From: a virus
IMG/VR virus record: IMGVR_UViG_3300033571_023745
Span: 1 to 26,951 of that record
Direction: 5' to 3' (one strand)
Length of the DNA: 26,951 nucleotides
The position numbers and the translations under genes were made by a program. Each line of letters starts with the position of its first letter. Position 1 is the stretch's first letter. The notes beneath the pieces were generated by a model. It had not been told where the DNA came from and did not search any database. It worked only from the letters and a program-made list of their open reading frames with translations. This document shows positions 1 to 26,951 of the stretch, piece by piece.

Positions 1-1293
1 AATTTGATTAGCATTTTCCTCATCATCAGTAACATATTGTACTTGAGGGAAAGGCATAATTTCTAATCCTTTATCAACCATAAACTGGTTAATTGAATTG
101 ATATGGTCTTGAAGTGGGTCCGCTTGTTGTTCTAATTTTAAAGTAGCTAATTTAGTATAATATTTAGGATCTTCTTTCAAATGATCAATAGCAATTTTTC
201 TAGCTACTACAGGATCATCGGTATGTTCTTTTTCAACCTCAATTCCTATTTTTAATTGTTCAGGATCAATTGATGATGGATCACTTACCTCTTTTAAAGA
301 AATAGTAATACCTTCATCGTTATTATTAATATTAAAATCCTCAGGAGTATAATTTTTTACTAATCTATCTGAAAAGATAAATCTAGATTGAGATACTGGT
401 TTGATTTTTAATAATTTTGATAAAGATGATACTTGTTTAAATAAAGGTAATATTTCATCCCTATATATTTTAGATACTGTATTTCTTCTCTTAATATTGT
501 CTAATGAGGTAGAATTTGGAGGTAAATTAGGTTCATATTTTGGTTTAGAAAAATCATTATCTTCAAACCATCCTATTTTCAATTCAAAATAAGGAGATTC
601 AGTAGGTTGAAATGTTAATCTAACAAAATAAGTGTTTCCTTTAGAATCATTATATAAGAATAATCCCTTTTCCTTTTGATTATATTCAAATATTTCACCA
701 TCAGGGTTAACAACCTCATCCATTAATTCATCCTCTTGAATTAAGAATAAATTTTCATGTACTCTACTATTCATTGCCTCTAAAAATTCAATAGCAGTAA
801 TCCCATCAGGTATCATTTTTTCTATAGTAGCTATATCTCTATCTCGTACTGCTTTTCTTAATTCAGTGGCACTAAAATTTTCTATAGTACCAATGTCGAC
901 AATATCTGCATTTGGGTATTTACCTGATTTGGTAATTGAATCAAATCTTGATCCTTCTTCTTTACCAAAAGCAGCTAAAAAGTTTTCATTAGGATTGTTT
1001 TTTATAATATCATAAACATCACTAACAGGAGTAGAACCTTGTGCTACTCTAATTTCAACATTATCAGGAAATAATTTTTTATATAAATTCCAAACTCTTA
1101 AAGATTGATCTAAATTTACCCCATCTCTATCTTTAGGAGAAACAATTACAATTACTTTATCTCCAATTTCGGCTGATCTTTTAACTACCTCAAAGTGACC
1201 TTTATGAGGTGGTTTGAATGCTCCTGGATATAGTATTGTTACTTTATCATTAGGGGCTAATTCTTGTATAATATCTTTAATTAAGAAATCCAT
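1..1293 (-). CDS. HxGH-type nucleotidyltransferase with DUF5661-like C-terminal region (partial)
   Basis: The reading frame is open for 431 codons from the ATG at 1293 and runs off the left edge, so the C-terminus is missing. Residues 22-33 read YPGAFKPPHKGH, the ATP-binding HxGH signature of the cytidylyltransferase/NMN adenylyltransferase superfamily. FSATELRKAV further on matches the second conserved motif of that fold. After the catalytic domain (about 1-190) comes a long extra region. Residues about 344-376 (EVEKEHTDDP, then IAIDHLKEDP and KYYTKL) resemble DUF5661. The start lies inside the preceding kinase gene (17-nt overlap), which suggests translational coupling. The acceptor substrate (NMN, CTP-linked or other) cannot be told from the sequence. 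Confidence 0.8.
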   Translation of the reverse strand, partial: MDFLIKDIIQELAPNDKVTILYPGAFKPPHKGHFEVVKRSAEIGDKVIVIVSPKDRDGVNLDQSLRVWNLYKKLFPDNVEIRVAQGSTPVSDVYDIIKNNPNENFLAAFGKEEGSRFDSITKSGKYPNADIVDIGTIENFSATELRKAVRDRDIATIEKMIPDGITAIEFLEAMNSRVHENLFLIQEDELMDEVVNPDGEIFEYNQKEKGLFLYNDSKGNTYFVRLTFQPTESPYFELKIGWFEDNDFSKPKYEPNLPPNSTSLDNIKRRNTVSKIYRDEILPLFKQVSSLSKLLKIKPVSQSRFIFSDRLVKNYTPEDFNINNNDEGITISLKEVSDPSSIDPEQLKIGIEVEKEHTDDPVVARKIAIDHLKEDPKYYTKLATLKLEQQADPLQDHINSINQFMVDKGLEIMPFPQVQYVTDDEENANQI

Positions 1294-2035
1294 TAATTTT
1301 TGATTTAGCTGTTTCTATTGAATCAAATTCAGGTAATGTTTGTACCATTTGTTCAATGTCTTTGTTTAATTGTTCTTTTTCTGCTTTTGATTTTGCTATT
1401 TCCTCAGGGGATTTTGTTTTGCCTGATTTAGTTGGAGAGGCATCAAAATATGGTTGAATTTTATCAAGTGAAAATGATGTATCTACCTCTTTTGGATTAT
1501 TATTAACTAATATAAAATCATCACCAAATACCTCTTTATATGTATCTATATTTTTATTTACATCCCTCCATGTTCTCAAAACAATAGAAGGTAGTAATGA
1601 TCTTTCTCTTTGTGAATTTCTTTCCAATGATACTAAAGGTGATACATAAATCATTAACATTAATGTTTTATATCCTAAGGCCTCTAATTCTGATTTTTTC
1701 TTAAGTAATGGTTTTGAGGCACCACCTGTTCCATCAATAACAACATCTTGTAGTGATTCTAAAGCCTTAGCATATTTTTCTCTAGTGGCTGCTTGAGCCT
1801 TACCCATTAATTTGGCGGCTTGAGATAATTCATCTGGGGTCATTTGAGTTAATTTTTGACCAATACCAGCGGCTTTTAATAGTTCCTCATAAGTATCATC
1901 TACATTAATTACTTGTAAATTTTGAGGAATAATTTGTTTAGAGACATATGATTTACCAGATCCAGCAGGACCAGCCATAAAAATTGCTTTAGGAGAATCA
2001 GATGCCTCTAACAGTAAGTCTACAAGACGTATCAT
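1277..2035 (-). CDS. P-loop kinase/ATPase, zeta-toxin-like
   Basis: The 252-residue protein has a clear Walker A motif, GPAGSGKS, at residues 22-29. It is followed by VINVDD and VVIDGTGG, an arrangement seen in small P-loop kinases of the zeta-toxin/polynucleotide-kinase type. The phosphate acceptor is unknown. The C-terminal third is lysine- and glutamate-rich and probably helical. The start has no SD; it is preceded by the recurrent ATATTTATA motif. The gene overlaps the nucleotidyltransferase downstream by 17 nt, so the two proteins are probably made together. A role in nucleotide or cofactor metabolism is inference; an antitoxin-like partner was not seen. Confidence 0.75.
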   Translation of the reverse strand: MIRLVDLLLEASDSPKAIFMAGPAGSGKSYVSKQIIPQNLQVINVDDTYEELLKAAGIGQKLTQMTPDELSQAAKLMGKAQAATREKYAKALESLQDVVIDGTGGASKPLLKKKSELEALGYKTLMLMIYVSPLVSLERNSQRERSLLPSIVLRTWRDVNKNIDTYKEVFGDDFILVNNNPKEVDTSFSLDKIQPYFDASPTKSGKTKSPEEIAKSKAEKEQLNKDIEQMVQTLPEFDSIETAKSKINGFLN

Positions 2036-2039
2036 TAAT

Positions 2040-2048
2040 TATAAATAT
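2040..2048 (-). promoter_or_regulatory. ATATTTATA start-proximal motif
   Basis: The motif lies 4 nt before the ATG of the P-loop kinase and is one of seven such placements. Promoter or translation signal; not decided. Confidence 0.45.
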
Positions 2049-2815
2049 CACAAAACACGTTTTACCGAAGTTTTAAATTCAGTAAATATAGGTGAATCAT
2101 TTGGGTTTTCTAAATCAAATAATCTTCTAACTGTTTTAAAAATATCTATATTTTCCTCAAATGTACGAGTTGGTAATACTACTTCCCATCCCTTACCACT
2201 CATTTTTTCTACATTTAATTTACGTTTAGAGGATTTTAACCATAGTATACCATAGTTATCTATCTTTTTACCATAACATTCCTCATAACACTGTCCATAA
2301 ACAGCAGTCTGAATTTCATAAGTTGTTTGAATATAGTTAGATGTTTTTAAATCTAATAACCAAATTTTACCATCAATTTCACAAACTAAGTCACAGGTAC
2401 CTGCTACCTTTAATTCATCAGAAAATAAATGTACCTCAGTTTCAATTAATTTAGGATTATAAGTTTCCCAAAATTCAACAAAACGTAAAAACATTAACCA
2501 AATATCAGGATCATACTGTGGTGTACTATATTGGTTTAAAAAACTAACCTCTTCTCCATTTAAATAACTTTCGGCCATTTCATGAACCTTTGTTCCGTCA
2601 TCGGCTGCTTTTCTAACAATATAATCTGCTGAGCGACCCATGTTTTTAAGCCATTCCTCAAAGTGTTTTCCTTTTGGGTAGTAACCTAATACATAAGTTA
2701 CTGATGGGTAGTACTGGCCGTTTCTTCTATAGTATCTAGAGTCTGGGAGAGTAATTTGTTTGTGATCATCAGAAATTTCTAAAATTCTGTTGAATGAATG
2801 TTTGATTTTACTCAT
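2048..2815 (-). CDS. PD-(D/E)XK-family (RecB/Cas4-like) nuclease
   Basis: This 255-residue protein has the order of motifs expected of a RecB-type PD-(D/E)XK nuclease. DGTKVHEMAE near residue 73 is the usual upstream helix. GTCDLVCEIDG near 140 supplies the metal-binding Asp. LLDLKTS near 155 supplies the D-x-K catalytic pair, and QTAVYGQCYEE near 170 is the QxxxY helix. The likely role is exonuclease or end processing in phage DNA replication or recombination. Its ATG overlaps the primase stop by 4 nt (ATGA), so the two are probably translated together. No helicase domain is fused to it. Confidence 0.8.
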   Translation of the reverse strand: MSKIKHSFNRILEISDDHKQITLPDSRYYRRNGQYYPSVTYVLGYYPKGKHFEEWLKNMGRSADYIVRKAADDGTKVHEMAESYLNGEEVSFLNQYSTPQYDPDIWLMFLRFVEFWETYNPKLIETEVHLFSDELKVAGTCDLVCEIDGKIWLLDLKTSNYIQTTYEIQTAVYGQCYEECYGKKIDNYGILWLKSSKRKLNVEKMSGKGWEVVLPTRTFEENIDIFKTVRRLFDLENPNDSPIFTEFKTSVKRVL

Positions 2816-3735
2816 AGCATGATTTTCTTTTTCATTAGCATATCATATGTTAATGTTGGTGTTTGTTGTATAATATTTGTAAAGTTTTTAAATCCTAATT
2901 CATTTGGATCTTTATCTTGCATTTCAACCAAATAAACTTTTTTCCCAAAATCCATTAATGTTTTACAATGTTCTAAAGCATCTTTAATTGCATCTTTATC
3001 TAAGGCAATGTATACTTTTTCTACAGCAGATGTAACTAATTTTTTCATTAATTTTTTAGAAATAATTTTACCAAATAATGGTACGGCATTTCGTTTTATC
3101 GAAATAGCATCAAATGCTCCCTCACATAAAACAATAGGAGAATGCCAATTAACAAAAAATTCAAACCCAATAATGTCTTTAGAGACTGAAGGGTTTAATT
3201 TATTGGATGATATAAAGGATCGAGAAACAAAATAATTTAATTCCCCATTTTCATCATATGAGGGAATAATAACCATACTTGCATATCTTCCACTCTCACA
3301 ATATCCAATATTATATCTAAGTATATCTTCTTTAGTTAATCCTCTAGACTTCAAATATTTTAAAGCATGTTTGCCTATTACATCATTTGGTGATATTGAA
3401 TGTAATGGTTTAAATTCTTTAGGTAAACTAATTTTTCTTGTTTCAGTAACAGCATCCCCTAATGGAATATTTGATTTAACTAAAGATGATAATTCCGATA
3501 ATTTTTCAGATGGTGCTCCTACTTGTTTAAATAATGTAGCTAATTTCTTACCTTTTTTATTACAAACCCAACAATGCCAAGGATTCTCACCTTTTGTATT
3601 TTCGGAAAAATTGATTTCTAGTTTGGGTTTATGATGATTACAAAATGGACATTTATATGCCTGGTTGTTCCTGGCTGTAGAATGACCTTTTCCTAATACA
3701 GAATTGGTTAAAGTAATTAACAATTGATTCACCAC
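2812..3735 (-). CDS. DNA primase, zinc-finger plus TOPRIM (gp61-like)
   Basis: The 307-residue protein begins with a zinc ribbon: C29-x2-C32, then C55-x2-C58. A TOPRIM domain follows, with the conserved glutamate in VLCEGAFDAISI (about residue 205) and the D-x-D of ALDKDA (about residue 245). DKDPNELG near the C-terminus is typical of phage primases. Its size is close to T4 gp61 (about 340 residues) and well below bacterial DnaG, so a primase working with a separate phage helicase is likely. The frame starts at tandem GTG codons; the first at 3735 is used here, but the second is equally possible. It overlaps the nuclease gene by 4 nt. Confidence 0.88.
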   Translation of the reverse strand: MVNQLLITLTNSVLGKGHSTARNNQAYKCPFCNHHKPKLEINFSENTKGENPWHCWVCNKKGKKLATLFKQVGAPSEKLSELSSLVKSNIPLGDAVTETRKISLPKEFKPLHSISPNDVIGKHALKYLKSRGLTKEDILRYNIGYCESGRYASMVIIPSYDENGELNYFVSRSFISSNKLNPSVSKDIIGFEFFVNWHSPIVLCEGAFDAISIKRNAVPLFGKIISKKLMKKLVTSAVEKVYIALDKDAIKDALEHCKTLMDFGKKVYLVEMQDKDPNELGFKNFTNIIQQTPTLTYDMLMKKKIML

Positions 3736-3759
3736 AGTAGTGAATATAATAAATTTATT

Positions 3760-4230
3760 TTAATTAGCAAAGTCTCTTTTATAAAACTTGCCTAAAATAT
3801 TATCATTGTATGATAAAGGGGATATAAGTACATCCTCTATTATTTGATATTTCAGCTCATAGTAAGTGAGTTCTTTTTTATCACGGGCGAAGTATAATAT
3901 TTGACGAGTAAATCTATCTACCCCTATATTCTTAATGTCTTCGCGCAATTCTTTACTAGAGCCCCAATACGTAGACCAATCACTTTCACATTGAACAACT
4001 TTGGTGGTTGGTTTACGACCTGGGCCTGTTTGTTCTGCTATTTCTTTTTTGGTTAATTTTTTCTTTTTATTGTGATATAAGAATTTTTTACCAATATAGA
4101 ATTGACCTGTTTGATTGTTGGTAACTCTATAAATGAAACCAAATGTATTGGGAGGAAAATCCTCAATTGAGTTAATAAATTTATAAGAAACTCCATCTCC
4201 TATAACTTCTTCATAAAACCATCTTGACAT
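3760..4230 (-). CDS. GIY-YIG endonuclease (free-standing)
   Basis: The two signature strands are present: GFIY at residues 31-34 and FYIGKK at 44-49. They are followed by a helix with SSKELREDIK and a later glutamate-rich helix (YYELKYQIIED) that may supply the catalytic Glu. The length (156 residues) fits the small phage GIY-YIG proteins related to T4 Seg endonucleases. There is no obvious separate DNA-binding domain; the lysine-rich insert KKKKLTKKEI and the GRKP that follows may contact DNA. It lies between the primase and the tail genes, only 3 nt after the upstream gene. Homing activity is possible but unproven. Confidence 0.75.
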   Translation of the reverse strand: MSRWFYEEVIGDGVSYKFINSIEDFPPNTFGFIYRVTNNQTGQFYIGKKFLYHNKKKKLTKKEIAEQTGPGRKPTTKVVQCESDWSTYWGSSKELREDIKNIGVDRFTRQILYFARDKKELTYYELKYQIIEDVLISPLSYNDNILGKFYKRDFAN

Positions 4231-4233
4231 AAT

Positions 4234-5208
4234 TTATTTGTCTATTTTGACATAAATAGTCATATCTGTTGTTCTTGATGAAGGTAATGGTTGAGATAGT
4301 TTTCCTACGGCCAATAATTCTCTATTTTCATTGTATAAACCAACAGTAGTAATATAAGGTGCAAAGAAAGAACCAGTTATAAAATCATAAGCTTTACCTG
4401 TAATTTGATCCTCTATTATAGTTGGATTCTGGGAGAAGTTGAATTCATTTTCTCTTAAAGTACATTTAAATAGTGTTTCATATATAGTATATGAGGAAGA
4501 AAATGAGCACGTTATATTAGATGAATTAATAAAATTTTCTATAAATGAGTTAACCTCTGATCCATATACACTAGTTCCATATATTGCTGTACCGTAAGTA
4601 TCACCAGCACCACCATCATTAGTTATAATAGCTAAGCCATGTTGATATATTATATTACCTCTAATAGTATTATCTGCTGAGTAGACTAAATTACCTTGTC
4701 CATCATCTGTAAAACTACCTGAATCTGCTGATATTTTAAATGATCCTGGTTTGATTTGGTCACCAAATATGTTTTGAGGAATAGAAATAACCCCTATTAT
4801 TTCATCAGAGGCAGTAGGAAAATATCTAGATTGGGTTAATGTATTTTGTAAATAGTTGTAATTGTTTGTTGTGTCTCTAGGTCCTACAGTTCTATTTCCC
4901 TCGGAATCAAAACCAAATATAGTACTAGTAACAGCGGCTAAATCTCCGGTGGATGAGGATATATAGTTAGAATAATAAAGATGTTTTACCGAATCGTATA
5001 TTAATCTTTGATAACTACCTGTTACTACATATCCTGTAGTAGGATCAGTTGATGGATTAAAACTGCTAGTTAAGTTTTTTCCTAGATATCTATCAATTAA
5101 AACACTAGATCCAGTTAAAGATGATGCTCCCTGAAAGGTAAATCCTTTGTTTACCTCAAATGGACTAATTATTATGTCCTGGACGGTTAGTGATTTGTAA
5201 GCACCCAT
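4234..5208 (-). CDS. Phage structural protein, tail/baseplate associated (paralogue of next upstream gene)
   Basis: This 324-residue protein is rich in Ser, Thr, Gly and Tyr, as expected of beta-rich virion proteins. Its last about 80 residues match the neighbouring 338-residue protein: both contain an FNF/FNY-x-x-NP segment, YITTVG, and ELLAV followed by KLS and PL. The two genes are therefore a tandem duplication with diverged N-termini. Position at the downstream end of the baseplate block suggests a baseplate-peripheral or fibre-attachment protein. No named family was recognised. Confidence 0.65.
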   Translation of the reverse strand: MGAYKSLTVQDIIISPFEVNKGFTFQGASSLTGSSVLIDRYLGKNLTSSFNPSTDPTTGYVVTGSYQRLIYDSVKHLYYSNYISSSTGDLAAVTSTIFGFDSEGNRTVGPRDTTNNYNYLQNTLTQSRYFPTASDEIIGVISIPQNIFGDQIKPGSFKISADSGSFTDDGQGNLVYSADNTIRGNIIYQHGLAIITNDGGAGDTYGTAIYGTSVYGSEVNSFIENFINSSNITCSFSSSYTIYETLFKCTLRENEFNFSQNPTIIEDQITGKAYDFITGSFFAPYITTVGLYNENRELLAVGKLSQPLPSSRTTDMTIYVKIDK

Positions 5209-5213
5209 TCATT

Positions 5214-6230
5214 TTAGAAATCTAACTTAACTCTAACTAAAGCTTCTTTAGTGAAGTCTTTCTGGAGTGGTTTACTTAATTTAGCAACAGCCAATAATTC
5301 ATTATTATCGTTATACATCCCAACAGTAGTAATATAGGTTACTGGGTTGTTGATGAAGTCTGTATAGATTATGTCACCTGTTGATCCTGAGATGAAGCTA
5401 GGATTTTCTGTATAGTTAAATTCACTGTTTCTTACACGAATAAAAACATAATCAGAAGTAATAGTTTCTTGTGAATTAATTGTGAATGAAGCTCCTGTTT
5501 TAATCAATTCATACATTTTTTCATTTAATGATTGAGATGTATTAACTGCAGAGGCTGTAATGTTTGTTGATAAACCACCACCAGCAACAGGAGAGGCAAT
5601 TGCTCTACTATTTAATAAAATTATTCCAATATCAGGTAGTAAGTAACCATATGATCCTGAGTTTTGTGTATATCCATTAGAGAATGTAGTATTTACAATC
5701 CCAGCAGAACCACTTACTAATTGGTATACTCGACCGGAATCAAGATAAGTAATTGTGTTAGTTACTTTACTGTTATCTGTTAAAGTAAGTTTACCAGCAC
5801 TACTACTTAAAACTAAAGTTAATGAACCAGGTAATAATGATTCTTTATATCTTGATCTATCAAATGATATTGCATGGAATTCAGAAGCAGTATAACCACC
5901 AAATACAAAATCAGAATTTTCATCTCCTAAAACTAAAGTACGGTATTGACCATAAATTGTTCTAGAATATGATGAACCTGTTATTGTAGGGTTATATAAA
6001 ACACTTCCACTACCAAATTTATTACCATAAGCAATAGAAAATTGTACCTCAGATCCATTTAATGTAGATGCTGTTTGATAAACATCTAAATAATAATTTA
6101 AAGATGTTGCACCTTGGGTGGATGAGGTAAAAAATTGAGTTAATGCTGGTGAGTTAGTTGACCATAAAGTTGAACTAATTGCATCAGCACTTATAACAAA
6201 ATCTTCTGTGTCTAAACGTTTAAATGACAT
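5214..6230 (-). CDS. Phage structural protein, tail/baseplate associated (paralogue)
   Basis: The protein has 338 residues, is Ser/Thr/Gly/Tyr-rich and has no signal peptide. Residues from about 260 on (RVRNSEFNYTENPSF, later YITTVGMYNDNNELLAVAKL) align well with the C-terminus of the downstream 324-residue protein. The N-terminal parts differ, which suggests that the shared C-terminus is a common docking module and the N-terminus the variable part. Only 5 nt separate the two genes. A virion role is inferred from composition and position. Confidence 0.65.
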   Translation of the reverse strand: MSFKRLDTEDFVISADAISSTLWSTNSPALTQFFTSSTQGATSLNYYLDVYQTASTLNGSEVQFSIAYGNKFGSGSVLYNPTITGSSYSRTIYGQYRTLVLGDENSDFVFGGYTASEFHAISFDRSRYKESLLPGSLTLVLSSSAGKLTLTDNSKVTNTITYLDSGRVYQLVSGSAGIVNTTFSNGYTQNSGSYGYLLPDIGIILLNSRAIASPVAGGGLSTNITASAVNTSQSLNEKMYELIKTGASFTINSQETITSDYVFIRVRNSEFNYTENPSFISGSTGDIIYTDFINNPVTYITTVGMYNDNNELLAVAKLSKPLQKDFTKEALVRVKLDF

Positions 6231-6236
6231 TTTCTA

Positions 6237-6890
6237 TTATGCTTTAGTTATTGTTACAGGAATTACTAAACGAGCTCCGCTATCATTTCCTATTACAGTT
6301 AAGGTAGCTTGAATTGAGGTTACTGAGGTGAATAATGTATTAACTGTAGTTCCTCTTAATTGGAATGAAGTACCAATTATTGTTTTAGAAACATTAGTAC
6401 CTACGGTTACAGTAGCATTTAGAGCAGTTACCGCAGGAGTATTTATTCCAACTCCCGTAAATGTAGATAATGTTCTAACATCAGAAATAGTAGCGGTATA
6501 ACCACTAGTTTCAAATACATTAGTATTACCTAAGTAGTTTAATGTTTGGGGTGTTAAAGTTAAAGATGCTCCTTGTTTTAAAATAATGGACGAAATACCT
6601 AAATCCAACACAGGCAATTTAGCTGTACCACGAGGTAGAGTAGCTAATTTATACTTCATTATTTGATTCTCATTAGGAAAAGCCTCTAGTAAAGGCATGT
6701 TGTCAATCGCTTGACCATAAAATGCTGATCCTGAGGGATGAGTGGGGTTATACATTGTATAATCAATCTCATCATCTGATAGAGCAAATTGAGTAATTGC
6801 AAATGAGCCATCACCGCGTGCCAATAATTCTCTACCTTTTGTAGTTAGTATTGCATCAACAGTTACAGCTGTATTATTTAAGTATGCCAT
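6237..6890 (-). CDS. Probable phage tail/baseplate protein
   Basis: The 217-residue protein begins MAYLNNTAVTVDAILTTKGR and has an N-terminal segment (VDAILTTKGRELLARGDGSF, then ITQFALSDDEIDY) that I associate with conserved structural proteins of uncultured marine phages. The C-terminal half is Thr/Val-rich and probably beta-sandwich. It is the first gene after the giant tail protein and carries the ATATTTATA motif 7 nt before its ATG. The exact role is unknown. Confidence 0.6.
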   Translation of the reverse strand: MAYLNNTAVTVDAILTTKGRELLARGDGSFAITQFALSDDEIDYTMYNPTHPSGSAFYGQAIDNMPLLEAFPNENQIMKYKLATLPRGTAKLPVLDLGISSIILKQGASLTLTPQTLNYLGNTNVFETSGYTATISDVRTLSTFTGVGINTPAVTALNATVTVGTNVSKTIIGTSFQLRGTTVNTLFTSVTSIQATLTVIGNDSGARLVIPVTITKA

Positions 6891-6897
6891 AATTTAT

Positions 6898-6906
6898 TAT
6901 AAATAT
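6898..6906 (-). promoter_or_regulatory. ATATTTATA start-proximal motif
   Basis: It lies 7 nt before the ATG at 6890, in the 33-nt gap after the giant tail gene. Confidence 0.45.
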
Positions 6907-6923
6907 ATCTATTCTATGATTTT

Positions 6924-9900
6924 TTATATTAATCCTGCTTTTCTAGCCACCTCATATACATCAACATAAGGATTGAAATTAAAGGGTACAGCAAATCCGG
7001 TAACTGTTTTTTCAACAGATCCATAAATCTCCATATTATTTTCATCTAGAGAAGCACTTATAATAGCACTTCCTGATGATAATAATCCAGCAGAATTACC
7101 AGCTAAATCAACTAAAGAAATAGAGGATGATTGTGGAAATAATGTTTTAACCATACCAAAATTATAATTAGTATTTCCATTTAAAGCTATTTTATTTCCA
7201 TCTATATCTACTAAACTTAAAATATGAATTACAGAAGTAGAAGTTCCTTGGTCTACATAATCATATTGAGCAACATAATCAGCATATCTTTCAATTACTG
7301 GTTTATTTGCATAACTAGTATCGTTTACAGTAAATTGATTTATGTTAGCACCATATAATTTACTTCCTTCATATCTTGAATTAATGTGTCTTCTTAAAGT
7401 ATAATTTGATGGTTGTACTTGAGCATATATTGCCGAACCACTCATTATAGAGTCAAAGTTAACAGGAATATTAGGATTGGATGAATAATCTACATCAAAA
7501 TATTTATTTGATACTCTATTAGAATATACATTACCGTATATAGCATTGTAGTCGTCAAAATCATTTATATCACCAGGAAAATTTTGTTGAGTATAAACTG
7601 TTGGATCTAAATAATATGTTGATTGAGCTGATAAATTTTGGGTAGAAAATGACCAATTAGAAGTAGTATTTATAGAAGCACTAACATTAGTATTTCCACC
7701 ATTGTAAACATATTTTACAGAATAACTACCACTTTGTAAAGATAAATTACTTATAGTTAATATAGGATTAAATTCAAGTCCTATTCCTATATTCCATGTT
7801 GTAAAAGCTATTGTATTTCCATCTCTATCTAAATAAATAGAAAGCGAATCAGTTCCTGAGCTGTTTATTATGCTACCGGATATTGAAATATTTACATCAA
7901 CAACATTATAATAATTAGGGGAATAAGAATATGTACTAGTATTAAAATATGGAGATGATTGGATTAAGTTATTAAAATTAATAGTACCTATCCCTATACC
8001 TCCTCCAAAAAATGGTGTACTAGCTGATATTATTTGAGAACTTGCATTTACTAAAAAGTTTTGAGTATCCCCAATAGTAGGTTGATAACGTTTATCTAGT
8101 AAAGGATTATTTAATAATGATTGTGTTGTAACAGTTAATACTGTACCTTCTAATTCACCATTATAAAATTCAGCATTATCATTGTGGGTAATATTAAATA
8201 TCCCTTCAGGTCCACTAAATGATTCTGTAAAACTACTTGATTGGTTAGAATATAATCCACCATTATCCCCACTAAACAAATATATAGTATCACTTCCAGA
8301 ATGGTGTTCTATAGAGGCTGTATATTCGGGACGAGTCCAGCTTACTTGTGGTTCAGGATATTTTGGTCTTTCTAATATAGTTGGTTTAATTATGATACCT
8401 GTTGAAATGCTTGTACGAGCAGGAACAAAGTCCTTAATTATTTTAAACAAAGCATTATCAAAATATTTAATTAAACGAACATAATCAGAGTAATTATATG
8501 GTGAGTCGTATTTTTGGAAATATCCATTTCTTAATAACGATAAATCACTATATGATTTATTTGAAACTTGTCTTGGATCACCAATGTATTCACCAATATT
8601 AAAATAACCTAGTTGTTCAATTATATCTTTATCAATTTCATTTTGAGGAGAAAAACCAACCTCTAATAAATTATTATTATTTGAAATACTACCTATTGAA
8701 GGAGTTACTTGAGATAAAGAAGATAAAGGTGATAATACATCTCCTGATGGAATGTTATTATTTTGTAGTTTTATTTTATTTGATACTCTATTTAATAATC
8801 CAACCCCAGGTTCATCATAATATAAAGTCTCTACATTTGGTGAAAATGTTGGGGTTGAACTAAAATAAAAATCACTATCGGAGATAAAGGAGGATGTTGT
8901 TACCCAACTACCATCAACCTTAGGATGAATAGATACAGAACTAGTATATAATTGACTACCTAAGGCTGCTCTAAAAGATAAAGTATTACTACTTTCAATC
9001 GAGTAATGATTCATTACAAAATCATTAAACGAGGACTCAGGTAATGGTTGAGTATAATATCTTAATTCTTGTAATGATCCTGAAAATCCAATATATGTTC
9101 CTGAGGATGATGCAAAGTAACTTATTACACTAGCACTCCATAAAGTAGGAATGGCTAATGAGGAGGATGATTGGAAACCAATTTTATTTCCCTCATAACC
9201 ATCATATATATTATTTTTAGCATATAGAGTATATCCTATACTACTACTATTAATTAATATAGACCACCATCCTTCATTAAAGAAAGGTAAATAAATACTT
9301 GCAGAATCAGTTCCTGAGATGAATTTTAATGTACCGTATTGGTTATATGGGTTTGTTGATGATCCTGAGTATGATCCTGTTATTAAATTTGATCCGTTAT
9401 ATTCTAGATATATTCCTAATCCTTTATCAGTTGACCATAAACTTTGGGAGTAGTTTGTTGGGGGAACAGATTCGGCTTTAAATCTAAAAGCAACAGCAGA
9501 AGGAACATCATCAGGTGAATTCCAAGAGGAATTTAAAGCAAATGATGATGATATGAATTGAGATCCTGTTGAAGAATAAGCATAGTCGAACCTATCTTCA
9601 AAATAATCCCAATCATTGGTGTTGGTTGTATTTTTTCCTCCAAATTCAACTGTTTGAATTATAGTACTAGGAACTCCAAAACATGTTAATAATGTTCTTA
9701 AACCATCAATTGTACCTTTTTTCTTAAGTAAGTAAGGTAAATTATGATATAATCTTTTATAAATTAATTTTTGAGCATCATCAAACGGAATCATTTCCGC
9801 AGATGATGTTACGTAATTTGTAATTACTTCACTTCCTGTAGGAGGTAACAATGAACCATTAGATGTGATTCCTAAATATGATGTAAATAAATCGCTTGTA

Positions 9901-11327
9901 GAAAAACTACTTTGATAAATGTTTATACCATAAGAACGTAAAGCATCGGCAACTAAATCTTTAGAAATACCACCACTTAAATTATTATCTCCATCTTGTC
10001 TATTTTTAATTGCTTGAGTATATAACCAAATTTCATCAAATAATTGAGCAACCATATCAACAAAAAGTTGGAATTGGTCATTGTCTGGATCCTCTTGAAT
10101 GTACTGAGGTAAGACATTATATAGATAATTTTGATTTTCATTATCATATCTTGATGAAGATAATGATTGTTCATTATACCAAGTTATGACTTGAGCAGAA
10201 CCGGTTGAATATAATGTATATGGTTTGGTTGGTGTTGATTTAGGCCATGATTTTGAACCTGAATCGTAGTATAGAAAATAATCATAACCGTCAAATTTGG
10301 TTATAATATCGTTTATTTTAGATTGAATTATAGCTTTGCTCGATGATACCTGTATAGTATTAGGTAATGTATCTAATACGGTAATATCATTATTATATGA
10401 TTCAATTAATGATGCTTTATAATAAAAATTAGATAATCTTTGTTCGGCAGAACTAAAGAATATAAAGTTATTAAAATCGGTATAATCAGTATTTAATTCT
10501 ACTCTTCTTTCAGCTAGTAGACTATTTAATTGATTCTGTAGTCCTGTTGAGTTGGAAGAGAGTGTAGTAAGTGTTTTAAATTCGGTAGAATTATTTACTT
10601 GATCTTTTACAGAAATGTTAAAATTAGGTCCTTTTAAAAATATTCTATCGTCAAATTCTACTTGATCATTTATAAATTCTACTTGATATGCTAAAGGATC
10701 AGAAACTTTTTCAACAACCCATAACTGTGTTTTAATATCATAAGTTGGAGGAAGAGGTTCATATAATTTTATTAAAATAGTATTTTTTCCGTCAGTTGTA
10801 TCTAGAGCTATATTAGTTGCTAATAATAGATTATTACTATTAAAATTTAAATAAAAACCATTAAATACAGGAGAATTATTAAAATCAATACTAAAATTAT
10901 CAAATGATATTTTTATTTCATCATTTGTTAAGTTAGTAGTATCTAATCTTAATTCGGTTCTATCATTAGATATTTCACTAATATAATATTGAGAAAATAC
11001 AGAGGAATCAAGTTTATTTCTTAAAAAATTATAATTAATGTTGTAAATCCCTGTATTAAGAATATTAACCTCTAAATCTCTAACGGGATCAATAAATAAT
11101 TCTTTTATTTCATTATTATCAACATTAGTATTTTGAACAGTATAACTAACATTAACAGATTGAATTAAAGTATTGTTTAAATCATATACCCATCCCTCTA
11201 TAGAATCTGTTTCAACATTAAAACTACTATCAGTTGATATACTAGTAACTAAAATACTATCAGATATATCTAATATTTGATTTTGTTGATTTATAGGGGT
11301 TGTTTGGGTTATTGTGGTTTGTGTCAT
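6924..11327 (-). CDS. Giant tail/baseplate protein with gpI/gp7-like segment and LamG-like domain
   Basis: At 1467 residues this is the largest gene in the window. Residues about 400-560 (LPQYIQEDPDNDQFQLFVDM, later LYHNLPYLLKKKGTIDGLRT and LLTCFGVP) resemble the P2 gpI-type tail proteins, which correspond to T4 gp7. Residues about 575-775 look like a concanavalin/LamG jelly-roll, ending GFSGSLQELRYYTQPLP, which may bind glycans. FVPARTS near 970 and several beta-rich stretches follow. Its place after the gp25- and gp6-like genes matches the T4 gp7 position. It starts by TAATG overlap with the upstream gene. Host adsorption through the LamG part is inference. Confidence 0.7.
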   Translation of the reverse strand: MTQTTITQTTPINQQNQILDISDSILVTSISTDSSFNVETDSIEGWVYDLNNTLIQSVNVSYTVQNTNVDNNEIKELFIDPVRDLEVNILNTGIYNINYNFLRNKLDSSVFSQYYISEISNDRTELRLDTTNLTNDEIKISFDNFSIDFNNSPVFNGFYLNFNSNNLLLATNIALDTTDGKNTILIKLYEPLPPTYDIKTQLWVVEKVSDPLAYQVEFINDQVEFDDRIFLKGPNFNISVKDQVNNSTEFKTLTTLSSNSTGLQNQLNSLLAERRVELNTDYTDFNNFIFFSSAEQRLSNFYYKASLIESYNNDITVLDTLPNTIQVSSSKAIIQSKINDIITKFDGYDYFLYYDSGSKSWPKSTPTKPYTLYSTGSAQVITWYNEQSLSSSRYDNENQNYLYNVLPQYIQEDPDNDQFQLFVDMVAQLFDEIWLYTQAIKNRQDGDNNLSGGISKDLVADALRSYGINIYQSSFSTSDLFTSYLGITSNGSLLPPTGSEVITNYVTSSAEMIPFDDAQKLIYKRLYHNLPYLLKKKGTIDGLRTLLTCFGVPSTIIQTVEFGGKNTTNTNDWDYFEDRFDYAYSSTGSQFISSSFALNSSWNSPDDVPSAVAFRFKAESVPPTNYSQSLWSTDKGLGIYLEYNGSNLITGSYSGSSTNPYNQYGTLKFISGTDSASIYLPFFNEGWWSILINSSSIGYTLYAKNNIYDGYEGNKIGFQSSSSLAIPTLWSASVISYFASSSGTYIGFSGSLQELRYYTQPLPESSFNDFVMNHYSIESSNTLSFRAALGSQLYTSSVSIHPKVDGSWVTTSSFISDSDFYFSSTPTFSPNVETLYYDEPGVGLLNRVSNKIKLQNNNIPSGDVLSPLSSLSQVTPSIGSISNNNNLLEVGFSPQNEIDKDIIEQLGYFNIGEYIGDPRQVSNKSYSDLSLLRNGYFQKYDSPYNYSDYVRLIKYFDNALFKIIKDFVPARTSISTGIIIKPTILERPKYPEPQVSWTRPEYTASIEHHSGSDTIYLFSGDNGGLYSNQSSSFTESFSGPEGIFNITHNDNAEFYNGELEGTVLTVTTQSLLNNPLLDKRYQPTIGDTQNFLVNASSQIISASTPFFGGGIGIGTINFNNLIQSSPYFNTSTYSYSPNYYNVVDVNISISGSIINSSGTDSLSIYLDRDGNTIAFTTWNIGIGLEFNPILTISNLSLQSGSYSVKYVYNGGNTNVSASINTTSNWSFSTQNLSAQSTYYLDPTVYTQQNFPGDINDFDDYNAIYGNVYSNRVSNKYFDVDYSSNPNIPVNFDSIMSGSAIYAQVQPSNYTLRRHINSRYEGSKLYGANINQFTVNDTSYANKPVIERYADYVAQYDYVDQGTSTSVIHILSLVDIDGNKIALNGNTNYNFGMVKTLFPQSSSISLVDLAGNSAGLLSSGSAIISASLDENNMEIYGSVEKTVTGFAVPFNFNPYVDVYEVARKAGLI

Positions 11328-11851
11328 TATTGTCTAACTTGAGGTCTTGATCTTTCTGGGGTAGGACGTCTTGCTCCTCCTACTTTAAGTTGTGTACTTC
11401 CTCCTGAGGGTAATGTTTCAGTTGGTGCTTCTGTAGAGGTAACTTGAGGTTTTTTTCTAGTAGTAGAACCAATTTGATTTAAATTAGCATTTGATTGTTC
11501 TGTTGGATTTACACTTTCTGCTTGAACGGTAATAACTTGTCTTTGTAATTCCAAATTTTCTTGACGAAGTTGATTAATTTCTTCTAATAATGCTTGTACT
11601 TCTTCACTTACAACATTTTCATCAATATAATTACCACTTTTATTAATTAAGTATTGGTGTGAGTTAATTTCTCCTAATTTTGGAATTTGAAAAAATAAAT
11701 TATCATATGCTTGAAAAAATTGATTTACATCAATAGTTTGAGCAACAGATGCAGTAGGAGAAGAAATAAGTTGAGTGAATTGATTATCAACTACCTGTCC
11801 AAATTGGGATTTATTATACCCTGTTTTAGATATAATTATTTTTTCACTCAT
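11327..11851 (-). CDS. Coiled-coil baseplate-region protein with proline-rich tail
   Basis: The 174-residue protein has a central heptad-like segment, VQALLEEINQLRQENLELQR, that should form a coiled coil. A low-complexity C-terminus follows, rich in Pro, Thr, Arg and Gln and ending in basic residues. The N-terminal 70 residues are of unknown fold. It is coupled to both neighbours by 1-nt TAATG overlaps, so it probably assembles with them. No named homologue was recognised; a linker or chaperone for the 1467-residue protein is a guess. Confidence 0.65.
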   Translation of the reverse strand: MSEKIIISKTGYNKSQFGQVVDNQFTQLISSPTASVAQTIDVNQFFQAYDNLFFQIPKLGEINSHQYLINKSGNYIDENVVSEEVQALLEEINQLRQENLELQRQVITVQAESVNPTEQSNANLNQIGSTTRKKPQVTSTEAPTETLPSGGSTQLKVGGARRPTPERSRPQVRQ

Positions 11852-12963
11852 TATCCATTAATTACCTTAAAATAATAACTATCATCAGAAATTATAGTTT
11901 GACCATCAATTATAGTTTTTATTAAAAATTTATAATATCTTTCTGGTTCTAATCCATTCATATAAACAGTAAAATAATTACTGGTTGAATCTGCACTTAT
12001 TTTGGTGTAGGTATTGTCAAAATCTACAACATATTCATTTGTATCTAGATCTTTAATAGCCCAATAAGATGAGGTAGGTAAAAAATAGTTAGTTGTGTAT
12101 ATGGATGAGGTTGAGAAAGTACGAGGAGGATAAGCAGGACGAGCATTTACTCTAATTTTTGCTATACTTCCACTATAAAAATAACCAGAGTTATTAGGTA
12201 ATGTTAGTTTAAAACTAGAATTAGTTAATATACTAGAGGTAAGAGATCCAGTTAATACTGTAGAAAAATCATCCCATTTAATTTCTAAGCATGGAGGATA
12301 AATTGTATGTGTATCAACAGAAAAATATCTTAGTTCAAATGCTGATCCAGAACTAAATTCTATAGAATCATCTTTTTTAATTATAAACCCATTATTAGTA
12401 ATAGATCCACTAGCAAATAAATCAACAGCATCCGTTACATTAAAGTTTATATCTTTTGAAGTTGCGTATGTAAACGTTTGAGTAAAGGGTAATGATTTAT
12501 TTGGGTATTCATAATACCAATCACCACCACCAATATTATTTGAAGGATATGATGATGTTACATATGAATTATAAGGAAAAATAGACCATGTTCCTGATCC
12601 TGATTCTTGGGTAAATTTCCAACTAACCCCATTATCGGTTATAGGACTATCTTGATAATGACCAGTTCCCATAACCCAAGAACTGTATATTGGGTAGCAA
12701 TATAATGTGTAATTTAGGGGAATATTAGAGGCATATGCTAAAAATAATCTTAAATTAGCTTGCCATGTTTTACCTGATATCTTGTTATTGATTATATCAG
12801 TAATTTCTGATTGATTGAATTGTAATAAAGGACGACTAGAATATACTACTTGGTTATCAGCTATTGTTGATAATTCTAAGATCTCATCCAACCCTGTGTT
12901 TTCAGAGGGATATTGTGAATACAGAGTAGCATCCTTTTCAGGAAAAATTTTATAAACGGCCAT
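11851..12963 (-). CDS. Beta-sandwich virion protein, DNRLRE/CBM-like
   Basis: The first about 230 of 370 residues (starting MAVYKIFPEKDATLYSQYPS) resemble DNRLRE-type beta-sandwich domains. Signs are the opening segment on varied ends, SSRPLLQFNQSEI, ANLRLFLAYAS and a closing LEIKWDD strand. The C-terminal about 130 residues look like an Ig-like or fibronectin-like module (ARPAYPPRTF, YYKFLIKT). Such modules often occur in phage fibres and carbohydrate-binding proteins. It lies directly downstream of the gp6-like gene. The ATATTTATA motif sits 4 nt before the ATG. Sugar binding is inference. Confidence 0.6.
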   Translation of the reverse strand: MAVYKIFPEKDATLYSQYPSENTGLDEILELSTIADNQVVYSSRPLLQFNQSEITDIINNKISGKTWQANLRLFLAYASNIPLNYTLYCYPIYSSWVMGTGHYQDSPITDNGVSWKFTQESGSGTWSIFPYNSYVTSSYPSNNIGGGDWYYEYPNKSLPFTQTFTYATSKDINFNVTDAVDLFASGSITNNGFIIKKDDSIEFSSGSAFELRYFSVDTHTIYPPCLEIKWDDFSTVLTGSLTSSILTNSSFKLTLPNNSGYFYSGSIAKIRVNARPAYPPRTFSTSSIYTTNYFLPTSSYWAIKDLDTNEYVVDFDNTYTKISADSTSNYFTVYMNGLEPERYYKFLIKTIIDGQTIISDDSYYFKVING

Positions 12964-12967
12964 TTAT

Positions 12968-12976
12968 TATAAATAT
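12968..12976 (-). promoter_or_regulatory. ATATTTATA start-proximal motif
   Basis: It lies 4 nt before the ATG at 12963, in the 18-nt gap after the gp6-like gene. Confidence 0.45.
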
Positions 12977-12981
12977 TGATT

Positions 12982-14835
12982 TTAGAAAGATACTACTCTT
13001 CCTTGGATATCGCTATTTGGATACTTGATTTCAAAAATAGAAGGATCTAAAGATGGATATATAGTACCATTTTGTGTAGCACCTTCAATATCATAAGCAT
13101 ATTGGGAATATCCATTTATAATTCCTGATTTGTTATTTATTAGTATATTTTTTACTGTTTGTACACCTTGAACTTTACTTAATTCAATATATAAATCTTG
13201 CAATACAATTGGTTGGTTTATTGACCATTTATCAACATTGAAATAAGTTTGTAAGGTATTAATACAGTTTATTAAAATATCATTACTATTAAAGTTAGGT
13301 AATACGATAATTTCAAAATCAACACCTATATTAATAACAAATCCATCTCTAATTCTAACAGAATCGTTTATCATTCTATATTCTGCTAGGTATGTTTTTA
13401 GATTGTTTTTTACTGTATCGGAAACAGTTGTTAATTTTTTATTAGCATCATACCCTAAAACATATAAATCTAGAACTGATGGTGTTTCACCAGGTTGTAA
13501 ATTTTCGATTTTAACGGCCTCGGTATAAGCTTTAGCAACAGATCCATAATTGGAAGGCATTGACAAAGCACGAACCAAATAATCAGATGGGGTAACATTT
13601 CGTAATTGTGATTGAAAAGTTACTAAAGAGTTTTGTCTAATTTCCTCTAATGTGTCTCCATCAGAACCACCAGATGCGGCCTCAGGGTTTGTAATGGCTA
13701 CTGTTCCAAAAATATAATTGGATGTAGTTGGATCTAAATTAGAATTAATAAATGAAATATTTGATGAATTAACAATTTGAGTTAAAGTATTAGCATCAAT
13801 ATTGGATGTAACTCCACCACCAACTAAATATCTAACGGTCAATGTTGTGTTAGATGGTGCAATACCATAGGTATCAGTTTGTAAGAAATTAGTAGGATCA
13901 AATGCTGTTGTTAATTTACTTTGTTTATATGGTAATCCTAAACCTACATTATCTGAATTAGGAACTATAATCTCATCAATATCTCCAGTTGTACCTGAAC
14001 CAAATTGAAGTTGGAGATTACCTGTTGAAGTAAAACGAGAAACAAATCTTCTTGGTGTTTTTCTTAACCTTAATAAATAAGGAACATCTGTGTCTTGATA
14101 AGTATTAGGATCATTTGTATTTGTATTTCTAATACTATCATATATCATTTCTTGACCTAAATAAGGTACTTCATACCAAATATTTCCATCACTATCGGTT
14201 ATATCTAATACTTGTAAAATATTAGTGTCGATAATGTTTACTGTGGAAAATTCCTCAGGAGTACCAAATGTAAAAGTTGTTGATTTTACTTGAGCCGATA
14301 TAGCTTGTCTTGTTTTCTTTAATAAGAAATATTGAGGATTACCTCCTGATGTTTGGTATACTGTGGTTTCTGTAGGGTCAGTTGAACTTGAAAAAGTAAA
14401 ATTTACATTATCCTGAATAAGAAAGAAGGTATTATTTAGTGTTCTTATTTGAGTATTTTCAGCAAATTGTAAAGTATAATTAAAATCAGGTACATATACC
14501 GAACCACTTAATATAGAAGGAACTTGTTGATATATATCAATATTTACTGTTGATGCTTTAGTAACTTTTGGTCTATATCCCATCATATATGCTAACGTGT
14601 ATATATTTTGAGATTGTTTAGCATATTGTAAAAAGGTTTCTTGAATTTGGTTATCTAAATAAAAAGATAAAACATCACCTACATAAGAGGCCATTTCCAT
14701 GAACATCATTCCAGGAGAAGATGGACTAAAGTCATTGTAAGTATTAGGGAAATAGGTTTTAGTATAGTCTATTAAAAGATTTTTTAATCCTTGAAAATCC
14801 CTATTAAAATATTTTATATCTTTATTATTGGCCAT
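12982..14835 (-). CDS. Baseplate wedge protein, gp6-like / baseplate J family
   Basis: The 617-residue protein matches the N-terminal pattern of T4-type gp6: YFNRDFQGLKNLLIDYTKTY, then SPGMMFMEMASYVGDVLSFY and a helix ending AYMMGYRP. The middle carries the baseplate-J segment with GGSDGDTLEEIRQNSLVTFQ, followed by RNVTPSDYLVRAL. The C-terminal domain starts around residue 480. In T4, gp6 forms the wedge dimer that links wedges into the baseplate ring and it binds gp25. Here its start overlaps the gp25-like gene by 11 nt, the same order as in other T4-like phages. Confidence 0.9.
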   Translation of the reverse strand: MANNKDIKYFNRDFQGLKNLLIDYTKTYFPNTYNDFSPSSPGMMFMEMASYVGDVLSFYLDNQIQETFLQYAKQSQNIYTLAYMMGYRPKVTKASTVNIDIYQQVPSILSGSVYVPDFNYTLQFAENTQIRTLNNTFFLIQDNVNFTFSSSTDPTETTVYQTSGGNPQYFLLKKTRQAISAQVKSTTFTFGTPEEFSTVNIIDTNILQVLDITDSDGNIWYEVPYLGQEMIYDSIRNTNTNDPNTYQDTDVPYLLRLRKTPRRFVSRFTSTGNLQLQFGSGTTGDIDEIIVPNSDNVGLGLPYKQSKLTTAFDPTNFLQTDTYGIAPSNTTLTVRYLVGGGVTSNIDANTLTQIVNSSNISFINSNLDPTTSNYIFGTVAITNPEAASGGSDGDTLEEIRQNSLVTFQSQLRNVTPSDYLVRALSMPSNYGSVAKAYTEAVKIENLQPGETPSVLDLYVLGYDANKKLTTVSDTVKNNLKTYLAEYRMINDSVRIRDGFVINIGVDFEIIVLPNFNSNDILINCINTLQTYFNVDKWSINQPIVLQDLYIELSKVQGVQTVKNILINNKSGIINGYSQYAYDIEGATQNGTIYPSLDPSIFEIKYPNSDIQGRVVSF

Positions 14836-15238
14836 TATTAAAATTTATTTGTATGTTATCGGTTATTCCCGTATTAATTATAGAATAGTTAATATCAATA
14901 AATACGGTATTATAATCATAATTAGGGATTATATTTACTGTAGCTTGAACTGAGGGGAAATATTTGTTTATATCACTTTCGATTTTAAATGCTATATTTT
15001 CTAAATTTTCATTTAATATTTGTTCAAAAATATAATTTCTTATTCCTGCTCCAAAAGAAGGATTTAATGGTCTTTCTCCAGGGTTAGTAAGTAAATAATT
15101 AATTAAATTATTTCTTATAGCATCTTTAGTAATAAAAGTAGAATCAAAAACAGAAGGTGCATTAAAAGGAAGAGCAACACCCACGGCTTTACGGGGGTTT
15201 TGATCTATTGGGAATATTTTCTTTGCACCAAATGCCAT
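14825..15238 (-). CDS. Baseplate wedge protein, gp25-like
   Basis: The 137-residue protein is the right size for the GPW/gp25 family. Residues 40-60 contain the hallmark TNPGERPLNPSFG, with the conserved E-R-P, followed by GIRNYIFEQ. The rest is the expected alternating helix and strand. gp25 sits at the core of the wedge and helps trigger sheath polymerisation. The gene overlaps the gp6-like gene by 11 nt and the upstream gene by 1 nt. Confidence 0.93.
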   Translation of the reverse strand: MAFGAKKIFPIDQNPRKAVGVALPFNAPSVFDSTFITKDAIRNNLINYLLTNPGERPLNPSFGAGIRNYIFEQILNENLENIAFKIESDINKYFPSVQATVNIIPNYDYNTVFIDINYSIINTGITDNIQINFNNGQ

Positions 15239-15612
15239 TATTTAGCGCTCATTAAGGCCATGATTTGATCCAAACCTACATTTCCTTCAGGTAAAGTACC
15301 ATTAGCAGCATCTACAGAACGAGGAATATAAGTTCCAACATCACTTGTTGTTTTAGATATTGTTGTAGCACCTGGGGTAAAGTCGGTCATCATTTGTGAA
15401 TAGAATGATCTTGTTTTTTGAGAAAAATCATTTACTGGAGGAGTAGCAATTTTTGATTCATTTACAACTCCTAATCCATTGTTACCAACAGGGGTTCCCT
15501 CTAATGTTAATTTAGGAGAACGTACTGCTTCCAAAAGAATATCTTTTAATTCTTCTTGAATTGCTTCTCTTACGGCTTCTTTAATTAGTTTTTTAAGACC
15601 TTTAGTATCCAT
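15238..15612 (-). CDS. Small protein with amphipathic N-terminal helix, baseplate operon
   Basis: The first 30 of 124 residues form a strongly charged helix (GLKKLIKEAVREAIQEELKD) followed by ILLEAVRS. The rest is low in hydrophobic content and probably flexible. The type is common among T4-like phage accessory structural proteins, but no specific family is recognised. The start is preceded by the ATATTTATA motif, 4 nt from the ATG, in a 17-nt gap. The stop overlaps the gp25-like start. Confidence 0.6.
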   Translation of the reverse strand: MDTKGLKKLIKEAVREAIQEELKDILLEAVRSPKLTLEGTPVGNNGLGVVNESKIATPPVNDFSQKTRSFYSQMMTDFTPGATTISKTTSDVGTYIPRSVDAANGTLPEGNVGLDQIMALMSAK

Positions 15613-15616
15613 CTTG

Positions 15617-15625
15617 TATAAATAT
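15617..15625 (-). promoter_or_regulatory. ATATTTATA start-proximal motif
   Basis: It lies 4 nt before the ATG at 15612. Here it is part of the palindrome ATAAATATTTAT. Confidence 0.45.
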
Positions 15626-15629
15626 TTAT

Positions 15630-16643
15630 TTAATCGGCTTTTAAATTATCTCTATCAATTATTAATTTTAATTCCTCAATTAGGGTTTGATTATCTGTAG
15701 TAAAAGATAATTGTGTTTCAATTAATTTAATACCACTTTTATTTATCCCAATTGCTCTTCTTCTAGTTAATTTTTCATTAAATGGTACTTCTTCTATTTC
15801 AAATGTAAAACCTTTATAAGTATTATCATTATTAGTAGAATTTAGCTGAGTAGTTATATCTGTTAAACTACTTGAAATACCTAATAAATTAGCATTAGGA
15901 TCACACAATAATATAATTACATCTAATATACTAAGTAAATTAACTGCTGTTTTAATATAACCGCTTGTTATAGTTAAAGGCATAGCAGCCGAATCAAAAA
16001 TTGCTTTTAATTTAGATAATTTAGGTGAACCATCTGATGTAAATAAAAGTGATAACTTGGTTGCCAATAAATCATTTAAGGTTGATGTTACTACACCAGG
16101 TATGCCTGGAGGGGCAGGGACGAATTTAGCGGCTAATGAGGTTGCTTTACTTGCTATGTCTAAAGTTTCTAATAATGTTAGAGAAATATTATAGGCCACT
16201 AATTGAGCATTTAATGATTCGTTAAATGAATTTAATCTATTACCAACATTGTTTAAGTTATTTGTTAATCTATTTCTTAAAATAATGGTTTGTTCTAATT
16301 TTTCTTTAGAGGGACAAATATCTAATAATGTTTTAGGATCAATCTCACCACTTAGAATTTTATTTAAAAACTCAGGATCTGTTCCTAATTTATCAGCATT
16401 TTTCAGTCCAAAATCTTTAATATAAGATATGATTTGGGGTTGAAATTGGTTAAATATTGTTAATCCTAATTTTAGAATTAATTGACCAAACTTGGCTGAT
16501 CCTTTAGCTTTTTGATTTTCAGGTACAGATTGTTCAACAACTTTTAAATTTTGTTGTTCTCTAGTTAGTTCAGCATTTTCCTTATCACGTTGAGCTGCTT
16601 TTTCTTGTCTTCTTTTCCGTATTTGATCAAAATTTTCAGTCAT
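15630..16643 (-). CDS. Unknown protein of the baseplate/hub block
   Basis: The 337-residue protein opens with a charged helix rich in Arg, Gln, Glu and Lys (residues 1-45), followed by a long helical, fairly hydrophobic region (about 130-260, for example SLLFTSDGSPKLSKLKAIFD, and LLSILDVIILLCDPNANLLG). The C-terminal about 50 residues are beta-like (GFTFEIEEVPFNEKLTRRRA). No signal peptide is seen. It starts by TAATG overlap with the spike gene, so a baseplate-hub or assembly role is likely, but I do not recognise the family. Confidence 0.6.
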   Translation of the reverse strand: MTENFDQIRKRRQEKAAQRDKENAELTREQQNLKVVEQSVPENQKAKGSAKFGQLILKLGLTIFNQFQPQIISYIKDFGLKNADKLGTDPEFLNKILSGEIDPKTLLDICPSKEKLEQTIILRNRLTNNLNNVGNRLNSFNESLNAQLVAYNISLTLLETLDIASKATSLAAKFVPAPPGIPGVVTSTLNDLLATKLSLLFTSDGSPKLSKLKAIFDSAAMPLTITSGYIKTAVNLLSILDVIILLCDPNANLLGISSSLTDITTQLNSTNNDNTYKGFTFEIEEVPFNEKLTRRRAIGINKSGIKLIETQLSFTTDNQTLIEELKLIIDRDNLKAD

Positions 16644-17800
16644 TATGTAGTATAAATATCGTCAGACAAGATGTTATTTGTGTTAACTTTCCCTAAAGCA
16701 TTTTTCAAAGATTCAGCAGCCGATACAATAGCGGCCAATTGTGTTCCTGAAGGTTGTGATATTTGGGATGAACAAATAGTGGCAAATGTATTTAATGCTG
16801 TTATTAAAGTATCTAATTGAGTTTTTAATGTATTTCCTAATACAACTTTTTCAGTAGCATCTTTACTACCTAAATACACTTTATCAGATTCTAATATAAT
16901 ATCACCTCCGGTTTCTAAATTTATTGATGTAAATGCACTTAAATTAATGGATTTATTAGAACGTATCAATATATGATCATCACTAGAATTTAAAACTAAT
17001 CGTCCAGATTTAATTAAAATTTGTGGTTTATTATATTGGTTAGTAGCTATAGGAGCATCATTTGATGATTTATAACTTGGATAAGATGATGGTAAAGATA
17101 TTCCTAATTTTTGAGTAGAGGTTAAATATATTGAACTTGGATCAGTACTTGGGTTTTCTATAGTAGGTAAATATCCTACACTACCTGCATTAGGATCTTG
17201 TCCGTTTTTTAAAATAGTAATAGGGTCACCGTTTTGAGACCCGGTTGACCAATTATTTAATGGTTGAGACCCACTTATAACAGTGGAACCAAATCTAATA
17301 GAGTTACCAAATCTACCTTCAATAATAAAATCACCCTCAAATTTAGTTAAAGGTTTTATATTTGATTGTTCTGTAAATGTATTACCTAAATCAATTTCAG
17401 TAGAACCATCTTGTACTCTTCTAACTAATCCTCTTTCGGTTTGTTGATAATCTTGTTTTTGTGAATCAGGAATATCAGATATATTAAATATATTAGGGAT
17501 AGCATTATGGTGAGGACTATTCCAAATATTTATAGGACATATATAATATGAACTTTGTCTATTTACATTATTCTGGACATCTGGATTAGGTAATTGAAAG
17601 ATGTATATTAATTCGTTTTTTAAAGGATAATTGGTAATATTAGGGAAATAAGATTTAGCAAATCCTAAAGCACCATATGAATTACCTTTTATTTCCTTAT
17701 AAACTACAGTTCCAATTCCGTTATAACCTCCTACAGTACTAAAGTACTTATTGTTTGTATCTAAAACAACATCAATTACTACAGAAGGAGAATAATTCAT
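16643..17800 (-). CDS. Baseplate hub/spike protein, gp5-like without lysozyme domain
   Basis: The N-terminal part of this 385-residue protein contains FEGDFIIEGRFGNSIRFGST, typical of the OB-fold hub proteins of T4-like cyanophages. GDPITILKNGQ follows. Residues about 265-320 carry a repetitive beta-prism segment (LVLNSSDDHILIRSNKSINL, then SINLETGGDIILESDKVYLG) like the needle of gp5/VgrG spikes. There is no lysozyme domain, unlike T4 gp5. The protein probably forms the trimeric membrane-piercing spike. The C-terminus (about 325-385) is helical. It overlaps both neighbours by 1 nt. Confidence 0.75.
   Translation of the reverse strand: MNYSPSVVIDVVLDTNNKYFSTVGGYNGIGTVVYKEIKGNSYGALGFAKSYFPNITNYPLKNELIYIFQLPNPDVQNNVNRQSSYYICPINIWNSPHHNAIPNIFNISDIPDSQKQDYQQTERGLVRRVQDGSTEIDLGNTFTEQSNIKPLTKFEGDFIIEGRFGNSIRFGSTVISGSQPLNNWSTGSQNGDPITILKNGQDPNAGSVGYLPTIENPSTDPSSIYLTSTQKLGISLPSSYPSYKSSNDAPIATNQYNKPQILIKSGRLVLNSSDDHILIRSNKSINLSAFTSINLETGGDIILESDKVYLGSKDATEKVVLGNTLKTQLDTLITALNTFATICSSQISQPSGTQLAAIVSAAESLKNALGKVNTNNILSDDIYTT
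16651..16659 (-). promoter_or_regulatory. ATATTTATA start-proximal motif inside coding sequence
   Basis: It lies 7 nt before the ATG at 16643 and is embedded in the last codons of the spike gene. Confidence 0.35.
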
Positions 17801-18144
17801 TATTTTTCAGGAGATTGTATTTTATTTATTTCGGCCAATAATTGTGCTTTTTCTTCATCACTAATACCCAATGAACCATCAGCATTATTTGTAGAATTTT
17901 GCATTGCTCTTTGGACAATGGCTGCTAATTTAATTAAATGTTCATCGTTTTTAACACCAATTTCCATATATTCTTTAATTAATGGAACAATCAAAGTAGC
18001 ATCACCAATATCGTTGATAAGAGGTTTTAATTCAGAAATTAAGGCAGAAATTTGAGCTTCTTTCTTTTTAGAATTATCGTATATCTCTTTCATTAAATCA
18101 GCAAATGATTTTTTTCCAAAGATATTTACATCAAAATTAGACAT
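17800..18144 (-). CDS. Small helical protein upstream of spike gene
   Basis: The 114-residue protein looks mostly alpha-helical: KSFADLMKEIYDNSKKKEAQ, then a helix with ISELKPLINDIG, and EEKAQLLAEINKIQ at the end. It overlaps the spike gene by 1 nt (TAATG) and is the first gene of the structural block after the sigma factor gene. Two ATATTTAT-type motifs lie within 22 nt upstream of its ATG, so this may be the head of a transcription unit. Function unknown. Confidence 0.6.
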   Translation of the reverse strand: MSNFDVNIFGKKSFADLMKEIYDNSKKKEAQISALISELKPLINDIGDATLIVPLIKEYMEIGVKNDEHLIKLAAIVQRAMQNSTNNADGSLGISDEEKAQLLAEINKIQSPEK

Positions 18145-18157
18145 AATAAATATATGT

Positions 18158-18166
18158 TATAAATAT
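18158..18166 (-). promoter_or_regulatory. ATATTTATA start-proximal motif
   Basis: It lies 13 nt before the ATG at 18144, with a second near-copy (ATATTTATT) directly before the ATG. This is the first gap after the sigma factor gene. Confidence 0.5.
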
Positions 18167-18174
18167 AAAGTTAA

Positions 18175-18918
18175 TTAAAACTTTACATAACCATTTTCTA
18201 TATAAAAACAATATCCATTTTTAAATATGTCATGTAATTTTTTAGAAATTTTAGTTATATGAGATGTTTTAACTTCAACCATTTCACGAATATAGATATA
18301 AAGAGCTTTTTTATTAAAGATATCTAAATTTTCTCTTTTACGAAATAATTCTAAAACAGCATCTGCTACTTTATAATCTTCTTCTTTTGGAAATAATTTG
18401 AATAAATTGTCATCACAATATTTTAAATATTTATCCATAAATCTAGATAATTTATCTAAACTATTTCCTTTTTCCTCTAAAATTTCAATATCATATTGAA
18501 GATCATTACTTAATGATTTAGAAAAATTACCTTCATTATCACCATCAAAATTAAAAGTATCAATATCAATATGTTCAATTTTCTTTTTATAGTTTTTAGT
18601 ATTATTGAAAATTAAATAACGTTTAGCAATAGTTCCAAAATAAGAATATGCTTTAGCTCCTTTTGAAGGGTCAAATAAGTGAATTTTACTGAGTAGGAAT
18701 GTGATTACCTCGTGTTGTAGATCTTCAATATTTTCAACTTCTGTATGATAGAATTTAAAAGTATGGATGATATTTTCTGTTAATTTAAAAAAAGCATAAT
18801 GGATTTTATCTCTATATAATCGGGAACGATGTTCAAAATCAGTAGAATGATTATATTCCATTATAGCTAATTCAGTGTCCTTTGTAAAGTAAGGTATACT
18901 TTTTGCTTTTTTAGCCAT
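18175..18918 (-). CDS. Late-transcription sigma factor, gp55-like
   Basis: The core region at residues about 62-105 (ENIEDLQHEVITFLLSKIHL, then FDPSKGAKAYSYFGTIAKRY) matches the sigma region 2 signature of T4 gp55. Hallmarks are the FDPxKG turn and the aromatic A-Y-x-Y-F segment used in DNA melting. At 247 residues it is longer than T4 gp55 (185), with an acidic insert around 120-145 and a lysine-rich C-terminus. It would direct host RNA polymerase to late promoters and so control the virion genes downstream. No SD is seen. No gp33-like coactivator was found in the window. Confidence 0.82.
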   Translation of the reverse strand: MAKKAKSIPYFTKDTELAIMEYNHSTDFEHRSRLYRDKIHYAFFKLTENIIHTFKFYHTEVENIEDLQHEVITFLLSKIHLFDPSKGAKAYSYFGTIAKRYLIFNNTKNYKKKIEHIDIDTFNFDGDNEGNFSKSLSNDLQYDIEILEEKGNSLDKLSRFMDKYLKYCDDNLFKLFPKEEDYKVADAVLELFRKRENLDIFNKKALYIYIREMVEVKTSHITKISKKLHDIFKNGYCFYIENGYVKF

Positions 18919-18919
18919 A

Positions 18920-19192
18920 TTAGTTTAAAATGTATTGTTTTAATTTATCAGACATATTTTTTACTTCTTTAAAAAACCATCCAATTTCATCATCAGATTT
19001 AAAAGCACCTAATGTATCTAGTTCTTGGATACGTTGTTCACAATAAAAAATATCTTGAGATAAATTATCTAAAATTTGTTGTTGTTTAATAGTAATATCC
19101 TCTAATTGTTCGTTTTTCTTCAATAAATTAAATGTTGTATAAATGAATACACAAGATACAATTATTAAAATATTTAACAGTATTATAATCAT
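18920..19192 (-). CDS. Single-pass membrane protein with coiled coil
   Basis: Residues 2-23 (IIILLNILIIVSCVFIYTTF) are one transmembrane helix, followed by a coiled-coil segment (KNEQLEDITIKQQQILDNLS) and an acidic DDEIGWFFKEVK motif. The 90-residue form is typical of small phage inner-membrane proteins. It lies 1 nt upstream of the sigma gene start, so it shares that operon. Function unknown; a link to lysis or membrane-bound replication is a guess. Confidence 0.65.
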   Translation of the reverse strand: MIIILLNILIIVSCVFIYTTFNLLKKNEQLEDITIKQQQILDNLSQDIFYCEQRIQELDTLGAFKSDDEIGWFFKEVKNMSDKLKQYILN

Positions 19193-19195
19193 ATA

Positions 19196-19987
19196 TTAAT
19201 TAAAAAAATCATCCATTAAACCTTTAAGTCCTTCACTTTTAACATTAGAAAGTGCTTTTTGTTTAGTTGGTTGTTTTTTAGATGAATCTGATTTGGATAA
19301 ATTAAAGTTTGTCTTTTTGGTTGGTTGATCACTATTTAATTTAGGTAACCACTCTTGTTCAAATTCAATACGAGCGGCCATCAAATCAGCCTGATGTACT
19401 ATATAAGGAAGGGATGTACGGGGTTTTTGTTCTGGGAGGTAAGTCATTAAATACTTTTTATTTGCCTCATCATATAAACCATCGTGAGTCTGAATGGTGA
19501 TCATTTCATTAAAGGTATACTGAATACCATGAGACTGAAGGAGATATAAACCTCTATCGGGAACAGAAGCAAAAGATACCTTGGTATTAAACATATAATC
19601 TTCTCCAAGTTTATCCTTACGCCATTGGTCTGTCTGGGGAATATAGGCTTCATGTTCCTCATCCCCCATCTTACCAAGATCATGATTTAGAGCTGAAAAG
19701 ATTAATTCCTCACGGGTATAAGTAGAGGAATCGGCTCCCATTTTTTCCCATAAATTATGTAACTCTATAGCACAATTAATAACACGGATAACATGATCAA
19801 CATATCCGCCTGGGAATGAATTATGATATTCTTTTTTATGTGCGGCAGGCATCATAATTAATCTTTCAGAATATTGATTGTAAAATTCTAAAAGTCTAGA
19901 ACCTCTATCTCCAGAAATTTCATTCTCAATAATATTGAGTAATATTTCCCAATTTTCTTGAATCTTCTCAGCTGTTAACATAACCAT
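19196..19987 (-). CDS. HD-domain phosphohydrolase
   Basis: In this 263-residue protein the metal ligands of an HD domain are visible: H65 in YVDHVIRV, H102-D103 in NHDLGK, a later histidine in QTHDG and an Asp in HQADLMAARIE. HNSFPGGYVDH at 55-65 resembles that of the YfbR/KH-type HD phosphohydrolases. The C-terminal about 40 residues are lysine- and serine-rich and probably flexible. Candidate substrates are nucleotides or cyclic signalling nucleotides. The start could also be the second Met (residue 3). It precedes the membrane protein and sigma genes in one run. Confidence 0.78.
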   Translation of the reverse strand: MVMLTAEKIQENWEILLNIIENEISGDRGSRLLEFYNQYSERLIMMPAAHKKEYHNSFPGGYVDHVIRVINCAIELHNLWEKMGADSSTYTREELIFSALNHDLGKMGDEEHEAYIPQTDQWRKDKLGEDYMFNTKVSFASVPDRGLYLLQSHGIQYTFNEMITIQTHDGLYDEANKKYLMTYLPEQKPRTSLPYIVHQADLMAARIEFEQEWLPKLNSDQPTKKTNFNLSKSDSSKKQPTKQKALSNVKSEGLKGLMDDFFN

Positions 19988-20002
19988 AATATAATAAAAG
20001 GA

Positions 20003-20203
20003 TTAATATAATCCAAATCCTTCTTCAGGAGATAAAGGTTCTCTTCTAACCATTGATTGAAATTCCTCAATTTGGTCTTGGAGTTGTTCCAAAACTTGCA
20101 TGTAGGTTTCAACAGGTTCTTGTCTTTGTACAATAAATTTTAAACGTTGGATATTACCTAGTATAACATCTAATCTACGTTCCATTAAGTCTCTATTTTT
20201 CAT
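20003..20203 (-). CDS. Small helical hypothetical protein
   Basis: The 66-residue protein is highly charged and predicted helical: MERRLDVILGNIQRLKFIVQ, then VLEQLQDQIEEFQSMVRREP. It ends in EEGFGLY, a tail of unusual conservation type. It is the first gene after the 117-nt gap that carries a candidate Bacteroidota-type promoter (20302-20332), so it may head the operon down to the sigma gene. Function unknown. Confidence 0.6.
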   Translation of the reverse strand: MKNRDLMERRLDVILGNIQRLKFIVQRQEPVETYMQVLEQLQDQIEEFQSMVRREPLSPEEGFGLY

Positions 20204-20301
20204 ATAATTTTAATTGATTGTTTCATTATCACCCCCGGGTACCATTTTCCCCTTTTTCCCATTCATTCCTCTATTCACTTATGGCTCCTTAAACCGTAGC
20301 C

Positions 20302-20332
20302 CAAATATACAAGAAAGAAGTTATGAGGGCAA
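20302..20332 (-). promoter_or_regulatory. Candidate host-type promoter (TTG-N20-TATATTTG)
   Basis: On the minus strand, TTG and TATATTTG are separated by 20 nt, which fits the TTG-N17-23-TAnnTTTG consensus known for Bacteroidota primary-sigma promoters. The rest of the gap to 20204 would be a leader of about 90 nt. It contains G-rich stretches and a possible 8-codon frame ending on the next start, which I do not call as a gene. Confidence 0.35.
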
Positions 20333-20728
20333 GTTTTCTTTATATAAGTCTTGAAATTTCTTCAAAACAGTACACTTTTCATACTCTTCTGTATATATAA
20401 AGTGATTCATGCATGCCTCTAAGGCAAACTTAAATTTAGGGTCTAAATTATTTTGTATTATTTGTTTATGTTTTTCAAAGTTAATTTCTTCCAAGTATTC
20501 AAAAGCCTTTCGATAAATTTGGCTCGTAATAAAATCTTTTACATATTCAACCTCAACTCCAGGATCTGCATGTGAAATTGAAAATCTTAAAATATTAGGA
20601 ATATTAGATACCCACTTTTTAAACATTCCAACTTTATAAGCTGGATGTTCATATATATCTAAAACAGAAGATTCAACACTACCTTCACCCTCAGGGGAAA
20701 ATAACCCAAAAATTCTATCTATATCCAT
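20321..20728 (-). CDS. Hypothetical phage protein
   Basis: The 135-residue protein is of mixed helix. The N-terminus is acidic (IFGLFSPEGEGSVESS). The C-terminal half, with KFALEACMNHFIYTEEYEKC and then TVLKKFQDLY, has the EEYEKC-x-x-L pattern seen in UvrB/UvrC-type helical hairpins, but the match is weak. The ATATTTATA motif lies 3 nt before the ATG. The stop overlaps the candidate promoter of the next gene. Function unknown. Confidence 0.65.
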   Translation of the reverse strand: MDIDRIFGLFSPEGEGSVESSVLDIYEHPAYKVGMFKKWVSNIPNILRFSISHADPGVEVEYVKDFITSQIYRKAFEYLEEINFEKHKQIIQNNLDPKFKFALEACMNHFIYTEEYEKCTVLKKFQDLYKENLPS

Positions 20729-20731
20729 ATA

Positions 20732-20740
20732 TATAAATAT
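20732..20740 (-). promoter_or_regulatory. ATATTTATA start-proximal motif
   Basis: It lies 3 nt before the ATG at 20728. Confidence 0.45.
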
Positions 20741-20748
20741 ATGGTAGA

Positions 20749-20919
20749 TTATTTTCTATAAATTGTATCTATTGTAATTTGGAGACTATCGTTTGTAACT
20801 TCTAATTTTTCACACTTTTCTTCTACCTTAACGTGATGTTGACCTAAAGCCAAAATATTAATTAATATAATAATTATAAAAAATATAAATATTAAAGAAT
20901 AAGAGGTGGAGCGTTTCAT
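20749..20919 (-). CDS. Small membrane-anchored protein, 56 residues
   Basis: An ATG at 20919 opens a 56-codon frame ending at 20749. The start is basic (MKRSTSYS), then about 17 very hydrophobic residues (LIFIFFIIIILINILAL) form a membrane helix. A polar tail with KVEEKCEKLEVTNDSLQ follows and may be a short coiled coil. The start is 4 nt after the stop of the holin-like gene, so the two are probably coupled. The layout (N-terminal anchor, periplasmic helix) is that of a small spanin-like protein, but this is only a possibility. Confidence 0.6.
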   Translation of the reverse strand: MKRSTSYSLIFIFFIIIILINILALGQHHVKVEEKCEKLEVTNDSLQITIDTIYRK

Positions 20920-20923
20920 AAAC

Positions 20924-21220
20924 TTACTTTCGGCGTGATGTCGGTTTTGATAAAATTATATCTCTTAATTCACGCATTGCCTCAGTATTATTTTCAATTA
21001 TATTCATAAGTTTATGTTGATCTTCACGAATATAATCATTCATTTCTTTTTGTAGATCATCTACTTTTTCTTTTAACCTTTCTTCACTTGCTAGCTGTCT
21101 TTTTAACAAATACCAAACGGCAGCAGCTAAGCCTAAAGTGGTAATTCCTAATACACCATATTGTGTTAAAATTCCAAAAACACCAAAATCATTGGTGGAT
21201 TGTAAAATAGTTAAAAGCAT
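20924..21220 (-). CDS. BhlA-like holin candidate
   Basis: The 98-residue protein has one N-terminal membrane segment (VLGITTLGLAAAVWYLLKRQ, about residues 22-41) followed by a charged coiled coil (EERLKEKVDDLQKEMNDYIR) and a basic C-terminus (SKPTSRRK). This architecture is that of BhlA/UviB-type holins and bacteriocin-release proteins. No endolysin is visible in the window, so a lysis role rests on architecture alone. A 6-bp hairpin lies just before the ATG. Confidence 0.5.
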   Translation of the reverse strand: MLLTILQSTNDFGVFGILTQYGVLGITTLGLAAAVWYLLKRQLASEERLKEKVDDLQKEMNDYIREDQHKLMNIIENNTEAMRELRDIILSKPTSRRK

Positions 21221-21226
21221 ATTTTA

Positions 21227-21244
21227 ATTGGCTAATTTGCCAAT
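21227..21244. promoter_or_regulatory. Stem-loop next to the holin-like gene start
   Basis: ATTGGC and GCCAAT form a perfect 6-bp stem around a 6-nt loop. On the mRNA it lies 7-24 nt before the ATG at 21220, where it could mask or expose the initiation region. No function is shown. Confidence 0.4.
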
Positions 21245-21250
21245 AAATAT

Positions 21251-21268
21251 AAAAAAGGGTCAAGCCCT
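21251..21268 (-). terminator. Weak intrinsic terminator after the T5orf172-type gene
   Basis: On the minus strand AGGG-CTTGA-CCCT forms a 4-bp stem followed by six T residues. It lies 56 nt beyond the stop at 21324. The short stem makes it uncertain. Confidence 0.4.
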
Positions 21269-21323
21269 CTACATAGCGCGCACATATCTCACACCACTCC
21301 CTTATACGTATATACAAATATAT

Positions 21324-21932
21324 TTAATTTATTGGGTTATAATACTTTCCAAAGTTTTCAATTAATGAAATAGCATTTTGAATCTCAATTTCAAAAAATT
21401 CCCTATTGGACCTTGAACGACAAAATTCCAAATGTCGATGAAGGGCTTGTTCTAAATCATATGGTCTACCACATTTAAAACTAAATTCAACTTGCCAATC
21501 AACTAATGAGCCGGCATTGTTAATTTCGGAAACTCGTTTTTCTACTTGAGAGGTTGTAAAACCAATTTTCAAAATCCCAGGCCATCCTTCATTTGATAAT
21601 ATGTAAACAAAACCACCATTACCGTTTTTAGATAATGTTAGATTATCGCGGAAATATCGCTGTTTCAAGTATATAACATCCTCCCAACCATCATCCATGA
21701 TTTTGGATGGAATTAATGTATAATGTGTTATTCCTCTTAAATTATGACCCCCACCACCATCAGGTTTAACTTTAATTATTTCAAAACTGGGATCATATAG
21801 ACAATTAGATTCAACAAATTTCATGTAAGGAATATATGAAAAAACTTGGAAACCGCAAAGACTATTTATATACTTATATATGAAATCGAGGCAAAAAGAT
21901 TTTTGACCCTCTTTTTTTACGTTCTTTGACAT
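21324..21932 (-). CDS. T5orf172/MUG113-type GIY-YIG domain protein
   Basis: The C-terminal half of this 202-residue protein is a clear T5orf172-type domain. It shows GGFVYILSN (residues 106-114), LKIGFTT (121-127), R133 in the following helix, EQALHRHLEF (161-170) and NREFFEI (176-182). These give the GIY-YIG nuclease core with its catalytic Arg and Glu. The first about 100 residues are of unknown fold, with a Gly/His loop GGGGHN at 59-64. Such proteins occur in T5 and many other phages; a nuclease acting on host or phage DNA is the usual inference. It stands alone, flanked by non-coding stretches. Confidence 0.78.
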   Translation of the reverse strand: MSKNVKKEGQKSFCLDFIYKYINSLCGFQVFSYIPYMKFVESNCLYDPSFEIIKVKPDGGGGHNLRGITHYTLIPSKIMDDGWEDVIYLKQRYFRDNLTLSKNGNGGFVYILSNEGWPGILKIGFTTSQVEKRVSEINNAGSLVDWQVEFSFKCGRPYDLEQALHRHLEFCRSRSNREFFEIEIQNAISLIENFGKYYNPIN

Positions 21933-22132
21933 TTTGTTTCAAAAGGGTTATATCCAACTTGTGTGTTAAATTAATAGTATATATACGGATATATGGGTCG
22001 GCGGGTAAAGATTGTAAAAGGGCTGTTTATATATCTAACCGCGCCTCTTTATATCACCAACATCGCGCGCCTTCTGCGCGCGTGGGAGCGCGCAAAATAA
22101 TCGCGCAAGAAAATCGCACAAAAGATGCGCGC

Positions 22133-22159
22133 AAAAAAAGCGCGCGATTTCTCGCGCGC
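22133..22159 (-). terminator. Strong intrinsic terminator with GAAA tetraloop
   Basis: On the minus strand GCGCGCGA-GAAA-TCGCGCGC forms a perfect 8-bp stem capped by a GNRA loop and followed directly by seven T residues. It lies 54 nt beyond the stop of the AT-hook gene and probably ends the leftward transcripts of the small-gene region. Confidence 0.8.
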
Positions 22160-22178
22160 CTCTCTACAACCAACAAAC

Positions 22179-22198
22179 GGCACGCCTTTCGGCATGCC
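22179..22198 (-). terminator. GAAA-capped hairpin just after the AT-hook gene
   Basis: On the minus strand GGCATGCC-GAAA-GGCGTGCC pairs over 8 bp with one U-G wobble. The following GTTTGTT is only moderately T-rich. It may act as a first terminator or as a 3-prime mRNA stabiliser ahead of the stronger one. Confidence 0.6.
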
Positions 22199-22212
22199 TG
22201 TTAACTAACACG

Positions 22213-22560
22213 TTATTCGGCTTTCTTCATGGCCGGACGACCACGTTTAACCGTTCCGACTTTAGCCAACCGTTGTTGTCTTGCACTATCCGGATTCACA
22301 GGTCTACCTAATGCAACATTGCCCTGTTTGGACAACCGCTCTTGTCTTGCACTATCAGGATTAACAGGACGACCACGTTTACCAGTTGATGGTTTAGACA
22401 AACGTTCTTGTCTTACACTATTGGGATCAACGGGACGACCTCTACGAGGTACATAACCGTTTTGTTTTTTATCTTCCATTTCTTTCAAACGTAATTGACG
22501 TGGTGAATTAGGATTAACTGGACGGCCTTTTTGTTTTGGTGTTACTGAATTTGTAGACAT
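22213..22560 (-). CDS. Multi-AT-hook DNA-binding protein with tandem 22-residue repeats
   Basis: The 115-residue basic protein is almost entirely repeats of a unit of about 22 residues: RGRPVNPDSARQERLSK plus a short linker. GRP cores occur five times, starting near residues 12, 41, 63, 85 and 107; the first linker is longer and the last unit is truncated. RGRP is the AT-hook core that binds the minor groove of AT-rich DNA. The second half, NPxSxRQxRL, is a repeat-specific helix. The likely role is to coat or bend the AT-rich phage or host DNA, perhaps as a nucleoid-like or regulatory protein. Its coding DNA is more GC-rich than neighbouring genes. The leader contains ATTT and ATT microsatellite repeats. 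Two terminators follow. Confidence 0.75.
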   Translation of the reverse strand: MSTNSVTPKQKGRPVNPNSPRQLRLKEMEDKKQNGYVPRRGRPVDPNSVRQERLSKPSTGKRGRPVNPDSARQERLSKQGNVALGRPVNPDSARQQRLAKVGTVKRGRPAMKKAE

Positions 22561-22604
22561 AACTTTTATTTATTTATTTATTATTATTATTATTTCTTTT
22601 TATT
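22561..22604. repeat. ATTT/ATT microsatellite in the leader of the AT-hook gene
   Basis: The plus strand has about four tandem TTTA units followed by about five ATT units immediately before the ATG of the AT-hook gene. The mRNA leader is therefore AAT/AAAT-rich and unstructured, which can favour SD-independent initiation. Length changes could alter expression. Confidence 0.6.
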
Positions 22605-22611
22605 ATATTTA

Positions 22612-22641
22612 AATATATGAAATATTTGTTTTGAATCTCGG
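22612..22641 (-). promoter_or_regulatory. Early-type promoter unit A
   Basis: CCGAGATTC, 11 nt, then TTCATATATT. It is the most divergent downstream box of the series. It drives the AT-hook gene and follows the stop of the 35-residue gene by one base. Confidence 0.55.
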
Positions 22642-22642
22642 A

Positions 22643-22750
22643 TTATTGTTTGGGGTTATTATTTGAACGATTTTTTTCTAACTTAATAGTTAATGCTATT
22701 GATACCCCAACCCATAAAACCAAAACCAATATTACTAAAATGTTGTACAT
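22643..22750 (-). CDS. 35-residue single-pass membrane peptide
   Basis: An ATG at 22750 opens 35 codons ending at 22643. The sequence begins MYNILVILVLVLWVGVSIAL, one hydrophobic helix, and ends in a polar tail rich in Lys, Asn and Gln. It sits between its own promoter unit B and unit A, so it is a monocistronic unit of the same layout as its neighbours, which supports it being real. Such mini-proteins can act on host membrane systems, but no function is known. Confidence 0.6.
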   Translation of the reverse strand: MYNILVILVLVLWVGVSIALTIKLEKNRSNNNPKQ

Positions 22751-22774
22751 GTTATTATCTTTTATTATGATATA

Positions 22775-22804
22775 ATTATACGAATGAATTGTTTTGGATC
22801 TCGG
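22775..22804 (-). promoter_or_regulatory. Early-type promoter unit B
   Basis: CCGAGATCC, 11 nt, then TTCGTATAAT, followed by TATATCATAATAAAAG up to the start of the 35-residue membrane peptide. Confidence 0.7.
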
Positions 22805-22812
22805 ATTAGAAA

Positions 22813-23013
22813 TTATTTATCTCCCAATTTGAATTGTTCGTAAACTTCATCGGCATCAATCTCTACATCAGTGTCGGGAAACATATGGACCAAGTACTTT
22901 ATGAAACGTAAACGTAATTGGGCTTGTTCCATTAATCTTTGTGATTGTAAACATTGGGCTTCAATCATAGCATCACTTAAGTGGCTTTTGATTGCTAAAC
23001 TTACTCTTATCAT
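22813..23013 (-). CDS. Small hypothetical protein, 66 residues
   Basis: The frame is open from 23052, but the first 13 codons coincide with promoter unit C, so the start is placed at the ATG at 23013 (MIRVSLAIKSHLSDAM). The product is helical (IEAQCLQSQRLMEQAQLRLR) with an acidic end (VEIDADEVYEQF). Function unknown. Confidence 0.65.
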   Translation of the reverse strand: MIRVSLAIKSHLSDAMIEAQCLQSQRLMEQAQLRLRFIKYLVHMFPDTDVEIDADEVYEQFKLGDK

Positions 23014-23034
23014 ATCTTTCTTTATTATGATATA

Positions 23035-23064
23035 ATTATACGAACGATCCATTTAAAACCACGT
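23035..23064 (-). promoter_or_regulatory. Early-type promoter unit C (degenerate upstream box)
   Basis: TTCGTATAAT is intact. The upstream box at the same 11-nt distance reads ACGTGGTTT, five of nine matches to CCTAGGTTC. It abuts the stop of the preceding gene. Confidence 0.55.
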
Positions 23065-23065
23065 A

Positions 23066-23260
23066 TCAATATTTGGGGCTGAATGGTATGCTAGTGGATG
23101 TGAGATCATCTTCCGCATCACCATTTGGATATAGCTTGGCCTTACACTCGGCCAACGTGCCCTTATGGAGCACACGAGCATTAGGATGTGATGGGATGGA
23201 TTGACATATTGCTACCTGTCTGTTTCCCCATATGGTGGTATATTCGTAAGCTACAAACAT
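23066..23260 (-). CDS. Small hypothetical protein, 64 residues
   Basis: The protein opens MFVAYEYTTIWGNRQVAICQ and ends in a polar, Ser/Thr/Pro-rich tail (DDLTSTSIPFSPKY). The body looks like a small beta fold with a short helix (LAECKAKLYPNG). It is 2 nt after the upstream gene, so both share promoter D. The gene is visibly more GC-rich than its neighbours. Function unknown. Confidence 0.6.
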   Translation of the reverse strand: MFVAYEYTTIWGNRQVAICQSIPSHPNARVLHKGTLAECKAKLYPNGDAEDDLTSTSIPFSPKY

Positions 23261-23262
23261 GC

Positions 23263-23505
23263 TTATTTACCTAACATTACATTGTTGAAGTAGCAATCAT
23301 CCAACCCAACCACTAGAGCATAATGCAATACACCCTCTATAAAATAGCGTTGTGTGGTATCTACCAACTTGTCTTTAGAGATCAATCTACCACGCTTCAC
23401 ACGAGATGGTTTATTGATTATCTTATTTGCATCCGCATCCGAGATGATAAATTGGCTTCCAACACGTGTTGCCTCTACTTGTGTGTCTTTTATTATTACT
23501 TTCAT
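23263..23505 (-). CDS. Small hypothetical protein, 80 residues
   Basis: The protein starts MKVIIKDTQVEATRVGSQFI and looks like a compact beta-rich domain with a basic centre (NKPSRVKRGRLISKDK). The central KRGR resembles half of an AT hook but lacks the Pro. It is the first gene after promoter D and its terminator-like hairpin. Function unknown. Confidence 0.6.
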   Translation of the reverse strand: MKVIIKDTQVEATRVGSQFIISDADANKIINKPSRVKRGRLISKDKLVDTTQRYFIEGVLHYALVVGLDDCYFNNVMLGK

Positions 23506-23513
23506 TATGTTTA

Positions 23514-23543
23514 ATTATACAAATAAATTAAAGGGGACCTAGG
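23514..23543 (-). promoter_or_regulatory. Early-type promoter unit D
   Basis: CCTAGGTCC, 11 nt, then TTTGTATAAT, ending 9 nt before the ATG at 23505. Its upstream box lies in the 3-prime arm of the hairpin at 23530-23567. Confidence 0.7.
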
Positions 23544-23567
23544 ATCAAAGTCCTAGGTCATCCCTTT
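23530..23567. terminator. Bidirectional terminator-like hairpin fused to promoter D
   Basis: GACCTAGGA (23536-23544) pairs with TCCTAGGTC (23551-23559), a 9-bp stem with a 6-nt loop. After a 2-nt bulge, AAAGGG (23530-23535) pairs with CCCTTT (23562-23567). It begins 3 nt after the stop at 23570. The trailing minus-strand sequence CCCCTTTAATTT is moderately T-rich. Confidence 0.6.
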
Positions 23568-23569
23568 CT

Positions 23570-23737
23570 TTAATCTTCATATGTTTCAAAATCTTCAATT
23601 TCTTCTAATTCATCAATATAATTTTCTATTACTTGACTAAAATCTTCCAAATCAAAATTGTGAGCATTTTCAATGTTGTCATCAGCTAATTGTTTTACTT
23701 GATTAAGTAAATCTTTCATTTTTTCAATTGTATTCAT
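23570..23737 (-). CDS. Small acidic protein, 55 residues
   Basis: The frame extends upstream to 23863, but those 42 codons run through promoter unit E and part of the preceding gene. The start is therefore placed at the ATG at 23737 (MNTIEKMKDLLNQVKQLADD). The protein is helical and very acidic at the C-terminus (YIDELEEIEDFETYED), like many phage DNA-mimic or inhibitor peptides. A specific function cannot be given. Confidence 0.65.
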   Translation of the reverse strand: MNTIEKMKDLLNQVKQLADDNIENAHNFDLEDFSQVIENYIDELEEIEDFETYED

Positions 23738-23762
23738 ATCGTTTTTTTTTTTATTATAATTA

Positions 23763-23792
23763 AATATACAAACTTTTATTTTAGAATCTAGG
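23763..23792 (-). promoter_or_regulatory. Early-type promoter unit E
   Basis: CCTAGATTC, 11 nt, then TTTGTATATT. The 30-nt unit is identical in sequence to unit F, including the spacer. Confidence 0.7.
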
Positions 23793-23801
23793 ATAATTAA
23801 T

Positions 23802-23957
23802 TTAGAATACCAAAAAATCAACAGCCATTTCCCCAGTTGGTTTACCATCTTTAGTAATTTCATAATTAGGGTCCATACCTGAATTAATAATATCCAAAAT
23901 TAATTCGTTTAATGAGTTAAATTTTCTTCCGTAGTAATTACAATTTAATGAATACAT
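23802..23957 (-). CDS. Small hypothetical protein, 51 residues
   Basis: An ATG at 23957 starts a frame reading MYSLNCNYYGRKFNSLNELI and ending GEMAVDFLVF. It lies between promoter units F and E, each at the usual distance, which supports it as a gene. The sequence looks like a compact alpha/beta mini-domain. Function unknown. Confidence 0.6.
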   Translation of the reverse strand: MYSLNCNYYGRKFNSLNELILDIINSGMDPNYEITKDGKPTGEMAVDFLVF

Positions 23958-23976
23958 ATCTTTTTTATTATACTTA

Positions 23977-24006
23977 AATATACAAACTTTTATTTTAGAA
24001 TCTAGG
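23977..24006 (-). promoter_or_regulatory. Early-type promoter unit F
   Basis: CCTAGATTC, 11 nt, then TTTGTATATT, one base after the stop at 24008. Duplicate of unit E. Confidence 0.7.
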
Positions 24007-24007
24007 A

Positions 24008-24265
24008 TTACTTATTTTTGTAAAACGTAATTCTAATTGCATCCATATTCTCTATAAATCTAAAATTACGTACAACAAATCTTGGGTGTTCTATTACATA
24101 ATTAATATCTTGTGATTCAAGAAACTCGGTTACCTGTTTTATTAATGATTTAGGTAATTGTATTTTGATTGATGCTGGATTTTTATAATAAATGTATTGT
24201 TTATTAAAGTTATTTTTAAGGAATGGTTTGATAATGTTGTGTGTAATGTTTATATCTTTTTTCAT
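24008..24265 (-). CDS. Small basic hypothetical protein, 85 residues
   Basis: The start is set at the ATG at 24265 (MKKDINITHNIIKPFLKNNF). An upstream ATG at 24280 would fall within promoter unit G. The protein is basic, with Lys-rich segments and an alpha/beta look (SIKIQLPKSLIKQVTEFLES, then a VVRNFRFIEN strand). Function unknown. Confidence 0.65.
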   Translation of the reverse strand: MKKDINITHNIIKPFLKNNFNKQYIYYKNPASIKIQLPKSLIKQVTEFLESQDINYVIEHPRFVVRNFRFIENMDAIRITFYKNK

Positions 24266-24271
24266 AATATC

Positions 24272-24301
24272 AATATACAAATTATTTATTTAGAACCTAG
24301 G
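24272..24301 (-). promoter_or_regulatory. Early-type promoter unit G
   Basis: CCTAGGTTC, 11 nt, then TTTGTATATT. The TAG inside CCTAGG is the stop codon of the upstream gene (24297-24299), so coding and promoter sequence overlap. Confidence 0.72.
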
Positions 24302-24596
24302 ATAAAAAATATTCTACAACCTGATCAAAATCATAAATTTCATCCTCATATTCAACATGGAATTCAATATCATAATATTTACATTCATCAACCAAATATT
24401 GTAATGTAAGTAAATCACTGCTGACAACCTCAGCATAATATATCTGATTTACCTCATCATCAATTTCAATTGTAAAACCTAATTTACTGTATTTATTTAT
24501 TTGGTCCTGATCAATAAAGGCAAAACATTTAAATTCATTGATGTTTAATGACATTGTTGATTCATTGTGTATAGGATTTAAATTTAATTTATTCAT
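24297..24596 (-). CDS. Acidic hypothetical protein, 99 residues
   Basis: The start is the ATG at 24596 (MNKLNLNPIHNESTMSLNIN). A longer frame from a TTG at 24623 only translates promoter unit H. The protein is strongly acidic in its second half (YYDIEFHVEYEDEIYDFDQV) and looks alpha/beta. The stop codon is part of promoter unit G. Function unknown; charge mimicry of DNA is possible but not shown. Confidence 0.65.
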   Translation of the reverse strand: MNKLNLNPIHNESTMSLNINEFKCFAFIDQDQINKYSKLGFTIEIDDEVNQIYYAEVVSSDLLTLQYLVDECKYYDIEFHVEYEDEIYDFDQVVEYFLS

Positions 24597-24614
24597 ATTT
24601 TTTATTATGATATA

Positions 24615-24644
24615 ATTATACAAATAAATTTTTAAGAACCTAGG
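24615..24644 (-). promoter_or_regulatory. Early-type promoter unit H
   Basis: CCTAGGTTC, 11 nt, then TTTGTATAAT, abutting the stop codon at 24645. Followed by TATATCATAATAAAAA up to the ATG at 24596. Confidence 0.75.
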
Positions 24645-24833
24645 TTAATCAATCTCATCTAGCAGCCAAGGCCACATTTCAAAAACTTTTGAAGCATCTA
24701 TTTCAATCAAAGTTATTTCAACTTCATTTGAACTTTGTTTAACTTGTTTTTTGTTATAAATTATTTTTCCCCAAATTGCTTTTGGTTCTGAAGTTTTATC
24801 AGTTATTTGTTTTGGTTTAAAATTTCTTCCCAT
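24645..24833 (-). CDS. Small hypothetical protein, 62 residues
   Basis: The protein starts MGRNFKPKQITDKTSEPKAI with a basic N-terminus and ends in an acidic, Trp-rich tail (VFEMWPWLLDEID). The centre (VEITLIEIDAS) is a probable strand pair. It is the first gene read leftward from the large control region, from promoter unit I. Function unknown. Confidence 0.62.
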   Translation of the reverse strand: MGRNFKPKQITDKTSEPKAIWGKIIYNKKQVKQSSNEVEITLIEIDASKVFEMWPWLLDEID

Positions 24834-24868
24834 GATTTACCTTAATTTAATATATAATCTTTTCCCCA

Positions 24869-24898
24869 AATATACAAACCCTCAGTTGAGAACCTAGG
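24869..24898 (-). promoter_or_regulatory. Early-type promoter unit I
   Basis: CCTAGGTTC, 11 nt, then TTTGTATATT, within AACCTAGGTT. The leader to the ATG at 24833 is longer (about 30 nt) than in the other units. Confidence 0.72.
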
Positions 24899-24908
24899 TT
24901 TAAAAACA

Positions 24909-24920
24909 ACGGTTAACCGT
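24909..24920. promoter_or_regulatory. Perfect 12-bp palindrome
   Basis: ACGGTTAACCGT is a perfect palindrome 10 bp upstream of promoter unit I, a suitable place for a dimeric repressor or activator site. Confidence 0.5.
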
Positions 24921-24934
24921 ATATACTTTGTCGA

Positions 24935-24958
24935 GGGAAAGGGGTGGAGGGGTTGGGG
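24935..24958 (+). other. Canonical G-quadruplex motif
   Basis: Four G-tracts of 3, 4, 4 and 4 bases at 24935-24937, 24941-24944, 24949-24952 and 24955-24958 are separated by loops of 3, 4 and 2 nt. This fits the G3+N1-7 rule and is striking in such AT-rich DNA. Confidence 0.6.
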
Positions 24959-24988
24959 AATATACTTACCATCCCCACTCTTCCCCAA
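24953..24988. repeat. 8-bp inverted repeat with 20-nt loop
   Basis: TTGGGGAA (24953-24960) and TTCCCCAA (24981-24988) are perfect inverted copies. The left arm shares the last G-tract of the G-quadruplex motif, so the two structures would compete. No T-tract follows, so it is not a typical terminator. Confidence 0.5.
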
Positions 24989-25080
24989 AACACATACTTT
25001 CATACTTGTCACCTACTAACTTACACAATCCTACCTATCTACATATATCAATCACTATTTATATCCATTGGTCACACTTT

Positions 25081-25226
25081 GTTAATCCACATTCATTTAA
25101 TCTACACCCGTTAATCTACATTCTGTTAATCTACATTTTTATGTGGTTGATCTACAGAACGTTGATCTAAACCCCACACGGTTGATCTACACTATGTTGA
25201 TCTACACTATTGAATGTTAATCTAAA
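25081..25226 (+). repeat. Iteron-like array: nine copies of GTTRATCTACA
   Basis: Copies start at 25081 (GTTAATCCACA), 25096 (TTTAATCTACA), 25110 and 25125 (GTTAATCTACA), 25146 (GTTGATCTACA), 25161 (GTTGATCTAAA), 25181 and 25196 (GTTGATCTACA) and 25216 (GTTAATCTAAA). Start-to-start distances are 15, 14, 15, 21, 15, 20, 15 and 20. All are in the same orientation. The last copy includes the stop codon of the gene to its right. The 9-mer TRATCTACA is 7/9 to the DnaA box TTATCCACA, and the first copy is 8/9. Confidence 0.85.
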
Positions 25227-25423
25227 TACCTTACATACATAATAAAATCATTCAACACCGTTACTGCCTCCTCTAATTCCCCCACCCTACAGTATGATTC
25301 CACATCATTAAGATATAGTTCTTTCCATTCATTTAGTTTGGTTATCATTTCTGATTTACTGAATGATGGTGTGATGAAGTCTGAATTGTTATTATCTATT
25401 ATTTCTTTATTTTCCCCACCCAT
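25217..25423 (-). CDS. Small acidic hypothetical protein, 68 residues
   Basis: The protein begins MGGENKEIIDNNNSDFITPS and continues as two helices (KLNEWKELYLNDVESYCRVG, then ELEEAVTVLNDFIMYVRYL). It begins 4 nt after the stop of the 98-residue gene and shares promoter J. Its stop codon lies in the ninth iteron copy, so its 3-prime untranslated RNA would carry the repeat array. Function unknown. Confidence 0.65.
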   Translation of the reverse strand: MGGENKEIIDNNNSDFITPSFSKSEMITKLNEWKELYLNDVESYCRVGELEEAVTVLNDFIMYVRYLD

Positions 25424-25427
25424 GTTA

Positions 25428-25724
25428 TTATAACTTTTTAGTTAATTCAATGATAAATGCTACAAGGTCAGTTGTGCAATGTCCCATTACATCACTATAT
25501 TGTTCACATTTAACTAAACTCATATGGTTATCTTCTTCATTTAAGACATACCAATTACCACTTTCATCCCAAACAGCTACCTCTGCTGTGGTTTGACCTT
25601 TATCACAATGACTATATTCACCAAACATAACACTAATTGTACATCCATTTGAAAATGTCATTTGGAAACCTTGTTGTTCAACCTTATCAGTTATTTGATT
25701 TTTTACTACTCTAAAATTTTCCAT
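25428..25724 (-). CDS. Conserved phage protein of unknown function, 98 residues
   Basis: The pattern FQMTFSNGCTISVMFGEYSH, then TTAEVAVWDESGNWYVLNEE belongs to a beta-rich family that recurs in small-gene regions of many tailed phages. The C-terminus is one helix (DLVAFIIELTKKL). Family membership is from memory of the pattern; no function is known for it. It is the first gene after promoter J and is closely followed by the 68-residue gene. Confidence 0.7.
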   Translation of the reverse strand: MENFRVVKNQITDKVEQQGFQMTFSNGCTISVMFGEYSHCDKGQTTAEVAVWDESGNWYVLNEEDNHMSLVKCEQYSDVMGHCTTDLVAFIIELTKKL

Positions 25725-25748
25725 ATTATTTCTTTTTATTATGGTGTG

Positions 25749-25778
25749 ATTATACGAATAAGTTATTTGGAACCTAGG
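25749..25778 (-). promoter_or_regulatory. Early-type promoter unit J
   Basis: CCTAGGTTC, 11 nt, then TTCGTATAAT. It lies 8 nt after the stop at 25787 and is the most upstream unit seen; none is found among the SD-led genes to its right. Confidence 0.75.
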
Positions 25779-25786
25779 ATAAAAAA

Positions 25787-26026
25787 TTATTGTTTGTCTC
25801 CAAATGTTTCGTTGTAGTATTGTTCTACTTCTATTTCTATCAGATGCGGTCTTCTATCAGTGTCATCAAACCAGACAACTGCATCTTTAATCTCTTCCTT
25901 GTGCATTGCTTTGGCTTTGGTTATTATTTCTCTAATTTCATCCCATTGGCTCATTGGTATATAATCAATCTTTTGGTTTAATTCTTTAACCAACCAATCA
26001 ATACTACTTTGTTTATTGTTGCTCAT
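25787..26026 (-). CDS. KQS-x-x-W-L family small phage protein
   Basis: The 79-residue protein opens MSNNKQSSIDWLVKELNQKI and has AKAMHKEEIKDAV in the middle and EVEQYYNETFG near the end. This order (KQ-x-x-x-(D/E)WL, A-K-x-M-x-x-(E/Q)-I, E-Q-Y-Y-x-E-T) recurs in many phage hypothetical proteins. It has a strong SD, AGGAGGT, 5 nt before the ATG, unlike most genes in the window. Function unknown. Confidence 0.72.
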   Translation of the reverse strand: MSNNKQSSIDWLVKELNQKIDYIPMSQWDEIREIITKAKAMHKEEIKDAVVWFDDTDRRPHLIEIEVEQYYNETFGDKQ

Positions 26027-26041
26027 TGTTACCTCCTTGTG

Positions 26042-26245
26042 TTAAATTATATGTGTTTCAAATAAAAAATTATTTTGTAAACTTGTTAAACTTTCAAACC
26101 AAAATAATTTATCAGGCAATCCTGCATAATGAATAAATGGTTTCCATTCTTCTTTGTCAAACCATAAAAATCTTTTTGTTATATGTAAATACTCACAAGC
26201 AAATTTTCCTCGTTGTTGTTTAATTCTAAATTGTGGTTTACTCAT
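26042..26245 (-). CDS. Small aromatic-rich hypothetical protein, 67 residues
   Basis: The protein starts MSKPQFRIKQQRGKFACEYL and is rich in Phe, Trp and Lys (FLWFDKEEWKPFIHYAGLPD). An AGGAGG SD lies 7 nt before its ATG, inside the end of the upstream gene, and the two overlap by 4 nt (ATGA). Function unknown. Confidence 0.65.
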   Translation of the reverse strand: MSKPQFRIKQQRGKFACEYLHITKRFLWFDKEEWKPFIHYAGLPDKLFWFESLTSLQNNFLFETHII

Positions 26246-26514
26246 TTGTTGCCTCCTTGGATTTTATCACGCATCCATTTTGCACCACAATAAAAGGCAA
26301 GTCTATCATTTGCCCTGTTAGCATATTCAGAATCAGGAAATTGTAATAATCGCTCTTCTCGTATCTCCTCATCACTTGGTAGTTCAATGGGTGTTAAATT
26401 TCTAACAACCTCGTTAACATCTTCAAATGTTATTGATTCTAAAAATACTTTTTGTAAAGCATTTACAACTTGTTCTTCTGTGTATAGTTTCATACTTTGT
26501 TTATTGTTGTTCAT
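26242..26514 (-). CDS. Phage protein with GAKWMRDKI motif, 90 residues
   Basis: The N-terminus is MNNNKQSMKLYTEEQVVNAL, sharing the NNNKQS tag of its neighbours. The C-terminus RLAFYCGAKWMRDKIQGGNK has the A-F-x-x-G-A-K-W-M-R-D pattern common in small phage proteins. The terminal QGGNK is encoded by the SD of the next gene. The rest is acidic and helical. Function unknown. Confidence 0.7.
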   Translation of the reverse strand: MNNNKQSMKLYTEEQVVNALQKVFLESITFEDVNEVVRNLTPIELPSDEEIREERLLQFPDSEYANRANDRLAFYCGAKWMRDKIQGGNK

Positions 26515-26686
26515 ATTCTTTATGGTTATATATTAATTCACATATCCAAACATCTTGGAATTCGTAAATGCTACAGTAGGTTTCTGCATCTTCAAAGGTT
26601 TCAAAAATTTTAATGTTTCCATTTTTGTGTTTAAAAAACTCATTGTTAATGATGTCTACAATTATGTATTGTTTATTGTTGCTCAT
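26501..26686 (-). CDS. Small protein with MSNNKQ tag, 61 residues
   Basis: The start is taken at the ATG at 26686 (MSNNKQYIIVDIINNEFFKH), because it matches the tag of the neighbouring genes and overlaps the previous stop by ATGA. A longer frame to 26752 would run inside the preceding gene. The body is alpha/beta (IKIFETFEDAETYCSIYEFQ). It overlaps the 90-residue gene by 14 nt. Function unknown. Confidence 0.65.
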   Translation of the reverse strand: MSNNKQYIIVDIINNEFFKHKNGNIKIFETFEDAETYCSIYEFQDVWICELIYNHKEYEQQ

Positions 26687-26865
26687 AAATATTCTTCTAT
26701 AATTAATTTTTGGTGCATTATTTCTATTTTTTCGGTGTATGTGAATAGGCAATTTAAATCTTCAAAACATACACCCGTCAATAATACAAAAATTGATTTT
26801 GCATTTATACGAGTATTAACATCTAATGATTTAAACCACTCCACGCTACTTTGTTTATTGCTCAT
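26683..26865 (-). CDS. KQS-x-x-W family small protein, 60 residues
   Basis: The protein starts MSNKQSSVEWFKSLDVNTRI with the same tag as the 79-residue protein but has an unrelated body (FVLLTGVCFEDLNCLFTYTE). A good SD, GGAGGT, lies 5 nt before the ATG within the end of the upstream gene. It overlaps the next gene by ATGA. Function unknown. Confidence 0.65.
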   Translation of the reverse strand: MSNKQSSVEWFKSLDVNTRINAKSIFVLLTGVCFEDLNCLFTYTEKIEIMHQKLIIEEYL

Positions 26866-26951
26866 TGTTACCTCCGTAGATTTCTTTTAATAATTCTAAT
26901 TTTTTTTCAACTGATTTTAATGCTTCGTCCCAAATTTTTTTACGTTGCTCA
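26855..26951 (-). CDS. C-terminal part of a small helical protein (cut by window edge)
   Basis: The last 31 codons of a gene entering from the right read EQRKKIWDEALKSVEKKLEL, then LKEIYGGNNEQ and a TAA at 26855. The charged helix fits a real gene. Its IYGGN is encoded by the SD of the downstream gene, with which it overlaps by 11 nt. The N-terminus lies outside the window. Confidence 0.6.
   Translation of the reverse strand, partial: EQRKKIWDEALKSVEKKLELLKEIYGGNNEQ

Follow-up and report, generated by a model that had tools for sequence, protein, structure and literature searches.

Candidate early promoters with rigid spacing before the small genes of a T4-like phage fragment

A viral record of 26,951 bp, analyzed here over its whole length (the window), carries ten two-box units, all on the minus strand, with one unit directly upstream of each small gene or gene pair in the region. 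We propose that they are early promoters of a T4-like myovirus, of the Bacteroidota type, which the primary RNA polymerase of the host probably reads. Homologous promoters precede the small genes of related phages, and by this comparison the class appears to be one lineage's version of an early promoter found across the group, not a new type of switch.

PHROG matches named a baseplate wedge gp6-like protein, a gp25-like protein, a primase and an exonuclease in the record, and a 247-aa gp55-like sigma factor shows a weak match to Sigma70_r2 (20.7 bits, below the Pfam cut-off of 24). The isolates nearest to it are Flavobacterium phage immuto and Microcystis phage Mel-JY01, with identities of 42% and 35%, respectively, for the sigma protein and of 47% and 46% for the baseplate protein. 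These matches and isolates indicate that the record is a fragment of a T4-like myovirus akin to immuto. The host is probably a member of the Bacteroidota, as suggested by the lack of Shine-Dalgarno sequences in the group and by the kinship to a Flavobacterium phage.

Spacing and placement of the units

All ten units listed in the first-pass annotation were found between positions 22612 and 25778 (Table 1). Each consists of a 9-nt upstream box, exactly 11 nt and a 10-nt downstream box (10/10 units). Eight are strong; of the other two, unit 10 (22641) has a degenerate -10-like box and unit 8 (23064) a poor upstream box with four mismatches. We counted matches at spacings of 3 to 24 nt, allowing at most two mismatches in the upstream box and one in the downstream box. 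Spacing 11 gave eight matches and the other spacings combined gave one; the mean expected by chance at spacing 11 is 0.017 (60 Markov-3 surrogates). An exact spacing so far above chance supports the earlier proposal that both boxes are read together.

Some details of the first description need revision. The spacers mostly differ, as had been claimed, except that those of units 5 (24006) and 6 (23792) are identical. These two units are a recent duplication, and the identical spacer leaves about nine independent units. The downstream box had been described as containing TATAAT. This label is misleading, as five of the ten units have TATATT and the true form is TTYGTATA[A/T]T. In this -7 element, TATAWT is followed by TA, CA, GA or TG; the final G occurs in one of the ten units, and the TA and following Ts are mostly present.

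None of the 27 upstream regions of genes to the left of 22213 contains a unit, as first noted, and genes to the right of 25787 likewise lack it. The absence on the left and the placement before small genes support the idea of a small-gene, probably early, promoter class. Because each small gene or pair has its own promoter copy, genes may be gained, lost or shuffled together with their promoter. Several boxes adjoin or include the stop codon that ends the gene before them: the box of unit 3 adjoins it, and the box of unit 4 contains its TAG. The box of unit 7 forms the 3' arm of a terminator-like hairpin (23536-23559). No known RNA families were found in 22000-26951. A search for promoters of the E. 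coli sigma-70 type (TTGACA-N16-18-TATAAT) returned 26 sites where 30.4 were expected, that is, no enrichment.

Table 1. Positions of the promoter units, late-type motifs and selected genes in the window
Feature	Position	Strand	Sequence or match	Lies 5' of
Unit 1	25749..25778	(-)	CCTAGGTTC-N11-TTCGTATAAT	98-aa gene 25428-25724
Unit 2	24869..24898	(-)	CCTAGGTTC-N11-TTTGTATATT(TG)	62-aa gene 24645-24833
Unit 3	24615..24644	(-)	CCTAGGTTC-N11-TTTGTATAAT	99-aa gene 24297-24596
Unit 4	24272..24301	(-)	CCTAGGTTC-N11-TTTGTATATT	85-aa gene 24008-24265
Unit 5	23977..24006	(-)	CCTAGATTC-N11-TTTGTATATT	51-aa gene 23802-23957
Unit 6	23763..23792	(-)	identical to unit 5, spacer included	55-aa gene 23570-23737
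Unit 7	23514..23543	(-)	CCTAGGTCC-N11-TTTGTATAAT	genes 23263-23505 and 23066-23260
Unit 8	23035..23064	(-)	weak upstream box ACGTGGTTT, N11-TTCGTATAAT	gene 22813-23013
Unit 9	22775..22804	(-)	CCGAGATCC-N11-TTCGTATAAT	35-aa ORF 22643-22750
Unit 10	22612..22641	(-)	CCGAGATTC-N11-TTCATATATT	gene 22213-22560
Late-type motif	2038..2047	(-)	TATTTATAAT	gene 1277-2035
Late-type motif	6896..6905	(-)	TATTTATAAT	structural gene 6237-6890
Late-type motif	12966..12975	(-)	TATTTATAAT	gene 11851-12963
Late-type motif	18156..18165	(-)	TATTTATAAC	gene 17800-18144
Baseplate wedge gp6-like protein	12982-14835		PHROG match	
gp25-like protein	14825-15238		PHROG match	
gp55-like sigma factor, 247 aa	18175..18918	(-)	weak Sigma70_r2 match	
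115-aa protein	22213..22560	(-)	repeated (R)GRPVNPDSARQ motifs with AT-hook-like RGRP cores; orthologs in L006, G003, G018 and L030	

Homologous promoters in related phages

Relatives were collected by their similarity to a single protein, the gp55-like sigma protein, and the whole records of several of them were compared together with the complete genome of immuto. Motif discovery in relatives had been proposed in the first-pass annotation. We ran an EM search on gene-upstream regions, seeded solely on TATRWT-like words, and a homologous bipartite promoter ranked first in three of them: immuto (GTTGC...TTC.TATATTTAGGTAT, 47 sites), G017 (TTTGGAT.CCC...TTCGTATATT, 42 sites) and G018 (TT.GGCTT.C...TATATTTA, 46 sites). 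The same search gave TTGGCT.ACA...CATATATTTAG in L030 (11 sites). The motif was noisier in Mel-JY01, where clear sites read CTTGC...CGTATATTTG, corresponding to TTG and TAnnTTTG; the full host-like form of the -7 element thus occurs in the same architecture in an isolate. De novo discovery was noisy on the window and L006 alone, and it yielded no clear motif in short relatives such as L041 and L062.

The architecture of the group is GTTGC, TTTGG or T[TA]GGCT, with TATATTT following 20 nt after TTG/TAG. When spacing was left free, the sites at one distance numbered 27 of 31, 18 of 19, 35 of 36, 9 of 9 and 7 of 7 in these five phages. The distance is nearly single within each genome, and rigid spacing is thus a trait of the group. 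Orthologous genes retain the promoter, keeping its -7 side, with a -33 box that follows the lineage. For instance, the gene of the 115-aa repeat protein has an orthologous promoter in the window, L006, G003 and G018, and the ortholog of the 51-aa gene (23802-23957) in L014 is preceded by TTAGGCT...CGTATATTTAAGT. The orthologs of the 115-aa protein were recovered by tblastn on the loci of the relatives; as a query against viral contigs, this protein gave no match.

The box of the window belongs to a smaller clade. The pattern CC[TG]AG-N17-YGTATRWT occurs eight times in the window, six times in L006 and three times in G003, with the same spacing in 17 of 17 cases, and it is absent from these three at other spacings between 10 and 25. 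It is also present in G020 and G021, and a reversed-pattern control gave no matches in any of these five. In this clade the box lies 1 nt closer to the -7 element (a 19-nt distance, versus 20 nt elsewhere in the group). The sigma-protein tree places the window with L006 and L009/L007 (support 99/98), and the CC[TG]AG box was found in no other row of the tree, as judged on records that include the small-gene stretch. A single match in the 95.8-kb record G019 was treated as chance because its reversed control also gives one. The sister contig L011 carries CTTAGGCTC-N11-AAATTATATT (also given as AAATTATATTTAAATAT) before a gene adjoining the same T5orf172 gene. Its box, CTTAGGCTC, is midway from T[TA]GGCT to CCTAGGTTC, and its spacing is that of the window. 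G003 combines T[TA]GG-hairpin promoters with CC[TG]AG units in one genome, and these two box types could represent two temporal classes.

The nearest relatives, L006 and G003, have TATGTTTA at the -7 place, with a G that host promoters avoid. This form, together with TAnnTTTG in Mel-JY01, weakens the initial reading of the downstream box as an E. coli-like -10 element.

The exact form of the unit was found in no viral contig besides the window's own record, and a search of 84,980 bacterial and archaeal genomes gave no match either. When the pattern was relaxed, four viral contigs had one isolated match each, none repeated as a promoter family. The open-access literature searched contains no description of early promoters of T4-like Bacteroidota phages. 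The comparison now defines such a class across several phage lineages, with a box that changes by lineage, and the units help host assignment of uncultured phages.

Possible readers of the two boxes

We suggest that each unit combines a -33 element (CCTAGGTTC) with a -7 element (TATAWTTA, usually preceded by TTYG), and that the distance between them is rigid. Both boxes are most likely contacted in one step by the host RNA polymerase carrying its primary sigma factor, and transcription would start a few nucleotides past the -7 element, producing a short A-rich leader without a Shine-Dalgarno sequence. CCTAGGTTC would then be this clade's variant of the T[T/A]GG(C/T)T / TTG box, displaced by 1 nt; the simplest account is that the host reads an early class in which the -33 box drifted by lineage to CCTAGGTTC.

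Primary-sigma promoters of Flavobacterium have the form TTTG / TANNTTTG, in which the -7 element spans -12 to -5 (PMC6847099, PMC9723704). Transcription from promoters of this type begins 4-5 nt beyond the -7 element. Bacteroidota promoters of this kind share with the units the distance, the TA..TT core at -7 and a short A-rich leader without a Shine-Dalgarno sequence, as predicted for the units (PMC6847099, PMC9723704), and they share with the relatives of this phage TTG or TTTG at the -33 place. They differ from the units of the window, which have CCTAGGTTC for TTTG, one nucleotide closer, a -7 element ending in A instead of G, a far stronger upstream box and a rigid spacing. The first-pass annotation had stated that the upstream box is neither TTGACA nor the Bacteroidota TTTG. 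This is literally correct, as the box is CCTAGGTTC, but it does not set the units apart from the Bacteroidota pattern: the aligned -33 place of the relatives has TTTGG, GTTG, CTTG or T[TA]GGCT, where the spacing is just as fixed, and the TTTG missing from the window is present in relatives as TTTGG, GTTG or CTTG. The rigid distance of 20 nt (19 nt in the clade of the window) is not reported for host promoters of the phylum.

Early promoters of T4 are better matched and more extended than those of its host (PMC2988021). Like the units, they occur in many copies before small prereplicative genes and are accompanied by a separate late motif (PMC2988021). The sequence of the units, unlike theirs, follows the Bacteroidota pattern and not TTGACA/TATAAT.

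Reading by the host alone is in some tension with the strong, long -33 box of the phage and with the -7 G that is mostly A, which could point to another reader. Promoters of F. johnsoniae have an almost invariant G at -5 and a weak -33 motif (PMC6847099). Given the contrast between this and the phage pattern, we keep a phage factor as a live rival. The G within TATGTTTA of L006 and G003 and the two box types of G003 likewise count against reading by the host alone. The units might be middle-type promoters, at which an activator made early by the phage occupies CCTAGGTTC where region 4 of the host sigma would otherwise make contact, in the manner of MotA in T4, with the host sigma reading the -7 element. 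We consider this unlikely, although the 9-nt box is better conserved than the weak -33 element of the host, its sequence varies by phage lineage at constant spacing, and G003 has two box flavours. T4 middle promoters resemble the units in that a 9-nt box stands in for the usual element and keeps a constant distance to an AT-rich box (PMC2988021). However, the MotA box and the -10 element of T4 are 12 +/- 1 bp apart (PMC2988021), whereas 15 nt separate TATA from the 9-nt box here, and the box of the relatives grades into a plain, host-like TTG/TTTGG at the normal host position, with L011 as an intermediate. A Pfam scan of a subset of the small proteins found nothing MotA-like, and neither MotA nor AsiA homologs were seen among the proteins scanned from this contig, which is a partial genome. 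More broadly, a phage-encoded factor might have co-evolved with the upstream box, lineage by lineage, with the host reading the -7 element at a fixed distance from it, a version that we hold only tentatively. It would amount to sigma appropriation in Bacteroidota phages, analogous to MotA and unrelated to it in sequence, and we think this a minor prospect.

Two further alternatives seem far less probable. CCTAGG is self-complementary and two units contain AACCTAGGTT, so one may ask whether the box is a palindromic operator, bound by a dimeric repressor or activator over ordinary promoters. This is very improbable: in the variants CCTAGATTC and CCGAGATTC one half no longer matches the other, box positions T7 and C9 have no upstream mirror, the box of the relatives is not palindromic, and the distance to the -7 element is rigid. 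It is also highly doubtful that the units resemble one another mainly through recent copying or recombination, as mobile promoter cassettes, and not through selection on promoters. The promoter-early stem-loop cassettes (PeSLs) of T4, as cited in PMC4503421, are, like the units, compact cassettes between small interchangeable genes, with a hairpin over the box, as in unit 7 (23543) and some relatives. The identical spacer of units 5 and 6, the terminator hairpins that cover the box in part of the relatives and the differing settings in which the small genes are found among the relatives fit such mobility. However, nine of the ten units in the window lack a hairpin, unlike the PeSLs as cited there (PMC4503421), spacers and leaders mostly differ where the boxes persist, and orthologous promoters persist across lineages. 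Mobility would explain the spread of the units and not their function, and it is compatible with reading by the host polymerase.

Whether lineage-specific boxes are tolerated by host sigma on its own can be tested cleanly with the units. They are also candidates for strong promoters in Bacteroidota genetics.

Late-type motif and timing

Structural genes are preceded by a different motif, TATTTATAA, near the start codon (Table 1). The gp55-like protein, by analogy with T4, probably reads this late motif. We infer an early timing of the units from their placement and from the late motif. In immuto, genes in structural blocks are preceded by the early type in 1 of 75 cases and the remaining genes in 32 of 159 (p 3e-5); for the late type the counts are 13 of 75 and 5 of 159 (p 3e-4). 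The window shows the same partition of early and late types by gene class (early type, 7/16 versus 0/27). An EM search for the late motif in the structural blocks of immuto returned coding composition alone; the fixed late pattern, unlike EM, did separate the gene classes in that genome.

Promoter units in related phages

One unit, CCTAGGTTT, is kept in three contigs, and in all three it lacks a start codon shortly downstream. It is followed instead by a short conserved AGGGTCGACT.TTTAATTAGAGT and then by a second unit; this could be a tandem promoter or a short RNA. In the relative G003, promoters in or beside terminator-like hairpins stand ahead of a gene pair for a primase and an exonuclease, of a gene of nucleotide-kinase type and of one resembling PhoH. 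The boxes of these promoters are mostly of the T[TA]GG type, a second flavour within one genome.

Coordinates of the features discussed
Feature	Sequence	Position
Conserved CCTAGGTTT unit	L092	838-900
Conserved CCTAGGTTT unit	L006	4944-5010
Conserved CCTAGGTTT unit	L131	2087-2150
Hairpin-associated promoter	G003, locus L093	2256
Hairpin-associated promoters	G003, locus L094	5313, 5755, 17425
GCGC-rich stretch	window	22040-22200
115-aa repeat protein	window	22213-22560
Right-end small genes	window, minus strand	25787-26865

Possible assignment of a contig and a host

Two immuto-type units were found on a 3.3-kb contig (CAJBLF010000034.1) binned in a bacterial metagenome genome; this contig is probably phage DNA. 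Microcystis phage Mel-JY01 (L125, L126) has promoters of the Bacteroidota type (TTG/TAnnTTTG) and no Shine-Dalgarno sequences. Its recorded host is Microcystis, and its real host may be a Bacteroidota companion in the Microcystis culture.

The small-gene block and its flanks

The 115-aa protein is built of (R)GRPVNPDSARQxRL repeats with AT-hook-like cores. It is also kept in L006, L030, G003 and G018 from relatives, and a unit precedes its gene in all of these except L030; it is possibly an early DNA-binding protein. The GCGC-rich stretch, with numerous overlapping terminator-like hairpins, separates the T5orf172 gene from the small-gene block, and a comparable GC-rich stretch was found in G003 and the sister contig L011.

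At the right end of the window, a leader resembling a Shine-Dalgarno sequence, (A)AGGAGGTAACAATG, recurs before small genes, whereas such sequences are nearly absent from the remaining contig and the relatives. The N-terminus MSNNKQS is also recurrent among these right-end genes.

Follow-up and report, generated by a model that had tools for sequence, protein, structure and literature searches.

The locus and its genomic setting

The stretch of DNA that we have analysed, which we refer to throughout as the window, is a virus record of 26,951 bp in which essentially all of the genes lie on the minus strand (hereafter the gene strand), and it is a fragment of an Immutovirus-like phage with a T4-type virion. 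Indeed, its baseplate protein is 47% identical to that of the Flavobacterium phage immuto (NC_055915), and the order of its genes, which runs from a GIY-YIG-like gene through an HD hydrolase, a sigma-like protein and the baseplate to a primase, matches that of immuto. Two long relatives, G001 (160.8 kb) and G006 (166.1 kb), show broad collinearity with immuto and with each other, and all three have genes for DNA polymerase A, DnaB and primase in common, so that while the virion of these phages is T4-like, their replication genes are not those of T4. The part of the genome where the element described here lies is populated by small variable genes, and the distance from the element to the sigma-like gene downstream is 4.5-9 kb in the closer relatives and larger in G001 and G006. 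In the window, G001 and G006 the element occupies the same genomic interval, upstream of the HD-hydrolase, sigma and baseplate genes.

Several other features of this neighbourhood deserve mention in their own right. A promoter-like motif, CCTAGGTTC-N12-TTNGTATAWT, recurs on the minus strand ahead of small genes near the element (at 24293-24302, 24636-24645, 24890-24899 and 25770-25779), with ACCTAGGTTC giving seven matches at one mismatch against 1.0 expected, and is probably an early or middle promoter of the phage. A small protein composed of AT-hook-like repeat units (RGRPVNPDSARQ) is encoded at 22213-22560 (minus strand) in the window, at 5176-5544 in L042 and at 1389-1637 in L066, no more than 2.4 kb downstream of the element and only in the closest relatives of the window. 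As a binder of the array this protein was rejected, since its occurrence close to the element is limited to the window, L042, L045, L066 and L133. The ends of many contigs also lie no more than 1-2 kb from the element, to one side or the other (L131, L148, L149, L066, L097, G002 and G003), and although these are individual cases and not a statistical count, it is probably strain variation or repeats that break the assemblies here.

A nine-copy array of direct repeats

The array spans positions 25081..25226 and consists of nine copies of GTTRATCTACA on the plus strand, which read TGTAGATYAAC on the gene strand. On the plus strand the copies start at 25081, 25096, 25110, 25125, 25146, 25161, 25181, 25196 and 25216. 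Their single orientation and their start distances of 15, 14, 15, 21, 15, 20, 15 and 20 nt are exactly as a first-pass annotation had claimed. Five of the nine match the 11-mer exactly and the other four carry one mismatch each: copy 1 has C instead of T at position 8, copy 2 has T instead of G at position 1, and copies 6 and 9 both have A instead of C at position 10. The two sub-types that had been proposed at position 4 are real, copies 1-4 and 9 having A there and copies 5-8 having G. The last copy (25216-25226) holds the stop codon of the ORF at 25217-25423 on the minus strand, and thus the array starts at the very end of that ORF and fills the noncoding gap.

It had also been asserted that such an arrangement could not arise by chance, and our shuffles bear this out. 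Across the 27-kb window there are 11 matches to GTTRATCTACA with at most one mismatch (10 on the plus strand and one on the minus), nine of them in the array, whereas 200 dinucleotide shuffles of the window gave a mean total of 1.4 matches and a maximum of 6, and never more than one match per 150 nt. A motif-free search picks out the array as well, its best 9-mer being present in eight copies against a shuffle maximum of four. The 11 motif columns each carry 1.0-2.0 bits of information and the spacer columns 0.1-0.65 bits, so that conservation is limited to the 11-mer and does not extend to the spacers of 3-10 nt. This combination of information-rich words and unconserved spacers is as expected for binding sites and not for slipped tandem repeats.

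A conserved core beside the array

The array is only half of a larger element, since directly after it on the minus strand lies a conserved core of approximately 170 bp (24917..25085), found with an nhmmer profile and, in further members, by pattern. Its order on the minus strand is AAGTGTGACMAA - ~60 nt - GTAKGTGACA - G-rich - TAA(CCC) - C-rich - AAARTATATAC, and the consensus of the aligned cores is AAGTGTGACMAAC - ~60 nt - GGTATGTGACAA - G-rich - TAACCC - C-rich - AAARTATATAC. In the window, box 1 (AAAGTGTGACCAA, 25068..25080), which aligns in nearly all members, is followed some 60 nt later by box 2 (GTAGGTGACA, or GTATGTGACA in most members, 25007..25016) and then by the G-rich stretch GGGGAAGAGTGGGGATGG (24969..24987), which is G-rich in the alignment too. 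Next come a nearly invariant TAA (TAACCC in most members) and a C-rich stretch, together at 24934..24968, and finally AAAGTATATAC (24919..24929), all on the minus strand. This last motif forms the most conserved end of the core and is a candidate melting site; AAnTATATA is nearly invariant across 21 members, and the A+T-rich AAARTATATAC is likewise nearly invariant, but short. Directly after the core of the window lies a 12-bp palindrome, ACGGTTAACCGT (24909..24920, with no strand assigned), which relatives do not have.

The core has neither the character of a gene nor that of a structured RNA. There is no conserved ORF in it, stop codons fall in nearly every frame and spacer lengths inside it vary. 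RNAalifold finds no consensus pairs in the aligned cores, the region in the window folds no better than its shuffles (MFE z -0.08) and an Rfam search gave no match above chance, so that with no covariation, no fold and no Rfam family we rejected a structured noncoding RNA. The genes on both sides of the core differ and are unrelated between members, which means that the element is not the leader of any one gene. Taken with the missing ORF and RNA signals and the fixed genomic interval, this points to a DNA site that serves the whole genome.

A second conserved stretch, CCACCCCGACCAA(G)TATATACAAAT, resembles the end of the core and precedes a terminator-like hairpin. It is present in L070 (at 5403), L097 (2143) and L098 (5154), in each case 1-1.6 kb downstream of the core, and in L093 (972), where no core was found.

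How widespread is the element?

The first relatives were fetched via the sigma-like protein, which led to the conserved noncoding DNA after the array being seen, and more members were found with a pattern of two TGTGAC boxes approximately 60 nt apart. A profile built from 13 sequences matched outsiders, with L117 at E=2e-14 and L109, L077, L095, L097, L059, L098 and L070 at E-values from 1e-7 to 8e-4. An iterated nhmmer profile finds one core per contig in 22 fetched contigs at E<=3e-17 and at least 62 bits, against 9.8 bits for the best reversed-sequence decoy, the scores of the sequences in the profile being high by construction, as it was trained on part of the contigs scored. A second pattern scan brought in additional members, which the earlier profile confirms at E-values of 4e-11 to 5e-19. 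Overall, the core is present in about 28 IMG/VR contigs (some near-duplicates, and all metagenomic, with uncertain hosts and completeness), once per genome and on the gene strand; among the long records tested, all those with a pattern match have just one copy. The single match in the scan of genome contigs was judged to be chance, as the sequence is unrelated and the other boxes are absent, and a pattern for the C-rich/TATATAC end, which demanded one C too many, gave 0 matches.

Among cultured phages, a blastn search with the window region and the elements of three relatives returned no homologue, and a profile search of the loci of immuto, LR756508 and Mel-JY01 found no core. In a limited literature search, we came across no published description of such an element.

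Array words are private to each lineage

When six array words were counted over 22 elements, with one mismatch allowed, the resulting word-by-element table was almost diagonal; the words are private to a lineage. For example, TGTAGATYAAC is counted eight times in the window, twice each in L042 and L045 and nowhere else, GTAGGGRWAWC has 4-7 copies in the G001 group only and ATAGAGGTCACC has four copies in L066 only. In addition, AATCRTCAAYG occurs in 3-5 copies in L171-L173, TTRTAGAYRRCC in five copies downstream of the core in L117, and TTTAGATNYAAC in two copies each in L097 and L098. The words lie on the gene (sense) strand, the only exceptions being three isolated antisense matches, of which L098 has two and L109 has one. 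Motif-free tests against shuffles back the arrays of the window, L066, L171-L173, the G001 group and L117, and more weakly that of L098, and find no significant array in the core-bearing L109, L077, L174 and L177. Arrays are confined to this locus. In G001, eight of the 10 copies of its own word fall within 450 bp of the core. As an IMG/VR probe, the TGTAGATYAAC-type word gave 32 pattern matches with no real array among them.

The expectation that close relatives would carry the array at the equivalent site was thus borne out in part. The nearest relatives, with a sigma protein 75% identical to that of the window, have only two clear copies of the same word, and of the other relatives some have full arrays of a different word and others have none.

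A candidate replication origin

What, then, might such an element do? The reading that we favour, and in which we place about as much belief as doubt, is that array and core are two parts of a single element at the level of the DNA, in all likelihood the replication origin of this phage group, with fast-changing initiator sites. This reading comes from the layout, which combines oriented noncoding repeats beyond chance, a single conserved locus per genome across relatives, an A+T-rich end and a DnaB of the phage's own, much as in the origins of SPP1 and lambda. A putative phage-encoded initiator would bind the array repeats as iterons, and perhaps also the two TGTGAC boxes, and would melt the AAARTATATAC end, after which the DnaB-type helicase of the phage could be loaded; each of these steps we infer from the arrangement of the DNA. 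The first-pass annotation had offered an iteron-type origin or an operator bound by a phage protein, and these are still the best pair, strengthened by the single-copy core and by the unrelated arrays at the same site.

Other elements of the earlier proposal fared less well. The idea that the repeats are DnaA boxes is unsupported, as 17 elements hold 24 DnaA-like boxes against 20.1 +/- 4.8 in shuffles and the exact TTATNCACA box occurs once among them. This lack of enrichment and the complete change of words between lineages, which a conserved host protein does not explain, exclude host DnaA as the array binder. Nor is there the turning point in GC skew that had been suggested as a check, with no sign change at the element in the near-full-length G001, G006 and immuto and no clean step in fourfold-site skew. 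An apparent drop in skew at the element vanished once loci with antisense genes downstream were removed. The genome-wide peak of gene-strand skew in fact coincides with the element or array or adjoins it, reaching +0.28 in G001 and +0.42 in G006 (64-68 kb in both) and +0.33 in NC_055915 (67-71 kb), and the skew evidence is not supportive of an origin. Also weighing against this reading, the spacings (15/20 nt here and about 13 nt elsewhere) are not helically phased like those of many plasmid iterons, and cultured immuto has arrays in the same interval and no detectable core. Since some core-bearing members are without an array, it cannot be essential in all of them.

Alternative explanations

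The most serious alternative, which we consider possible though unlikely, is that the element is a hub for transcriptional control, in which a phage regulator would bind the array as a large operator or enhancer, and the core would act on the late genes downstream as their promoter, terminator or antitermination site. That the element is always found on the gene strand, ahead of both the sigma factor and the structural module, fits this idea, regulator sites can likewise turn over between lineages, and heavy transcription could produce the skew peak. However, no conserved gene lies downstream, the RNA structure that an antitermination site needs is absent and the genes close by come with a regular promoter-like motif of their own. 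A scan limited to sigma-70-type promoters and intrinsic terminators found neither above chance in the element. A T4-type late or middle promoter region finds no support on similar grounds, there being no conserved neighbouring gene and only chance levels of sigma-70-like sites in that scan.

We regard as improbable a site for partition, condensation or packaging, in which a centromere-like, capsid or terminase-associated phage protein binds the cluster. A single copy with clustered, oriented repeats, independent of its neighbouring genes, would suit such a role, as would the many contigs that end within about 2 kb of it, yet the breaks fall to the left as well as to the right of the element, a pattern accounted for by local strain variation, and G001, G006 and G010 read through the element to ends that are tens of kb away, so that it is not a fixed genome end. 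Moreover, an unsystematic look saw no parA/parB-like gene beside it.

There is a slim chance that the arrays are functionless short-repeat expansions, grown neutrally beside a functional core. Some members do lack an array, the words are wholly different between lineages and two longer repeat units in the window's array, of 26 and 35 nt, take in part of the spacers; set against this are the conservation of the 11-mer amid unconserved spacers and the restriction of arrays to this one locus, always in sense orientation. Finally, a transcribed noncoding RNA, such as a sponge or a CRISPR-repeat mimic, is highly improbable, because although every array is sense-oriented with short, repeated words and TGTAGAT resembles the 3' end of a Cas12a repeat, there is no Rfam match above chance, no fold beyond shuffles and no consensus pair, the words change between lineages and, with all copies in the same orientation, the TCTAC partner for a Cas12a-type hairpin is absent, which led us to reject the mimic.

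If the array words are initiator sites, their full replacement around a fixed core would be a striking example of rapid turnover of specificity in replication. A more speculative notion, which we think rather unlikely, is that the core is conserved while the initiator word is swapped or re-evolved in each lineage as a replaceable specificity code. Each initiator would then recognise only its own genomes during co-infection, which would give a lytic phage family an identity system of an incompatibility-like or anti-parasite kind. Beyond the T4 model group, hardly any origins of large T4-like phages have been mapped, and a conserved single-copy element whose consensus can be read opens the origin of an abundant environmental phage group to direct testing.

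Comparison with known systems

Iteron plasmid origins are built from clustered, oriented repeats bound by a replicon-specific initiator (Rep), and these iterons are usually about 17-22 bp long and regularly spaced. The clustered, oriented repeats are alike in our element, although no Rep gene has been identified here. The T4 origins (oriF and oriG), on the other hand, are promoter-driven R-loops without iterons, and whereas the virion type is related, the replication genes of the present group are of the PolA/DnaB kind. An R-loop could nonetheless be favoured by the G-richness of the core on its gene strand, which would be a point of likeness to T4. Immuto has ACCCGTY-type arrays in the same genomic interval, at approximately 66.31-66.42 and 66.73-66.91 kb, with a different word that is C-rich on the gene strand and no detectable core; these two arrays flank some 300 bp within the largest noncoding gap of that genome (NC_055915 66310-66910), which is unannotated in the record.

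Parallels in layout are also found in two other phage systems. The origins of Bacillus phage SPP1 (oriL and oriR, with gp38 as initiator) combine direct repeats with an A+T-rich melting element and a DnaB-type replicative helicase (PMC6316719), and it is in these respects that our element would resemble them, with the A+T-rich end of the core as a candidate melting site. SPP1 has two origins, however, one of them inside the initiator gene, in contrast to the one element in a noncoding gap here, which has a long conserved core, lineage-specific words and no known relative of gp38. In lambda and the lambdoid phages, oriλ (with O as initiator) has 4-6 one-directional iterons beside an A+T-rich tract (PMC7466680), again a likeness to the arrangement here. 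The lambdoid iterons are part of gene O and vary little from one related phage to another, whereas the iteron-like repeats of our element fall in noncoding DNA and differ completely from lineage to lineage although the core is shared.
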